Positions 1 to 64,000 of a stretch of 64,000 nucleotides of DNA are shown here, piece by piece. The DNA comes from an uncultured Oscillospiraceae bacterium. GTDB lineage: Bacteria; Bacillota; Clostridia; Oscillospirales; Oscillospiraceae. Below the pieces are notes generated by a model, which saw only the letters and a program-made list of their open reading frames with translations, was not told the DNA's origin and made no database searches. The stretch is from positions 1-64,000 of the forward strand of contig CANRIU010000005.1 in NCBI GenBank assembly GCA_947630755.1. Direction: 5' to 3'. The position numbers were made by a program, and so were the translations under genes. Position 1 is the first letter of the stretch. Each line of letters opens with the position of its first letter.

Positions 1-557
1 AGGTGTGTCAGCGCCGCCGCGGCCATGGCGGAGGCAGAGCCTATCTCCGCCTGGCAGCCGCACTCCGCGCCGGAAATGCTGGCCCTGCCGGCGATTATCG
101 CGCCGACTCCCGCGGCGACATACAGTGCCTCGACAACTCTCTCCTCCGGCGCGCCCAGCGCCTCGGCGCAGGGTATGAGCACCGCCGGCAGCACCCCGCA
201 GGCCCCTGCCGTGGGGGCGGCGACAATGCGCTTCATGCATGCGTTGCACTCCCCCATTCTCAGCGCCGTGGCGAGCATCCTCCCCACCAGCGGCCCGGAG
301 ATATTTCTGCCGGAGCGCACATAGTCCTCCATAAGGCCCCCGTCCCCGCCAGAGAGCCCGCTGAGCGACCTCTGGTCCCGGTCGTAGCCCCGGTCCGCCT
401 CCCGCATGACGGAGAGCATGGACGCCATGGTGTTCCAGGACTCCTCCGGCGTCACCTCCCGCTCCTGGCAGTCTGAGGTCTGTATCGTCCTCCAAAGAGG
501 AAGGCCCGTCTTCTCGGACAGCTCCAGAAGCTCCGAACAGGATGAATATGCCGTCAT
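1..557 (-). CDS. sdaAA: L-serine dehydratase, iron-sulfur-dependent, alpha subunit (partial at window edge)
   Basis: Reverse-strand translation MTAYSSCSELLELSEKTGLPLW...NACMKRIVAAPTAGACGVLPAVL; ATGA overlap with the sdaAB stop at 554-557. Confidence 0.9.
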   Translation of the reverse strand, partial: MTAYSSCSELLELSEKTGLPLWRTIQTSDCQEREVTPEESWNTMASMLSVMREADRGYDRDQRSLSGLSGGDGGLMEDYVRSGRNISGPLVGRMLATALRMGECNACMKRIVAAPTAGACGVLPAVLIPCAEALGAPEERVVEALYVAAGVGAIIAGRASISGAECGCQAEIGSASAMAAAALTH

Positions 558-1225
558 TTTGACTCCTCCCCTGGATTAAGCCTTGTCACCTTATGTACTC
601 CCTCGATGGCTGTAATTGCGACCTTCACGCTGTATGGTATCCTCTGGTCGCACTCAATGACCATTATGGCTCTGCCACCCCGCTCCTCGCGCTCCACCCG
701 GAGCTTGGACATATTGATCCCCCGGGCGGCTACGCACCCGGTGACCCGGCTCACATAGCCCGGCTGGTCGCCGCAGCGGACGATGAGCGTCGGCGCCTCG
801 CCGGAGAAACTCACCGACAGACCGTCCAGCTCAAACACTCTTATCCGCCCGCCCCCCGGCGAGCAGGCCCCCAGCTCCATTCTCTCGCCCTCCGGCGATG
901 CGACGGTTATAATGGCGGAGTTCGGATGGGCGTCCCGGAGCACCGTCTCGCCTATCTCAAACTCCATCCCCCGCTCCCGGGCAAGCTCGAAGCTGTATGG
1001 GATGCGGCTGTCGTCCGGGTCCATCCCCATGAGCCCCGCGACAATGGCCCTCGGCGTCCCGTGGCCCTCCCCGGTGGAGGCGAAGGACCCCGCTAAAAGT
1101 ATCCTCGCCCGGCTGGGCTCGCCCCCCAGAAGCCGCCTTGTGATCTGCCCGATCCTCACCGCCCCCGCGGTGTGAGAGCTGGACGGCCCCACCATCACCG
1201 GGCCCAGGATGTCAAAGATATTCAT
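554..1225 (-). CDS. sdaAB: L-serine dehydratase, iron-sulfur-dependent, beta subunit
   Basis: MNIFDILGPVMVGPSSSHTAGAVRIGQ signature and C-terminal ACT-like domain. Confidence 0.93.
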   Translation of the reverse strand: MNIFDILGPVMVGPSSSHTAGAVRIGQITRRLLGGEPSRARILLAGSFASTGEGHGTPRAIVAGLMGMDPDDSRIPYSFELARERGMEFEIGETVLRDAHPNSAIITVASPEGERMELGACSPGGGRIRVFELDGLSVSFSGEAPTLIVRCGDQPGYVSRVTGCVAARGINMSKLRVEREERGGRAIMVIECDQRIPYSVKVAITAIEGVHKVTRLNPGEESK

Positions 1226-1270
1226 ATCTCCCCGCTCCTTCCCAACAAAAAGTTCAAGAGGTACGCTAAC

Positions 1271-1996
1271 TTACAGCTTTCGTGTATATCTGCATTTTGG
1301 GTATGCCGAACAGCCGTAAAAGCGGCCGTACCTTCCGTCCCGCAGGACAAGCCTGCTTCCGCATAGAGGACATTTGGTTTTCAGGTTTTCAACGTGCTCG
1401 CGCTTTTCTTTCTCACTCTTTCCGGTACAGCTCTGCAGCTTATCCGCCATTTGCCCAAGCCGCTCAGGGGAATAAACCGAACCTCTGGCGTTCAACAGGA
1501 TGCGCAACCGCCTCAGCATATCCGGTCGGCGTACGATCACCGTCTCCCCGGTATCCTGCGGGACCTTTTTCAAAGTACATCGCTCGGAAAATACTATTAA
1601 CGATGTAAAATCGCATACGGACATATCCAGAAATCCTGCCAACACCCTGATGTGAGAGGCGTTTTGGCGAATGGGATTGTAAAACTGATTTCTGTCGCCG
1701 TTTCTCAAAGACTGGGTCCAGTATCTCTGGTCTGCCTCGCCAAAAATCCACCCGCTGTAATTCTTGCTCTCGAACACAAAAATGCCCTTCTCGTGGAGCA
1801 TCAGCAGGTCAATCTCGATCGTCCCGCTTCCGGTCGGCAGGTACAGGTTTTTCAGAACATAAAAATATCCCTCAAGATTGTGGTTCGTGAGGGCAAATTC
1901 CGTGGAGTACTCCCCAAACTGTCCGGCATCCTTATAATGAAGCAATGCCCTGATGGGGCCGGGCTGTTCACCCTTTAAGATCTCAAGCAATCCCAT
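1271..1996 (-). CDS. NERD domain protein with C-terminal topoisomerase-type C4 zinc finger
   Basis: NERD-like core ([31 protein letters not shown]) plus [30 protein letters not shown]. Confidence 0.8.
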
Positions 1997-2023
1997 TGAT
2001 CTTTTTTCGCTCCCGCTGACCGC

Positions 2024-4018
2024 TTACGATATATCCGCAAGGTCCAGATACTTGTACCCGTCGGAGGCGATGTGGTCCTTGCGGGCCTGAATGTTGTCCC
2101 CGAGGAGCATATCGAACACCCTCGCCGTCTCCTCCGCGTCGGCGGGCATTACCTTTATGAGCCTTCTCGTCTCCGGGTTCATGGTGGTCATCCACATCAT
2201 GTCCGGGTCGTTTTCACCAAGTCCCTTGGACCTGGCGACGGTGTACTTTTTGTTTCCCAGCTTTGCGAGTATGTCCGCCTTCTCCCGCTCGGTGTAGGCA
2301 AACCATGTCTTCTCCCCGCAGTTTATCTCATAGAGCGGCGACTCAGCGATAAAGACCTTCCCCTCCTCGATGAGCTTCGGCATGAGCCTGTATATCATGG
2401 TGAGTATCAGCGTCCTTATCTGGTAGCCGTCAAAGTCCGCGTCGGTGCAGATTATGACCTTGCTCCACCGAAGGGAGTCCATGTCGAAGGCCGTGAGGTC
2501 GCTTTTGAGCTTCACCGGGACGCTGACGCCGCAGCCCATGACCTTCACAAGGTCGGTGATGATGTCGCTTTTGAATATTCTGGCGTAGTCGGCCTTGAGG
2601 CAGTTTAATATCTTGCCCCGCACGGGCATCACGCCCTGAAACTCCGCGTCCCGGGAGAGCTTCACGCTGCCGAGAGCGGAGTCCCCCTCCACGATGTAGA
2701 GCTCCCGGCGGGTCACGTCTCTGGAGCGGCAGTCCACGAATTTCTGCACCCGGTTCGCAATGTCGATATTTCCGGAGAGCTTCTTTTTTATGGTCACTCT
2801 TGCCCGCTCCGCCTGCTCACGGGAGCGCTTGTTCACAAGTATCTGGTCGCAGATCCGGTCGGCCTCCGCCTTGTGCTCGATAAAATAAATCTCAAGCTGC
2901 GAGCGCAAAAACTCCGTCATCGCCTGCTGGATAAACCTGTTGGTTATGGCCTTTTTCGTCTGGTTTTCGTAGCTCGTCTGGGTGGAGAAGCAGTTGGTGA
3001 CTAAAATAAGGCAGTCGGCAATGTCCTGAAAGCTTATTTTCGTCTCATTTTTCTGGTACTTATTCCCCTGCCGGAGGTAAGCGTCCACGGCGGAGACAAA
3101 GGCGGACCTCGCGGCCTTGTCCGGTGCGCCCCCGTGCTCAAGCCAGCTGGAGTTGTGGTAATACTCGATGAGATTCACGTTGTTTGAGAAGCAGAACGCC
3201 GCCGAGAGCTTCACCTTGTAGTCCGGCTTGTCCTCCCGGTCCCGGCCCTTCCGCTCGCCCTCGATAAAATATGGGGCCGTGAGGGCGCTGTCCCCGGCAA
3301 GCTCCGCGACATAGTCGAGTATTCCGTGCTCGTACAGATACTCCGTCTCCTCAAATTTGCTCCCCGCCTGAAAGCGGAACACAAATTTGACGCCGGGGTT
3401 CACGACCGACTGCTTTTTCAGCACGTCCTCGAAGTACTCCCGGGGAATATTCGTGTCGGTAAAGACCTCCCGGTCGGGCCGCCACTTCATCGAAGAGCCG
3501 GTCCGCCGTCCGCCGTAGGGCTCGGATTTAAGGCCGCCCACGTTCTCCCCCTTTTCAAAGTGGAGGGAGTATTTCTTCCCGTCACGCCACACGGTCACGT
3601 CCATGTACTCCGAGGAGTACTGCGTGGCACATGTGCCAAGACCGTTTAAGCCCAGTGAGTACTCGTAGTCCCCGCCGTCGGTATTCTTGTATTTTCCCCC
3701 GGCGTAGAGCTCGCAAAAGACAAGCTCCCAGTTGTAGCGCTTCTCCACCGGGTTCCAGTCCACGGGGCACCCCCGCCCGAAGTCCTCCACCTCGATGGAG
3801 CCGTCGGAGTACCGGGTGAGATTTATCACCGAGCCGTGTCCCTCTCTCGCCTCGTCGATGGAGTTTGACAATATCTCAAATACAGAGTGCTCGCACCCCT
3901 CCAGCCCATCGGAGCCGAAAATGACGCCGGGGCGCTTGCGCACCCGGTCAGCGCCCTTGAGCTGGCTTATGCTGTCGTTGCCGTATTCCGCTTTCGCACC
4001 TTTTCTCATGCATTTCAC
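2024..4018 (-). CDS. Type IIA DNA topoisomerase B subunit (GyrB/ParE-like)
   Basis: GHKL and TOPRIM motifs: RKRPGVIFGSDG, YIVEGDSALG, IICTDADFDGYQIRTL, ARSKGLGE. Confidence 0.9.
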   Translation of the reverse strand: MKCMRKGAKAEYGNDSISQLKGADRVRKRPGVIFGSDGLEGCEHSVFEILSNSIDEAREGHGSVINLTRYSDGSIEVEDFGRGCPVDWNPVEKRYNWELVFCELYAGGKYKNTDGGDYEYSLGLNGLGTCATQYSSEYMDVTVWRDGKKYSLHFEKGENVGGLKSEPYGGRRTGSSMKWRPDREVFTDTNIPREYFEDVLKKQSVVNPGVKFVFRFQAGSKFEETEYLYEHGILDYVAELAGDSALTAPYFIEGERKGRDREDKPDYKVKLSAAFCFSNNVNLIEYYHNSSWLEHGGAPDKAARSAFVSAVDAYLRQGNKYQKNETKISFQDIADCLILVTNCFSTQTSYENQTKKAITNRFIQQAMTEFLRSQLEIYFIEHKAEADRICDQILVNKRSREQAERARVTIKKKLSGNIDIANRVQKFVDCRSRDVTRRELYIVEGDSALGSVKLSRDAEFQGVMPVRGKILNCLKADYARIFKSDIITDLVKVMGCGVSVPVKLKSDLTAFDMDSLRWSKVIICTDADFDGYQIRTLILTMIYRLMPKLIEEGKVFIAESPLYEINCGEKTWFAYTEREKADILAKLGNKKYTVARSKGLGENDPDMMWMTTMNPETRRLIKVMPADAEETARVFDMLLGDNIQARKDHIASDGYKYLDLADIS

Positions 4019-4053
4019 CTATATATTGTGTTGTTTCTTAGTATAACCGATTT

Positions 4054-4082
4054 ATTATACCATATATTTTGTATCAATGCAA
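4054..4082 (-). promoter_or_regulatory. Putative sigma-A promoter of the topoisomerase gene
   Basis: Reverse strand TTGCAT-17 nt-TATAAT upstream of 4018. Confidence 0.55.
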
Positions 4083-4110
4083 GATGTTTCCTGCATAGTG
4101 CATGAGGGCA

Positions 4111-4156
4111 AAAAAACTCTCCTCTTTTACACTGACAAAGAGGAGAGTTTTTTCAT
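4111..4156. terminator. Rho-independent bidirectional terminator
   Basis: aaaaaactctcctctttt...aaagaggagagtttttt inverted repeat with A/T tracts. Confidence 0.75.
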
Positions 4157-4162
4157 TTTGCC

Positions 4163-5491
4163 TCAAAGATATGTCGCCCCGCGGCGCTCAAGCTCCGCGG
4201 CCACTTCCCTGCCATTGACTGCCCCGGCGGCTATGTTGCGCTCCAGCGCCATCGCGGCCGCCACTCCCGCGGCCTCGCCCAGAGCCCGGCAGGTGTACTG
4301 TATCCGAAACGCCGACTGGGCTATGAAGTCAGCTCCGATGCATCTGCCCGCCACAAGGAGATTATCAAATCCCCGCACTGTCAGGCACCTGTATGGCACC
4401 TCATACCAGGGCCGGGCGCTGTCGGGCTCCACCGCGCTGTGCTCAAGGCTCGTCCCGTGGATGTCCACGGGGTAGGCCGACTGGGCGACCCGGTCCGGGA
4501 ATTTCCGAAGGCTTACCACGTCCTCCCCGGTGAGGATATAGTCCGTGGCGATCCTCCGGCTCTCCCTCACGCCCACCATGGAGGCGATTTGAGAGACGTA
4601 GGCGTTCTCAAAACCGGGGAAATATTTCCTGTAAAACCTCATCTGGCGACTTATTGCCTCCCGGCCCATTATCGCGGCCCGGGTCAGCTCCTCCGGGTCC
4701 GTTGCGTCGGAGAGCTCCGGAAACTCCGGGTGGTTCATCGCCAGCGTGTCGGGCCTTCCGGGAACGCCGAAGGTCTGCCAGTAGGCGAGGTCCGATTCGT
4801 TGAGGTCCCCGGCTTTAAGGGCGCTTTCAAATACAGGCGATAGGGCGCAGCCGCCGTCACTTGTCACGGCCGCATACGCAAGCCGCCCGCCTCCCGCGCC
4901 GTATGCGGTGTGGTGAAGACCCGATCTCTCCGCCATCTCGTCGAGAAACGCGGAAAATCTGCCCATGTCCACGCCGCCCACCATGTAACGGAGGGACATG
5001 GGCTGATTTTTCCCCGTCTCCGGGTGGCCCCGGCGGTAGTCCGCCCCGGCGAAGGCGCAGACATCCCCGTCGCCCGTGCAGTCGATAAACATGTCCCCCT
5101 CCACACGCTCAAGCCCCCGCTTGTCGGCAGCGGCGAGCCCTGTGACGTGACCGGAGTCCGCGTCGGCGCCGCACACATTGACGCCGTAGATGATATGCAC
5201 CCCGGCGTCCAGGCACATCCGCTCAAGCTTAGTTGAGAGCACCAGCGGGTCGAAGGCCCGGGATGTCCCGACGCGCTTTGTGAGGTATGAATTAACCACA
5301 CCCCCCGGCATCCGCCCGGACATCATTGGGGTCACAAGCGCCTCCGTCGCCGTCCCGCCTGGAGAGCTTGCGCTCTCTATGAGGAGCACCTCCCGCCCGG
5401 ACTCCGCCGCAGCCACAGCCGCGAAAACCCCCGCCGTCCCGGCGCCGCAGACAACTATCTCCGAACGCGCCAAAAGCGGTAAATCTCTCAT
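4163..5491 (-). CDS. FAD-dependent oxidoreductase
   Basis: MRDLPLLARSEIVVCGAGTAGVFAAVAAAESG dinucleotide-binding motif; GDGDVCAFAGADYR; C-terminal NLLVAGRCIGADFIAQSAFRIQ. Confidence 0.85.
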   Translation of the reverse strand: MRDLPLLARSEIVVCGAGTAGVFAAVAAAESGREVLLIESASSPGGTATEALVTPMMSGRMPGGVVNSYLTKRVGTSRAFDPLVLSTKLERMCLDAGVHIIYGVNVCGADADSGHVTGLAAADKRGLERVEGDMFIDCTGDGDVCAFAGADYRRGHPETGKNQPMSLRYMVGGVDMGRFSAFLDEMAERSGLHHTAYGAGGGRLAYAAVTSDGGCALSPVFESALKAGDLNESDLAYWQTFGVPGRPDTLAMNHPEFPELSDATDPEELTRAAIMGREAISRQMRFYRKYFPGFENAYVSQIASMVGVRESRRIATDYILTGEDVVSLRKFPDRVAQSAYPVDIHGTSLEHSAVEPDSARPWYEVPYRCLTVRGFDNLLVAGRCIGADFIAQSAFRIQYTCRALGEAAGVAAAMALERNIAAGAVNGREVAAELERRGATYL

Positions 5492-6219
5492 TTTCTCTCC
5501 TCCCCTTTCAAAAATCTCTCCGGATTTCTCCCCATTATCCCGTCCCTCAGCTCCCCGGGCACATTGATTACCGCGCTCTCCAGACACTGAAGCGGCGACA
5601 TCGACCCGAAAACGAGCCTGTCCGCGGGAAAGGCGCACACCTCGAAGGGAAACAGATCATGGCAGAGCCCCGACGTGTCCGCCCAGACATTCTCCGGCGG
5701 GTCCGGCAGCATATCCAGCTCCCCCCGGTAAAATCCCGTGAACAAAAACCGGGTCTCCGGCGTTTTCGACGCAAGCTCCGCCCATTTGAGGATGTCCACC
5801 TCACGCTGACGCAGGAGGTACTCAAGCCGCCTGTCCTCCAGCCGCGCTGTCAAAAGCACCGGAAGCCCCAGCTCGCCCGCAAGGCGCGCAAGCTCCGAGG
5901 CCCCGGGGCACTCATAGCCGTGTATCCCCGGGTAGAGCCTCACCGCCCCGGCGGACCCTGCGTGGCGCTCAAGCTCCGCCGCGGCGTGGGGAAGGTCGGG
6001 ATTTACGCAGACCGCCGCCCTGAATCCCTTCTCCCTCAGAAGCTCCGCCAGCTCCCCGTCCGCCTCCCAGGGGTCGTTATAAAAAATCGCGTCAAGGCTG
6101 GATATTAGCCCCCCGCCTATGCCGTATTTTTTCAAATGCTCAAGCTCCGCCCCGATTTCGCCGTTTCTCAGCCTCCGAAAGGGCCAGTGCCCGGCGAAGG
6201 CCGACAGGTCATAGTACAT
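5488..6219 (-). CDS. Amidohydrolase-like TIM-barrel protein
   Basis: Amidohydrolase-2-like layout (YPGIHGYE, VWADTSGL, DRLVFGSMSPLQ); overlaps both neighbours. Confidence 0.65.
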   Translation of the reverse strand: MYYDLSAFAGHWPFRRLRNGEIGAELEHLKKYGIGGGLISSLDAIFYNDPWEADGELAELLREKGFRAAVCVNPDLPHAAAELERHAGSAGAVRLYPGIHGYECPGASELARLAGELGLPVLLTARLEDRRLEYLLRQREVDILKWAELASKTPETRFLFTGFYRGELDMLPDPPENVWADTSGLCHDLFPFEVCAFPADRLVFGSMSPLQCLESAVINVPGELRDGIMGRNPERFLKGEERK

Positions 6220-6970
6220 CCGAAAGTCCCCCCTTCGGGAAAAGCTCCGCCGCGTTGCGCCGTAATATGAGCTCCAGCTCCCCCTCCGAGAGCCCCGCGC
6301 CCAGCGCCTGCCCCAGGCTCATGGCGCAGGCGCCGGGCATATCCGTCCCGAAAAGTATCCTCCCCGCCCCCAGCATCGATACGGCATAGGGCAGGTCGTC
6401 CTCCCGGCAGTTTGAGCCCGAGAAGTCCGCCCACACGTTGGGGACATCCCGGATAAGCGGCACCCCGTGGTAGCAGTTGCCCCCCAGGTGCGCCATTATG
6501 AACCTCACCTCCGGGAATCGAAGCGCCGCCCGGCGGAGCTCCGCCGCCGTGGACTCCCCGGGGAGCATCCCCGCCGTCTTGGCGTAGGTGTGGACGAGCA
6601 CGGGCACGCCCTCGTCGGCGCAGTAGCGGTAGAGCCTGTCGCAGCAGGCATCGTCGCACCGGCGCGACACCCACAGCTTCATCCCCAGCATCCCCTGCTC
6701 CTCCACGCCCCTTTTCAGAACGTCCAGGGCGTTGCCGTGCTCCGGTGAAACGGTGACGTACCCCCGGAAAATACTCTCCTCCCGCAAAAGCGCCCCGGTC
6801 ATGTCGTTGAGCTCCCGGACCTCCTCCTCGTCCGGGACGTGGCTGCCCAGAGCGGAGACAAAAATGGCGCCTATCCCGAATCTCTCCGCGGCGCGCAAAA
6901 GCAGGGCGGAGTCCTCACGGACCCTGCCCCGCCATATGTGCGCGTGAATATCGATTATCTTACCCCTCAT
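6209..6970 (-). CDS. Amidohydrolase family protein
   Basis: MRGKIIDIHAHIWRG, VLVHTY, FIMAHLGGN, ILFGTDMPG metal-site motifs. Confidence 0.83.
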   Translation of the reverse strand: MRGKIIDIHAHIWRGRVREDSALLLRAAERFGIGAIFVSALGSHVPDEEEVRELNDMTGALLREESIFRGYVTVSPEHGNALDVLKRGVEEQGMLGMKLWVSRRCDDACCDRLYRYCADEGVPVLVHTYAKTAGMLPGESTAAELRRAALRFPEVRFIMAHLGGNCYHGVPLIRDVPNVWADFSGSNCREDDLPYAVSMLGAGRILFGTDMPGACAMSLGQALGAGLSEGELELILRRNAAELFPKGGLSDVL

Positions 6971-7697
6971 TTTCTCCGCCCCTGACAAGAAGCTCCCTGA
7001 GCCTCGGGAAGAGCTCCCGGGCTGACCATGTGACAAGGAGCGCCGGTCCCAAAATAAGGAACCCCAAAAACGTGACGCTTATCCACTTATAGAGCACCGC
7101 GATAAACAAAAGGTGCACCAGCGTCACCAAAATCCCCTTTTTTCCCGAGAGAGGTATCATAAAAATGGCGTTTTTCCATATCTGCGTGAGCTTCAGATCC
7201 ACAAGGGCGACCTGGGAAAAGGCGAGTATGGAGAACTGCATCAGCACATACGCCCCCAGAAACAGCGTGACCAGCATCCACGCGGGCCTGTTCGTCATGA
7301 AAAGCGTCAGCACGATGATGTACAAAAAGGGCAGCATCACCGCCATAGTCAGGCACCCCTGGACAAAATTCGCCCTGTAGCTCTGCAAAAACGTCCTGCG
7401 CCCTCGGCTCGCGTCCATGGAGCAGTAGCGAAAGGCAATGTCATACTCCGCCGCGATGGCCGGGCCCGCGGGTATGAGCAGCAGGAAAAAGCCGATGAAC
7501 GCGGCGGAGCCCCCCGCCGCGAGGAACATATACGCGCAAAAGAGACTGGGCAGGAAAAACAGTATGAACCCGAAATTCCCCACAAATATTTTAAAGAAAT
7601 TGTCAAGTATAGGCCTCTCCTTCTCCGGCGCATAGGGATTAACGGAGCGGCGGCGCTTGCGCTTCACCTTTTCCAATGAAATACCTCCTTTACGCAT
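6960..7697 (-). CDS. YesL/DUF624-like membrane protein
   Basis: Multiple hydrophobic segments; adjacent to a sugar ABC transporter, as YesL-type proteins often are. Confidence 0.7.
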   Translation of the reverse strand: MRKGGISLEKVKRKRRRSVNPYAPEKERPILDNFFKIFVGNFGFILFFLPSLFCAYMFLAAGGSAAFIGFFLLLIPAGPAIAAEYDIAFRYCSMDASRGRRTFLQSYRANFVQGCLTMAVMLPFLYIIVLTLFMTNRPAWMLVTLFLGAYVLMQFSILAFSQVALVDLKLTQIWKNAIFMIPLSGKKGILVTLVHLLFIAVLYKWISVTFLGFLILGPALLVTWSARELFPRLRELLVRGGENEG

Positions 7698-7744
7698 ATA
7701 CGGCGACGGGGCCGATCATCCGCCCATGAACCGGCCCTACGCGC

Positions 7745-8602
7745 TTATTTAAGCCCAGATGTGGTGGCGATACCGCCAAGGAACTGCTTCTGGCAGATGA
7801 AGAAGATGATGATAAGCGGTACCGTGAACACGGAGTTAGCCGCCATCAGCAGCTCCCACTGGGTCTTCGCGGACAATGTGAAGGACTTAAGTCCAATGGC
7901 TATGGTGTACTTCGCGGAGTCCTGAATATAGATCAGCGGTCCGGAGAAGTCGTTCCAGCAGCCGACGAACACCAGCACCCCGGCGGTGGTGAGAACAGGC
8001 CCGCACAGGGGGTAGATGATGCTGAAAAGTATCCTCAAATCGTTTGCCCCGTCTATTCGCGCCGCCTCAACAAGGCTGTTGGGCAGGCCCTTCATAAACT
8101 GCCGCATGAGGTATATGTAATACGGCGTGCCGAGGAAGAAGGGCAGAATCAGCGGGACATAGGTGTTGACAAGGCCCAGCTTGCTCCAGGTGATGTACAT
8201 GGGTATCTGGGTTACCTGTCCGGGGATCATCATGGTGGCGAGAATAATGGGGAAGATGACCTTTGCGCCCTTCCAAGGCACCATGGTGATGGAGTAGGCG
8301 ACCATCGGCGTCACCAGCAGCACGCCCAGCACCGGCGTGAGGGAGGTGACAAGGGTGTTCTTTATGTATGTGCCGAAGTCCACTATCCGGAACACCTTCG
8401 CGTAGTTGCCCCACTGGGGATTGTCGGGTATCCACTTTATGGGGAACTCCATAAGTCCTGCGTTGGCCTTCAGGGACGTGGAGAGCATCCACAAAAGGGG
8501 CATTATGAAGATGAAGCACAGGCACACAAGGAAGACGTACTTTATGACGTTGACGACAAAGCGCTTGAGCATAAGCAGCGGGGAGGTTTTTCTCTTAGTC
8601 AT
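7745..8602 (-). CDS. Carbohydrate ABC transporter permease
   Basis: MalG/UgpE-type EAARIDGANDLRILFSIIYPLCGP EAA loop. Confidence 0.9.
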   Translation of the reverse strand: MTKRKTSPLLMLKRFVVNVIKYVFLVCLCFIFIMPLLWMLSTSLKANAGLMEFPIKWIPDNPQWGNYAKVFRIVDFGTYIKNTLVTSLTPVLGVLLVTPMVAYSITMVPWKGAKVIFPIILATMMIPGQVTQIPMYITWSKLGLVNTYVPLILPFFLGTPYYIYLMRQFMKGLPNSLVEAARIDGANDLRILFSIIYPLCGPVLTTAGVLVFVGCWNDFSGPLIYIQDSAKYTIAIGLKSFTLSAKTQWELLMAANSVFTVPLIIIFFICQKQFLGGIATTSGLK

Positions 8603-8615
8603 ATGTCATACCTCC

Positions 8616-9629
8616 TTATTCGATGTCGTAGGAGACCATCTTGTTGCTCACCTTCATGGCCACAAAGGTGACGATCATGACGATAACGAACAGCACCATC
8701 GCCAGCGCGCAGGCGTAGCCCATGTGCAGGTAGTCGAAGGCCTCCCGGTACAGGTTTATCGCGTAAAACAGCAGTGAATCCGATGGCCCTCCTCCCGTTA
8801 CCTGCGAGGTCGTGGTGAACATGTTGAACATGAACGCCTGAGTGAAGTACTGGAACATATTGATTATGCCCATGATGAACTGGAACTGAATGGTGGGGCT
8901 TATGAGGGGGATGGTTATCCTCCAGAATCTTGTCCAGCGGTTGGCGCCGTCCAGCTCCGCCGCCTCATAAAAGTGCGTGGGCACGCCCCGCAGGGCCGCG
9001 AGCCCTATGACCGCCGTGCCTCCGCAGCCCCAGCAGCCCATGATGATAAGCGTCATCTTGGTCCACTTGGGGTCGTTTATCCAAGACGGCGGCTTGAAGG
9101 AGAAGGGCAGGAAATCCTTTACCGCCTGGGGGATGATGGAGTAGAACTCCTTCAGTCCCTGATTGACGATACCGTAGCGGGAATTCATCAGCCACATGAA
9201 AAGGAGCGCCGAGGCCATGGAGGGAACCATCGCCGGGATGTAGAGGATAGTGCGCACCAGCGGCATACCCTTGGCCTTTATGTTCATGACAAGGGACATG
9301 AGCATGGCAAAGCTTATCGATATTGGAAGGCCGATAATGACCATGTATGCCGTATTCTTGAGGCTCTTTATGACGTACTTGTCCTGTACAAGGTTAGTGT
9401 AGTTGTCCAGTCTCACCCAGTTGGGGGAGCGGAAGGAGTTGAAATCTGTAAAGCTGTAATAAATTGCCGAGCATATGGGGTAGATTTTAAAGCAGCAGAA
9501 GCCAATTATCCACGGAAGGGCAAAGCCGAAGCCTATCCAGAAAAAGCGTCTCTGGCGAACGCTCTTTGTGTGCTTCTTCTCCAGCGTCGGCTCGCCTGTC
9601 GACGCGGCGGACCTGATCTTCTTTGCCAA
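8616..9629 (-). CDS. Sugar ABC transporter permease
   Basis: MalF/UgpA-type EAAELDGANRWTRFWRITIPLISP EAA loop. Confidence 0.9.
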   Translation of the reverse strand: MAKKIRSAASTGEPTLEKKHTKSVRQRRFFWIGFGFALPWIIGFCCFKIYPICSAIYYSFTDFNSFRSPNWVRLDNYTNLVQDKYVIKSLKNTAYMVIIGLPISISFAMLMSLVMNIKAKGMPLVRTILYIPAMVPSMASALLFMWLMNSRYGIVNQGLKEFYSIIPQAVKDFLPFSFKPPSWINDPKWTKMTLIIMGCWGCGGTAVIGLAALRGVPTHFYEAAELDGANRWTRFWRITIPLISPTIQFQFIMGIINMFQYFTQAFMFNMFTTTSQVTGGGPSDSLLFYAINLYREAFDYLHMGYACALAMVLFVIVMIVTFVAMKVSNKMVSYDIE

Positions 9630-9749
9630 TCAGCTCACTCCTTTCTGTGTTTCTCTATGCCGGGATATGGGGGAAGCGGGCAGGTCATCCCCACCCGCCT
9701 CCCCGTGGTAAATCAGAAGGACGATATGAACGATTTGATACGCGCCTGA

Positions 9750-11282
9750 TTACTTCGCCTGATAGCTGAAGGGTATGTAGGGATTCTCGTTTGCCAGGGG
9801 CTGAATGTCGGCGACGATGGCCTCAACAGCCTCCATCGGGGTCATGTTGCCCGCGAAGACCTCTCCGGAGTAGGTGCCGAGGGCGTTGATGTACTCATTG
9901 ACATAAGCGCAGGTGGGGAAGCTCTGGAGGGGGACATTGGCGAACACGTCGCACAGGAATTCAAGGTTCTTCTTGACCTGAGCGCCCTCATCCGGGTTCT
10001 CCTTGGCGGCGGCGATCTGGTCGCCGAGGTCGCCGGCAAGAGCCGCAAGGGCCTGCTTGTGGGCGTAGAAGGAGCCGTTGTTGTTCTCGCCGAGGGCAAA
10101 CTCCACGGCGGTCTCGGGGCTGGTCAGGGACTGGAGGACCTCCCAGGTCTCATCGGGGTGCTCGGTACGGGCATTGACCTCCCAGACGTTGCCGCCCAGC
10201 ATCGCCATCTCGGTGCCGCCGGTGACGTTGGGGAACAGGCCCATGCTCCACTGAACATTGGAGAGATTGTTGGCGGGGTCGTTGACGAGCTTGGCGAAGG
10301 TTCCGGCAAGGCCCTCGGAATTCCAGCGCATCGCAAGCTCACCGGTGAGCACGGGGTCGGAGGCGGAGGCGCGGTTGCCGGAGACGGTGGAGGCGAAGTC
10401 CTGAACGGTCAGGTAATCCCAGCCGAACTCGTCCTCATAGAGCTTGTAGACGGACTGGATCCACTCGAACATGTAGGCGACAGCCTCTTTGTCGGCGGGG
10501 ACGGTCACGCCGTCATCGGCGATCCACTGGGTGTTGAAGACGGCGGGCATCATAACGGTGTCGAACCAGGGCATGTTGGGCAGGAGGCCCAGACGGGCGA
10601 TGTCGCCGTTCTCATCGGCCTTGGTGCAGTCCTTGATGCACTGGAGGAGCTCGTCGGTGTTGGCGGGGTGATGATCCCAGCCGCACTCGGCAAGGATGTC
10701 GTCACGGTAGAACATGACGGTGGTGGTGATGGAGTTGGGGACGCTGTAATACTTGCCGTTGAAGTTGCAAAGCGCCAGGACGCTGGGAACGAAGTCGTTG
10801 AACCACTCGGCGGGAGCGGCGTCATAGTAGGGGGTGAGGTCCAGAAGTCCGCCCTCGTTGGCCCATGTGGGGGCGTTGTTCCACTGGTTCATGAAGATGT
10901 CGGGAGTGGAGCCGCCGGCGATAGCGGTCTGGGCATCGGTGGCGGACTTGGCTCCGGTGACGGTGACATGGATGTTGGAGTGGGTGGCGTTGAACTCCTC
11001 AGCCCACTTGGTGTAGTAGTAGTGGGGGGCGCCGTTCTCGGTGGTCTCGCCGAACTGGTGCCACACGGTCACTTCCACGACCTCGCCGGGATCGGCGGGT
11101 GTCTCAGGAGTGCTGGGAGTCTCGGGATTGTTGGGAGTCTCGGGCGTGCTGGGTGTATTGGGCGTGCTGGGTGTGTTGGGTGTGTCGGGCGTATCCGGGT
11201 TGTCACTCCCGCCGCAGGCGGCGAGGGCGAGGACCATGCAGAGAGCCAGAACGACCGCGAACAGCTTCTTCATCTTTTTCAC
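9750..11282 (-). CDS. ABC transporter sugar-binding lipoprotein
   Basis: Lipobox MVLALAACGGS; Pro/Thr-rich linker; extracellular solute-binding family 1-like body. Confidence 0.9.
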   Translation of the reverse strand: MKKMKKLFAVVLALCMVLALAACGGSDNPDTPDTPNTPSTPNTPSTPETPNNPETPSTPETPADPGEVVEVTVWHQFGETTENGAPHYYYTKWAEEFNATHSNIHVTVTGAKSATDAQTAIAGGSTPDIFMNQWNNAPTWANEGGLLDLTPYYDAAPAEWFNDFVPSVLALCNFNGKYYSVPNSITTTVMFYRDDILAECGWDHHPANTDELLQCIKDCTKADENGDIARLGLLPNMPWFDTVMMPAVFNTQWIADDGVTVPADKEAVAYMFEWIQSVYKLYEDEFGWDYLTVQDFASTVSGNRASASDPVLTGELAMRWNSEGLAGTFAKLVNDPANNLSNVQWSMGLFPNVTGGTEMAMLGGNVWEVNARTEHPDETWEVLQSLTSPETAVEFALGENNNGSFYAHKQALAALAGDLGDQIAAAKENPDEGAQVKKNLEFLCDVFANVPLQSFPTCAYVNEYINALGTYSGEVFAGNMTPMEAVEAIVADIQPLANENPYIPFSYQAK

Positions 11283-11424
11283 AATAGTTCCTCCTTAAAA
11301 AATTAATTTCGTCTTTATTCAGGCTATCCTCTTTGCCTGTATTTACATTTTAACAGCATCTTACCCAAATGTCTTGACAAATCATCCTAAGAATCACGCA
11401 ATTTGTACAATGGTGTGTATTCTT

Positions 11425-12558
11425 TTACCAATTACTCAAAATATCATACACCGTATCCCGGAGCTTCGGATGGAGTATCTGTATCGACAGGCCGGACTCG
11501 CACATGGCCTCGGCGAAAAAAAGCGCCAACTCATTTGCCGGGTCCACGAGACAGTACGCCCCGGCGTAGCCGTCCCAGCCGAACTCCCCGGCGGGGACGC
11601 CGCTTGCACCCCTCTCTACCCGCACCCGCACACCGAGGCCGTAGGAGTAGTCCCCCCTGGTGGCGGGGCTCTCCGCCTGGAATTCCCCTCTCAGCGCCCC
11701 CAGGGCGTCGGAGGACATGAGCTTCACGCTCTCCGGTCTCAGGAGCACATAGCCGTTTTTCGCCCTTCCCCCCAGTGACAGCGCGGTGATCAGCTTCATG
11801 TAGTCGTCCACGGTGCTCATAAGCCCCGCGCCGCCGGACTCATACTCCGGGGAGAACCTGAATTTGTTGTGCTGCCCGTAGGGCCTTATGCTCCCCGGCC
11901 CCAGGTGAAGATACTGTGTGGACAGCCGCGCAAGCTGTTCCCCGGTCGGGAAGAAGGTTGTGTCCTCCATCCCCATCGGCTCCGTTATCTCCCGGCGTAT
12001 GAGCTCACTCAGCGGCATCCCGGATGCCTCCGCCAGGACCGCCCCCAGCACGTCGTGGCACAGGCTGTAGGCGAAGTGCTCCCCCGGGTCAAAGCCGAAG
12101 GGGTCCTCCGCCAGCGCCGCAGCCAGTTTCCTCGTGGAGCGCCGCCCCTCCCGGAGCGCCCGCCTCACCGCCGGGCGGTCAAGCTCGTAGTCTAGCCCCC
12201 CGGTCATGTTAAGGAGGTGGCGAACAAGCAGCGCGCCCTTCGCCGGGCGCACCCTCTCCCCCTCCCGCACGGTTATGTCCGCAAACTCCGGAAGGTACCG
12301 GCTCACAGGCGCGTCAAGGTCTATCAGCCCCCGCTCCAAAAGCCTCAGCGCCGCGGTGACGGTGAAGAGCTTCCCCGCGGAGTATATCCAGTATGTGTCC
12401 CGTGCCGACACGGGCCGTTTGCTCTCCAGATCTGCGTACCCCGCCATGTGGCGGTAGACCGTCTCCCCGCCCAGCGCCAGGGCGCAGTCGCACCCGGGTA
12501 TGGAGTACTCCGGGTAAAGACTGTCAAGGAATTTTGTGAGCCTGTCAAATCTGTCCAT
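11425..12558 (-). CDS. Serine hydrolase, beta-lactamase class C-like
   Basis: SAGKLF (SxxK) motif, YAYSLCHDVLG; no signal peptide visible; paralog of 24340-25479. Confidence 0.85.
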   Translation of the reverse strand: MDRFDRLTKFLDSLYPEYSIPGCDCALALGGETVYRHMAGYADLESKRPVSARDTYWIYSAGKLFTVTAALRLLERGLIDLDAPVSRYLPEFADITVREGERVRPAKGALLVRHLLNMTGGLDYELDRPAVRRALREGRRSTRKLAAALAEDPFGFDPGEHFAYSLCHDVLGAVLAEASGMPLSELIRREITEPMGMEDTTFFPTGEQLARLSTQYLHLGPGSIRPYGQHNKFRFSPEYESGGAGLMSTVDDYMKLITALSLGGRAKNGYVLLRPESVKLMSSDALGALRGEFQAESPATRGDYSYGLGVRVRVERGASGVPAGEFGWDGYAGAYCLVDPANELALFFAEAMCESGLSIQILHPKLRDTVYDILSNW

Positions 12559-12578
12559 TTTTTCCCTCTTTTCTCAAA

Positions 12579-12605
12579 TACGGACCCAATAATATTGGGT
12601 CCGTA
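12579..12605. terminator. Perfect palindrome, probable terminator
   Basis: tacggacccaataatattgggtccgta. Confidence 0.5.
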
Positions 12606-12609
12606 TCTG

Positions 12610-14124
12610 TCAGCTTATATTCTTTTTCGCCGTGGTCCTGTACTCCCTCGGGGATATTCCCCGGAGCTTTTTGAATGTCCGTGAGAAGTGCGTCGGCTCG
12701 TGGAAGCCCACGTTCTGCCCTATCTCGATTATGGACAGGTCCGTCTCCCTCAAAAGCGTCATCGACTGCTCGATCCGCTTCTCCATCAGGTACTCCACAA
12801 ACGTCTTCCCCGTGAGCAGCTTGAAGATGTAGCAGAAATACGTCTTTGACACCATGGAGATCCGGCACATCCCCTCCAGCGTCAGGGGCTGGTCGTAGTT
12901 TTCGTCGATGTACTTCACCGCCAGCTCCACCATGCCCCGGTATTTGTCGAAAACCTGATTTGCCTCCCCGCCCTCTCCGGTGCTGCCGTACTCTCTCGCG
13001 AATATGAGCAGCAGCTGGAGTATCTGGAGCTGAAGGAAATCCTCAAAGAAGTCCGCCCCCCGCTGGTACTCCTCCAGCATGGAGGTCATAAGCCTCTCCA
13101 CCTGCCGCTGTCCGCTGCGGCTGAAGGTGAGCTTCGGCTGTATGCGGTAAAAGTCGCTCTGGAAAAGCATTGTGAAGGAGATGTTCTGCGTTATCTCCCG
13201 TATCTTGTCGTATGGCTCCACGTTGTGGTGGAGAAGGCTCTCCATGTCAAACTCGCAGCATATTATTGAGCTGTCCTCCCCCAGCGTCGTGGAGTGTATC
13301 ACCTTCGGCGGGATGTAAAACGCGTCCCCCACACTCATGGTGTAGCGCTGCCCCTCCACCTGGTGGACGCAGCTGCCCTGAGTGATGTACCATATCTGGG
13401 AGTAGTCGTGGTAGTGGGGCTCAAAGCCCGACTGCCGCGGAGAGTCCATCTCAAAGATCTTGCACATGGAGCTCTTGTCAAAGCCCGCGCTGGAGCGCAT
13501 GAACCCCGCCGTGTCGAATATGGAGTCCGGCGACACCGTGCGCCTGCGCCGCCGCTCATAGTCCGTGAGCTTGTCCCGGATGAGCTTCCACGCCGCGTCG
13601 AACTCCTCCCGGCTCTGGCTCTCCGGCAGAAGCGTCCCGGAGGTGTCCGGTACAAAGCCGAATTTCCGGTAAATGTTTATCGCCCTGTAGTTTCTCGTGT
13701 GGGTGAGCAGGAACATCCCGCAGCTCTCTCCCTCGGCCCGGTAGATCTCCACTATCCGCTCCGTGAGGGCGCTGACCAGCCCCCGGCGGAGCATCCCCGG
13801 CACCACGCACAGCCAGTGAAGCCGCTCCATGCCCTTCTCGGGCCACAGCGCGGCGGTGGCTACGGCGCGGCGGCGCCTGTCGCAGACGAATACCATCCGG
13901 CGCCCGAGCAGCTCCTGCCTCTGGGAAAACTCCTCCTCAAATGTCTTTCGCGCCTCGCCGATGTCGGGAAAGACCCCCATGCTGCACTGTATCTGGCACC
14001 ATGCATCCTCCATTCCCGGTTTGAAGAACTCAAAGGCATACCCCTCCGGCAGAGGCGCGCTGATGGACAGCGGCTCCATGCACACCATCGCCACAGGGTA
14101 ATAGGGCATATTCCTCTCCGGCAT
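12610..14124 (-). CDS. GNAT acetyltransferase fused to AraC-family (cupin + HTH) regulator
   Basis: N-terminal LHWLCVVPGMLRRGLVSALTERIVEI...NYRAINIYRKFGF; central HYHDYSQIWYITQG cupin; C-terminal VGFHEPTHFSRTFKKLRGISPREYR HTH. Confidence 0.85.
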   Translation of the reverse strand: MPERNMPYYPVAMVCMEPLSISAPLPEGYAFEFFKPGMEDAWCQIQCSMGVFPDIGEARKTFEEEFSQRQELLGRRMVFVCDRRRRAVATAALWPEKGMERLHWLCVVPGMLRRGLVSALTERIVEIYRAEGESCGMFLLTHTRNYRAINIYRKFGFVPDTSGTLLPESQSREEFDAAWKLIRDKLTDYERRRRRTVSPDSIFDTAGFMRSSAGFDKSSMCKIFEMDSPRQSGFEPHYHDYSQIWYITQGSCVHQVEGQRYTMSVGDAFYIPPKVIHSTTLGEDSSIICCEFDMESLLHHNVEPYDKIREITQNISFTMLFQSDFYRIQPKLTFSRSGQRQVERLMTSMLEEYQRGADFFEDFLQLQILQLLLIFAREYGSTGEGGEANQVFDKYRGMVELAVKYIDENYDQPLTLEGMCRISMVSKTYFCYIFKLLTGKTFVEYLMEKRIEQSMTLLRETDLSIIEIGQNVGFHEPTHFSRTFKKLRGISPREYRTTAKKNIS

Positions 14125-14465
14125 CCTCTATTCCCTCCTTCAGAAAAAACACTTTTCCGCGTCGGATCCGCCGCGCCCTTGCGGCAGTCCTCTCAAGCGG
14201 AGGGCCCCAATTCTCATATAATGTAATTTTACCACCAATTTAAGGATTTTCAATAGTTTTTCGTAAATCCGGGAAAAATTTTTTTCAATTATTTCCGTTT
14301 CACGGTGTATTTAGTGAAATAAAGTATCAGTGAATCATTGAAAAAATGCGCCTTTTTCTTTTCGGCGGGTATATTGTTTCCCGCGCAGCCCCCGTCCAGG
14401 CCTGTCAAAAACACCATATCATTTTTTGTGTCATTCCCCCGCACTCTTTTTCCGACATTATAAGA

Positions 14466-14493
14466 AAGGGCGCGGCAAAATTGCCGCGCCCTC
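14466..14493. terminator. Rho-independent terminator-like hairpin
   Basis: gggcgcggcaaaattgccgcgccc downstream of the DUF4127 gene. Confidence 0.55.
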
Positions 14494-14523
14494 CCCCCTA
14501 TGTCCCTGATCCCCGACCCAGGG

Positions 14524-16041
14524 TCACTCGTAAGCAATATCAAGGTCCACCTCGAACATCCGCCGCCAGGGCAGTGCCACGGAGACTATCTTTATCCTCC
14601 TGCACTCGGAGGACATATAGCTCTCCAAAAAGCTGTTGAGGCGGTTTTCCACACACCTTGCGGCCCTCCCCTGGCGCTCTCCCGCGTCAAAGTAGTCAAG
14701 CCCAAGCTTCGGAAGGTCCTCCCGGACAGTGTCCCAGCGGACTATCGTCCCGTAGCCGCAGTCCTCAAGGTATCTCAGGGCCAGAAAGTCCCTGTGTATC
14801 TGGTCGTCCCCCTCGTACAGGTACCTCACCCCCTGGGCGATGGCAGTCCCCATGGTGTTGGAGGAGGTGTTCCACCCGGCGTACCCCGCCAGGTCCATCA
14901 GCCTCTCCGAGGCGTCCAGCATATCCAGAAGCTCCAGGTCCCCGCCGTTCAAATACGCGTTGTCGCAGATGCTCACCGGCGTGCCCGCGTCCATTCTCCG
15001 GCACAGCTCCGCGAAAAACGGGGTGAGCCCCCGCCCCACGTCGTAGTCCGGGTTGAGCCTCGGCTGTACGGCGGCGTTTGTCATGTTCTGGGCCGGAGCC
15101 GTGACGCCGAGGATGAAGTCCGCGTCGTCCGGGTCCAGCTCCTCCCGGCAGCCCGCCGCCAGAAGCTGATATTTCACCGTCTCCCCCAGGGGCCTGTCCT
15201 CGTAAAGGGGCACCAGCGACTGGGCGCCCACGGCGGCGTACTGTACGAACACCGCGGGGGTGCGGTTCTCTATGGCGTTGCGCATACGGGTGAGGAGCGT
15301 CATGCCCAGCTCGTCGGCGCCGGGGTATATGAGCACCCTGTTTTGCAGGCTCTTCTCCCGGACGATGAGCCGCACCTTGGCCTGGTCCATGGCGGTCCAG
15401 CCCATGGGCGAGGCGTCGTCCTGGGGTATGCACAGAAAATCTATGCACCCGTCCTCCACATAGTCCAGCACCGCCATGTTCAGCTTCAGGTTCATCTCCC
15501 TGCGGAAGAGGTAGTCCCCCAGCTCGTCCGGCGGGATCTCCTCCTCCAGGGCGTCGGCCTCGTCCCTCGCCGCCATGTCGCCGTGGAGGGCCCTCTGGCG
15601 GGCGGCGCCCAGCCTGTGTATCCTCTCCCCCCAAACCCCGTAATATTCCGGCTCCTCGTCGTTCACGTTCGTCTTGGGGCAGCGCATTATGCAGTTGAAG
15701 CCGTAGACCAGCATATCCGGGTTGTCCTCCCGGAGCTGCCGGAGGAGCGTCAGCCTCTCCATCAGCTCCTCCCGGGTGAGGCTGTGGAGCCTCGACGGTA
15801 TAAGCCCACCGTAGAGGAGCATGTCCAGTGAAATTATAAGTCCCTCGGCGTCGGAGCACTCGCGGGCGAGAAACTCCCTTATGTCCTCCCAGGCCGCGGG
15901 CGTCCTCTTGTCGCCCAGCCGCTCCGGCACAACAAGCTCCAGCGTCCCTCCCCGTGAGAGCATCATGGGGAATTTCAGGTTGCAGGGCCGCTCGTCCAGC
16001 GGCAGGAATACTATCTTATGCATGGGGTCACACCCTTTCAT
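14524..16041 (-). CDS. DUF4127 family protein
   Basis: MHKIVFLPLDERPCNLKFP...SLDMLLYGGLIPSR, recognised as the DUF4127 pattern. Confidence 0.8.
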   Translation of the reverse strand: MKGCDPMHKIVFLPLDERPCNLKFPMMLSRGGTLELVVPERLGDKRTPAAWEDIREFLARECSDAEGLIISLDMLLYGGLIPSRLHSLTREELMERLTLLRQLREDNPDMLVYGFNCIMRCPKTNVNDEEPEYYGVWGERIHRLGAARQRALHGDMAARDEADALEEEIPPDELGDYLFRREMNLKLNMAVLDYVEDGCIDFLCIPQDDASPMGWTAMDQAKVRLIVREKSLQNRVLIYPGADELGMTLLTRMRNAIENRTPAVFVQYAAVGAQSLVPLYEDRPLGETVKYQLLAAGCREELDPDDADFILGVTAPAQNMTNAAVQPRLNPDYDVGRGLTPFFAELCRRMDAGTPVSICDNAYLNGGDLELLDMLDASERLMDLAGYAGWNTSSNTMGTAIAQGVRYLYEGDDQIHRDFLALRYLEDCGYGTIVRWDTVREDLPKLGLDYFDAGERQGRAARCVENRLNSFLESYMSSECRRIKIVSVALPWRRMFEVDLDIAYE

Positions 16042-16058
16042 TGTGCCGCGGGCTCACC

Positions 16059-17339
16059 TTACGCCCTGTCGACTTCCTCCATCTTCACAAGTCTCCCGCC
16101 CTCACGCCGGGAGACCTCCGCGGCGAGGCCCATGAGGTGGCTCTCCACCGACGCGTCGATGCCCGTGAGGCCCTCCACGCTTCCGGACTCAATAAGCCCG
16201 CAAAGGTAGTGCATCATGCCGAAGTCCCCGCCGCCGTGTCCGGCGTACTCCTCCTGCAAAAGCCCTAAGTCAATGACCTCCTCGGGCTCTCCGAAGCGGT
16301 GGATAAAGAGCCTGTTCGCGTCCAGGTCCCCCACGATGTCCCCCATCGTCCCCGTGACCTTCACGGAGCGGTAGCATCTCTCAGTGAAGGCCGAGACGGT
16401 GAAGGTCGCCAGCACGCCGTTGGCAAACTCCATGTTTATCGTCTGCCTGTCGGCCACGTCGTTGTCGCAGTGGAATACGCATCTGCCGTAGGGCCCTGTG
16501 CGCATCGCCTCGTAAAGGCTCTCCTCCGTGGGGTGGTCCACCAGCACGTTTCCGGGCCAGCGCGGGCCGACATGGCGTATGCCGCTCGCCTCGTTCGTTA
16601 TGTATATCTTCTCCGCGTCGTAGGGGCAGGCGTCCTTCACGGCGCAGTCAAGGCACCGCAGGGCCGAGCCCTCCGGGGCGTTTTCGCTTTTAAAGTAGTC
16701 CAGTGACCCGAAGCTCTGTACGCTTACGCACCTGTCCCCGGCAAGCCAGCGCAGTATGTCCATGTCGTGGCAGCACTTCGCCAGTATCATGGGGCTGGAC
16801 TCGTCCTCCCGGCGCCAGTTGCCCCGGACGTAGCTGTGGGCGAAGTGCCAGTAGGCGACGTGCTCCATGGCGTCTATCGTCTCCAGCCTCCCCACGGTCC
16901 CCTCCCGGAGAAGCCGCTCAAGGGTGGAGTAAAACTGCGTATATCGAAGGACGTGGCACACCACCACCGCCCTTTTGCACTGGTGGGCCTTCTCCCGCAG
17001 TGCCACGCACTCCTCCGCCGAGGCGGAGATGGGCTTCTCCAGCAGCAGGTGGTATCCCTTCTCCAGCGCAGCCATGGCGGGGCGTATGTGGAGCTGGTCC
17101 TGAGTTGAAATGACCATCACATCCGCAAGCCGCGGCGCCGCCAGCATACTGAGGTCCGAGTCAAAGCACATATCCTCCGGCACGCCGTAGCGCTCCCGGA
17201 GCATCCTGAGCCTCTCCGGCTTTATGTCCGCCCCGGCGACGACCTTCATCTTGTCCGGGAACGCCTTCGCAAAGGGCGCGTATGCCTCCAGCCCCCTGTT
17301 CCCGCAGCCGCATATCGCGACGGTAATGGGTTTTGACAT
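16059..17339 (-). CDS. Gfo/Idh/MocA family oxidoreductase
   Basis: MSKPITVAICGCGNRGLEAY; LLLEKPISASAEEC. Confidence 0.88.
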   Translation of the reverse strand: MSKPITVAICGCGNRGLEAYAPFAKAFPDKMKVVAGADIKPERLRMLRERYGVPEDMCFDSDLSMLAAPRLADVMVISTQDQLHIRPAMAALEKGYHLLLEKPISASAEECVALREKAHQCKRAVVVCHVLRYTQFYSTLERLLREGTVGRLETIDAMEHVAYWHFAHSYVRGNWRREDESSPMILAKCCHDMDILRWLAGDRCVSVQSFGSLDYFKSENAPEGSALRCLDCAVKDACPYDAEKIYITNEASGIRHVGPRWPGNVLVDHPTEESLYEAMRTGPYGRCVFHCDNDVADRQTINMEFANGVLATFTVSAFTERCYRSVKVTGTMGDIVGDLDANRLFIHRFGEPEEVIDLGLLQEEYAGHGGGDFGMMHYLCGLIESGSVEGLTGIDASVESHLMGLAAEVSRREGGRLVKMEEVDRA

Positions 17340-17353
17340 ATTGAATCTCCTCC

Positions 17354-19231
17354 TCAAATGTCTATCTTGCAGGCGGAAACTATCTCCCCCACGGCGTAGC
17401 TTCCAAAGAGCGACCCGTCGGGCAGCCTTGTGTAGGACAGCACCTTCTCATAAAGCTCCGGAAGCGTCTCCGCCCCGCCGGAGGCCCAGTCAAGGCACCT
17501 GTCCCGGGCCGTGGAGAGCCTTGCCTCCACCGCCCCCAGCCTTCCGTCGATTATCTCAAAGCCGTAGGGCTTGTTCGTGGTATTCCAGAGCCTCCGCCAC
17601 ACAAGCCTCAGCTCCTCCACATCCCCGATGGTCCCCGTGAGCCCCTCGGCAAGCTCCCGCACAAGCTCCCTGTCCCCGGCCCTGACGGCGGGAATGGAGC
17701 GCTGGTGCCACAGGCATTTGGATGAGAGCGCCCGGGCAAGCTTTTCGTAAAACTCCCAGAGCAGCGCGTAAGCCCCGCCCTCTCCGGCGTATGAGCCGTA
17801 CTCCGCCTCCAGCCTTTTGTAGTGGGAGGCCATGTCCATCCCCGCCGTGTCGTCGGCGTAGAGCTGCACGAGGGGGTCCTGATACAGCAGGAACTTCGCG
17901 GCGTTCACCGGCCGCATGGGCCCGGCCTTCATCCCGGGCACGGTGTTGAACCGCGACAGCGCGTAAAATCTCTCAAGCTCCCCGCCGCAGCACGTCTTAA
18001 GGCGCTCCGCCATCCATCCCTCGTCATACCCGCCGGTGTACTCAAACTCCGCGTAGAGCTGCATACCCGCCAGGGACGCCAGGATGTTCGTCTCCGCGCC
18101 GTTGTCTCCCCAGGCGCACCCCACGCAGAAGGGCACGCCCGCCTCCTTCGCGGCCTCCAGGCCGCTCAGTGAATTTGCCAGCGCCTTTTTGTAGTCCGGC
18201 GCGGGACCGGACCATGTCCAAAGTCCCCCGGCGAACAGTGTCTCGCCCCCCAGCAGCCTGTGCTTGCGGAGCATCTCCGCATGTTCCTCTTTTTTCTCGT
18301 GGTAGTAATCCCAGTACATTATCCCCACGTCCGGGAGGGCGCTGGCAATTGACTCCGGGGTGGGATCCCCGGTGTCGTAATAGCCGCCTGTGGGCGAATC
18401 AGGTCTGAAAAACATATCTCCCCACATCATGGGCTTAAGGCCCATCTCGACGCACATATCCCGCACGCGCTTTAAATGGCGGCGGATTATGTCGTGGGGC
18501 GGCTCGTAGCCGTGGATGGTCACATGCCGTCCGAGGCCGATGCCGTGGGCCTCGTCCATGCCGATGTGTATCCTCCTCGTGCGGTAGGGCGCGCTGGCTG
18601 CCCGGAGCATTGCGGCGATGAATTTGTACGTCTCCTCGTCGTCGCACAGCAGCACCTCGCCGTTGTCCATGAATTTCTGCATCTCGGGCCAGCGCAGGGC
18701 GCGGTTCAAGTGCCCCAGCGTCTGGATAAAGGGTATGAGCTCTATCCCCAGCGTAAAGGCGTAGTCGTCAAGCTCCGCAAGCTCCTTTTGCGTGTACCTG
18801 CCCCGCATGTATCCGAAGTACGGGTACTCCGGCACCTCGTATGTCTCCTCGGTGTACATCATAGCGCAGTCCATGCCCATGAGGGCCATTTTCCGCAGCA
18901 CCGCCTTCAGCGTTGGGATATTCGGCACGGCGTTTCGCGAGGCGTCCACCATGTACCCCGTCTCAAAGCAGGACCGCTCTGCGCGCTCCATATCCTCCCC
19001 GTCCCGGAGCTCTGCGAGCAGGGATATGGCCCTGTATGCGTGGACAGGCTTTGCCCAGCCTATCCTTATCTCCCCGCCCTTTTTGCGGACCTCCGGCCCG
19101 GGGGCGCGGAAAAGCTCCACCTCGGCGCCGGAGCCGGAAAGCTCTATCCCCAACTCCGGCGCAAGCTCCGCCATGGCGGCCTCGAACCTCTCCGGCAGAA
19201 CGCCTGTGAAATTAAATTTCATCTTTTTCAT
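17354..19231 (-). CDS. Glycoside hydrolase family 20 (beta-N-acetylhexosaminidase-like), probably cytoplasmic
   Basis: RRIHIGMDEAHGIG (HxGxDE) and FIQTLGHL; no signal peptide. Confidence 0.83.
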   Translation of the reverse strand: MKKMKFNFTGVLPERFEAAMAELAPELGIELSGSGAEVELFRAPGPEVRKKGGEIRIGWAKPVHAYRAISLLAELRDGEDMERAERSCFETGYMVDASRNAVPNIPTLKAVLRKMALMGMDCAMMYTEETYEVPEYPYFGYMRGRYTQKELAELDDYAFTLGIELIPFIQTLGHLNRALRWPEMQKFMDNGEVLLCDDEETYKFIAAMLRAASAPYRTRRIHIGMDEAHGIGLGRHVTIHGYEPPHDIIRRHLKRVRDMCVEMGLKPMMWGDMFFRPDSPTGGYYDTGDPTPESIASALPDVGIMYWDYYHEKKEEHAEMLRKHRLLGGETLFAGGLWTWSGPAPDYKKALANSLSGLEAAKEAGVPFCVGCAWGDNGAETNILASLAGMQLYAEFEYTGGYDEGWMAERLKTCCGGELERFYALSRFNTVPGMKAGPMRPVNAAKFLLYQDPLVQLYADDTAGMDMASHYKRLEAEYGSYAGEGGAYALLWEFYEKLARALSSKCLWHQRSIPAVRAGDRELVRELAEGLTGTIGDVEELRLVWRRLWNTTNKPYGFEIIDGRLGAVEARLSTARDRCLDWASGGAETLPELYEKVLSYTRLPDGSLFGSYAVGEIVSACKIDI

Positions 19232-19249
19232 TTTATCCTCTCGATCTCT

Positions 19250-20008
19250 TTAAAGAAGCGCCGCGCTGTCCCTGTCGAGGTAGAGCGTCGCGTTATTATG
19301 CCGCCGGAGTATGGACGCGGGGCAGCTCTCGGAAATGGGGCCCAGCACCGTGTCCCTCACCGCTCTGGCCTTCGCCGACGCCGGGACGACGCAGAATACC
19401 CTCTCCGGCGCGGTGAGCGCCGGGATAGTCAGCGTCAGGGCCGTCCTCGGCACCTCGTCCAGGGACTTGAAGCACCCGTCGTGGACCTGCTGCATCCGGC
19501 AAACCTGGTCAAGCTCCACCGTCTTCACCGTCTCCGGGTCGTCAAACCTGGCCACATGGGGGTCGTTGAAGGCAATGTGCCCGTTCTCCCCGATGCCCAT
19601 TACGACTATGTCCGCGGGGTATTTTTTCAAAAGCTCCCCGTAGCGCCGCGCCTCCGCCTCCGGGTCCGCGGTGCAGTCCATGCACCGCACCTCCCCGAAG
19701 GGCACCCTGTCAAAGAGCGCCCGGCGCAGGAAATTTGCAAAGCCCTGGGGCGCGTCCGGGCGAAGGCCGATGTACTCGTCCATGTGGAAGGCCCTGACCC
19801 GGAACCAGTCTATCCTGTCCGACGCCGCGAGGGCGGAGAGCACCTCGTTCTGGCTGGGGGCCGCCGCGAAGATAATGTTGCAGCCGCCCTTCTCCTCAAT
19901 GACGCGCTCCACCGCGTCCTCGATGTCCGCCGCCGCCGCCCTGCCCATCTGCAGGCGGTTGGGGTAAGTGCGGACCCTGAGCCTGTCCGAAGTAAAGCTC
20001 ATTCCCAA
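19250..20008 (-). CDS. nagB: Glucosamine-6-phosphate deaminase
   Basis: FHMDEYIGL, GIGENGHIAFNDP signatures. Confidence 0.92.
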   Translation of the reverse strand: MGMSFTSDRLRVRTYPNRLQMGRAAAADIEDAVERVIEEKGGCNIIFAAAPSQNEVLSALAASDRIDWFRVRAFHMDEYIGLRPDAPQGFANFLRRALFDRVPFGEVRCMDCTADPEAEARRYGELLKKYPADIVVMGIGENGHIAFNDPHVARFDDPETVKTVELDQVCRMQQVHDGCFKSLDEVPRTALTLTIPALTAPERVFCVVPASAKARAVRDTVLGPISESCPASILRRHNNATLYLDRDSAALL

Positions 20009-20014
20009 AACCGC

Positions 20015-21193
20015 TCACCTCTCATATCGCACCTCACCGTCGGTGAGGACGTACTTTATCTCCATGTCGTCGTCGAAGATCACAATGTCCGCCGCCCTGC
20101 CCGGGAGCAGCAGCCCCGTCCTGTCGGCTATCCCCGCCGCTCTCGCCGGGGTCTCCGTCATCATCCTGACGGCCTCCCCCAGAGGCGCGCCGCCGATGGT
20201 GCTCATGGTCCTGACAAGCCTGTCGGTGGTGCATATGCTGCCGGCAAAGGCCATCCTGTCCGGCATCTTTGCCACGCCGTCCTCCAGTATCACCCGCTGA
20301 CCGTTGGCAAGGCTCCCCAGTATGCTCTCTCCCCCGGTCTGTCCCGCCGCCCGCATGGCGTCGGTGACAAGGCAAAGCCGCCTCGAGCCTATGAACCTGT
20401 ACGCCGTCTCAAGCAGCGGCCCCGGCAGGTGGCACCCGTCGGCTATGACCTCGCTGGTGAGGGAGTCGAGCAGATACGCGCTCTCCAGCACCCCCGCCCG
20501 GCGAAAGCCCATGTGGCGTGTTATGGTGGACATGGCGGAGTACAGGTGCGTCACATGGCTGTACCCGTGCCGCACGGCCCTCACAACGTCGTCGTACTGC
20601 GCGTCCGAGTGCCCTATGCTTCCGACGATGCCCTTTTGCTCCATCCAGTCGCCCATCTCCAGCGCCCCGGCCCTCTCCGGGGCCACGGTCCAGCGCCGTA
20701 TGTCGGGGCACAGCTCAAAAAGCGCCCTGTACTCCTCCGGGTCCGGGTCGCGGATGTACGCCGGGTCCTGCGCGCCGCACTGGCTCACCGCCAGATACGG
20801 CCCCTCCACATGGACCCCGAAGAATTTGGCCCCGTCACTGAAGCCCTCCCGGCAGGAGTTGTATGTCCTCAGCGCCGCCTCCAGCTCCTCCCGCCCCGCG
20901 GCGAGGGTCGTGGGCAGCATCCCCGTGGTCCCGTGGGTGAGGTGCAGCCGGGACGCCCCGTGAAATGCCTCCCGCGTCCCGTCCATGAAGTCGTGCCCGC
21001 CTCCGCCGTGAACGTGGATGTCAATGAACCCGTGGGAGAGGTAAAGTCCCCTCCCGTCTATGTACGTCTCCCCGGAAAGGCTCCCCCGGGACCCTATCGC
21101 GGCAATTACGCCGCCCTCGATGCCCACCTCCCCGGGGTCGATTATCCCCCCGGAGGCGACAAGCACGTTTCTTATTACTCTCATGGCGATCAT
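20015..21193 (-). CDS. nagA: N-acetylglucosamine-6-phosphate deacetylase
   Basis: GFIDIHVHGGGGHDFMDG; GHSDAQYDD; VTHLYSAMS; LVTDAM. Confidence 0.92.
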   Translation of the reverse strand: MIAMRVIRNVLVASGGIIDPGEVGIEGGVIAAIGSRGSLSGETYIDGRGLYLSHGFIDIHVHGGGGHDFMDGTREAFHGASRLHLTHGTTGMLPTTLAAGREELEAALRTYNSCREGFSDGAKFFGVHVEGPYLAVSQCGAQDPAYIRDPDPEEYRALFELCPDIRRWTVAPERAGALEMGDWMEQKGIVGSIGHSDAQYDDVVRAVRHGYSHVTHLYSAMSTITRHMGFRRAGVLESAYLLDSLTSEVIADGCHLPGPLLETAYRFIGSRRLCLVTDAMRAAGQTGGESILGSLANGQRVILEDGVAKMPDRMAFAGSICTTDRLVRTMSTIGGAPLGEAVRMMTETPARAAGIADRTGLLLPGRAADIVIFDDDMEIKYVLTDGEVRYER

Positions 21194-21217
21194 CCCCGGA
21201 TCAGTTAATGAATAAAT

Positions 21218-22066
21218 TTAATGAGCATTCAAAAGCCCCTTAAGCGCCCTGGCGCTCTCCCGCGTGGCCTCCATGCCCCCGTCGGTAAATTCCTCTCCGG
21301 AGGGCACTCGCATCTGCTCCTCCGTAAGGGTCTTTCCCTTGCGGTAGTGCGTCTCAAGGCTGAGCCACCCGTCGTACCCGTCGGCGGCGAGCCTCTTGAG
21401 CACATCTGCCCAGCCCACAAGCCCCTCCCCGGGGGCGACGCACTCGGGGCCTCCGGCTCCCGGGACCGCGTCCTTCACATGGACGTGGGCGATATACGGC
21501 CTCACCGCCTCGTACCCCTCCGGGAACGGTCTCTCCCCCAGCGGGTCGAAAAGGTCGTTTCCCGGGTCGTACACCGCGGCAAAGGCGTCGTCGTCAAGAA
21601 GCTTGAGCACCCTCGCGAGGGCCGCGTGGTTCGTGGTGTTCACGCTGGGGTCCGCCTCCAGCGCAAGGCGCTTTCCGCCCTTTTTTATGTCCTCCCGGAA
21701 GCCGTAGAGGTGCCCAGCGCAGACCTCCGGCGGCAACGGGCCGCCGGAGGGTGCGAAAAACGCAAACCCCCTAACAAGTCCCGCGCCGAGGATGTCCGCC
21801 GCCTCCATGAGGCGCATAAGCTTGTCCCGCTCCCCGGCTCTGTCCTCCGGGGCGCATTTGCAAAAGCTCCCGGCGATGCAGGGGACAAAAAGCCCCTCGC
21901 CCTCGAGCCTCCGCCTCCACTCCCGAAGCGTCCCCGTGGGCACGGCGTCTATGGGCATCCCCTCGACGCTCCTGAGCTCCACCCCGGAAAATCCCTCCGA
22001 CAACGCAAGCCCCACAGCCTCCTCAAAGCTCTGCGTGGCCTCGTCGGTGATAAATGAAAGTCTCAT
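21218..22066 (-). CDS. Sugar phosphate isomerase/epimerase family protein
   Basis: Xylose isomerase-like TIM barrel: GFSGVELRSVEG, YIAHVHVKDAVPG, GYDGWLSLETHY. Confidence 0.88.
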   Translation of the reverse strand: MRLSFITDEATQSFEEAVGLALSEGFSGVELRSVEGMPIDAVPTGTLREWRRRLEGEGLFVPCIAGSFCKCAPEDRAGERDKLMRLMEAADILGAGLVRGFAFFAPSGGPLPPEVCAGHLYGFREDIKKGGKRLALEADPSVNTTNHAALARVLKLLDDDAFAAVYDPGNDLFDPLGERPFPEGYEAVRPYIAHVHVKDAVPGAGGPECVAPGEGLVGWADVLKRLAADGYDGWLSLETHYRKGKTLTEEQMRVPSGEEFTDGGMEATRESARALKGLLNAH

Positions 22067-22090
22067 CTTCTCCCCCGCGTCAAAAGCCCG

Positions 22091-23122
22091 TCATAATCTC
22101 ACGGGAAGCCCCGTCCTGGAGGACTCGTATATGGCGCATATCACCCGTATCGCGGGTATGGCGTCCTCCGGCGGGAGCATTACCTCCCTGTCCTCCCGGA
22201 CGGCCTGGGCGATGTCCCGCAGAAGCGTAATGTGCCCGTGTATCGCTATGTTCACGTTGCTGCCGGAGCCGCCCATGGCGCCGCCCACCTTGTCCGGGCG
22301 TGCCGGGGCATCGGCCTCGTCAATAAACCTCCACTCCGTTATCCCCTCGTCGTTGAAGGCCACGGTCCCCCTGGAGCCGTGTATGACGAAGGCGGTGGAG
22401 AAGCCGGGGTAGGCCGATGTGGCGCTCTTTATGACGCACACGGACCCGTCCTTCATCTGAAGCACAGCCGCCGCCGTGTCCTCCACGTCAATGTCGTGGG
22501 CCAGCGTCGCCGCCCTTCCGTAGACGGACTCCACCTCGCCCCCCAGCATCCAGAGTATCAGGTCCACCCCGTGGACACCCTGATTCATAACGGCGCCGCC
22601 GCCGTCCAGCTCCCAGGTCCCCCGCCAGTCTCCGCTGTCGTAGTAAGCCTGGTCCCGGTAATATCTCAGGTCCGCCTCGGCAAGGCACACCCGCCCCAGC
22701 TTTCCCTCCCGGACGGCGTTCCGGACGGCTATGGCGGAGGGCATGGTCCGGCGCTGGTGGATGCTCTGCATCTTAACTCCCGCGTCCCGGGCGGCCTTCG
22801 CCGCCGCCTCTGCCCGCTCCGGCGTTATCTCCAGCGGCTTTTCGCAGACGATGTGCTTGCCTGCCCTCGCCGCCATCTCGCAGATCTGCCCGTGTATGCC
22901 GCTGGGCACGCACACGCACACGATGTCCACATCGGGGTCCGCCAGGATCGCCTCATCGTCGTAGTAGACCTTCTGCACGCCGTGCTCTTTGGCGTATTTG
23001 TCCGCCCTCTCCGGCACCGTGTCGCAGCAGGCGTAGAGCACGCAGCCCTCGCCCTTGAGGGCCTTCAGCGCCATCGCGTGGGTAAATGCTATGACCCCGC
23101 AGCCGATTATTCCAAAATTCAT
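22091..23122 (-). CDS. Gfo/Idh/MocA family oxidoreductase
   Basis: MNFGIIGCGVIAFTHAMA; HIVCEKPLEITPE. Confidence 0.9.
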   Translation of the reverse strand: MNFGIIGCGVIAFTHAMALKALKGEGCVLYACCDTVPERADKYAKEHGVQKVYYDDEAILADPDVDIVCVCVPSGIHGQICEMAARAGKHIVCEKPLEITPERAEAAAKAARDAGVKMQSIHQRRTMPSAIAVRNAVREGKLGRVCLAEADLRYYRDQAYYDSGDWRGTWELDGGGAVMNQGVHGVDLILWMLGGEVESVYGRAATLAHDIDVEDTAAAVLQMKDGSVCVIKSATSAYPGFSTAFVIHGSRGTVAFNDEGITEWRFIDEADAPARPDKVGGAMGGSGSNVNIAIHGHITLLRDIAQAVREDREVMLPPEDAIPAIRVICAIYESSRTGLPVRL

Positions 23123-23194
23123 ATTTATCCTCCCGGGCGCGCCGCGCCCCAGCCCGTCAAATGCTTTACTTCCTTTTTGCAGGGAAGGCCCAAA

Positions 23195-24136
23195 TCAAAG
23201 CGCGTACATCTTCCCCGCGGCGGCGCCGTAGCCCCGCTTAAACTCCGGCCCGTCAAAGCTCGGCCCGTCCTCCGAAAGCTCCGAGAGCTTCACCGCCGCC
23301 CCTCCGGCGGCCCTTGACGCCGCCCCGGCGAGGGCGATCTTCACGCTCTCCGTGAGGGCCTCCACCCCCGCGAGGAGGTTCGGCTTCCCCTCCATGAAGT
23401 CCGCGATCTGCTCCATGAGCGCGTCATAGAGCCGCCCGGAGTTTATCTTCAGTACAAATGTGTTCTTCGTCGTTATCACCGTCAGCGTGAAGGGCTGCCA
23501 TGTGCCCGTCATGCAGGTGTAGACGGCGCTTTTACCGTCGGCGAAGGATATATGCCAGCTCTCCGCGTACTTGCCCCCGGCCTCGCCCCGGCCCATGTAG
23601 CGCACCTCCCGCGCCCCGGTCCCGAGTAGTCCGCCGATGGCCTCCACAATATGTATGCCGTAGTTGAACTCATCCACTCCCGTGGTTCCGAGGACGGTGA
23701 TTATCTCCCCCCGCTCAGCTTCCGGCACGGCCAAAAACTCCTGTATCTCGTAGCAGTACCTGGCGCTGGAGGAGCCCAGCACCACCGCGCCCTCCCTTAC
23801 AAGGCGCTCAAGCTTACGCACGTCCCTCAGATTCCCCACCGCGGGCTTGTCGAGGAACACGGGCTTTCCCGCGTTTATAAAGGGCATCGCGCACCTTATG
23901 TGCTCCTCCCAGTCACAGCCCTGGATGAAGCCTATGTCGCACATTCCAGCAAGCTCCTCCAGCGTCCCGCAGCGCCTCTCAAGGCCGTAACGCTCAATGA
24001 AGCCCTCAACCTCCTCCGGTCCCCGGAAGGAGTCGTTGTATACCCCCACATATCCCATGCGCCCGGACTTCTTCATGGAGTCTGCAAAGCCCATGGGGTG
24101 GGATGTGTCTATGTTTACCGCACCAACTCTGATCAT
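23195..24136 (-). CDS. Gfo/Idh/MocA-like oxidoreductase
   Basis: MIRVGAVNIDTSHPMGFADSM; KPVFLDKPAVGNLRDV. Confidence 0.8.
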   Translation of the reverse strand: MIRVGAVNIDTSHPMGFADSMKKSGRMGYVGVYNDSFRGPEEVEGFIERYGLERRCGTLEELAGMCDIGFIQGCDWEEHIRCAMPFINAGKPVFLDKPAVGNLRDVRKLERLVREGAVVLGSSSARYCYEIQEFLAVPEAERGEIITVLGTTGVDEFNYGIHIVEAIGGLLGTGAREVRYMGRGEAGGKYAESWHISFADGKSAVYTCMTGTWQPFTLTVITTKNTFVLKINSGRLYDALMEQIADFMEGKPNLLAGVEALTESVKIALAGAASRAAGGAAVKLSELSEDGPSFDGPEFKRGYGAAAGKMYAL

Positions 24137-24339
24137 CACGGTATCCTCCCATAATCTGTATATTGTTTCCCTGCGGCGGATCTGTCCGCACACATTTTCC
24201 CACACTGTAATTATATAACTACCCTGCACAATTTTCCTGTTTAATTGTCCAGCTTTTATTGCAATTTATCAAATTATCTACCACAACGGGACCCATTTGT
24301 GTTATACTTGACAAAAATCTCAAATTGGAGGCCCGCGCC

Positions 24340-25479
24340 ATGCCTGACTTTGACAAGCTTGCCGAATATATCGACACTCTCTCCCGGGATTTCGACATCC
24401 CCGCGTCCTCCTGCGCCGCGGCTCTGGAGGGCGAGGTCGTCTGGTCCCACTGCTCCGGATTCTCCGACGAGGCCCGCACCCGCCCCGCCTCCATGCGCGA
24501 CACCTACTGGCTCTACTCCGCGACGAAGCTCTTCACCTGCGCAGCGCTGCTGCGCCTTGTGGAGCGGGGCCTTCTCTCCCTCGAGGACCCCGTCTCCAAA
24601 TATCTCCCGGAGTACGCCCGCCTCACCGTCCGGGAGGGCGATTCCCTCCGCCCGGCGAGGGGGCCCATGCTCATCCGCCACCTCTTCACCATGACGAGCG
24701 GCCTTGACTACGACCTTCAGCGCCCCGCCCTGAAGAACGCCCTCTCCCGCCCCGGGGAGCTCACCACCCGCTCTCTCGCCCGTGCCCTCGCCCAGGACCC
24801 CCTGCGCTTCGACCCGGGGGAGCACTTCCTGTACAGTCTCTCCCACGACGTGCTCGCCGCCGTAGCGGAGGTGATCACCGGGCAGCGGTTCTCGGAATAT
24901 TTAAACGACAGCATCATCCGCCCCCTGGGCATGGTCGACGTCACCTTCCACCCCACCTTAGAGCAGCTCTCCCGCCTCTCGGCCCAGTACGCCCACGATT
25001 ACAGGACCCCCCGCGCCACTCCCATAGGGCAGAAAAACACCTTCAACATCTGCGACGGCTGGGAGTCCGGCGGCGGCGGGCTTCTCGGCACGGTGGAGGA
25101 CTACATCAGGCTCCCCGCCGCCCTCGCCAACGGTGGCAGGGCAGGTAACGGCTGGCAGGTCCTCCTCCCCGAGACTATACGGGCGATGTCCGCCCCCCGG
25201 CTCTCCCGGGTCCCTCTTGAGGATTTTCGCCGCCGCAGCCCGGCGGATCTCGCCCACAGCTATGGCCTTGGCGTCCGCGTGCTCACGGACCCCGGCCGCA
25301 GCACCGGCAGCCCCGGACAGTTCGGCTGGGACGGCGCCGCCGGAGCATTTGTAATCGTCGACCCCGCCCACCGCGCCGCCCTCTTCTACGCCCAGCACGT
25401 CTGCACCTCCTATGTCACCTACCAGCAGATCCACCCGACCCTCCGCAGGCTCTTTGCCGAGGCCCTCAACAATAAATAA
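24340..25479 (+). CDS. Serine hydrolase, beta-lactamase class C-like
   Basis: SATKLF (SxxK); GGAGG RBS; paralog of 11425-12558. Confidence 0.87.
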   Translation: MPDFDKLAEYIDTLSRDFDIPASSCAAALEGEVVWSHCSGFSDEARTRPASMRDTYWLYSATKLFTCAALLRLVERGLLSLEDPVSKYLPEYARLTVREGDSLRPARGPMLIRHLFTMTSGLDYDLQRPALKNALSRPGELTTRSLARALAQDPLRFDPGEHFLYSLSHDVLAAVAEVITGQRFSEYLNDSIIRPLGMVDVTFHPTLEQLSRLSAQYAHDYRTPRATPIGQKNTFNICDGWESGGGGLLGTVEDYIRLPAALANGGRAGNGWQVLLPETIRAMSAPRLSRVPLEDFRRRSPADLAHSYGLGVRVLTDPGRSTGSPGQFGWDGAAGAFVIVDPAHRAALFYAQHVCTSYVTYQQIHPTLRRLFAEALNNK

Positions 25480-25528
25480 AAAAGCGCAAAAAATCGCCGC
25501 AGGGGCTGTTGCCCTGCGGCGATCATAT

Positions 25529-25559
25529 TGTCGAAAAAGCCCTTCGGGCTTTTCCGGCA
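25529..25559. repeat. Dispersed palindromic repeat, copy 1
   Basis: tgtcgaaaaagcccttcgggcttttccggca. Confidence 0.7.
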
Positions 25560-25563
25560 CAGC

Positions 25564-27411
25564 TTATCTCTTTCCCTTCATGGCGGCAATGAGCTCCCCG
25601 GCGTCGGGGAACGCGTCGCCGTATATCCTGTGCATCGCCCCCAGGCACTGGGGAAGCCCCTTGACAAGGGTGTTCACGCCGTACCTCGTGCTCAGCGTCA
25701 CGTTCACTCCGCACTGTGTGAGCGCCCACTGGCTGAGTATGTCGTACCCCCCACCCGGGTAGGCCAGCACGTCCACCCGCTCCCCGGTGACGGCCTCTAT
25801 CTGGCTGCGGCTGCGTTCGAAGTCCTTCTGAAGCGCCCGGACGTACTCCTCCTCGTCCTCGTCCTCAAACCTCAAAAGCGTCTCCCGCACATGCCCCCCC
25901 GTCTCGAATGGCGGCCACTGGTGCATATCGTATGTGTGGCTCTGTATGGATATGACGCCGGAGCTTGACATCTCCGCCATCTCCTCCTCGTCAAAGTGGG
26001 GCGTCATAACAAATTCCGTGTCCTTGTAAAACTCCTTGTGCCCCACTGAGACGCCGATGACGAATATCGTCGCCCTCATGCCGTACTTCTCCAAAAGCGG
26101 GTATGCGTACTCGTAATTTGAGTAGTACCCGTCGTCAAAGGTTATGACGACGCACTTCTCCGGAAGCTCCGTCCCCCGGTAAACATAGTCCTCCAAGTCC
26201 CTGAAGGTCACGCTCTCGTACCCGGCCTTTCTGAGCGCCGCGAGCTGGCCCTCCAGCATGGACACCGTCGCCCCCTCCTCGCCGTCGGGCACGATGTTGT
26301 GGTACACAAGTATCGGCACGTCCTTCGTCCACTCGTCTGTCCGGGGCCGGGAGGCGAAAACCGCGTCGTTTCTCTCCACAAGCTCCACTGCGTTCTCCCG
26401 GGTCACATACACCCCGAAGTCCTCCGGGACATACACATCCCCGTTTCCGAACATCCTCGCCAGAGCCATGGACCCCACGCAGTTGCGAAAATGGGTGAGA
26501 TCGTAAAAATACCTCGGCTCCGTGCTCACGCTGCTTATGGAGAAGTCCCAGTAGTCCGTGACCTCGGCAAGGGAGGTGTAAAACTCCTCCGCCTCCTGCC
26601 TGTCCACGCCCTGCATATACCCCGAGTACACCGGCCCGCAGACCACGATAAGGTTGACCCCAGCCTCATCGCACATTTCCTTTATCCTGACAAGGCTCTC
26701 CATCGCCTGCGCCGTCTTTTTCAGCGGCACATGGTAGGTGGGGTAGTCCGCAAAGCCGCTGTACTGCTCTATGGCCTCGTACTCCTCAAGGCCGCTTATT
26801 GGCTCCGCGTCCCGCTCCCGCTTGTCGTAGCAGCCCGTCTTTACGTCAAATACGTCGTAGGGCTCCGCCAGAAGCTCGTCCTTGAAGAAGCTTCTCACCT
26901 TGTCTATGGCGTAGTTTGGGTCAAGGAACAGATACTTCCAGTAAAACGCCGCCAGGGAGCTTTCGTCCACCCGGGCGTGCATCGCCCCCGTCAGGTTGTC
27001 AATGCCCGGGTCGTCGTAGGTGTGCCCGTTGTCGATGTACACGTTCAGAAGTATGTTTTTGACGGTGTAGTTTTTGATTATATATCTCACAAAATCCTCG
27101 GAGTCCAGCATATCCGCCCCGTAGGTGAAGAGATTATAAAACCTCGCGTCCATATACTCGTCAAGCTCCTCCACCGGGAAGGAGCTGGTGGAGGAGCAGC
27201 CGATGATGTATGAGTCGTACTCGTCGCAGTGCCTGTCAAGGTACTCTATCTTCCCCACCCTGGGGTTCAGCGTCTGGCTGTAGGAGTCCCAGTGGAATAT
27301 CACGTCCCCGAACACCCCGAAGGGGTCCACCAGCACGTTGAAGGCCAGCGTCAGAAGCCCGAAGGCGAGGACGGTGCACACAAAGGCGACAAGCCATTTT
27401 TTTGAGCTCAC
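25564..27411 (-). CDS. SGNH-like/DltD-like domain fused to NodB polysaccharide deacetylase domain
   Basis: N-terminal TM then IIGCSSTSSFP and YDLTHFRN; C-terminal VPILVYHNIVPD...VVITFDDGYYSNY...IQSHTYDMH...LAYPGG. Confidence 0.82.
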   Translation of the reverse strand: MSSKKWLVAFVCTVLAFGLLTLAFNVLVDPFGVFGDVIFHWDSYSQTLNPRVGKIEYLDRHCDEYDSYIIGCSSTSSFPVEELDEYMDARFYNLFTYGADMLDSEDFVRYIIKNYTVKNILLNVYIDNGHTYDDPGIDNLTGAMHARVDESSLAAFYWKYLFLDPNYAIDKVRSFFKDELLAEPYDVFDVKTGCYDKRERDAEPISGLEEYEAIEQYSGFADYPTYHVPLKKTAQAMESLVRIKEMCDEAGVNLIVVCGPVYSGYMQGVDRQEAEEFYTSLAEVTDYWDFSISSVSTEPRYFYDLTHFRNCVGSMALARMFGNGDVYVPEDFGVYVTRENAVELVERNDAVFASRPRTDEWTKDVPILVYHNIVPDGEEGATVSMLEGQLAALRKAGYESVTFRDLEDYVYRGTELPEKCVVITFDDGYYSNYEYAYPLLEKYGMRATIFVIGVSVGHKEFYKDTEFVMTPHFDEEEMAEMSSSGVISIQSHTYDMHQWPPFETGGHVRETLLRFEDEDEEEYVRALQKDFERSRSQIEAVTGERVDVLAYPGGGYDILSQWALTQCGVNVTLSTRYGVNTLVKGLPQCLGAMHRIYGDAFPDAGELIAAMKGKR

Positions 27412-27423
27412 TTCACACCCTCC

Positions 27424-28971
27424 TCATATTCGCCCGTAGATAAACTCCCCGGCGCCGCTGCCCGCGCTTATCACCCCGAAGATGAGTATCACCGCAAGGG
27501 GCACGGCGATGGCGAGCCACTGGACGAAGGCCCCCCGCTTTGCAAGGTACGCCCGTATCCCGACTCCCCGCTCCTCGATATACTCCGCCGCCAGCACCAC
27601 GGCGCAGCCCGCCGCCACCAGCGCCAGATCAAAAAAGCTCATGCCAAGCCCCGTCACCACCCCCGGAAGCTCCCGGAGGCGCAGGTCAAAGACGGACCTT
27701 TTGAGCATCACAAGTGACATCTTGAGCCACGGCGCCCTTGTCAGGTACCGCCCGACGAACACCACAAGGGATGTCCTCACAATGCAAAAGGCCCTGTAAA
27801 GCCCGCCGCTCTCATTCACCTTCAGCGCCTTTTTCACCCGCGTGTAAAAGGGCGCAAGAAGTATGGACGATGTGATTATCGCCCCGTTATAAAGCCCGTA
27901 GGCGAGGAACGTCAAATTCGCCCCGTGCCATATGCCGATTATGAAGTAGACAATAAACGTCGCCAGCGACGTGGGCAATATCCTCCCCAGCTTCCCGCTC
28001 AGGTGCTTTCTTGAGAATCGCCCCAGCGCCGCGAAGGGCTTTGACAGGCTCAGGGGATAGAACACATAGTCCCGCATCCACCCGCCGAGGGTCATGTGCC
28101 ACCTGCGCCAGAACTCCGCCAGCGACAGGGAGAATATGGGCCGCCGGAAGTTTTCCGCCATATTAATGCCGAAAAGCCCCGCCGTCCCCCGGACGATGTC
28201 TATCCCTCCGGAGAAGTCGCAGTAAAGCTCGATGGTGTACATCAGCACCGCAAACACCGACGCGCACCCGGGGTACGCGCCCGCGTTGGCGTACACCGCC
28301 CCCACAACTGTCCCGGCGCGGCTAGCAATGACCAGCTTTTTGAAATACCCCCACATCATGAGCTGTATGCCGTCCCGGACCTCGTCCGTGTCCGGCCTTC
28401 TCCCGGCAAAAAGCTGCGGTGCCAGATGCTCGAACCTGTCTATCGGCCCCTGGACCATCTGGGGGAAGAAGCACACAAAGAGAAGATACCTGGGAAAGCT
28501 CCGCTCCGCCGCCGTCTTGCCCCGGGACACATCCGCCACATAGCCTATGGACTGGAAGATGTAAAATGAGATGCCCATCGGCACCACAAGCCCCAGCGCG
28601 GGAAGCCGGAGGAAGGCCAGGCTCTCCGACACGAAGTCCCAGTATTTTATGGCGAAAAGCATCCCGAAATTCACGGCGCAGGCCGCCCCGGTGACGAGAT
28701 GCCGCCTCCTGTCGTGGGACCTTTTTGAGCTCCGGCGCTGCTCGCCGTCCATAGCCGCCCGGCGGTCGTTCTCCCGCTGGAGCAGAAGGGCGGCAAAATA
28801 TGTGGTCACTGCCGTGACCGCCATATACGCCGCGGCGGCGGGTCCCCCCGCCGCGTAAAATATTACGCTCGCCGCCAGCAGCGCCCACCATCTCACCCTC
28901 TGGGGAAGCACCCGGTAGACCACCGCCAGCAGCGCAGCAAAGCCCGCAAAGGCGAAGGACGTGATGGACAT
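27424..28971 (-). CDS. MBOAT family O-acyltransferase (DltB-like)
   Basis: SFYIFQSIGYVADVSRG, MVQGPIDRFEHL, FWRRWHMTLGGWMRDYVFYPL, GIWHGANLTF. Confidence 0.92.
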   Translation of the reverse strand: MSITSFAFAGFAALLAVVYRVLPQRVRWWALLAASVIFYAAGGPAAAAYMAVTAVTTYFAALLLQRENDRRAAMDGEQRRSSKRSHDRRRHLVTGAACAVNFGMLFAIKYWDFVSESLAFLRLPALGLVVPMGISFYIFQSIGYVADVSRGKTAAERSFPRYLLFVCFFPQMVQGPIDRFEHLAPQLFAGRRPDTDEVRDGIQLMMWGYFKKLVIASRAGTVVGAVYANAGAYPGCASVFAVLMYTIELYCDFSGGIDIVRGTAGLFGINMAENFRRPIFSLSLAEFWRRWHMTLGGWMRDYVFYPLSLSKPFAALGRFSRKHLSGKLGRILPTSLATFIVYFIIGIWHGANLTFLAYGLYNGAIITSSILLAPFYTRVKKALKVNESGGLYRAFCIVRTSLVVFVGRYLTRAPWLKMSLVMLKRSVFDLRLRELPGVVTGLGMSFFDLALVAAGCAVVLAAEYIEERGVGIRAYLAKRGAFVQWLAIAVPLAVILIFGVISAGSGAGEFIYGRI

Positions 28972-29198
28972 TACTTCTCCCTGGCCCTGTTTACAAGCTC
29001 ACAGATGGTCTCCGCACTGGCGAAATTCTCCGGCACCAGGTCGTCCACATCTATCTGCACGTCGTAGGCCGACATCAGCTCCGAGACTATCATCACGATG
29101 TCGAGGCTCGTCAGTATCCCGTCCTCCACAAGGTCCTTCTCCGTCTCAAAGTCCACTCCCGGACACACGCTCTGAAGTATCCCGATAAGCTCGTCCAT
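28971..29198 (-). CDS. Acyl carrier protein (DltC-like)
   Basis: EDGILTSLDIVMIVSELMSAYDVQID; TAATG overlap with the MBOAT start. Confidence 0.85.
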   Translation of the reverse strand: MDELIGILQSVCPGVDFETEKDLVEDGILTSLDIVMIVSELMSAYDVQIDVDDLVPENFASAETICELVNRAREK

Positions 29199-29207
29199 TT
29201 TGCCAAA

Positions 29208-29993
29208 TCATCCTTTCATCAAAACCTGGGACGTATATCCGTCCCGGCAAAAGCCTCTCTTCTCATATACCGCCAGCGCTGCGGCGTTCTCCCGACCGGT
29301 CCAGACGGTGAGCCCCGCCCCGGGGTATTTTCCGATGAGCGCGTCCACCAGCTCCCCGCCGATGCCCTCGCCGCGAAATGACCTCTCCACCGCGAGCTGC
29401 CGTATCTCCCCCCGCCGTCCGGCAAGGGAGAACCGCAGCACCCCCGCGATAACGGAGCCCGACCTTGCCGCGAGCACAAGCCCCCGGTCAATGTCCTCCC
29501 GGAGCTGTGCCTCCCCGGGAAGGCACCCGGTCAGCGCGTCAAAGCTCCCCCGCAGAAGCTCCGCCACGGCCTCCGCCTCCCCCGGCAGAGCCGGGGAGAT
29601 TTCCGTCCCCGCAAAGCCCCCTGCGGACCCCGCAGCATCAGGAGATCCGCTCTCCTCCGCCCCCCGGGCCCTGCGGGCGAGCCTCACTCTCTCAAGTATG
29701 ACCCTGTATCCCGCGTCCTTGAATATCTCCGCCGCCCCCGTAACTCTTTGGGAGTTCGGTATCTCCGTCACAACCATCCCCGGAAGCTCCGGCACGGGTC
29801 CCGACGTCATGAGAAAGCTGAGCGCCTCCCAGCTCTCCCTCCGGCGGAGTATGAAAAGCCCGTTCTCGAGCTTTAGTATCCGCAGCTCATCCCGCCGCAG
29901 CCCTGCCGGGTCGGCAAGATTCGTCATAAGCCCCGGCCTTAGATATTTCGGTATGAGCGCCGCGGCCTCCTCATAGCTCGCCCTTTCTGGCAT
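29208..29993 (-). CDS. GNAT family N-acetyltransferase
   Basis: IRQLAVERSFRGEGIGGELVDALIG...NAAALAVYEKRGF. Confidence 0.85.
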   Translation of the reverse strand: MPERASYEEAAALIPKYLRPGLMTNLADPAGLRRDELRILKLENGLFILRRRESWEALSFLMTSGPVPELPGMVVTEIPNSQRVTGAAEIFKDAGYRVILERVRLARRARGAEESGSPDAAGSAGGFAGTEISPALPGEAEAVAELLRGSFDALTGCLPGEAQLREDIDRGLVLAARSGSVIAGVLRFSLAGRRGEIRQLAVERSFRGEGIGGELVDALIGKYPGAGLTVWTGRENAAALAVYEKRGFCRDGYTSQVLMKG

Positions 29994-31491
29994 CCTCGTA
30001 TTCCCTCCTGAGGGCCGGCCTGTCCACCTTGCCGTTTCTGTTTCGCGGCAGGACCCGGCTGCGCCTGAATATGTTCGGTATCATGTACCTGGGCACCAGC
30101 TCCCGAAGTCTCCGGACGATCTCCTCCTTCTCCGCGTCCCCCTCGTAGGCGCATACGATCCTGTCCTCCGCCTCGTCGTAGAAGCACACGGCGCACCGCA
30201 CGCCCTCCACGGCGGAGAGGGCCGTCTCTATCTCCCCCAGCTCTATCCTGTATCCCAGGTGCTTTATCTGCCCGTCGGAGCGGCTGGAGAAGTACAAAAG
30301 CCCGTCCTCCCCCAGATGCGCAAGATCCCCCGTGCGGTAAACCGTATCGGGCCAGTCCGGATTCAGTGGATTTTGAATGAACGCCCCCCGGGTCCTCTCG
30401 CTGTCGCCGAAGTACCCCATCGCAAGCCCCGTGCCCCTGACGCATATCTCCCCGGTCTCACCTGAGGCGACGGGCTTTAAGTCCTCGCCCAGGAGCATTA
30501 TCTCCATGTTCCCGCAGGCCCTGCCTATGGGTATCGGCTCGTGATCCTCAAACTCCCTGTCTATCCTGTACCAGGCGCAGTCCACCGTCACCTCCGTCGG
30601 CCCGTAGAGGTTTATGAACTCCGCCTCCGGCAGCGCCCTGCGCCAGATATTCAGATCCCTTGCGCGCAGCGTCTCCCCGCCGAGTATCACCTTCCGCACC
30701 GACCCCGGCGCGGCCCTCTCAAGTATCCCCGAGCCCGCCGTCATGGCGAAGGCCGACGTGGCCCATATGAGCGTGGTGACTCCCCGCCTGTCAAGCTCCT
30801 CGATAAGCAGCTTCGGGAACATGAAGCACTTTCCCGGCAGTATGTGCGCCGTCGCGCCGCACTTCACCGTCAGCCACAGGTCCTTCACCGACAGGTCAAA
30901 GTAAAACGGCGCCTGATTGCCCATCACATCCGCGTCCGTTATGCCGCACTCCGGCGCCATCCACTCCAAAAAATCGATGAGCGCCCTGTGGGGTATGACT
31001 ATCCCCTTCGGAGCCCCGGTGGAGCCGGAGGTGAATATCATGTACGCGGGGTCAGAATCTATGACCCCCGCCCGACGCCTCTCCAGCTCCTCCGCCCTGG
31101 GAGGGACGGAGTACAGCTCCGGCGTCAGTGCTCCTGCGGTAAAACAGTCCCGCAGGTCGTCCCGGCTCTCCGCCAGCACCGCCTCGGGCCTGAGCCTCTC
31201 AACGATCCCCTTCAGCCGCATTTCCGGCATTTTCCTGTCAAGGGGCACATAGAAGCACCCCGCGGCGAGAACCCCCATTATCGCCGAGACCGCGGCAACG
31301 CTGCGCTCGCACAGCACCGCCACCGGGCGGCCCCTGCGGCAGCCCATGTCCGTGAGGGCCGTCCCCACAGCCAGCGCCCGCCTTAAAAGCTCCCCGAAGG
31401 TCAGCTCCTCCCGCCCGTCGGAGAACGCCGTCTTCTCCGGCATCCTCCCGGCGGTATCCATGAGGTATTGGAAAGCATTCCTGATGTTCAC
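29971..31491 (-). CDS. Amino acid/acyl adenylation enzyme (DltA-like AMP-binding)
   Basis: AYMIFTSGSTGAPKGIVIPH, NLYGPTEVTVDC, YRTGDLAHLGEDGLLYFSSRSDGQIKHLGYRIELGEIE, RNRNGKVDR. Confidence 0.92.
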   Translation of the reverse strand: MNIRNAFQYLMDTAGRMPEKTAFSDGREELTFGELLRRALAVGTALTDMGCRRGRPVAVLCERSVAAVSAIMGVLAAGCFYVPLDRKMPEMRLKGIVERLRPEAVLAESRDDLRDCFTAGALTPELYSVPPRAEELERRRAGVIDSDPAYMIFTSGSTGAPKGIVIPHRALIDFLEWMAPECGITDADVMGNQAPFYFDLSVKDLWLTVKCGATAHILPGKCFMFPKLLIEELDRRGVTTLIWATSAFAMTAGSGILERAAPGSVRKVILGGETLRARDLNIWRRALPEAEFINLYGPTEVTVDCAWYRIDREFEDHEPIPIGRACGNMEIMLLGEDLKPVASGETGEICVRGTGLAMGYFGDSERTRGAFIQNPLNPDWPDTVYRTGDLAHLGEDGLLYFSSRSDGQIKHLGYRIELGEIETALSAVEGVRCAVCFYDEAEDRIVCAYEGDAEKEEIVRRLRELVPRYMIPNIFRRSRVLPRNRNGKVDRPALRREYEDARKGEL

Positions 31492-31746
31492 TCCGTGGCC
31501 TCCGATGCCGCGCCGGAAATTCCGCGCTCTTCCACAAAAAAGCGCGCAAAACGCGATTTAAACAGTCTACCATATGCCCCCGAAAAAGTCAAGCTCCGCC
31601 CCCCTCTCCGGCAATTTTCCCCTCTTGAAAAAAGCGCCAGAAAGTGGTATTTTTAAGTTACCTTCCGTAAAAGCGGAAATTTGAATAACACCCGCCTTTT
31701 ATGGCGCAAACCGCGCAGAAGATACATCCGATAAGGAGGCGTCAAA

Positions 31747-33402
31747 ATGTCATCCTGGTCTGACGAGTACCCCCGCCCGCTCCTTCGCCGGAAAAGCTTC
31801 CTCCCCATTCAAAGCGGCTGGACGCTGAACGGCGCGCCCATAAGCCTCCCCTTCCCGCCGGAGGCGGAGCTCTCCGGATTTCCCGGCGTCCCCGGGGAGA
31901 GGCTCGAATACCGCGTCTCCTTCCCCATCCCCCGGGACTTTCGCCGCCCGGGCGAGCGACTTGTTCTCCACTTCGGCGCCGTGGACCAGTGGTGCGAGGT
32001 CAGCCTCAACGGCCATCCCGCCGCCCGGCACGAGGGCGGCTACCTCCCCTTTGAGGTTGACATAACTGATTTTGCCGCCGATGAGAACCTGCTCCTTGTA
32101 ACGGCCTTCGACAATTTCGACACCGACTACCCCTACGGCAAACAGAGCCCCCGCCCCCACGGCATGTGGTACACGGGCATCTCCGGCATATGGCAGCCCG
32201 TCTGGCTGGAGTCCGTCCCGGAGCGCGGCGCCGTCCGCGGCATAAGGGTCCTGCCGGACCTTCACGGCGCGGATTTGGAAATCGATACCGACGCGGAGTC
32301 TGTCACCGTCACCGTCCCGGAGCTTGGCCTGTCCCTCCCCGCCCCCGGCGGGAAGGTCCGGGTGGAGGTGCCCTCCCCGGTGCTCTGGACGCCGGAGGAG
32401 CCCAGGCTCTACGGCTTCACCGTCGCCACCCCGGCGGAGACGGTGGAGAGCTACTTTGCCCTGCGGACCGTCACGGTGGAAGAGCTCTGCGGTCACAGGC
32501 GCATCCTTTTGAACTCAAAGCCCATATTCCTCCACGCCGTCCTGGACCAGGGCTACTACCCCGGCGGGATTTTCCTGCCGGAGGCCCCCGGCGGCTATGA
32601 GGAGGACATACTTCGCATGAAGGCCCTGGGCTTCAACGCCCTTCGCAAGCACATAAAGCTGGAGCCGGAGGCGTTTTACTCCGCCTGCGACAGGCTCGGT
32701 ATGCTGGTGCTTCAGGATATGGTGAACTCCGGGGAGTACGACTTCCTCCGGGACACGCTCCTTCCGACCATCGGTCTCAGGCGCAGGTCCGACACCCGCC
32801 GCCCGGTCTCCAAAAGGCGCCGGACGCTCTTTGAGGACACCGTCTCCGGGGCGCAGCGCCGCCTCTTCTCCCACCCCTGCGTGGTTGGCTACACGATTTT
32901 TAACGAGGGCTGGGGCCAGTACGAATCCGACAGGATAGTCACCCAGTGCGCCCTCCGGGACCCCTCCCGGTTCTATATCGCCGCCTCCGGCTGGTTCGCC
33001 CAGAGCGGCGGCGACGGGGAGAGCCGCCACATCTACTTCCGCACAACGCAGCTCCGCTCCTCCCGCCCGGAAAAGTTTCTTTTTCTGTCGGAGTGCGGCG
33101 GCTTCTCCCGCCGGGTGGAGGGCCACGTCCGGGAAGACAGGAAAAACTACGGTTACGGCGCGAGGAAAAATTCTCAAAAGGCGTTGACGGACAAGATTTT
33201 GTCCATGTACGGGAAAATGGTCCTCCCCTCCATAAAAAACGGCCTCTGCGGCTGCGTCTACACGCAGCTTTCCGACGTGGAGGGGGAGACAAACGGCCTC
33301 TACACCTTCGACAGGGAGGTCCTGAAGGTGGATCCGGATAAAATGCTGGAGCTCTCCCAGGCCCTGTCCCAGGAGCACCTGCGCCAAACGAATTCCTTCT
33401 GA
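31747..33402 (+). CDS. Glycoside hydrolase family 2-like protein
   Basis: Jelly-roll N-terminus; LRKHIKLEPEAFYSACDRLGMLVLQDM; TIFNEGWGQYE; FLSECGG. Confidence 0.85.
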   Translation: MSSWSDEYPRPLLRRKSFLPIQSGWTLNGAPISLPFPPEAELSGFPGVPGERLEYRVSFPIPRDFRRPGERLVLHFGAVDQWCEVSLNGHPAARHEGGYLPFEVDITDFAADENLLLVTAFDNFDTDYPYGKQSPRPHGMWYTGISGIWQPVWLESVPERGAVRGIRVLPDLHGADLEIDTDAESVTVTVPELGLSLPAPGGKVRVEVPSPVLWTPEEPRLYGFTVATPAETVESYFALRTVTVEELCGHRRILLNSKPIFLHAVLDQGYYPGGIFLPEAPGGYEEDILRMKALGFNALRKHIKLEPEAFYSACDRLGMLVLQDMVNSGEYDFLRDTLLPTIGLRRRSDTRRPVSKRRRTLFEDTVSGAQRRLFSHPCVVGYTIFNEGWGQYESDRIVTQCALRDPSRFYIAASGWFAQSGGDGESRHIYFRTTQLRSSRPEKFLFLSECGGFSRRVEGHVREDRKNYGYGARKNSQKALTDKILSMYGKMVLPSIKNGLCGCVYTQLSDVEGETNGLYTFDREVLKVDPDKMLELSQALSQEHLRQTNSF

Positions 33403-33460
33403 AAGCAAGAGCCTCCGTCCGCCCCGGAAGCTTGAGCCCCCTTGCCCTTTTCCGACAGCC

Positions 33461-33498
33461 GAAACCGCCCCGGCGATGTGATCGCCGGGGCGGTTTCG
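33461..33498. terminator. Rho-independent terminator-like hairpin
   Basis: gaaaccgccccggcgatgtgatcgccggggcggtttc. Confidence 0.7.
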
Positions 33499-33535
33499 TA
33501 TTCAAATTTTACATACTGCCCGGGAACCCCGATGC

Positions 33536-34144
33536 TCACTTCACAAACAGCAGCGACCAGAACTGGCGCCCGGCGGCGTTGGTGTACCACCCCGCGCCCA
33601 CCTTCGTGAACTTCTCGTTGAGTACGTTGGCCCGGTGTCCCTCGCTGTTCATCCATCCCTCCACAACGTGCTCGGGGGACAGATACCCTCCGGCGAGGTT
33701 CTCTCCGGTGTACTTCATGCTTACGCCCGTGTCCTCAAGGACCGTCTTGTACCTTGTGCCGTCGGGACGTGTGTGGGAAAAGCTGGACGCCGCCTCCTGC
33801 GCGCGGATCATGGCGCAGTCGCGTATCACCGCCACCTCCTCCAGGGGGTCGAGGCCGTTGGCAACGCGCTCTTCATTAATAAGCTCCACCACCCGGCGGG
33901 CGATCTTCTGCTCCTCGGTGAGCTCCGGCTCCTCCTCATCCGGCTCCTCCGGCTCCTCGCCGTCCTCATCGCCGTCCGGCAGCTCGTCCAGGGGCGGCAG
34001 CTCGTCGCCGATGTGCTCCATGTCCTCGGGAAGGTCCATATCCGCCGGGTCCGGCTCTCCGCTGAATTCCCCGCCGCACCCCGCGATCGACAGCATCATC
34101 CCCAGAGCAAGCAAAAAAGCAAGATATTTTTTCATAAAAAGCAC
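33536..34144 (-). CDS. CAP/SCP domain lipoprotein
   Basis: Lipobox MLSIAGCGGE; acidic linker; VVELINEERVANGLDPLEE...WMNSEGHRANVLN. Confidence 0.88.
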   Translation of the reverse strand: MLFMKKYLAFLLALGMMLSIAGCGGEFSGEPDPADMDLPEDMEHIGDELPPLDELPDGDEDGEEPEEPDEEEPELTEEQKIARRVVELINEERVANGLDPLEEVAVIRDCAMIRAQEAASSFSHTRPDGTRYKTVLEDTGVSMKYTGENLAGGYLSPEHVVEGWMNSEGHRANVLNEKFTKVGAGWYTNAAGRQFWSLLFVK

Positions 34145-34250
34145 CCCGCAGTTTATTATTATACTACTTTATATTTATCACATTTAAGCCCGCGGGTCAA
34201 CAGGTCCGCCCCGTTGATTTCACCGGAAAACACGTTATTTTCCCTCGCCT

Positions 34251-34604
34251 TCACTGCTCCTCTTCCCCGCTCTCCTCCTCTTTCTCCCGGCGGCGCTCAA
34301 GCCACGCCTTAATGCCCCCGTTGTAGCCGCCCGTCACCCAGGCCGCTGCAAATCCCAGAAGCGCCCCGCCGATGGCAAACAGCATGACGATGAATATTAC
34401 TATCCCCACCACCTGATTGCCGGAGATGTCACCTATGGAGTACTCTCCAAAAAATCCCCTATACTCCGCGAAGGCGATGATAAATCCCGTCAGGATCAGC
34501 ATCGCCGGTATACACCGCAGCAGCTTATGCCTCACAAGCTTGCTCAGCGCAAGCTGCATCACGAAGAACGCCGCCGCCACCAGGGCGCAGTTCACAATAT
34601 TCAT
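34251..34604 (-). CDS. Hypothetical membrane protein
   Basis: Several hydrophobic helices and a charged C-terminus. Confidence 0.6.
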   Translation of the reverse strand: MNIVNCALVAAAFFVMQLALSKLVRHKLLRCIPAMLILTGFIIAFAEYRGFFGEYSIGDISGNQVVGIVIFIVMLFAIGGALLGFAAAWVTGGYNGGIKAWLERRREKEEESGEEEQ

Positions 34605-34652
34605 GGCCTTTCCCCCTTTTCACAAATGGTCCCCGCGATTTTCGCTTTCGGC

Positions 34653-35813
34653 TCAGCCCATTATCTCCCGGGCCAGGGCCTCGATCTGCGCCTCGTTCTC
34701 CGGCGTCATGGAGCCCATTATCCTCACGGAATTTTCCGCGAATTTAACGTCCCTGCACCCCTCCAGCATTGCTCTCATGGTCTTTGCCGCCATTGGCGCC
34801 CAGGAGCCGTTCTCGATAAAGCCCACAGTGCGGTTTTTGTAGCCGTGCTCCGCCAAGGTCTCGATAAACTCCCGCATGAAGGGGAATATCCCCCCGTTGT
34901 AGGTGGTCGTCGCCAGGACCATTCTCCCGTAGCGGAATGCGTCCTCCACTGCCTCCGCCATGTCGTCCCGTGCAAGGTCCGTGATGGCGGCTTTGGGGCA
35001 GCCCAGCTCCTCCAGCTTCGCCTTCAGAAGCTCCGCCGCCGCCCTTGTGTGCCCGTAGACGGAGGTGTAGGCGATGACCACGCCCTCGCTCTCCACACCG
35101 TAGCTGGACCAGATGTCATAGAGGTTTACATAATATCCTATATCCTCGGTGAGCACCGGACCGTGGAGGGGGCAGATGGCGGCAATGTCCAGCGCCGCGG
35201 CCTTTTTCAGCACCGCCTGCACCTGCTGGCCAAACTTGCCCACGATGCCGAAGTAGTACCTGCGCGCCTCGCAGGCCCAGCCCTCCTCGTCCTCCACGTC
35301 GAGGGCGCCGAATTTTCCGAACCCGTCGGCGGAGAAGAGGGTCCTGGCCTCTGGGTCGTAGGTCATGATTACCTCGGGCCAGTGGACCATTGGCGCGGCT
35401 ATGAAGCTCAGTGTGTGCCCGCCCAGGTCCAGTGTGGCGCCCCCGCCCACAACCAGGCGGCGGTCCGGGTAGTCCGTGCCGAAGTAGTTTTTCATCATCT
35501 TGAACGCCCCGGCGGAGGAGACTATCACCGCCTCGGGGTACGCCGCCATAAACGCCTCGATGGAGCCGGAGTGGTCGGGCTCCATGTGCTGCACCACCAG
35601 GTAGTCGGGCTTTCCGCCCTCCAGAGCGGCGGAGACGTTTCCGAGCCACTCGTCCGTAAAGTGCCTGTCCACGCTGTCCATGACCGCAGTCCTCTCACCA
35701 CGGACGACGTAGGAATTGTATGCCATGCCGTTTGGCACAACGTACTGCCCCTCAAAGAGGTCTATTTCGTGGTCGTTGACGCCGACGTAAATAATGTCCT
35801 TTGAAATATCCAT
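34653..35813 (-). CDS. FprA-family A-type flavoprotein (flavodiiron protein)
   Basis: VQHMEPDHSGS, CPLHGPVL, flavodoxin IAYTSVYGHTRAAAELL. Confidence 0.9.
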   Translation of the reverse strand: MDISKDIIYVGVNDHEIDLFEGQYVVPNGMAYNSYVVRGERTAVMDSVDRHFTDEWLGNVSAALEGGKPDYLVVQHMEPDHSGSIEAFMAAYPEAVIVSSAGAFKMMKNYFGTDYPDRRLVVGGGATLDLGGHTLSFIAAPMVHWPEVIMTYDPEARTLFSADGFGKFGALDVEDEEGWACEARRYYFGIVGKFGQQVQAVLKKAAALDIAAICPLHGPVLTEDIGYYVNLYDIWSSYGVESEGVVIAYTSVYGHTRAAAELLKAKLEELGCPKAAITDLARDDMAEAVEDAFRYGRMVLATTTYNGGIFPFMREFIETLAEHGYKNRTVGFIENGSWAPMAAKTMRAMLEGCRDVKFAENSVRIMGSMTPENEAQIEALAREIMG

Positions 35814-35933
35814 AAAAAAGCCTCCAAGCCTGTTTTTTTGCCGGAAAAAACTCCCGTTATCCGATATTTTATCACACTGTACTTTTTTTCGCAACTGTCT
35901 TTCGCCGTTATTTCGCAAACTGACTGAAATGCT

Positions 35934-35962
35934 TTGACACATGCTGACATATATGTTAAAAT
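35934..35962 (+). promoter_or_regulatory. Putative sigma-A promoter for the CooC/HgdAB-like operon
   Basis: TTGACA-17 nt-TAAAAT. Confidence 0.65.
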
Positions 35963-36022
35963 TACGTCAGCAGCGGACAAAAAAAGGCGGTTTACGCCGA
36001 AAAATGAATGGAGGAATGTACT

Positions 36023-36799
36023 ATGGAGGATCGCGGCGCGGTCATCATCGCGATGACCGGAAAGGGCGGAGTTGGGAAGACCTCCCTTGCAGCCATCATG
36101 GTCGGCGAGCTTGTGCGGGAATTTCCCGGAAAGCGCATCCTCGCCATCGACGCGGACCCCGCGGTGGGGCTCAGCACCGCCCTCGGGGTGGAGGTGGAGA
36201 CGACCGTTGACGACATCCGCCGGGAATTCGTCAGCACCGTGGAGGGCGGCGACAGCCGCTCCGCGCTGGAGCTTCTGGGCGACGCCCGCTTTCGGCTCTT
36301 TGACGCGCTGGTGGAGGCGGAGGGCTTCTCCTTCCTCGCCATCGGCAGGCCAGAGGCCGCCGGGTGCTACTGCAAGGTCAACTCCTACCTCAAAGACGTG
36401 ATAAGCGTCCTGTCGTCAAATTTCGACTACATAGTCATAGACGGCGAGGCCGGCATCGAGCAGGTGAACAGGCGCGTGATGGAGAAGGTCACCCACCTTG
36501 TCCTTGTCACAGACGCCAGCCGCAAGGGTGTGCAGGTCATACACACCATCCGAGATGTGGCGAGGGACCTTGTGATGTATGAGCGCGCCGGGGCTATCCT
36601 GAACCGCCTCCCCGCCTCCGCCATGGAGCGTGGCGTGGACATCGGTGACATACCCGTTCTCGCCGCCATACCCGCGGACGACGCCCTTGCGGGGCTTGAC
36701 ATCGAGGGCAGCAGCGTCCTTGAGCTCCCGGACGGCTCACCTGTCCGCGCGGGAGTGCGCCGGGCGCTTTGCGGCCTCGGGATATTAAAGGAGGAATAA
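36023..36799 (+). CDS. CooC-like MinD/ParA-type P-loop ATPase
   Basis: MTGKGGVGKTSLAA deviant Walker A; EAAGCYCKVNSYLKDVI CxC motif; IVIDGEAGIEQVNRRVMEKV. Confidence 0.85.
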   Translation: MEDRGAVIIAMTGKGGVGKTSLAAIMVGELVREFPGKRILAIDADPAVGLSTALGVEVETTVDDIRREFVSTVEGGDSRSALELLGDARFRLFDALVEAEGFSFLAIGRPEAAGCYCKVNSYLKDVISVLSSNFDYIVIDGEAGIEQVNRRVMEKVTHLVLVTDASRKGVQVIHTIRDVARDLVMYERAGAILNRLPASAMERGVDIGDIPVLAAIPADDALAGLDIEGSSVLELPDGSPVRAGVRRALCGLGILKEE

Positions 36800-36800
36800 G

Positions 36801-37985
36801 ATGAGGGACTTAAGACACCTCTACTACCTTGAAAATCTCCTTCAGGAGAACAATAACGAGCTTGTGCGAAAGGCCCGGGAGGAGGGTCGGCGCTGCGTGG
36901 GCACCGTCTGCTACCAGATCCCGGAGGTGCTTTTGAATCTCCCGGGGATATTCTCCGTGCGCCTTCGCGCTCCCCGCACTGGGTCCATGGAGATGGGCAC
37001 CTACTACATGACCTCCCTCACCTGCGAATACTGCCGCGCCCTGCTGGAGCGGGGCCTTGAGGGTGGATACAGGTTTATAGACTGCCTCATGGAGCCGGCC
37101 AGCTGCTCCCAGATGGCGGACTGCACCGAGAACCTTGAGAAGCTCGACCTTTTAGGCCCCGGCTTCTTCGTCCAACACGTCGACACCCCCATGAAGGACG
37201 ACCTGAACGGCATCGAGCACATGATAAAAATGTGCCGGGTCCGTGTCCTTGACAGGCTCCACGAGGCCTTCGGGATAGACGTCTCCGACGAGGCCATAAA
37301 AAAGGCCGTCGCCGTCCACAACGAGGTCTGCGACCTCATCACCGAGATTGGCAACTACCGGAAGGACCTGCGTCCCCGGATAACCGGGTATGAGTTTGCC
37401 GTTCTCTGCCTTGCCACATACTGCTGCCCCAAGGACCTGCTGCTGCCCATACTCCGGGAGACGGCCCAGGAGCTCCGGACCCGTGAGCCCGACGAGAAGT
37501 CCCCCTGGCGCGTGCGCGTGGCCGTCGCCGGGGCGGAGATAGACGACCCCGACTTCATAAAGCTCATCGAGGACACCGGGGCCTACGTCGCCGTGGACCG
37601 CTACTGCTTCGGCTCCTTCCCCGGCCGCAGCAGGATAGAGCTTTCGGACAACGAGGACATCCTCACCCAGATATGCCGCAAGTATGTCACCGAGTGCCAG
37701 TGCCCCAGGTTCATGAACACCTCCAAGGTCGCGGGCCGCAAGGAGTACATCGACTCTCTCGCCCGGGAGTACTCCTGCGACGGGATAATACTTCAGCAGA
37801 TAAACTTCTGCAACTTCTGGGGCTATGAGCGCGCCGGGGGGATGCATGTGCTGACTCACGACTACAGCTGGCCCGTTCTCAGCCTCGACCGCCCCTACGT
37901 TGTGGGCGTCTCCGGGCAGATTCGCACCCGTGTACAGGCATTTATCGAGCGCGTGGAGCTCAAAAAGCTGGGAGGTAACGACTGA
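36801..37985 (+). CDS. 2-hydroxyacyl-CoA dehydratase/benzoyl-CoA reductase subunit-like protein
   Basis: HgdB/BcrC-type layout with Cys-rich N-terminal half and RYCFGSFPGRSRIE...LQQINFCNFWGYE. Confidence 0.8.
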   Translation: MRDLRHLYYLENLLQENNNELVRKAREEGRRCVGTVCYQIPEVLLNLPGIFSVRLRAPRTGSMEMGTYYMTSLTCEYCRALLERGLEGGYRFIDCLMEPASCSQMADCTENLEKLDLLGPGFFVQHVDTPMKDDLNGIEHMIKMCRVRVLDRLHEAFGIDVSDEAIKKAVAVHNEVCDLITEIGNYRKDLRPRITGYEFAVLCLATYCCPKDLLLPILRETAQELRTREPDEKSPWRVRVAVAGAEIDDPDFIKLIEDTGAYVAVDRYCFGSFPGRSRIELSDNEDILTQICRKYVTECQCPRFMNTSKVAGRKEYIDSLAREYSCDGIILQQINFCNFWGYERAGGMHVLTHDYSWPVLSLDRPYVVGVSGQIRTRVQAFIERVELKKLGGND

Positions 37986-39523
37986 TGGGAAAAGCGATAA
38001 ATTCCGAGCCCCTGGGAAAATTCTACAAGGGCGGCAAGACCCGCACCCGCCGGGAGTGGCGGGGCGTCCGTGACACCTTCTACGACTACACCTGCTGGCT
38101 CCACAACTGGGGCTCCATGATAAAATTCCTTGCAAAGCCCCAGAATCTGAAGGGCTTCCTCCACTACCGCTGGATGCAGAACTATCTTGCCACCCCCGAC
38201 TTCATCGACCGCCACACCGAGGGCCTTCGGGGACCCCAGTTGAGAGTCGCCCACAAGGAGTTTGACTTCATCGTCTCCCACGTCTGCGACACCATGACCG
38301 CCATCTTCGCCGGGGACAGGGCCATCGGCGGCAAGGAGAAGGTCTGGCGCCAGACCGTGGTCATGGACGAGAACATGATGACCCAGATAATGAACGGCTT
38401 TCCCAACCTCAAGGCCAGATGCGTCCAGATACCCATCGTCTATATGCCCTCCACCGTCCAGCAGGAGGGCGTGCTCTACTACATAGACCGTGCCCAGGAG
38501 TTCGGCATCCCCGGGGACGTGTGCCCCATGCCTGCGGCGGAGCTTGGCGCGGTGCTGGAGGACGACTTCCCGAAGACCGGCATCTGCGCCCTCCAGTGCA
38601 ACACCACCTGCGACGGCTCCCTCATGGGCAACGGCATAGAGGAGCGCCGCTACGGCATCCCCACCCACCAGGTCGCCGTCCCCATCCGCTACACCGACCC
38701 CGCCACCCGGGACTACGCCGCTCAGGAGATAAAAAACGCCATAAAATTCGTGGAGGAGCAGACAGGCGAGAAGTGGGACTGGGACTACTACTTTAAAAAC
38801 ATAAGGAACTTCAACCGTGAGACGGAGTACTTCCGCCAGTGGCTGGAGGTCTCCCGCACCGAGTACCCCCAGGTCATAGGCAACAACGTGGCCCTCTACC
38901 GGGACGCCTACTACCAGGTCGCCGGAGGCCGTGACGAGGCCTTCGTTGAAAACGAGCGGGAGATTTGCGAGATAATGGAGAAGGCCTACCTCGACAGGAC
39001 CCCCGTGGTGAGCACCGTCCGCCACCGGGCAATACTCTGGGGCGTCCAGGCCCAGTACTACACCGCCTTCCCCCTGTGGCTCCAAAACTGCTGGGGAATA
39101 GTCCCCCTCATCGACATGCTGAGCCTCACCTCCACCGACATCTACAGCGAGGACGACAAAGAGCAGGCGTACTACGACATGGCGGACATGTACGCCAAGA
39201 TGAATATGCGCAACCGCTCCGAGGGCGGCTATGAGGTTGGCGTGGAGGACCTCTGGCGCTTCTGCGAGGAATTCAACGCCGACGTTGTCATAATGTACGA
39301 GCACATCGGCTGCAAGTCCATGACGGGCTACCACGGCCTTTTCGATCAGGAGGCCGCGAAGCACGGCGTCCACCTCATCTGGGTCACCCACGGCCTCATG
39401 GACCCCCGCAAGGCCAGCCGCCAGAGTATGCGCACCGATGTCAACCGCTATATGCGCGCGGTGCTCAACGAGGAGCCCTTAGACCCGTCCCTTGAGGAGT
39501 TTGACGACTCTAACGCCTGGTAA
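37985..39523 (+). CDS. 2-hydroxyacyl-CoA dehydratase/benzoyl-CoA reductase subunit-like protein
   Basis: FIVSHVCDTMTAIFAG; VVIMYEHIGCKSMTGYHG...LIWVTHGLMDPRKAS; ATGA overlap with the upstream gene. Confidence 0.8.
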   Translation: MGKAINSEPLGKFYKGGKTRTRREWRGVRDTFYDYTCWLHNWGSMIKFLAKPQNLKGFLHYRWMQNYLATPDFIDRHTEGLRGPQLRVAHKEFDFIVSHVCDTMTAIFAGDRAIGGKEKVWRQTVVMDENMMTQIMNGFPNLKARCVQIPIVYMPSTVQQEGVLYYIDRAQEFGIPGDVCPMPAAELGAVLEDDFPKTGICALQCNTTCDGSLMGNGIEERRYGIPTHQVAVPIRYTDPATRDYAAQEIKNAIKFVEEQTGEKWDWDYYFKNIRNFNRETEYFRQWLEVSRTEYPQVIGNNVALYRDAYYQVAGGRDEAFVENEREICEIMEKAYLDRTPVVSTVRHRAILWGVQAQYYTAFPLWLQNCWGIVPLIDMLSLTSTDIYSEDDKEQAYYDMADMYAKMNMRNRSEGGYEVGVEDLWRFCEEFNADVVIMYEHIGCKSMTGYHGLFDQEAAKHGVHLIWVTHGLMDPRKASRQSMRTDVNRYMRAVLNEEPLDPSLEEFDDSNAW

Positions 39524-39538
39524 TTGGAGGATACTATA

Positions 39539-40327
39539 ATGAAATATTTTGGAGGCTGCGATGTGGGCTCCACCTACACCAAGGCCGTTATACTGGATGA
39601 AAACGGAAAAATCGTGTCCCACACCACACTTCACAGCAAGATAAACCCGGAGAAATCCGCGCGCCTCGCCATGGACGATGTCCTCTCAAAGGCCGGGCTC
39701 ACAAGTGAGCGCGACCTTGCCTACCTCATCGGCACGGGCTACGGGCGCAACAAGGTCCCCTTCGCCGATGAGAACATATCCGAGATCTCCTGCCACGCCA
39801 TGGGCGTCCACGTCACCGACCCCACCGTTAAGGCAATAATCGACATCGGCGGTCAGGACGTGAAGGGCATCGCCGTGGACACCGACGGCACGGTGAAGAA
39901 CTTCGCCATGAACGACAAGTGCGCCGCCGGCACCGGCCGCTTTTACGAGGCCATGGCCCGCAGCTTTGAGATGAGCCTGGAGGAATTTTCCAATCTCTCC
40001 CTCTCCGCCAAAAACGTCATCCCCATCACCGCCCAGTGCACCGTCTTTGCCGAGAGCGAGGTCATAAGCCTCGTGGGCGAGGGCAAGCCCATGGACGAGG
40101 TCGCCGCCGGGATCCAGATGTCCGTGGCAAAGCGCTGCTTCGTCATGGCTAAAAAGGCCGGGGCCACGGACTCCATCGCCCTCACAGGCGGCTGCGCCAA
40201 GAACGCCGGGCTTAAAAAGGCCATCGAGCAGGACCTGCACCTCAAGGTCATAGAGCTTAAGACCGACCCCCAGCTCATGGGCGCCCTGGGCGCGGCTGAG
40301 TACGCCAGAAGGAAAGGCAGGAAGTGA
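39539..40327 (+). CDS. Acyl-CoA dehydratase activase (HgdC/BcrAD-like)
   Basis: GGCDVGSTYTKAVI, DIGGQDVKGI, NDKCAAGTGRF, AQCTVFAESEVISL, LTGGCAKN. Confidence 0.92.
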   Translation: MKYFGGCDVGSTYTKAVILDENGKIVSHTTLHSKINPEKSARLAMDDVLSKAGLTSERDLAYLIGTGYGRNKVPFADENISEISCHAMGVHVTDPTVKAIIDIGGQDVKGIAVDTDGTVKNFAMNDKCAAGTGRFYEAMARSFEMSLEEFSNLSLSAKNVIPITAQCTVFAESEVISLVGEGKPMDEVAAGIQMSVAKRCFVMAKKAGATDSIALTGGCAKNAGLKKAIEQDLHLKVIELKTDPQLMGALGAAEYARRKGRK

Positions 40328-40331
40328 TAAA

Positions 40332-40508
40332 ATGAAATTTTTCAGGTTATTTTTGAAAGCAGCCGCCGTCCTGGCCGGGATCTTCGCCGCGCTGACGGCC
40401 CTGTCCATGGTGGTCTACTTCTTCAACCTTGACATGAAGGCCGCGGCCCTGGCCCAGCCTCTGGTCAACAAAATATACAGCTTCAGAAAGCGTGAGCCCC
40501 TGCCGTGA
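40332..40508 (+). CDS. Small single-TM protein (58 aa)
   Basis: MKFFRLFLKAAAVLAGIFAALTALSMVVYFFNLDMKAAALAQPLVNKIYSFRKREPLP; 4-nt overlap with the next gene. Confidence 0.65.
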   Translation: MKFFRLFLKAAAVLAGIFAALTALSMVVYFFNLDMKAAALAQPLVNKIYSFRKREPLP

Positions 40509-41206
40509 CAGCGCCTCTTTTTGACGGGCTGATAGGCGAGCTTTCCGCCCTGACATCCTCCGCCCGCCCGCTGGAGCTCCGTGATTGGGAGGACGCGGGC
40601 CGACGGAATCTCGTCCTGCAGAGCGAGATGGCCTACGAGCTCGGCGCGGGCAGGCTCCCGGCGGTGAGCGTCTTTCTCGCCTCCCCGGGGGACGCGGTCC
40701 CGGAGGGCGACCGCGCCTTCCTTCTGGGTCCGGACCTCCCAGGCATCAGCGGGAACGCCCCCTACGCCCGCGCCGCCCTCATCCGCGTAAGCCCCGAGGT
40801 ATGGGAGAACGAGTCCTCCCTCTACTCCGCCCTCACCGCCCTGAAAAACGCCAGATACTCCGCAAATCCCCGGGGCTACATGCCCCGGGTCGACTCCAGC
40901 GCCGGAAGGGAGCCCGTCCGCGTGAGCCGCGGCGCCCTCTCCCGGGGCCTCGGCTTCTCCGGCGTGGCCCGCTGCTACGCCGCGGCCTACCACAGGCGCC
41001 CCGAGGCCCTTGGCGTCACCCAGATCTTCATCACCGACCCCGGCTTTGACTACGCCGCCCTGGGCGCTCTCTCCCGCCGCTCCGGGGAGATAATCGCGGC
41101 GCTGGACCACATCCTTAAGGACTTCAAAATGGACTGCTCCACCTGCTCTCTCCAAACCGTCTGTAACGAGGTGGAGGGTCTCCGGGAGCTTCACTTCAAA
41201 AAATGA
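40505..41206 (+). CDS. Protein with Cys-rich tail resembling a CODH/ACS beta-subunit-type protein
   Basis: C-terminus MDCSTCSLQTVCNEVEGLRELHFKK; translationally coupled to the operon. Confidence 0.5.
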   Translation: MTAPLFDGLIGELSALTSSARPLELRDWEDAGRRNLVLQSEMAYELGAGRLPAVSVFLASPGDAVPEGDRAFLLGPDLPGISGNAPYARAALIRVSPEVWENESSLYSALTALKNARYSANPRGYMPRVDSSAGREPVRVSRGALSRGLGFSGVARCYAAAYHRRPEALGVTQIFITDPGFDYAALGALSRRSGEIIAALDHILKDFKMDCSTCSLQTVCNEVEGLRELHFKK

Positions 41207-41211
41207 CCCAG

Positions 41212-41246
41212 CCCCCGCGAGTTTTCCCGCGGGGGGATTTTTTTGA
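41212..41246 (+). terminator. Rho-independent terminator ending the CooC/HgdAB-like operon
   Basis: cccccgcgagttttcccgcgggggga followed by ttttttt. Confidence 0.75.
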
Positions 41247-41328
41247 CGCCCATTTGCCGTTTTGATGCAAAAGCGCTGTATCATGTCCCGTGAGCATTTG
41301 GAAAAAACCTGTCCGTGGAGGCGATAAC

Positions 41329-41979
41329 GTGCGTCCTGCTTTGATATTTGCTCTGCTTCTGGCGCTGACAGCGCTGTGCTCCTGCTCCCCCGACGCCCCG
41401 GAGCCGGAGGCGGGGGACATCCCCGTAGGCAGCGCCGCGCTCCCGGACCCGGAGCCCTCCCCCGGTTCGGAGCCCTCCGGGACCGGGGAATCCCCCGAGC
41501 CTCTCGGCCCGGATATGATCGACTGGACCATCGAGGGCCTGGGCACCGTGCGCTTCACCCTCGTGGAGGCGAAAATGTGCAAAACCCTTGACGAGGCCGG
41601 GGTCTACGCCAGCTCCTCCCGGGCCTCCATCTACGATAACTACCTCTTCGTGTCCATGAAGGTCCGGCGTCTCGAGGACTGGGGGGACCTGGGGGATGTG
41701 GAGTACACCTGCTCAGCCGAGGACTTCACCATGTTCAGCCCCAACTACGACCACCCCGAGTCCTCGATAAACTACTCCCCCGACCTGTCCGGGCTCGCCG
41801 GGGAGGTCGATTATCATAACTACGACTATCCCCTGCCGCCCATGGGCGGCGAGGCGGAGCTGGAGGTCATCTTCGGCGTCACAAACTGGACCCTCGATGA
41901 GATAAATAAAAACGGCACCCTGTGGCTGGCGAATACCTCCGCCTCCGCCTTCCTGATGCTGTTCTCCGATAATATGTAG
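41329..41979 (+). CDS. Hypothetical lipoprotein
   Basis: GTG start with GGAGG RBS; VRPALIFALLLALTALCSCSPD lipobox. Confidence 0.65.
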   Translation: MRPALIFALLLALTALCSCSPDAPEPEAGDIPVGSAALPDPEPSPGSEPSGTGESPEPLGPDMIDWTIEGLGTVRFTLVEAKMCKTLDEAGVYASSSRASIYDNYLFVSMKVRRLEDWGDLGDVEYTCSAEDFTMFSPNYDHPESSINYSPDLSGLAGEVDYHNYDYPLPPMGGEAELEVIFGVTNWTLDEINKNGTLWLANTSASAFLMLFSDNM

Positions 41980-42024
41980 TCATTTGAAATTTGTGATCGT
42001 GCGCCGTTTTCCCCGCGCGCCCCC

Positions 42025-42055
42025 TGTCGAAAAAGCCCGAAGGGCCTTTTTGACA
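42025..42055. repeat. Dispersed palindromic repeat, copy 2
   Basis: tgtcgaaaaagcccgaagggcctttttgaca. Confidence 0.7.
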
Positions 42056-42104
42056 GTATGACGCCGCCGCCAATACTGGCGGCGGCGTTGCTGTTCGGCC
42101 ATTT

Positions 42105-44384
42105 TTATTCCCTTATTACCTTCACGCCCTCCAGGCCCTCCGCCATGTCCGCCTCCCGGGAGTGGCAGGAAAACAGGATTATCTGGCGCTTTTTTCCCAG
42201 CCTCGCCAGAAGCTCCACCGCCGCCCGGCAGCGCCCGTCGTCAAAGTTAGCCAGGGCGTCGTCGAGGATTATGGGGCAGGGGTCCTCCCCTCCGAGAAGC
42301 AGCTCGCAAAGCGCCAGCCGGAGGGAGAAGTATATCTCGTCCCCGGTGCCGTCGGACAGGGCTATTGCCCGCCTCGTCTCCGGGCTCCCGGACTCCTTCG
42401 CCCCGGCCTCAAAGCCCTTGTCGAAGTACAGCCTCTCGTAGCGCCCTCCGGTCAGCTCCTCCATTATCTCCCCGGCAAGGCGGCTTACCTCCGGCGAGAA
42501 CCGCGTCTGGAGCTCGGTGTTGGCCTCCCCCAGCGTCTCTATCGCCAGCGTCAGCGCCGCGTAGCTCCGCTGCTCGCTCTCGAGCCGCTCCGTAAGCGCC
42601 TGGATCCGCCCCTCGATGACCGCCGGGTCCCCCAGCGTCCTCTGGGCGCCAAGAGCCAGGTCGTAGCGGCTCCTGTCCGCCGCCATCTGGGCCCGGGCCC
42701 GCTCCAGGGCTGCGACGGTGTCCTCCCTGTTTCTCAGGGGCATGGGCAGGTATGTGTCGTCCTCCTCCCCGTCCCCGTCGTAGGATGCCGCCAGCGTCTC
42801 ATATACGTTTCGGGCGGCGACGGCGTCAAACTCCGCCTTTGTCAGGGCCGCGATGGTCCGCTCCGTCTCCGAAAGGGCCTCCATTATCTCCTCGCCGGAG
42901 GTCACCTCCGGCATGAATGCCTTGAGCTTCTCCACTGCCCTCTCCCCCGCCTCCTGGGCGGCGGCTCCGGCGCTCTCATAGGCCTGCCGGGCTGAGTCCC
43001 TGGCGGCGCGCTTCTGCTCCTCCTCCCGGCACACAAGGCTGTACGCCCCCAGAAGTGCCGAGAGCTTCTCCACGGACTGGACGCCGTACTTCTCAAGCAG
43101 CTCCCGGAGCTCGTCCCCGGCATTCCTCCGCTGGGGGAGCTTAATGAACATAAGCGCCAGCCCCGCCGCGCCCAGAAGAAGCGACACGATTATTCCCGGC
43201 AGATTAAACTTAAGTCCCTCGGCGGCCCCGCCCAGTATCCCCGGCAGGAGCCCCGTTGTCAGCGCCAGCCCCACAAGGGCTATGGCGCATATCACGGCGG
43301 GAATAATCTTCGGTATGCGCGGAGCTTTCACCCGCGCCGCCTTCGTCTCAAGCTCCCTTCCCCGGGCAATGTCGGCGTTGACCTCCTTCTCGTCACTGCC
43401 GTTTAAGGGCGACGCCTCCCGCCTTGTCGCCGCGTCCACCAGCTCCTTCTCCGCCCGCCACAGGGCCCGCTCGGCGTCGTTTGCCACCTTTTTAAGGGGC
43501 ATCACCGCCGCCGCGGCCTCCCGGATGTCGTTTATGTCCTCCCGGGTCATGCGGTGACCGTTCCTGGTGACAAGCTTATCGAGCCTCGCGGCCTCCGCCT
43601 CCGTCTCCTCGGCGGCCTTTCGCGCCTCCCGGAGCTTCCGGGCGGCCGCCCGCCTGTCCAGCTTATCGTGGGTCACAAGGTCATTTTCCATGCCCCTTAT
43701 CTGCGTCTCCTGCCGCTCGAGGGAGAATCGCAGGCTCGCCAGCTCCTCGCTGGAGCTCTCTATCCGCTCCAGCGCCGCCCGGCTCTCCTTTATCTCCTGC
43801 TCTATGGCGGGGATGGAGCCGGACTTGTTGTATTTGAGCTTCCTCTGCCAGCGCCGCAGGGCCTCGCCCGCGTCGCTGAAGCTCGTGTCCTCGTCGCCGG
43901 AGGAGACTATCCCCTGTATCTTCCGCTCCAGCTCCCCCGTCTGGTTCACGCGGATGTCCAGCCGACGGATAAACGCCGTGCGCTCAAAGACCTGCTTTGA
44001 CACGCCCGTGAGCTTCTCCCCGGCGTTCTCGCCGTTCATGTCCTCAATAAACTCCGCCGTCCCGGTGTAGACAGCGAAGAAGTTCTTCATGGGGCTCGCG
44101 CCCTTTGAGGTCCGCTGGATGGTCACGCTCCTGCCGGCGTGCTCCGCCTCCATGGTCCCCACCATGGCGCCGCCGTCCCAGGGCCGATAGCGGGTCTTAA
44201 CGCTCAGCGACCCCGCCTTATCCCGCTCCGAGGTGTCCACCCCGTAGAGCATGGCGTTTAAAAACGCGCACCAGGTGGTCTTTCCGTACTCGTTGGGCGC
44301 GTTTATCACCGTAAGCCCCGGTCCGGGCTCAAGAGTGGCGTTTTTGAGCTTCCCGAAGGTCGCCGTGAGCTTCTTTATCTTCAC
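42105..44384 (-). CDS. SbcC/YhaN-like AAA ATPase
   Basis: NAPNEYGKTTWCAFLNAMLYG Walker A; coiled coil; PIILDDALANFDDGRCRAA Walker B. Confidence 0.87.
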   Translation of the reverse strand: MKIKKLTATFGKLKNATLEPGPGLTVINAPNEYGKTTWCAFLNAMLYGVDTSERDKAGSLSVKTRYRPWDGGAMVGTMEAEHAGRSVTIQRTSKGASPMKNFFAVYTGTAEFIEDMNGENAGEKLTGVSKQVFERTAFIRRLDIRVNQTGELERKIQGIVSSGDEDTSFSDAGEALRRWQRKLKYNKSGSIPAIEQEIKESRAALERIESSSEELASLRFSLERQETQIRGMENDLVTHDKLDRRAAARKLREARKAAEETEAEAARLDKLVTRNGHRMTREDINDIREAAAAVMPLKKVANDAERALWRAEKELVDAATRREASPLNGSDEKEVNADIARGRELETKAARVKAPRIPKIIPAVICAIALVGLALTTGLLPGILGGAAEGLKFNLPGIIVSLLLGAAGLALMFIKLPQRRNAGDELRELLEKYGVQSVEKLSALLGAYSLVCREEEQKRAARDSARQAYESAGAAAQEAGERAVEKLKAFMPEVTSGEEIMEALSETERTIAALTKAEFDAVAARNVYETLAASYDGDGEEDDTYLPMPLRNREDTVAALERARAQMAADRSRYDLALGAQRTLGDPAVIEGRIQALTERLESEQRSYAALTLAIETLGEANTELQTRFSPEVSRLAGEIMEELTGGRYERLYFDKGFEAGAKESGSPETRRAIALSDGTGDEIYFSLRLALCELLLGGEDPCPIILDDALANFDDGRCRAAVELLARLGKKRQIILFSCHSREADMAEGLEGVKVIRE

Positions 44385-45469
44385 CTTCCCGCCTCCTCCC
44401 TGCCCTCCAGGACAGCCGCGCCGTACCTTGCCGCCGCGAGAATGATTTTCCGCTCCTCCTCGTCCTGCTCCCCGTCGTATCTCTCCCGCAGTCTCTTGAG
44501 GAACATCCCCCGCAGGCTGTCCTCCCCGGCGCCCTCCCAGACGTCCCTCGCCTGACGAACAGCGCTCTTCACCGTGACATGGTAGAATTTATCAGCCACC
44601 GCCTCCCGGATGGCTTCGGTGTCCGCCTCCCCGGAAAACTCGCCCTTGAGGAGTATCCTGCCGATGTCCCGGGGGAAGCCCTCCCCCACGGCGCGCTTTA
44701 CCGCCTCCAGGGCGTCCCGCTCCCCGGTGAGGTCCGCCTCGATTATCCTGTACTCCCTGCCGCCGATGGGAACGAAGTCCAGCTCCGCCCGCCCCCGGTC
44801 CAGGGTCCCCTTGATATAGCCCTTCGGCCCCGTCTCGTCAAAGCCCCGCCCCTCCAGACACCCGGGGTAGGCGTAGTACGTCTCCCCCGCCTTTTTTATG
44901 CCGGAGAAGGTGTGGACGTGCCCCAGCGCCAGATACGCAAGCCCCGTCCTCGCTATCTCGTCCTCTGTCACCGCGTTGTAGCGGCTTCTCGCCGCCACAT
45001 CCCCGTGGACCACCGCCAGCTCCAGAAAGTCCGTTTTTCCCAGACTGAAGTGTGACAGCAGCGGGTCGCAGGAGCCGGAGGAGAACCCCGCTCCCCACAC
45101 CCGCACCCCCAGCTCCGGTATCTCCACCGGGCGTATCTGGGGCGTCTTGAAAATATGTACGTTCTCCGGAAGCTCCATAAATGCGTAGGGAGATCTCGCC
45201 GTGTAGTAGTCGTGGTTTCCCGGGGCGATAAACACCCTGGCCTTCATCCCCGAAAGCACCGCCTTCAGCGTCTCGGTGGTCTCCCAGTACCCGGCCCCCG
45301 TGTCAAAAAGGTCCCCGGCGAGTAGCACGATGTCCACGTCCTCCGCCGCGTCGGCAAGCTTAAGCAGAAGCTCCCTCTGCTCCGCCCTGCGCTGTGCGGC
45401 CTTCTCCTCCGGCAGCGAGTAAAAGGGTGAGTCCATATGGAAGTCCGCCGCGTGGAGTATTTTTATCAT
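44381..45469 (-). CDS. SbcD-like metallophosphoesterase
   Basis: MIKILHAADFHMDSPF, LLAGDLFD, APGNHDYY, LGHVHTF. Confidence 0.9.
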   Translation of the reverse strand: MIKILHAADFHMDSPFYSLPEEKAAQRRAEQRELLLKLADAAEDVDIVLLAGDLFDTGAGYWETTETLKAVLSGMKARVFIAPGNHDYYTARSPYAFMELPENVHIFKTPQIRPVEIPELGVRVWGAGFSSGSCDPLLSHFSLGKTDFLELAVVHGDVAARSRYNAVTEDEIARTGLAYLALGHVHTFSGIKKAGETYYAYPGCLEGRGFDETGPKGYIKGTLDRGRAELDFVPIGGREYRIIEADLTGERDALEAVKRAVGEGFPRDIGRILLKGEFSGEADTEAIREAVADKFYHVTVKSAVRQARDVWEGAGEDSLRGMFLKRLRERYDGEQDEEERKIILAAARYGAAVLEGREEAGR

Positions 45470-45518
45470 CTGTGGTTCCACCTCCAAAAGGTCATCCTGT
45501 CAAAAGCTCAAAATCAAT

Positions 45519-45551
45519 ATTTTTTCCATCGACATGCCCGTCGGAAAAAAT
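45519..45551. repeat. 33-nt palindromic element, copy A
   Basis: attttttccatcgacatgcccgtcggaaaaaat. Confidence 0.65.
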
Positions 45552-45564
45552 CCGCAGTTCCCCC

Positions 45565-45595
45565 TGTCGAAAAAGCCCTTCGGGCTTTTTCGACA
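45565..45595. repeat. Dispersed palindromic repeat, copy 3
   Basis: tgtcgaaaaagcccttcgggctttttcgaca. Confidence 0.75.
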
Positions 45596-45602
45596 ATGCC
45601 AG

Positions 45603-47180
45603 TCACATCAGCGGCGCCACTATCTTCAAAAGCATCCCGAAAAATTTCACATGGAGCTTCTCGTGGGCGATGTCCTCCCTGGTCACCCGGTGGGATTTCG
45701 CCAGCGTCTCCTCGAAGTCCGCCCGTATGTCCTCTATCGCCGAGCACCCGCACAGAAGCGCCGCGCACTCAAAGTGGTGGTAGAAGCTCCGGTAGTCGAA
45801 GTTCACCGTCCCCACCACCGCCCTCACGCCGTCCGCGAGGACGACCTTTGCGTGGATAAATCCCGGCGTGTACTCATATATCTTCACCCCCGCCGCCACA
45901 AGCTGCGGGTAGTGGCTCTTTGCGAGCCAGAACGCGTATTTCTTGTCCGGAATGTGCGGCAGTATAAGCCTCACGTCCACCCCGCGCTTTGCCGCGAAGG
46001 TCAGCGCCGTCATCGCCTCCGCGTCCAGAATGAGGTATGGCGACATTATGTAAACATAGTCCCTCGCCGTGTTTATCAGGTGCAGGTAAGTCAGCTCCCC
46101 CACCTGCTCGTCGTCCATTGGGCTGTCGCCGTAGGGGACCACGACCCCGTCGGTGTCCTTCCGTATCTCCTCCGGCGCGGGCAGGTATCGCTCGTAGTGG
46201 CACCCGCCCACCCGCTCGTCGGCGTTCCACATCTGGAGGAACAGGAGCGTGAAGCTCCGCACGGCCTCCCCCTTCACCATTATCGCGGTATCCTTCCAGT
46301 GCCCGAAGCGCAGCTTTTCGTTTATGTACTCGTCCGCCAGATTCACCCCTCCGGTGAAGGCCACCTTCCCGTCAATCACGGCTATCTTCCTGTGGTCGCG
46401 GTTATTGTAGTGGGTGGAGACGAAGGGCCGCACCGGCGCGAAGGACTTGCACTTTATCCCCATGGCCTCCAGCTCCCTTGGGTATGAGTAGGGTATGCTG
46501 GAGAAGGCGCAGGTCCCGTCGTACATGAACCGGACCTCCACCCCCTCCCGGGCCTTCCGGGCAAGTATCTCCAGCAATGTGTCCCACATCCGCCCCGGGG
46601 AGACGATGAAGTACTCCATGAATATAAAGTGCTCCGCCTTCTCAAGCTCCTCCGTGAGCGCCGCGAATTTAAGCTCCCCCACAGGGAAATATTTCACCGA
46701 GCTTCCCGTGTATGCCGGGAACCCCGCCCTGTCCCGGAGGTATCTCGCCGCCTGAGCGCCGTCCGGGTCAGTTTTGGCAAGCTCCACGATGTTGTCCTCC
46801 TCCGGCGCGGGGTGGAGGTCAAAATAGGGCATGGTCTCCGCGGCGCAGCGGGATATGGCCCTCTGCACCGACCGATGCCCCAGGTCCAGCTTAATGAAGA
46901 AGTACAGCGGTATCCCCACCACCGGGACGATGGCGATTACGAAGCACCAGGTGAGCTTCACCGTGGGGTCGCTGGGCGTGTTGACCACATAGATTATCAT
47001 CAGCGCCGAGGCCACCGCTGACCCTAAGTGTATGTAGTCCCCCAGGCGCTCAAAGCCCACAATGAGCAGCACCAGCTGCGCCGCCAGAAGCAGCGTCACC
47101 AGGAACGTGCGCCCGGTCACAACGGAGATCACTCCCCGTTTTATCTTTGTCTTGTTGTCGGTAATCACAGGCGAGGACAT
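45603..47180 (-). CDS. cls: Cardiolipin synthase (phospholipase D family)
   Basis: Two HKD motifs (THYNNRDHRKIAVIDG; FIHAKVVLADG) and N-terminal TM helices. Confidence 0.9.
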   Translation of the reverse strand: MSSPVITDNKTKIKRGVISVVTGRTFLVTLLLAAQLVLLIVGFERLGDYIHLGSAVASALMIIYVVNTPSDPTVKLTWCFVIAIVPVVGIPLYFFIKLDLGHRSVQRAISRCAAETMPYFDLHPAPEEDNIVELAKTDPDGAQAARYLRDRAGFPAYTGSSVKYFPVGELKFAALTEELEKAEHFIFMEYFIVSPGRMWDTLLEILARKAREGVEVRFMYDGTCAFSSIPYSYPRELEAMGIKCKSFAPVRPFVSTHYNNRDHRKIAVIDGKVAFTGGVNLADEYINEKLRFGHWKDTAIMVKGEAVRSFTLLFLQMWNADERVGGCHYERYLPAPEEIRKDTDGVVVPYGDSPMDDEQVGELTYLHLINTARDYVYIMSPYLILDAEAMTALTFAAKRGVDVRLILPHIPDKKYAFWLAKSHYPQLVAAGVKIYEYTPGFIHAKVVLADGVRAVVGTVNFDYRSFYHHFECAALLCGCSAIEDIRADFEETLAKSHRVTREDIAHEKLHVKFFGMLLKIVAPLM

Positions 47181-47340
47181 CTCGGCACCTCCGTGGCAAT
47201 AAAATTATCTTCATATTATAACATATTTCTCCCCCGCGGAAAACCCCTTTTTTACAAAAAGCATTAATTGTAAAATATATTGATTATCCCCGCCGGCATA
47301 TGCCGACGGGGACAGCTTGTAAAATACTCAATTTTTTAAT

Positions 47341-47373
47341 ATTTTTTCCGGCGACATGTGCGTCGGAAAAAAT
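47341..47373. repeat. 33-nt palindromic element, copy B
   Basis: attttttccggcgacatgtgcgtcggaaaaaat. Confidence 0.65.
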
Positions 47374-47484
47374 ACCTTTTGTCGCACAAGCGTGCGGCCC
47401 TTCGGGCCGTGCGCGCAGGGCGACAGCAGGGGAATTTCGCGTGAATTTCGCAAAATTCACGCGGGATTCCCCGCACGTCCCCCT

Positions 47485-47515
47485 TGTCGGAAAAGCCCGC
47501 AGGGCTTTTTCGACA
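47485..47515. repeat. Dispersed palindromic repeat, copy 4
   Basis: tgtcggaaaagcccgcagggctttttcgaca. Confidence 0.7.
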
Positions 47516-47530
47516 GTCTGCCCTAATGGC

Positions 47531-48950
47531 TTATTCGCCGATTTTCTCCTCCCCCGCCGCGGCGACCCTGCCGCCCACGATGGCGGAGATAAGGGCGGTG
47601 AGGTCCAGCCCCGTGGACTCCTTCATCCCGTCTATCACCTGATTTGCGCTGGACATGACGTCGCGGATGAGCTTTGTGGAGTTTCCGTCGCCGTACATGA
47701 CTATCTTGTCCGTCTGGGCAAGGGGCGCGGCGGCGCTGCCCACCACCTGGGGCAGGGCCGTGAGGTACATCTCGAGTATGGACGCCTCGCCCATCTTCTT
47801 CTGGGCCTCTGCCTTCTTCTCGATGGCCTCCGCCTCGGCGATGCCCTTGGCCCTGATGCCCTCGGCCTCCTGCTCCATGGCGTACCTCAACGCCTCAGCC
47901 TCTGCCCTTCTGGCCTCCGCCTGCTGCTCCGCCTCGTAGCGCTGGGCCTCCGCCTCCCTCTGGCGGCGGATGAGCTCCGCCTCGGCCTCCTTCTCGGCTT
48001 TGTACTTGAGGGCGTCGGCCTCCTTGCGGACCTCGGCGTCAAGCTTACGCTCGCGAAGGGCGATCTCCCGCTCGGCAAGCTCCGCCTCCTTCTCGCGCCG
48101 GGCTATGTCGGCGTTGGCCTTGGTTACCTCGATGGTCTTGCGCTGCTGCTCCTGCTGGAGAGTATGCCGCGTCGGCCTCGGCCCGCTTTGTGTCGGCCCG
48201 GACCTTCATGTCCGCCTGCTGGACGGCGAGCTCCGCGTTCTGCTCCGCGATCTGCTTCTCCGCCTGCACCTTCACGGCGTTGGCCTCCTGCTCGGCGTTG
48301 GCGTTGGCTATGGCAATGTCCCGCTGGGCGTTGGCCTTGGCTATCTGGGCGTTCTTGCGGATCTGCTCCACGTTGTCGATACCCATGTTCTCGATGGTCC
48401 CGGCGCCGTCCTTGAAGTTCTGGATGTTGAAGTTCACCACCTCGATGCCCAGCTTCTGCATGTCGGGGACCACGTTCTCCGTGATTTTCTTCGCCACACC
48501 CTGGCGGTCCTGCACCATCTCCTTGAGGCCCACGGAGCCCACTATCTCACGCATGTTGCCCTCCAGGACCTGTGTCACAAGGGATATGAGCTCCTGGCGG
48601 CTCATGCCGAGAAGCGACTCCGACGCCTTCTTCAAAAGCTCCGGGTCGGAGCTTATCTTGATGTTTGCCACGCCGTCAACGGTCACGTTGATGAACTCGT
48701 TGGTGGGCACGGCCTCGCTGGTTTTAACGTCCACCTGCATGACCCGTAGCGACAGCTTGTCAACCCGCTCAAAGAACGGCACCCGCCACCCGGCCCTGCC
48801 GATGAGTATGCGCTTTTTCCCAAGCCCCGAGATTATGTACGCCGTGTCCGGGGGAGCCTTCAGGTACCCGAGAACGAGCAGCGTTATCGCCGCGGCGGCG
48901 GCGATGATGCCGATTATGGCGCCTACGGGGATGTTGATGTTTGACGGCAT
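47531..48950 (-). pseudogene. Flotillin/SPFH family protein, frameshifted as given
   Basis: N-terminal part MPSNINIPVGAIIGIIAAAAAITLLVLGYLKAPPDTAYIISG ends out of frame near 48155-48163; continuation QQEQQRKTIEVTKANADIARREKEAEL...MRYAMEQEAEGIRAKG...SALISAIVGG-like tail lies in another frame. Confidence 0.8.
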
Positions 48951-49000
48951 GATTTTTTCCTCCTTTAAAATAATTTCTCTCTGCCTCGGGAGCATATAAA

Positions 49001-49037
49001 CAAAAAAGACGCTCACGGCAAAAAAGCCGTAAACGTC
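49001..49037 (-). terminator. Riboswitch-associated intrinsic terminator
   Basis: Reverse strand GACGTTTACGGCTTTTTTGCCGTGAGCGTCTTTTTTG; overlaps the aptamer P1 3' strand. Confidence 0.7.
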
Positions 49038-49124
49038 TCGCTGTCATATGACCGCGCCCGCCGGGTCCTGCGACCGTGCTGACGGCGGCGCGTACCCCTT
49101 CCGGGGTGCTACTCCCTGTTTACG
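49028..49124 (-). ncRNA. yybP-ykoY-like (Mn2+) riboswitch aptamer
   Basis: Reverse strand CGTAAACAGGGAGTAGC...GCGCCGCCGTCAGCACGG...CCCGGCGGGCGC...AGCGAGACGTTTACG; P1 CGTAAAC/GTTTACG plus GGGAGUAGC and GCGAGAC signatures. Confidence 0.75.
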
Positions 49125-49129
49125 TTAAT

Positions 49130-49158
49130 AATTTAACACACTTTTCTCCCCCTGTCAA
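49130..49158 (-). promoter_or_regulatory. Putative sigma-A promoter upstream of the riboswitch
   Basis: Reverse strand TTGACA-17 nt-TAAATT, ending a few bases before the aptamer. Confidence 0.7.
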
Positions 49159-49300
49159 GAGGGTTTGTTAAAAAACTATCTAATTTTTTGCGCGCTCCCC
49201 CTCAATCTCTCCTCCTCCCGGCTTATCCGCTCATTTTGCAATGTTTTTTCGCGATTTAGGATGTTATAATTTTTAAAGATGAGCAAAAAATTACACTCCT

Positions 49301-50161
49301 ATGAAAGGAAATGCGTTATATATGGAAGAAATTCGCTCCCTTCGCCTCACCGGAGAGAGGGCGCTCTTTATGAGCCGCGGTCTCAGGGTCGTTGACACTA
49401 TCTTCGACGACGGCGAATCCCCCTTAAAGGAGAGCCGTGACATAGAGCTTGAAAACTGTATGTTCAAGTGGAAGTACCCTCTGTGGTACTGCCGCGGCGT
49501 CAAGGTCACCGACTGCCAGTGGTTTGAGATGGCCCGGGCCGGGGTGTGGTACACCGAGCACATGACCGTGGACCGGGCGGTAATAGAGGCGCCCAAGAAC
49601 TTCCGCCGCTGCTGGGACCTGACCCTCCGGCGGGTGGACATGCCGAACGCGGCGGAGACGCTGTGGAGCTGCGACGGTGTGACGCTGGAGGACGTGTCCG
49701 CCCGCGGGGACTACTTCGCCATGAACACGGAGAACATAACCGTCAGGAATCTCCGCCTCGTGGGAAACTACTCCTTCGACGGCGGCAAAAACGTGGTGGT
49801 GGAGGACTCCCGGCTCCTCTCAAAGGACGCCTTCTGGAACGGTGAGAACGTCACTGTCCGCAATAGCTTCATCTCCGGCGAGTACCTGGGCTGGAACGGA
49901 CATAACCTCACCTTTGAAAACTGCACCATCGAGAGCCTTCAGGGCATGTGCTACATAGACAACCTGGTCATGCGAAACTGCAAGCTCCTCAACACCACCC
50001 TGGCCTTTGAGTACTCCACGGTGGAGGCGGACATCGTCGGGAAGATAGACTCCGTAATTAACCCCACCTCCGGCGCCATCCGGGCCGACTCCATCGGCGA
50101 GCTCATTTTGGAGCGGGACAAAATAGACCCCGCGAAAACGAAAATCATCGTGAGAGCGTGA
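49301..50161 (+). CDS. DUF3737 family beta-helix protein
   Basis: ENCMFKWKYPLWYCRGVKVTDCQWFEMARAGVWYTEHMTV and repeated beta-helix-like units. Confidence 0.82.
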   Translation: MKGNALYMEEIRSLRLTGERALFMSRGLRVVDTIFDDGESPLKESRDIELENCMFKWKYPLWYCRGVKVTDCQWFEMARAGVWYTEHMTVDRAVIEAPKNFRRCWDLTLRRVDMPNAAETLWSCDGVTLEDVSARGDYFAMNTENITVRNLRLVGNYSFDGGKNVVVEDSRLLSKDAFWNGENVTVRNSFISGEYLGWNGHNLTFENCTIESLQGMCYIDNLVMRNCKLLNTTLAFEYSTVEADIVGKIDSVINPTSGAIRADSIGELILERDKIDPAKTKIIVRA

Positions 50162-50173
50162 GGAGGCGTCCAT

Positions 50174-50842
50174 ATGGGGACCACATACAGCTGGTACTAT
50201 GTAAAAAATCAGGGCCAGACCCGGGAGGACCTGCGGGCTGGTGTCGCGAAACTGCCGAAGGATGCCCTGGACCCCGCCGCCGAGTCTCTGACCCGCAGGG
50301 TCGTAGATGAGCTCCTGAAGCGCCTCGAGACCCTTCCCCCGCAGCTCCGGGAGCAGGCCGAGGCGCAGATTAGAAAAATGGAGAGCGGCGATACCGTCTA
50401 CGCAGCATATAAACAGGATGCCCTCTTCTTCCCGGTGTTCGCCACCCACCTCTGCGAGGGGTACAACGCCGGCTCCCGGGACTGCGAGAGCCTTTATAAA
50501 ATTTTCCGCGCCCCCGTTCTGGCCTTCTCCGTCTTTGACAGCGACGCGGCCTTCGTGTCCTTCTTTGACGGCAGGGCGCGGGGTGACTTCGCCAGGGTGC
50601 CGGAGGGGTATGAGGAGTACGACAGCGAGCACTACTCCGCCGCCTTCCCCGATTTTCTTTTGGAGCTCTGCCCCCCGGAGAGCCGGGATGAGGTGCGGCG
50701 GATATGGGATGATCCCGACTGGGTCTTTGCCGACGACAAGGTCTCGGAGATAACCCGGCTTCTCGGCGTCCCCATGCTGATCGACGCCGACCCGAATCGG
50801 GGTCCTGGGACCGAGGGCTGGGAGATCCTTGAGACGGAATGA
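50174..50842 (+). CDS. Hypothetical protein
   Basis: Uninterrupted ORF between co-directional genes; no family recognised. Confidence 0.6.
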   Translation: MGTTYSWYYVKNQGQTREDLRAGVAKLPKDALDPAAESLTRRVVDELLKRLETLPPQLREQAEAQIRKMESGDTVYAAYKQDALFFPVFATHLCEGYNAGSRDCESLYKIFRAPVLAFSVFDSDAAFVSFFDGRARGDFARVPEGYEEYDSEHYSAAFPDFLLELCPPESRDEVRRIWDDPDWVFADDKVSEITRLLGVPMLIDADPNRGPGTEGWEILETE

Positions 50843-50863
50843 TTTTTGATTTGGAGCTCTTAA

Positions 50864-52045
50864 ATGAAGTACGATTTTGACCAGCTTCCCTCCCGGCGGG
50901 GCACCGGGTCCCTCAAGTGGGACGAGTGCGCCCCCGGTGAGCTTCCCATGTGGGTAGCCGACATGGACTTCCCCGCCGCGCCGGAGATACGCCGGGCCAT
51001 CGAGGACCGGGCCGCCCACGGGGTATTCGGCTACAACATCGTCCCGGAGGAGTGGTACGACGCTTATATCGGCTGGTGGAGCCGCCGCCACAGCTTTGAG
51101 ATGGACCGGGACTGGCTCATATCCTGCACGGGCGTGGTCCCGGCAATCTCCTCCTGCGTGAGAAAGCTCACCACCCCGGCGGAGAAGGTCCTCATCGAGA
51201 CACCCGTCTACAACATCTTTTTCAACTCGATCCTCAATAACGGCCGCGTGCCTATGGAGTGCCCCCTTGTCCGGGACGGGGAGGGCTACCATAGAGATTT
51301 GGACAGGCTTGAGCTGGCCATGTCCGACCCCCAGGTGAGCCTTATGATACTCTGCAACCCCCACAACCCCGTAGGCAGGCTATGGACCCGGGAGGAGCTC
51401 GCCGCTGTGGGAGAGATGGCCCGGGCCCACGGCGTCACCGTTATCTCCGATGAGATACACTGCGACATCACCGCCCCCGGGAGCGAGTATGTGCCCTTCG
51501 CCTCGGCCTCTCCCGCCTGCCGGGAAATATCCGTCACCTGCATCGCCCCCACAAAGGCCTTCAATCTGGCGGGGCTCCAGACAGCGGCAGTGTGCGTACC
51601 CAATCCCCTGCTGCGCCACAAGGTCTGGCGGGCGCTCAACACCGACGAGGCGGCGGAGCCCAACTCCTTCGCCGTCACCGCCACCGTCGCCGCCTTCACT
51701 AAGGGCGGTGAGTGGCTGGACCAGCTTCGCGAGTACCTCTTTGCCAACAGGCAGGCTGCGGAGAGCGAGCTCTCCCGCCTTGTCCCGGAGGTCGGCATAA
51801 TCAGGGGCCGCGCAACCTACCTCCTCTGGCTCGACTGCTCCGGGGTGACCGACAGCGCCGAGGACCTCTGCTCTTTCATCCGAAGCTCCACCGGGCTCTA
51901 TATATCCCCCGGCGGACAGTTTGGCTCCGGCGGTGAAAAATTCGTCCGTGTCAACCTCGCCCTCCCCAGGGCGATGCTCCTTGACGGAATGGAGAGATTT
52001 GCCCGGGGCGTCAGGGCTTACGAAAATCAGCTTCAAAAAAAGTAA
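50864..52045 (+). CDS. MalY/PatB-type pyridoxal phosphate aminotransferase/C-S lyase
   Basis: MKYDFDQLPSRRGTGSLKWD, PMWVADMDFP, ILCNPHNPVGR, VISDEIHCDI. Confidence 0.92.
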   Translation: MKYDFDQLPSRRGTGSLKWDECAPGELPMWVADMDFPAAPEIRRAIEDRAAHGVFGYNIVPEEWYDAYIGWWSRRHSFEMDRDWLISCTGVVPAISSCVRKLTTPAEKVLIETPVYNIFFNSILNNGRVPMECPLVRDGEGYHRDLDRLELAMSDPQVSLMILCNPHNPVGRLWTREELAAVGEMARAHGVTVISDEIHCDITAPGSEYVPFASASPACREISVTCIAPTKAFNLAGLQTAAVCVPNPLLRHKVWRALNTDEAAEPNSFAVTATVAAFTKGGEWLDQLREYLFANRQAAESELSRLVPEVGIIRGRATYLLWLDCSGVTDSAEDLCSFIRSSTGLYISPGGQFGSGGEKFVRVNLALPRAMLLDGMERFARGVRAYENQLQKK

Positions 52046-52049
52046 AAAA

Positions 52050-52085
52050 AATCCGGTCCGCACCGTTGCGGACCGGATTTTTTGT
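52050..52085 (+). terminator. Rho-independent terminator
   Basis: aaatccggtccgcaccgttgcggaccggatttttt. Confidence 0.8.
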
Positions 52086-52175
52086 CCAAAAACCTTTACT
52101 TTATTCAAATTCAGCTCAAGTTTTCTTCAATATTATATTAAATTTTTTCTGTTTTTCAGCAGATACTCAGAAATT

Positions 52176-52313
52176 TTATCTCCAAAATTCCGGATTTTTC
52201 AGCTTTTCTACGCTGCCTATGACGGCTGCGAAGCCCATAGGTGCGGGAATTGGTGTCCTGACCAGGGTGCTCCTTCTGGCGTTATCCTTTCTATTAGTAT
52301 CGTGCTTTTTCAT
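52176..52313 (-). CDS. Putative 45-aa protein
   Basis: GGAGGAAATGACT-ATG; MKKHDTNRKDNARRSTLVRTPIPAPMGFAAVIGSVEKLKNPEFWR. Confidence 0.45.
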   Translation of the reverse strand: MKKHDTNRKDNARRSTLVRTPIPAPMGFAAVIGSVEKLKNPEFWR

Positions 52314-52445
52314 AGTCATTTCCTCCAAAGATTTTTTGTTGTCCCTGACAACACCGGATATTATAAGGCTTTTTTGCGCAATAAGAATTGCTCTCTTTGC
52401 GCAATTACATTGCGTTTCTTGCGCATAAAACCGCCCTTTTACCCG

Positions 52446-52585
52446 TAATCCCGGAGCACTGACCCAAAGTCTCAAAAAAGTTCACAAAATAATGCAAATC
52501 AGCCCGTTTGCCCCATAATCCCGGAGCACTGGCCCAAAGTCTCAAAAAAATTCACAAAATGATGCAAATCAGCCCGTTTGCCCCG
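52446..52585. repeat. Two tandem copies of a 70-bp unit covering the spoIVA 3' end
   Basis: taatcccggagcactgRcccaaagtctcaaaaaaRttcacaaaatRatgcaaatcagcccgtttgcccc repeated at period 70. Confidence 0.85.
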
Positions 52586-54030
52586 TCATTTATGATTTTT
52601 GTTACCGCTCCCCGCAGCTTTGACTGCGCCTCCGGCGGCATTTTCCGAATTTTTGTCTGCAATCCCTCCGCCGCTATCTGGTGCAATGATTTTCCAAACA
52701 GGTTTGACTCCCATATTTTCCCGGAATCCCCCTCAAATTCCTGGAGCAGGAAGTTTATCACGTCCTCGCTGGAGCGCTCGCCCCCCACCGCCGGGGAGAC
52801 CTCGGTCACCGTGTCCACCCCGATCATGTGGATACTTGGGGCGTTTGCCTTCAATCTTACGGAATATTTCCCGCTTTTTTTCACAATTTCCGGCTCCTGC
52901 AATGTCAGCTCCGATATGTCCGGCATCACCACGCCGTAGCCGTGCTCCCGCACGTCCTTCAAAGCGGGCTCCAGGCGGTCGTACTGCGCCTTCACTGCGG
53001 CAAGGTCCGAGAGCAGCCTCACCAGGTCCCCGTCGTCGGCGATGTCAAAGCCGGAGAGCTCCCCCACTGTCTCATAAAACAGCGACCGGGGCAGGTCCAT
53101 GTCTATTCCGGCGCAGCCCGTGCCCATGTCCAGCTCCCGGAGCCTTACGGAGCTCGCCTTGTCGCAGCCCGCAAGGCAGGATATGAAACCGTCCAGGTCG
53201 CGTATGAGCTCCGCGCCCTGCGCCCCCTCCCGGAGAGCTGCAAACACTGTCTCCCGTATGGGGTTATCCGTCCCCAGGGCTCCGAGCCACGCCGGGAGGT
53301 ATACGCCGATCTCGGTGAGGGGGAACTGGCGGAGCACCGCACCAATGATGGCGCTCACATCCTCGGCGGTGAGGGTCATGCAGTTTACCGCCATGACCTC
53401 CACGCCGTACCTTTGCGCAAGCTCCGCCCGGAGGGCCTCCGTCTCCTCCGCCTCCGGGTGAGCGGAGTTTAAGAGCATTATGAAGGGCTTTCCCAGGGCG
53501 GAGAGCTCCTCTGCCACCCTCTGCTCCGCCTGAACATACGCCTCCCGGGGAAGCTCCGTGACAGAGCCGTCGGTGGTCACCGCAAGGCCGATGGTGGAGT
53601 GCTCCGCTATCACCTTCCTTGTGCCCACCTCGGCGGCCCGGCGCATGGGTATCTCCTCCTCAAACCAGGGGGTGGTGACCATGCGCTCCGCGCCGTCCTC
53701 CGTGTCCCCCAGCGCCCCGTCCACCATGTATCCCACGCAGTCCACAAGGCGCACGGAGATCTCGGTCCTGTCATCGATGCTTATGGTCACGGCCTCCTCG
53801 GGCACGAACTTCGGCTCCGCGGTCATTATGGTCCTGCCGGAGCCGGACTGGGGCAGCTCGTCCCGGGCCCGCTCCCGCATATATACGTTGTCGATGCGCG
53901 GGATCACCATCGTCTCCATAAAGCGCTTTATAAATGTGGATTTTCCAGTCCTCACCGGACCTACCACGCCAATGTATATGTCGCCGCCCGTCCTCCGGGC
54001 AATATTCTCATAGATACTGCTCTTTTCCAA
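52552..54030 (-). CDS. spoIVA: Stage IV sporulation protein A
   Basis: MEKSSIYENIARRTGGDIYIGVVGPVRTGKSTFIKRFMETMVIP...DELPQSGSGRTIMTAEPKFVP. Confidence 0.96.
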   Translation of the reverse strand: MEKSSIYENIARRTGGDIYIGVVGPVRTGKSTFIKRFMETMVIPRIDNVYMRERARDELPQSGSGRTIMTAEPKFVPEEAVTISIDDRTEISVRLVDCVGYMVDGALGDTEDGAERMVTTPWFEEEIPMRRAAEVGTRKVIAEHSTIGLAVTTDGSVTELPREAYVQAEQRVAEELSALGKPFIMLLNSAHPEAEETEALRAELAQRYGVEVMAVNCMTLTAEDVSAIIGAVLRQFPLTEIGVYLPAWLGALGTDNPIRETVFAALREGAQGAELIRDLDGFISCLAGCDKASSVRLRELDMGTGCAGIDMDLPRSLFYETVGELSGFDIADDGDLVRLLSDLAAVKAQYDRLEPALKDVREHGYGVVMPDISELTLQEPEIVKKSGKYSVRLKANAPSIHMIGVDTVTEVSPAVGGERSSEDVINFLLQEFEGDSGKIWESNLFGKSLHQIAAEGLQTKIRKMPPEAQSKLRGAVTKIINDGANGLICIIL

Positions 54031-54122
54031 GCTTCAAACCCCCTTGAGATGTTTAAATCCGCGGTCTAATGAAGTCTATGGGGGCAAGCTCCGGGATATG
54101 ACGGCATTTGGGGACAAATTTA

Positions 54123-55781
54123 TTAACCCTCCCAGTCCCCGGCGGTGAAGTACTCCGGCTCGCCCTTTAAGGAGTGTCGGCAGTTGACAAAGCCCAGCTC
54201 GTCAAGGTCTGCCACGGTCCTGGTGTAGTATACGGTCCCGTAGTAGTCCTCAAGGTCAAGGCTGAGCCTCCCCGTCTCCCGGTCAAAGCGGCAGACTGTT
54301 TTGAGGGCCGTACCCTCGGGGCCGTGGGACTTTATCTCCTCCTGCATATCGGGGTTTACCCCGTAATCTCTGAGCCGCCCGTCGGGTCCTCGGGAGACGA
54401 TGCTCACGATCCCGCCGACCGGGCTCTCCGGCAGTATGGATATGAGCTCCGGCGTGCCGTCCCCGTCAATGTCCGAGCTGTATACCTCCGGCTCCTCCCC
54501 GGGGCGGGCCGGGACCTCGGCGACGCAGGTGAGCCTGCCGTCAAGCTCCACCCAAAAGTGCCACCAGTCCTGTCCGTCCCAGCCGGGGTCTGTGTGCTCT
54601 ATGCCCACCTTATAGCCGCTCTGTCCCAGCACATTCTCCACGGGGCGGGCATCCGTGGGCTCAAGCTCATCATATGTCAGGGGCAGGTATCCCATGTGGT
54701 CCGTGGCGCTCTCGGCAAAGCGCCGGAACCGGAGGGGCCCGAGGCCGGTGAAGGTCTCCCTGCGCTCGCCGCCCCCGGCGTAATTTATGACCTCAAAGAC
54801 ATTTTTCTCCGGGTCGTAGCGCTGGGAGACGGACTGGACCCACGCAAGGTCCTCAAAGCCCAGGTCCTCAAGCCAGGACGCGGGTATCTCCCCCACCCAG
54901 AAGTCCCCGTCAAAGTACCTGTATACCTTGACCTCCGTGACGCCGTCGCCGCCGTATATGTTGTTTGTGACGACCTCGGGCACGCCGTCCCCGTCCAGGT
55001 CCACACTGTAAGCCCCCATGCCGGAGTCCGGGAAGCCGAATACCTCCGCGACGCACCGCTCAGCGCCGTCTACGGCGACGTAGAAGTGCCAGTTGAAGAA
55101 GCTGTCGCCCTCCACCTCCACCCGGTAGTCCTCAAAGCCCATGAGGGTGTCGAAGGGATGGTAGAGGGGCGTCTCGTCCTTTTCGGATATGCTCCGTCCC
55201 AGCATCACCATGTCAAGGTATTTATATATATCGTCCATCTCCCGGACGTACACCGTGAGGTCGTAATAGACCCCGTCGAGCTCAAAGGAGGCTCTCGTGC
55301 GGTGCTTGCCCTCCCAGACCTCCTCCGGGTCCATCTCCACGGTGACGGCGACGCCGTTTCGCTTTAATTTCACGCCCTGGGCGCTGCTCTCCGGGCCGTT
55401 GAAGGAGCAGCTCAGCTCCAGGCTCTCCCCGTCAAGCTCCCCGGCGATGCGAAGGCTGTCCCAGCCGGAGGCGTCGGACACGTCGGTGTCCCTCCGGTGC
55501 TCAAGCTCTATGCCGGAGAGCACCGCCCCGGCGCTCTCCAGATTTCCGGCGAGAAGGCGCCCGCCGTAAAGCCGCTGGACCTCCTCAAGGCTTGAAAAGC
55601 TCTCCGTGGCAAGCTCCCCGGTGGAGCTGATTTTGCCCGGCAGGAAAAATACCAGCGCTGCCGCCGCGGCGAAGGCCGCCGCAATTACCGCCGCCCACCG
55701 CCAGCTTCTCCCTCTCCGGGGCGGGCGGATGAGGTCGTCGTCAATTTCGCCCATGGCGTCAAGAAGCTTGTCCTCATTCAT
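54123..55781 (-). CDS. Single-TM protein with DxDGDGxPE repeats, next to an ECF sigma factor
   Basis: Cytoplasmic N-terminus, TM WRWAAVIAAAFAAAAALVFFL; VDLDGDGVPEVVTNN and SDIDGDGTPELISIL. Confidence 0.65.
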   Translation of the reverse strand: MNEDKLLDAMGEIDDDLIRPPRRGRSWRWAAVIAAAFAAAAALVFFLPGKISSTGELATESFSSLEEVQRLYGGRLLAGNLESAGAVLSGIELEHRRDTDVSDASGWDSLRIAGELDGESLELSCSFNGPESSAQGVKLKRNGVAVTVEMDPEEVWEGKHRTRASFELDGVYYDLTVYVREMDDIYKYLDMVMLGRSISEKDETPLYHPFDTLMGFEDYRVEVEGDSFFNWHFYVAVDGAERCVAEVFGFPDSGMGAYSVDLDGDGVPEVVTNNIYGGDGVTEVKVYRYFDGDFWVGEIPASWLEDLGFEDLAWVQSVSQRYDPEKNVFEVINYAGGGERRETFTGLGPLRFRRFAESATDHMGYLPLTYDELEPTDARPVENVLGQSGYKVGIEHTDPGWDGQDWWHFWVELDGRLTCVAEVPARPGEEPEVYSSDIDGDGTPELISILPESPVGGIVSIVSRGPDGRLRDYGVNPDMQEEIKSHGPEGTALKTVCRFDRETGRLSLDLEDYYGTVYYTRTVADLDELGFVNCRHSLKGEPEYFTAGDWEG

Positions 55782-56397
55782 CGATATACTCCTCCCTTAC
55801 AAGATAGTCCCGAAGGCGCCGCCGCGTCCGCATGAGCATGGATTTCACCTTGCTTTTGGTGAAGCCAAAGCGCCTTGCCACATCGTCGATGGGCTCCAAA
55901 TACCAGTATCGCCGGACGAATACCGCCCGCTCCGTCTCCGAAAGCCCCCGCAAAAATGAGCTCACGGCCCGGGCAAGCTCCCCGGCCTCCACCTCGGCCT
56001 CCGGGGAGACGTTTGAGGGGATACACTCTGACAGCTCCTCCAGCGCGGCCCGTGTCTCCCCGCCGCCGCGCTTTTCCGCTCTCCCCCGCCGCCATACCTT
56101 CAGCGCCTCCCGCCGGGCGATTTTCGCCAGAAACGTCCTCAGATCCTCCGGCCTGTGGGGCGGAATGGCGTTCCACGCGCCGAGGTAGGCGTCGTTCACC
56201 GCCTCCTCCGCCTCGCGCTCATCCGGGAGTATCCTCCCCGCAACAGTAAGAAGGTACCGCCCGTACTTCTCCCCGGCCCGCTCTATGGCGCTCTCCGAGC
56301 GGCTCCAGAAAAGCTCCACGATCTCCTTGTCTCTCATTTCTCCCTCCCGCCTGTCTTTCACTCCGGCATCCGAAAATTTTCGTTTACCGTATACCAT
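55774..56397 (-). CDS. ECF-type sigma-70 family RNA polymerase sigma factor
   Basis: EREAEEAVNDAYLGAWNAIPP; YWYLEPIDDVARRFGFTKSKVKSMLMRTRRRLRDYL; overlaps the downstream gene. Confidence 0.9.
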   Translation of the reverse strand: MVYGKRKFSDAGVKDRREGEMRDKEIVELFWSRSESAIERAGEKYGRYLLTVAGRILPDEREAEEAVNDAYLGAWNAIPPHRPEDLRTFLAKIARREALKVWRRGRAEKRGGGETRAALEELSECIPSNVSPEAEVEAGELARAVSSFLRGLSETERAVFVRRYWYLEPIDDVARRFGFTKSKVKSMLMRTRRRLRDYLVREEYIDE

Positions 56398-56563
56398 AAT
56401 ACACCCGAAAAAACGCCGTCGGTCGCAATAAGCGCAAAAAATCCGCCCCGGATTTCCGGGCGTTCCGCCCCATATTCTTTTGAATATTTTGTTAAACTTT
56501 TATTACTGTATTGATTTTAATATTGTTCAAGTCTATAATTAATAATGTTAAAGGAGGGAGCGT

Positions 56564-56869
56564 ATGGCACTTCAGGTAATTCCGGAATGGATCGTCAATC
56601 TTGACGACGAGGACGTGTCCTTCATCAAAAAATTTCTCCTCGCGTCCGGGTCGCTAAAGGAAATGGCAAGACAGTATGAGGTAACTTATCCGACCGTCAG
56701 ATTAAGGCTTGACAGACTTATCCAGAAGATAAGGATAAACGACGATACGGAGAGCGAGCCGTATATCGCTCTCATCAAACGGCTTGCCATCAATGACAGG
56801 CTGGATTTCGACACGGCGAAGATCCTCATCAGCGAGTACAAAAAAACACGAAAGGAGCCTTCAAAATGA
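56564..56869 (+). CDS. DUF2089 family protein
   Basis: DVSFIKKFLLASGSLKEMARQYEVTYPTVRLRLDRLI. Confidence 0.85.
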   Translation: MALQVIPEWIVNLDDEDVSFIKKFLLASGSLKEMARQYEVTYPTVRLRLDRLIQKIRINDDTESEPYIALIKRLAINDRLDFDTAKILISEYKKTRKEPSK

Positions 56870-57183
56870 TTTTTCCCCTCAGACTGCTCATCGCCCTGCT
56901 GCTGTTGGCAGGCGTAGCGGCCCTGCAGATATTCCTCTCCCTCCGGGAGAGCAGATGGCCCGGGCTTATTCTGCCAATCATTGCGTTTCTCTTCAGTCTG
57001 CTTTATCCGTTAAACATGATGGCCCCGCCGGAGGGTGTGACTGCCGGCTTCATTTTTCAAATGGTCCTTGTCTGGCTGTTAGGCAATATCCCGACCATAA
57101 TACTTCTGGCTGTATATTTCGGCTGCCGAGGCCGGCAGCGCCGCAAAAAGCAGATGGATAAAATGAATATACAGGATTTATGA
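56866..57183 (+). CDS. Hypothetical membrane protein
   Basis: Three hydrophobic segments; ATGA overlap with the DUF2089 gene. Confidence 0.7.
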   Translation: MIFPLRLLIALLLLAGVAALQIFLSLRESRWPGLILPIIAFLFSLLYPLNMMAPPEGVTAGFIFQMVLVWLLGNIPTIILLAVYFGCRGRQRRKKQMDKMNIQDL

Positions 57184-57199
57184 TTTATGTATCAGCAGG

Positions 57200-57236
57200 A
57201 AAAATCCCGCCGCAAAAACTGCGGCGGGATTTTCTG
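57200..57236. terminator. Rho-independent terminator
   Basis: aaaatcccgccgcaaaaactgcggcgggatttt. Confidence 0.75.
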
Positions 57237-58463
57237 TTATGCGTTTTTTACGGCCTTGATGATGTCCCGGAGCTTTGGCGAGGCGCCGTAGAGCAGCACC
57301 CCCACACGGTATATCTTCGCCGCCAGCACGCCAACGCCCACGCAGGAGCCCAGAAGCACTGCGACGGAGAGGAGTATCTCCCACAGCGCCGGGTGGCTCA
57401 TGGCTATGCGGGTGAACATCGCCATGGGCGAGGTGAAGGGTATGTAGGAGCAGGCGACCATCATGGGGTTATCCACGCTCCCGCTGGTCATGGCGATGAC
57501 CACCACGATAAAGCCCATCACAAAGAGCATGTTTATGGGCATGGTGGAGGTGTTTATATCCTCCAGCTTCGACGCGGTGGAGCCCACCGCCCCGTAGAGA
57601 AAGGCGTAGATGAAAAATCCCAGCACGAAGAACACCAGCATCCACCCTAAAAGCGCCGGGGGCATGTCGAAGAACATGGAGATCATCTCCCAGCCCCCCA
57701 TGTAGCCGCTGTTGAGCTTATAGAAGGCCAGCGCCGAGCCGAACACGCACAGAAGCTGCAAAAGTCCCGCTGTGCAGGAGGCCACAACCTTGCCGAACAT
57801 CATGGATGTGGGCCGGGCGGAGGTGACAAGCAGCTCCATCGCCCGGGAGCTCTTCTCCGTCGCCACGTTGGTCGCAACCATCTGCCCGTAGAGGAGTATG
57901 ACCATGTACAGGGCGAAAATCATGATATAGGTGTAGAAGAAGTTCTGCCCCTGGTCCACGCCGAGGCTCTCCACCGTAAATCCCACGGCGGAGGACATTA
58001 TCCCCTGGGCATCCTCCGGCGAAACTCCCGCCTCCACCATCGCCCGGAGGCGGGAGAGCCCCGTGAGCACCTCCGACACCGCGGCGGCGGTCTCGTCGTA
58101 GATCGCCAGGTTGTCCACATAGTAGACAAAGTCCGAAAGCCCGTGGAGCTCCACGGCGCAGGCGGCATTGCCGCCAATGACCTCCGCCTTGACGTCGCCG
58201 CTCCCCGCCCTCACGTCGTAGTCCGGGAAGGCCGCGGCGAGGGCGTCGATGATCTCCCCGTCAGCGCCGGAGACGAGCATCACGTCCCGCTCGCCGCTCT
58301 CCACTGTGTCACCGTCATCACCCTCATTCAGGGCGGCGGATATGCGGGGGATGGATGTCACCACGGCGATAACGACCATGAGGAACACGGTTATTCCCAC
58401 AAAAATTTTGTTTTTCAGGTATCCCTTCAGCTCAAAGAGGAATATTTTGCCAAACTGTCCCAT
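57237..58463 (-). CDS. ABC-2 type transporter permease (NatB-like)
   Basis: MGQFGKIFLFELKGYLKNKIFVGITVFLMV; ATEKSSRAMELLVTSARPTSMMFGKV. Confidence 0.87.
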   Translation of the reverse strand: MGQFGKIFLFELKGYLKNKIFVGITVFLMVVIAVVTSIPRISAALNEGDDGDTVESGERDVMLVSGADGEIIDALAAAFPDYDVRAGSGDVKAEVIGGNAACAVELHGLSDFVYYVDNLAIYDETAAAVSEVLTGLSRLRAMVEAGVSPEDAQGIMSSAVGFTVESLGVDQGQNFFYTYIMIFALYMVILLYGQMVATNVATEKSSRAMELLVTSARPTSMMFGKVVASCTAGLLQLLCVFGSALAFYKLNSGYMGGWEMISMFFDMPPALLGWMLVFFVLGFFIYAFLYGAVGSTASKLEDINTSTMPINMLFVMGFIVVVIAMTSGSVDNPMMVACSYIPFTSPMAMFTRIAMSHPALWEILLSVAVLLGSCVGVGVLAAKIYRVGVLLYGASPKLRDIIKAVKNA

Positions 58464-58467
58464 GCTC

Positions 58468-59355
58468 TCACTCCCTCTCCCCGGCGTACTCCACGAATAT
58501 ATCGTTGAGGCTGGGTTCAAAAACCCGTACCTCGTCGATGTCAAACTCCTCTGATAGCCTCCGCAGCACCGCCATCTTCTCACCCGGGTTTTGGAGCCTG
58601 ACGACAAGCTCCCCGCTGTCGTTTACGGCGCTTCCGGGGAAGGCGGCGGCGATTTTCCCGCTGTCGGCGGAGCGTATGGCGAGGCGGTCTCTGGGGTACT
58701 CCCGCTTTATCTCGTGCAGGTCCCCGGTGAGGACCACCACGCCCTTATTGATTATGGCGATGGAGTCGCAAAACTCCTCTATGTAGCTCATCTGGTGGGA
58801 GGAGAAGAGGACCACCTTGCCCCGGGCGATCTCCTCGCGCACCACGTCCTTCAAGAGCATGGCGTTCACCGGGTCAAGGCCGGAGAATGGCTCGTCGAGT
58901 ATGACTATCTCCGGGTCGTGGGCCAGGGCCGTGACAAGCTGTATCTTCTGCTGGTTGCCCTTGGAGAGGGTGTCCAGCCGCTTATTTCTGTACTCCGCCA
59001 TGCCCAGCCTCTCAAGCCACCTGTCCACGGACTTCACCGCCGCCGGGGTGTCCATGCCCTTGAGCTGGGCGAAGTAGACAAGCTGCTCTATTATCTTCTT
59101 TTTCGGGTAGAGGCCCCGCTCCTCGGGCAGGTAGCCTATGCCAACTTTCCTGTAATCTATGGGCTCCCCGTCCACCAGCACTGCGCCGGAGTCCGCCGGG
59201 AACACGCCCATGAGTATCCTTATCGACGTGGTCTTTCCCGCGCCGTTCCGGCCCAGAAGGCCGAAGGCCCTGCCGCTCCGGGCCGTGAAGCTCACGCCTG
59301 TGAGCACCTTTTTCTCTCCGAAGGACTTGTGGATGTCCCGAAGCTCAAGTCTCAT
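58468..59355 (-). CDS. ABC transporter ATP-binding protein (NatA-like)
   Basis: GLLGRNGAGKTTSIRIL; LSKGNQQKIQLVTALAHDPEIVILDEPFSGLDP. Confidence 0.92.
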   Translation of the reverse strand: MRLELRDIHKSFGEKKVLTGVSFTARSGRAFGLLGRNGAGKTTSIRILMGVFPADSGAVLVDGEPIDYRKVGIGYLPEERGLYPKKKIIEQLVYFAQLKGMDTPAAVKSVDRWLERLGMAEYRNKRLDTLSKGNQQKIQLVTALAHDPEIVILDEPFSGLDPVNAMLLKDVVREEIARGKVVLFSSHQMSYIEEFCDSIAIINKGVVVLTGDLHEIKREYPRDRLAIRSADSGKIAAAFPGSAVNDSGELVVRLQNPGEKMAVLRRLSEEFDIDEVRVFEPSLNDIFVEYAGERE

Positions 59356-59371
59356 TTGTCCGTTCCCCCTT

Positions 59372-60151
59372 TTATGGTGACTGTTTTCTCCTGTTCCGGG
59401 CGTATATCTCCGCAAGGCCCGTGAGGACCAGATTGTCGCACACCCGGATCTCCCTCCGGCAGAGCGGTACTACCGCCCGGGCCGTGTCCCCCGTGGCGAC
59501 GACCTGTGCCGTGCAGCCCAGCTCCTCCTCCATTCTCCCGATCATCCCGTCCAGCATCGCCGCGGCGCCAAGCACCGCGCCGCTTCTCATGGAGTCCACG
59601 GTGTTCGTGCCGATCACCCGCTCCGGGGCCTCGAGGGAGATATTCGGAAGCTGGCTCGCGCCGGAGCTCAGCGCCGCAAGCCCCAAGGCCACCCCGGGGC
59701 AGATGGTGCCGCCGATAAATGACCCCGAGGCGTTTATGACGGAGATGGTCGTCGCCGTGCCCATTTCGATTATTATGATGGGCGGCTCATAGAGCCGCAG
59801 CGCCCCCGCCGCCGCCGCGATGAGGTCCGCGCCAGCCTGTGCCGGGTCGTCGATGAGTATGTTCACTCCGGTCTTGACGCCCTTGCCGAGGATAAGCGGG
59901 CTCACGCCAAGCGACAGCTCCACCGCCCTCGCGAAGGTGTTCGTCAGCGGCGGGACCACGGAGGCCATCGCCGCCCCCTCCAGCGCGCTCTGGTCGAGGT
60001 CATAGAAGGTGAAGAACCGCCGGAGGTCCGCTGCGTACTCAAAATGCGTTTTGGCCTTGTCCGTTGTTATCCGCGCGGTCCTGATTATCTCCCGCCCGCG
60101 CATACAGCCCAGGACGATGTGTGTGTTGCCGATGTCTACCGCCAGAAGCAT
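59372..60151 (-). CDS. coaX: Type III pantothenate kinase
   Basis: MLLAVDIGNTHIVLG; EMGTATTISVIN; GGTICPGVALGLAAL. Confidence 0.93.
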   Translation of the reverse strand: MLLAVDIGNTHIVLGCMRGREIIRTARITTDKAKTHFEYAADLRRFFTFYDLDQSALEGAAMASVVPPLTNTFARAVELSLGVSPLILGKGVKTGVNILIDDPAQAGADLIAAAAGALRLYEPPIIIIEMGTATTISVINASGSFIGGTICPGVALGLAALSSGASQLPNISLEAPERVIGTNTVDSMRSGAVLGAAAMLDGMIGRMEEELGCTAQVVATGDTARAVVPLCRREIRVCDNLVLTGLAEIYARNRRKQSP

Positions 60152-60178
60152 AAGGCTCTACCTCTCCCGTTTCGCCGT

Positions 60179-60949
60179 TTATTCGGCGTAATAAAAGCTC
60201 TCCGGCTGCCTGTGGACGCCGGAAATGCGCACGTCAAGCTCCGGGTGGGCGCGGCGTATCGTCTCCGCCAGCACCGGGACCACCACGTTCTCCGTGGAGA
60301 AGTGTCCCGCGTCTATGAGATTTATCCCCAGCTCCCCGGCGTCTATAAACTGGTGGTGCTTCACATCGGCGGTGACGTAGGTGTCCGCCCCGGCCTCAAA
60401 CGCCTCCGTCATATTCCCTCCGCCGGAGCCTCCAAGGACCGCGACACGGCGCACAGCGCGGCCCGAGTCCACAAACCTCAGTCCGTCCGCGCCGAGAGCG
60501 CCCTTGACTATTTTAAGAAAGTCCCGAAGGGGCATCTCCGGTACATCCCCTATTCTCCCGCAGCTCTCCTCCCCGAAGGGCGCCACGCCCTCAAGGCCCA
60601 GCGTCCGGGCGAGGGCGTCATTTACGCCGCCGGGGGCAATGTCAAGATTTGTGTGCATACAGATCGCCGCCATGCCGCTTCCGGCGAGGGCCAGTACGCG
60701 CCTTCCCGCGATGTCGGAGCAGTTGACAGCTTTAAGCTCGAAAAACATGGGGTGGTGGGATACTATGAGCTGCGCGCCCATCTTCCGCCCCTCCTCGATG
60801 ACATCCAGCGTTATGTCCAGGGCGCACAGGACCCTGTCCGCCTCGTTCTCCCCGTCGCCCACAAGAAGCCCCACATTGTCAAAGCCCATCTTGAGGCGTG
60901 TGGGCGCAAGGGCCTCCAGCGTCGCCAATATTTCCTTTACCTTTGCCAT
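60179..60949 (-). CDS. Nif3-like dinuclear metal centre hexameric protein
   Basis: LKMGFDNVGLLVGD; LIVSHHPMFF; VAVLGGSGGG; DVKHHQFIDA. Confidence 0.92.
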   Translation of the reverse strand: MAKVKEILATLEALAPTRLKMGFDNVGLLVGDGENEADRVLCALDITLDVIEEGRKMGAQLIVSHHPMFFELKAVNCSDIAGRRVLALAGSGMAAICMHTNLDIAPGGVNDALARTLGLEGVAPFGEESCGRIGDVPEMPLRDFLKIVKGALGADGLRFVDSGRAVRRVAVLGGSGGGNMTEAFEAGADTYVTADVKHHQFIDAGELGINLIDAGHFSTENVVVPVLAETIRRAHPELDVRISGVHRQPESFYYAE

Positions 60950-61611
60950 TTTTCAACCTCCAAAAGCCTCTCCGCCGTCTCCTCTCTCAGACGGAGAATG
61001 TCCAAAAGCTGCCCCTCCTCCCGCCGCGACGCCCGCTCCATTCCAGCGGCGGCCCGGTTTAGGCGGGCAAGCTCCCCTTTCAGGTATTTTTCCAAAAGCG
61101 GCTCCCTCCGGTCCATGAGCGCGCCCATGAGGTCAAAGCCGCCCTCCCCCGCACGGGCGGAAAAGGCGGTGTAGAGCTTCCCGGCGTCCTCCGCGATCCT
61201 GGCGCCGACGCAGACAAAGCCGTGGGCATCAAGATACCCGCACAGCTCCCGGAGCTTGCTCTGGGGCTGGAGCACCAGCCGTGCCCGCCCCGCCCAGGGG
61301 CATTCGGATATTATGTCAACCATTGTCTCCCCGCCCATTCCGGCGATGACCACGGTGTCAAAGCTCCCGGGGACGGACGTGAGCCCGTCGGAGAGGTAGA
61401 AATCTATCCTCCCGTATACCCCCGCCGCCCGGGCGTTCTCCACCGCGGCGGCGAGGGGCCCCGGCCTTATGTCCGAGGCCGCGATGCGGCGGAAAAGCCC
61501 CTCCTCGGCAAAGTAGACAGGCAGGTATCCGTGGTCCGTGCCCACGTCCAACACGCTCTCCCCGGAGAGCGCGAGCTGCGCCACTGCGGCGAGCCTTCCA
61601 GAAAGCCTCAT
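60937..61611 (-). CDS. trmK: tRNA (adenine(22)-N(1))-methyltransferase
   Basis: MRLSGRLAAVAQLA...VLDVGTDHGYLPVYF; VVIAGMGGETMVDII. Confidence 0.9.
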   Translation of the reverse strand: MRLSGRLAAVAQLALSGESVLDVGTDHGYLPVYFAEEGLFRRIAASDIRPGPLAAAVENARAAGVYGRIDFYLSDGLTSVPGSFDTVVIAGMGGETMVDIISECPWAGRARLVLQPQSKLRELCGYLDAHGFVCVGARIAEDAGKLYTAFSARAGEGGFDLMGALMDRREPLLEKYLKGELARLNRAAAGMERASRREEGQLLDILRLREETAERLLEVEKWQR

Positions 61612-61744
61612 AATTCCTCCGGAAAAAGTAATGGCGAACTTATGTCCGCCCACAGAATGTTGACAAAGCTTCGCTTAAAATCAGCGCCCGTCCCTCAGGG
61701 GGATGCCCTTCGGTCACAGCGCGCCGGGTACCGACAAATCCCTT

Positions 61745-61802
61745 CCGTCGGCAAAGGCACAGCCTTTGCCGACGGCTCGAGGGCGGACTTATGTCCGCCC
61801 TC
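61745..61802. repeat. Two adjacent perfect hairpins
   Basis: ccgtcggcaaaggcacagcctttgccgacgg and gagggcggacttatgtccgccctc. Confidence 0.7.
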
Positions 61803-61816
61803 ACCCGATTTTGATC

Positions 61817-62020
61817 TTACGCCTCCGAAGCGAGGAAGTCGTTGAGCTCCTCAAGGAACTCGTCGGGGTCCACGCCGTGGGCGTTGCAGGCCTGCTCAAT
61901 GCTCTCGCCTGTGGCGAAGGCGCATCCGAGGCAGTGCATCCCGATATTCATGAACAGGGGCTGAGCCTGGGGGGCCTTCATCATGACCTCGGCAACGATG
62001 GTATCTTTAGTAAATGCCAT
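61817..62020 (-). CDS. DUF1858 domain-containing protein
   Basis: MAFTKDTIVAEVMMKAPQAQPLFMNIGMHCLGCAFATGESIEQACNAHG. Confidence 0.92.
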   Translation of the reverse strand: MAFTKDTIVAEVMMKAPQAQPLFMNIGMHCLGCAFATGESIEQACNAHGVDPDEFLEELNDFLASEA

Positions 62021-62101
62021 AAACAGCACCTCCAAAACATATTTCGCTCTTATTATACCCAGGACAATTCGTAATTTCAATAGGAAAAACGGAAAAATCC
62101 A

Positions 62102-63376
62102 TTAAATTCCGCCGCCATTTTCGCCCTTCCCGTTATTTTCGCCCTCTGTTCCCGGGCGTTTTTTTACTTTTTTGACTATGAATATGATTACCGCCGCGTC
62201 CAGCGCGAGAACTGCGGCGCCAAGGAGGAGCACAAGCCCTCCTGTCCCGCCGTCACTCTCACTCACACTCTCCGGGGTCCGGGCGCTTTTGAAGATGAGC
62301 TCAGGGCCGCGGCTTTCGTCACCTGCTCCGCCGCTGTCCCCGGCGCCCAGATTGTCGCCCATGCCCCAGGAGTGGACGGAGCCGTCCGTCTTTAAATACA
62401 AAAGCGTCTCCCCGCACAGGCCAAGTGCCGCGACGTATGAGTCAAGCTCCAGGCTGACGCTCTCCTCCGGGCCGGGACCGTAACTCAGACTGCCCTCCAC
62501 TGTGAGCTTTCCGTCTGTGGAGATGGTTGCGAGCAGCCCGTCGCCGCAGGCCGCCAACGCCACATCCTTCTTGACGGCCGCAGGCTTTTCCACCAGGGAA
62601 TCCACCAGCTGGAGGCTGGCGTCGATGTGCTCAAATATACCCCAGCGCCAGAGCCTGCCGTCATTCGTCACAGCGGCGGCAAAGCTCTCCCCAAGGCTCA
62701 CGGACCTTAAGTCCTCCAGGACCTTCTCGGGCTCCGGGTACTCCAAAATTGGCTCTCCGGTGTAGGGCTCTCCGAAGTCGCCCCACATCCAGAGCTCCCC
62801 GTTTTCCTTTATTATCGCGGCGCAGCAGCCCCGGCAGGTCACCGCCCGCACCCCGTCCATTATCCTGCGTGGCTCGGTAATGACCTCCCGGTCTGGGTTT
62901 TTAAGCTCCATCTCGTGGGCGCCCCAGACCCAGAGGCTCCCGTCCTCCTTCACTGCCGCGGCCAGCTCCCCGCCGATCCCGGCGGATCTGACGCCGTCCA
63001 TTATCTTTATAAAGCCCCCGGAGCAGCCCGGCTCCTCCCCGGTGACGGGCGTCTCATAATTTGACGCGCACCAAAGCCCGCCCTCCGAGTCTATGTACGC
63101 CAGGGCGCCGTCCCCAAAGAAGACGCCCCTGACCCCCTCCGCCGCCTTCACGGGCTCAGGAAGATAGTCGTCCAGGTCCTCAAAAATCGGGCGAAATACA
63201 AAATTCCGCCCCCACACCCACAGATTTCCCTCCTCTTCCACAGCTCCCCCCAGACTGCGTCCGACGGAGATAATGCCGTCGTTCACGCCGTCAACGCAGT
63301 CGTTTGCCAGGGCGGCGGTGGACACGGACATGGCAAGGGCGATAATTACCGCCAGAAAGATGAGCCTTTTTGACAT
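62102..63376 (-). CDS. RCC1-like repeat protein with signal peptide and C-terminal TM
   Basis: Repeats EEGNLWVWGRNF, EDGSLWVWGAHE, ENGELWMWGDF, NDGRLWRWGIF, TDGSVHSWGMGD; TM GLVLLLGAAVLALDAAVIIFIV. Confidence 0.75.
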   Translation of the reverse strand: MSKRLIFLAVIIALAMSVSTAALANDCVDGVNDGIISVGRSLGGAVEEEGNLWVWGRNFVFRPIFEDLDDYLPEPVKAAEGVRGVFFGDGALAYIDSEGGLWCASNYETPVTGEEPGCSGGFIKIMDGVRSAGIGGELAAAVKEDGSLWVWGAHEMELKNPDREVITEPRRIMDGVRAVTCRGCCAAIIKENGELWMWGDFGEPYTGEPILEYPEPEKVLEDLRSVSLGESFAAAVTNDGRLWRWGIFEHIDASLQLVDSLVEKPAAVKKDVALAACGDGLLATISTDGKLTVEGSLSYGPGPEESVSLELDSYVAALGLCGETLLYLKTDGSVHSWGMGDNLGAGDSGGAGDESRGPELIFKSARTPESVSESDGGTGGLVLLLGAAVLALDAAVIIFIVKKVKKRPGTEGENNGKGENGGGI

Positions 63377-63460
63377 GATTTGACCTCCAAATACGCACAA
63401 AAGGGGACGATGAACGTCCCCTTTGTGTTGGCTTTTATTGAGCTGTGTCTGCCCTACAGC

Positions 63461-63742
63461 TTACGCCTGGTGCTCCCTCATCTTAGCGAAGCACTCGCTG
63501 CAATACACGGGGCGGTCAGACTTGGGCTCGAAGGGAACCTTCGCCTCGCCTCCGCAGTTGGCGCAGACGGCGGTGAAATACTCACGGGGGCCGCGCACAG
63601 CGTTCTTGCGGGCGTCACGGCAGGCCTTGCAGCGCTGGGGCTCGTTCTGGAAGCCGCGCTCAGCGTAGAACTCCTGCTCACCGGCGGTAAAGACGAATTC
63701 CTTGCCGCACTCTTTGCATACCAGTGTCTTGTCTTCGTACAT
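63461..63742 (-). CDS. Zinc-ribbon domain protein
   Basis: CKECGKEFVFTAGEQEFYAERGFQNEPQRCKACRDARK; CANCGGEAKVPF. Confidence 0.9.
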   Translation of the reverse strand: MYEDKTLVCKECGKEFVFTAGEQEFYAERGFQNEPQRCKACRDARKNAVRGPREYFTAVCANCGGEAKVPFEPKSDRPVYCSECFAKMREHQA

Positions 63743-63817
63743 TTGTTGGACCTCACTTTGACATTTCTTGCCCTATGGGCTGTTTATTTGCGCCAGACTT
63801 AGCTGGTCAGCGCCTGG

Positions 63818-64000
63818 TCAGTCCGTCCGCGAAAGCTTGTGCCTTATGCGCTGGACGGCGTTATCGACGGATTTAACGCTCCTCCCCAATTTTGCGGCTA
63901 TATCTGTATAAGACAGCCCCTCCAGATAGAGGTCGAGCACGTCCCTTTCAAGGGATGAGAGCCTCTCGGCAAGCTCCGCCTGAAGCTCATCCGTCAATTC
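63818..64000 (-). CDS. RNA polymerase sigma factor C-terminus, SigH-like (partial)
   Basis: ELTDELQAELAERLSSLERDVLDLYLEGLSYTDIAAKLGRSVKSVDNAVQRIRHKLSRTD*. Confidence 0.8.
   Translation of the reverse strand, partial: ELTDELQAELAERLSSLERDVLDLYLEGLSYTDIAAKLGRSVKSVDNAVQRIRHKLSRTD

Follow-up and report, generated by a model that had tools for sequence, protein, structure and literature searches.

A compact operon and its surroundings

Six genes, g1 to g6, occupy positions 36023-41206 of the window, the name used here for the whole 64,000-nucleotide stretch of DNA analysed, which comes from an uncultured bacterium of gut type, and form one compact operon. The features of the locus are given below.

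35934..35962, + strand: sigma-70-type promoter, TTGACA-17-TAAAAT, 11 of 12 matches, with TG before the -10 element
36023..36799, + strand: g1, CooC-like P-loop ATPase with the deviant Walker A GKGGVGKT and a CxC motif (C115, C117)
36801..37985, + strand: g2, HgdB/BzdN-like subunit with six invariant Cys (37, 75, 102, 269, 301, 337)
37985..39523, + strand: g3, BzdO/HgdA-like subunit with Cys 180, 209 and 443 and a conserved, mainly helical N-terminal region
39539..40327, + strand: g4, BadF/HgdC-type activase with NDKC (C128) and QCTVFAES (C167)
40332..40508, + strand: g5, 58-aa single-helix membrane peptide with a conserved Y..NLDMK...Y
40505..41206, + strand: g6, relative of the acetyl-CoA synthase (CdhC) middle domain, with a GTG start and a CxxCx5C tail (C211, C214, C220)
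41212..41242, + strand: intrinsic terminator, 8-bp all-GC stem followed by a T run

An earlier note on this DNA had described six co-directional genes with tiny overlaps or gaps, preceded by a near-consensus promoter and followed by a terminator. This description was borne out in full, with all six frames present on the same strand and both signals at the positions listed. From g1 to g6 the junctions are, in order, a 1-nt gap, a 1-nt overlap, a 15-nt gap, a 4-nt gap and a 4-nt overlap. An in-frame ATG for g1 also occurs at 36008, yet GGAGG precedes 36023. Third-position GC was 78-87% in each of the six genes, which fits coding sequence in a window of 61% GC. Between 30 and 50 kb in the window, Rfam gave no match.

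Divergent from the operon, at 34653-35819 on the - strand, lies a gene for a flavodiiron-type protein, which combines an ODP beta-lactamase with a flavodoxin; beside the sister-species operon, no DNA matching this gene was found. A probable SbcCD-type pair, made up of a calcineurin-like phosphoesterase and an AAA_23 (SbcC-like) protein, is encoded at 42105-45487 (- strand). Intergenic DNA at 45498-45595 and 47313-47519 of the window carries a dispersed repeat with inverted arms (about 84% identical), which is also seen at 12143-12345 of the sister-species locus (L018), where it lies just downstream of the operon. The repeat has no Rfam match and is possibly a small mobile or palindromic element.

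Cluster ligands of the two-subunit core

Both g2 and g3 matched the Pfam family HGD-D (5e-77 and 6.5e-38, respectively), in agreement with their first description as HgdAB/benzoyl-CoA reductase-like subunits. The [8Fe-9S] ligands of BzdN are Cys36/73/100/263/293/327, and the [4Fe-4S] ligands of BzdO are Cys95/128/380 (PMC11971306). When the BzdN ligands were carried over by alignment and mapped by counting, they fell on C37, C75, C102, C269, C301 and C337 of g2; these six cysteines are kept in all 32 sequences examined, paralogues included, with one residue unreadable. The dehydratase counterpart HadC has no Cys at the positions aligned with g2 37 and 269. For g3, C180 and C443 align with C95 and C380 of BzdO, and C209 aligns with the Cys of ETTCDG in DCCP, being one residue off C128 in the BzdO alignment. 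All three are invariant, again with paralogues included. Another cysteine of g3, C369, is likewise invariant in g3 and its paralogues and lies outside the aligned cluster ligands. The g3 model (pLDDT 84.8) gave significant fold matches only to BCR, HAD and DCCP proteins, with BzdO first and an identity of about 16% to the BzdO-type structure. By homology, as judged from ligand alignment, conservation and the g3 fold matches, the predicted cluster of g2 is a BzdN-like double-cubane [8Fe-9S] and that of g3 a BzdO-like open-site [4Fe-4S].

Scores against the curated family models all lay below cut-off: 66 versus 700 bits for HAD, 88 versus 454 (TIGR03190) and 20 versus 449 (TIGR03191) for Bcr/Bzd, and 114 and 42 versus 350 for DCCP (NF040772). 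The single activase gene of the operon, g4, had been called canonical from the letters alone, and it matched Pfam BcrAD_BadFG at 5e-57. In g5, proposed at the same time to be a membrane peptide, one conserved hydrophobic stretch was indeed found, together with an invariant Y..N.D.K...Y pattern.

The operon was then compared with characterized members of the superfamily. With class I benzoyl-CoA reductase (BzdNOPQ/MbdONPQ; 8s02, 9gai) it shares unlike subunits, the combination of a six-Cys [8Fe-9S] with a three-Cys open-site [4Fe-4S], and an ATP-dependent activase; it differs in having one activase gene rather than two different ones, in lacking a nearby aromatic CoA pathway and in adding CooC, ACS-like and membrane proteins, and the sequence likeness is distant. 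DCCP/DCCP-R (6eno, 7yyl) has the double-cubane ligands seen in g2 and an activase-type reductase, whereas DCCP is one homodimeric protein with a double cubane in each subunit; g2 and g3 are unlike subunits, and g3 has half the ligands (three). HadBC with HadI (3o3m) is of the same superfamily, with a three-Cys site in the larger subunit and a single activase, but the dehydratase has an incomplete ligand set ([4Fe-5S]) where g2 has the six-Cys double-cubane set, and the operon has extra maturation-type genes and no CoA transferase.

The last comparison bears on whether the locus encodes a standard 2-hydroxyacyl-CoA dehydratase (HgdAB or HadBC plus activase), its CoA transferase and downstream genes lying elsewhere. 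The common fold and superfamily, and the lone activase gene as in HAD systems, would suit such an enzyme. The complete g2 cysteine set, extending to the two positions at which HadC has other residues, rules it out as the best reading, and the HAD model score points the same way. Nor were dehydratase-pathway genes (CoA transferase, fermentation) found on either side of the operon in the window or among the annotated neighbours of the other loci described below; CoA transferase, acyl-CoA dehydrogenase and Etf genes, noted before as not adjacent, are missing from the flanking window genes. Furthermore, we know of no HAD system that has a CooC, an ACS domain or a membrane peptide among its parts. 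An ordinary dehydratase is unlikely.

CooC-like and acetyl-CoA synthase-derived proteins

g1 matched the MinD/ParA/CbiA families. Among solved structures it is closest to 3kje, the CooC1 of Carboxydothermus hydrogenoformans (E 1.3e-12), and the two align at the deviant Walker A as well as at the CYC motif. The CooC-type character first read from the deviant Walker A and a GCYC motif therefore stands, GKGGVGKT and GCYC both being present and CooC1 being the best solved relative. In CooC1, GKGGVGKTT forms the ADP site and Cys112/Cys114 the metal site, although nickel binding has not been demonstrated for every CooC (PMC6006190). Where g1 departs from CooC1 is in its setting: its operon has no CODH, and its host genomes mostly have none. 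CooS was not found in six of the seven g3-positive genomes searched, including that of the window (89% complete); three of these six are 99-100% complete. The seventh (G276) has two CODHs, and it also has two further CooC-type proteins, which scored far lower against the g1 profile. By analogy with CooC1, nickel insertion is a candidate role for g1.

For g6, a profile built from 27 members was searched against solved structures and gave significant E-values only for acetyl-CoA synthase/CdhC (best 6e-5). Its AlphaFold model (pLDDT 89.9) matched 23 ACS/CdhC chains in Foldseek at E <=0.001, the best at 3.7e-9, and no match outside ACS/CdhC fell below E 0.28. Pfam CdhC was matched singly by 23 of the 27 members at E <=0.01; the window's copy alone did not match, and taken singly it matched no curated family. 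Profile, Pfam and fold thus agree on the ACS likeness suspected from the first reading, and the CxxCx5C tail reported there is invariant across the 27 homologues. In an alignment with ACS proteins of other genomes, C211, C214 and C220 of g6 coincide with the first three cubane cysteines of YSCTLCQSFAPNHVC. The fourth cubane Cys and the CGC nickel site are missing, because g6 ends at that point, and a standard Ni-Ni-[4Fe-4S] centre is therefore not possible. Compared with AcsB/CdhC (PF03598), g6 retains the fold of the middle domain together with cubane cysteines one to three, but at 233 aa against about 700 it lacks, besides the fourth Cys and CGC, the other ACS domains. As judged from sequence and model, g6 is not an ACS but a domain derived from one, bearing a three-cysteine loop.

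The occurrence of a CooC-like g1 and an ACS-like g6 where CooS was not found raises the idea of a CO/CO2-type enzyme, in which an ATP-driven reductase would take the place of CO dehydrogenase and g6 would be the remnant of an acetyl-CoA synthase partner. A Lachnospiraceae acetogen has been reported with CODH activity and no CODH gene (PMC7000372), which would fit, but nothing was found that ties this acetogen to the operon. The A-cluster of g6 is incomplete, one g3-positive genome also has ordinary CODH, and we consider a CO/CO2-type enzyme highly unlikely.

Recurring gene sets and a proposed ATP-driven reductase

To place the operon among bacteria, 85,462 species genomes were scanned for g3, giving 43 loci in Lachnospiraceae, Oscillospiraceae, Clostridium, Erysipelotrichaceae, Mogibacterium and Spirochaetes. 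The earlier note had let its proposal depend on a conserved neighbourhood, and the six-gene set is kept together in 26 of the 43 loci, many of the remainder being cut by contig ends; among the 27 loci flanked on each side by at least 3 kb, 21 have it. Such recurrence in other genomes is far beyond chance. Of 288 genomes of Clostridia, five were found to contain g3, and these are also exactly the ones with the short g6.

Smaller sets were also observed. Eight loci (L048-L052, L054-L056) have g2-g3-g5 without g1, g4 and g6, three of them cut by a contig end close to the module, and one locus (L059) has g4-g2-g3-g5. Besides a complete operon, one genome (G315) has two more g2-g3-g5 sets but only a single g1 and a single g6; another (G037) has three such sets and one g1. 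As up to three g2-g3-g5 sets go with a single g1 and g6, g2-g3-g5 look like the enzyme, and g1, g4 and g6 like common activation and maturation parts.

In a quick g3 tree with long branches, L086 goes with L136a and L085 with L136b, which pairs the paralogues of two families; either the duplications are old or the paralogues moved together. Spirochaetes g3 sequences fall among those of Clostridia, which suggests transfer. Within the genus of the window's species, g3 was found in only 2 of 34 genomes, that species and one relative, between which 83%-identical DNA spans 36010-41204 and ends at the operon edges; the operon thus lies in different surroundings in the two. Flanking genes vary by locus and include oligopeptide ABC transporters, NAPRTase, MsbA-type transporters, DltA and glycosidases, and for this reason the reading of a substrate from gene neighbours was dropped. 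Recurrent neighbours are limited to GntR-family regulators, mostly FCD-type (6 loci), a hint that a small organic compound controls the operon. In the genome with CODH, the upstream side of the operon (L138, 2-5772) has genes for an aldehyde ferredoxin oxidoreductase, accompanied by a small ThiS/MoaD-like gene, and for GAF/PAS and sigma-54 activators.

An IsrA-like flavoenzyme was found at 21 of the 27 well-flanked loci, HypA at 14 of the 43 and HypB at 11. The genome of the window (G000) has a HypB-IsrA-HypA operon on another contig (C2; L082 6890-10740, - strand), while a search of it for a [NiFe]-hydrogenase large subunit gave none; an isr-type system is thus present in a genome with neither this subunit nor CO dehydrogenase detected. 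Nearly full-length IsrA-like flavoenzymes number five in G036 and three in G037. In isoprene reduction, HypA/HypB have been proposed to serve IsrA, and IsrA to take nickel at a six-Cys site (PMC10134865). The isr operon of Acetobacterium wieringae (PMC10134865) resembles the present case in its IsrA and HypA/HypB, found beside many g1-g6 operons and elsewhere in the window's genome, but its five genes include none of g1-g6.

Given these neighbours, g1-g6 might instead build or load a Ni-Fe-S centre for the adjacent IsrA-like flavoenzyme and reduce no metabolite of their own. The proximity of IsrA, HypA and HypB, the nickel site proposed for IsrA and the HypB-IsrA-HypA operon of the window's genome would all accord with such a role. 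Close IsrA relatives, however, occur in 22 of the 288 Clostridia genomes against five for g3, and 19 of these 22 are without g3. IsrA is therefore independent of g3; g3 keeps company with IsrA, and a dependence of IsrA on g3 is not implied. Several diverged g2-g3-g5 paralogues per genome also suggest specialisation for different substrates more than a single assembly line, and a cofactor-building function for IsrA appears improbable. That HypA/HypB go with IsrA, which is widespread without g3, counts as well against a nickel reading of g1-g6, as do the ligands missing from g6 and the fact that a CooC-like ATPase need not carry nickel. The clues to nickel, namely a CooC-like g1 without CooS, an ACS-derived g6 and the IsrA/HypA/HypB neighbours, are circumstantial.

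On balance we favour, with moderate confidence, a two-subunit, ATP-driven reductase of very low potential, a member of the benzoyl-CoA reductase I/2-hydroxyacyl-CoA dehydratase/DCCP superfamily, equipped with nickel-type maturation. A reductase is well supported by the predicted ligands and their conservation; the sequence itself shows the protein families, the ligands of the clusters, a hydrophobic helix, the operon and a single g1 for several g2-g3-g5 sets. BzdO-type subunits bind CoA esters, which weighs against this explanation. The earlier note had offered a reductase or a metallocofactor assembly system as alternatives to a normal dehydratase. Its doubt about the dehydratase holds, and in place of its either/or the evidence favours both at once, with g2, g3 and g5 as the core, g4 as activase and g1 and g6 as maturation-type proteins.

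How electrons would flow, how the substrate would be reduced, where nickel would come in and what g1, g5 and g6 would do are inferred as follows. Electrons from NAD(P)H or ferredoxin, perhaps via IsrA, would reach the g4 activase, a dimer of which would use ATP to pass single electrons into the g2 double-cubane [8Fe-9S]. This cluster would store electrons and hand them to the open-site [4Fe-4S] of g3, where the substrate would be reduced, and the g5 helix would tether the complex to the membrane. The CooC-like g1 and ACS-derived g6 may load or check a metal, probably nickel, whose site would be either on the enzyme or on g6. Single copies of g1 and g6 among up to three g2-g3-g5 sets are what would be expected if g1 and g6 activate or mature interchangeable g2-g3-g5 enzymes.

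More tentatively, and with considerable doubt, the ATP-driven reductase could be dependent on nickel and would then be the first in its superfamily to have a heterometal site (Ni-Fe-S); its own CooC and an ACS-derived protein would mature it, and it would have diversified into several substrate-specific enzymes served by one maturation and activation set. ATP-driven electron activation and nickel active sites are among the strongest reducing strategies in biology, and to our knowledge the two have not been seen together in this superfamily. In the open literature searched, itself incomplete, no account of the operon turned up.

An unrecognised reduction in anaerobic metabolism is suggested by the presence of the operon in gut and rumen bacteria that mostly lack CO dehydrogenase. 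Its proteins offer a concrete means of asking whether parts resembling CooC and ACS also serve enzymes besides CODH/ACS, and, if nickel is truly used, the operon would encode a new kind of metal enzyme.
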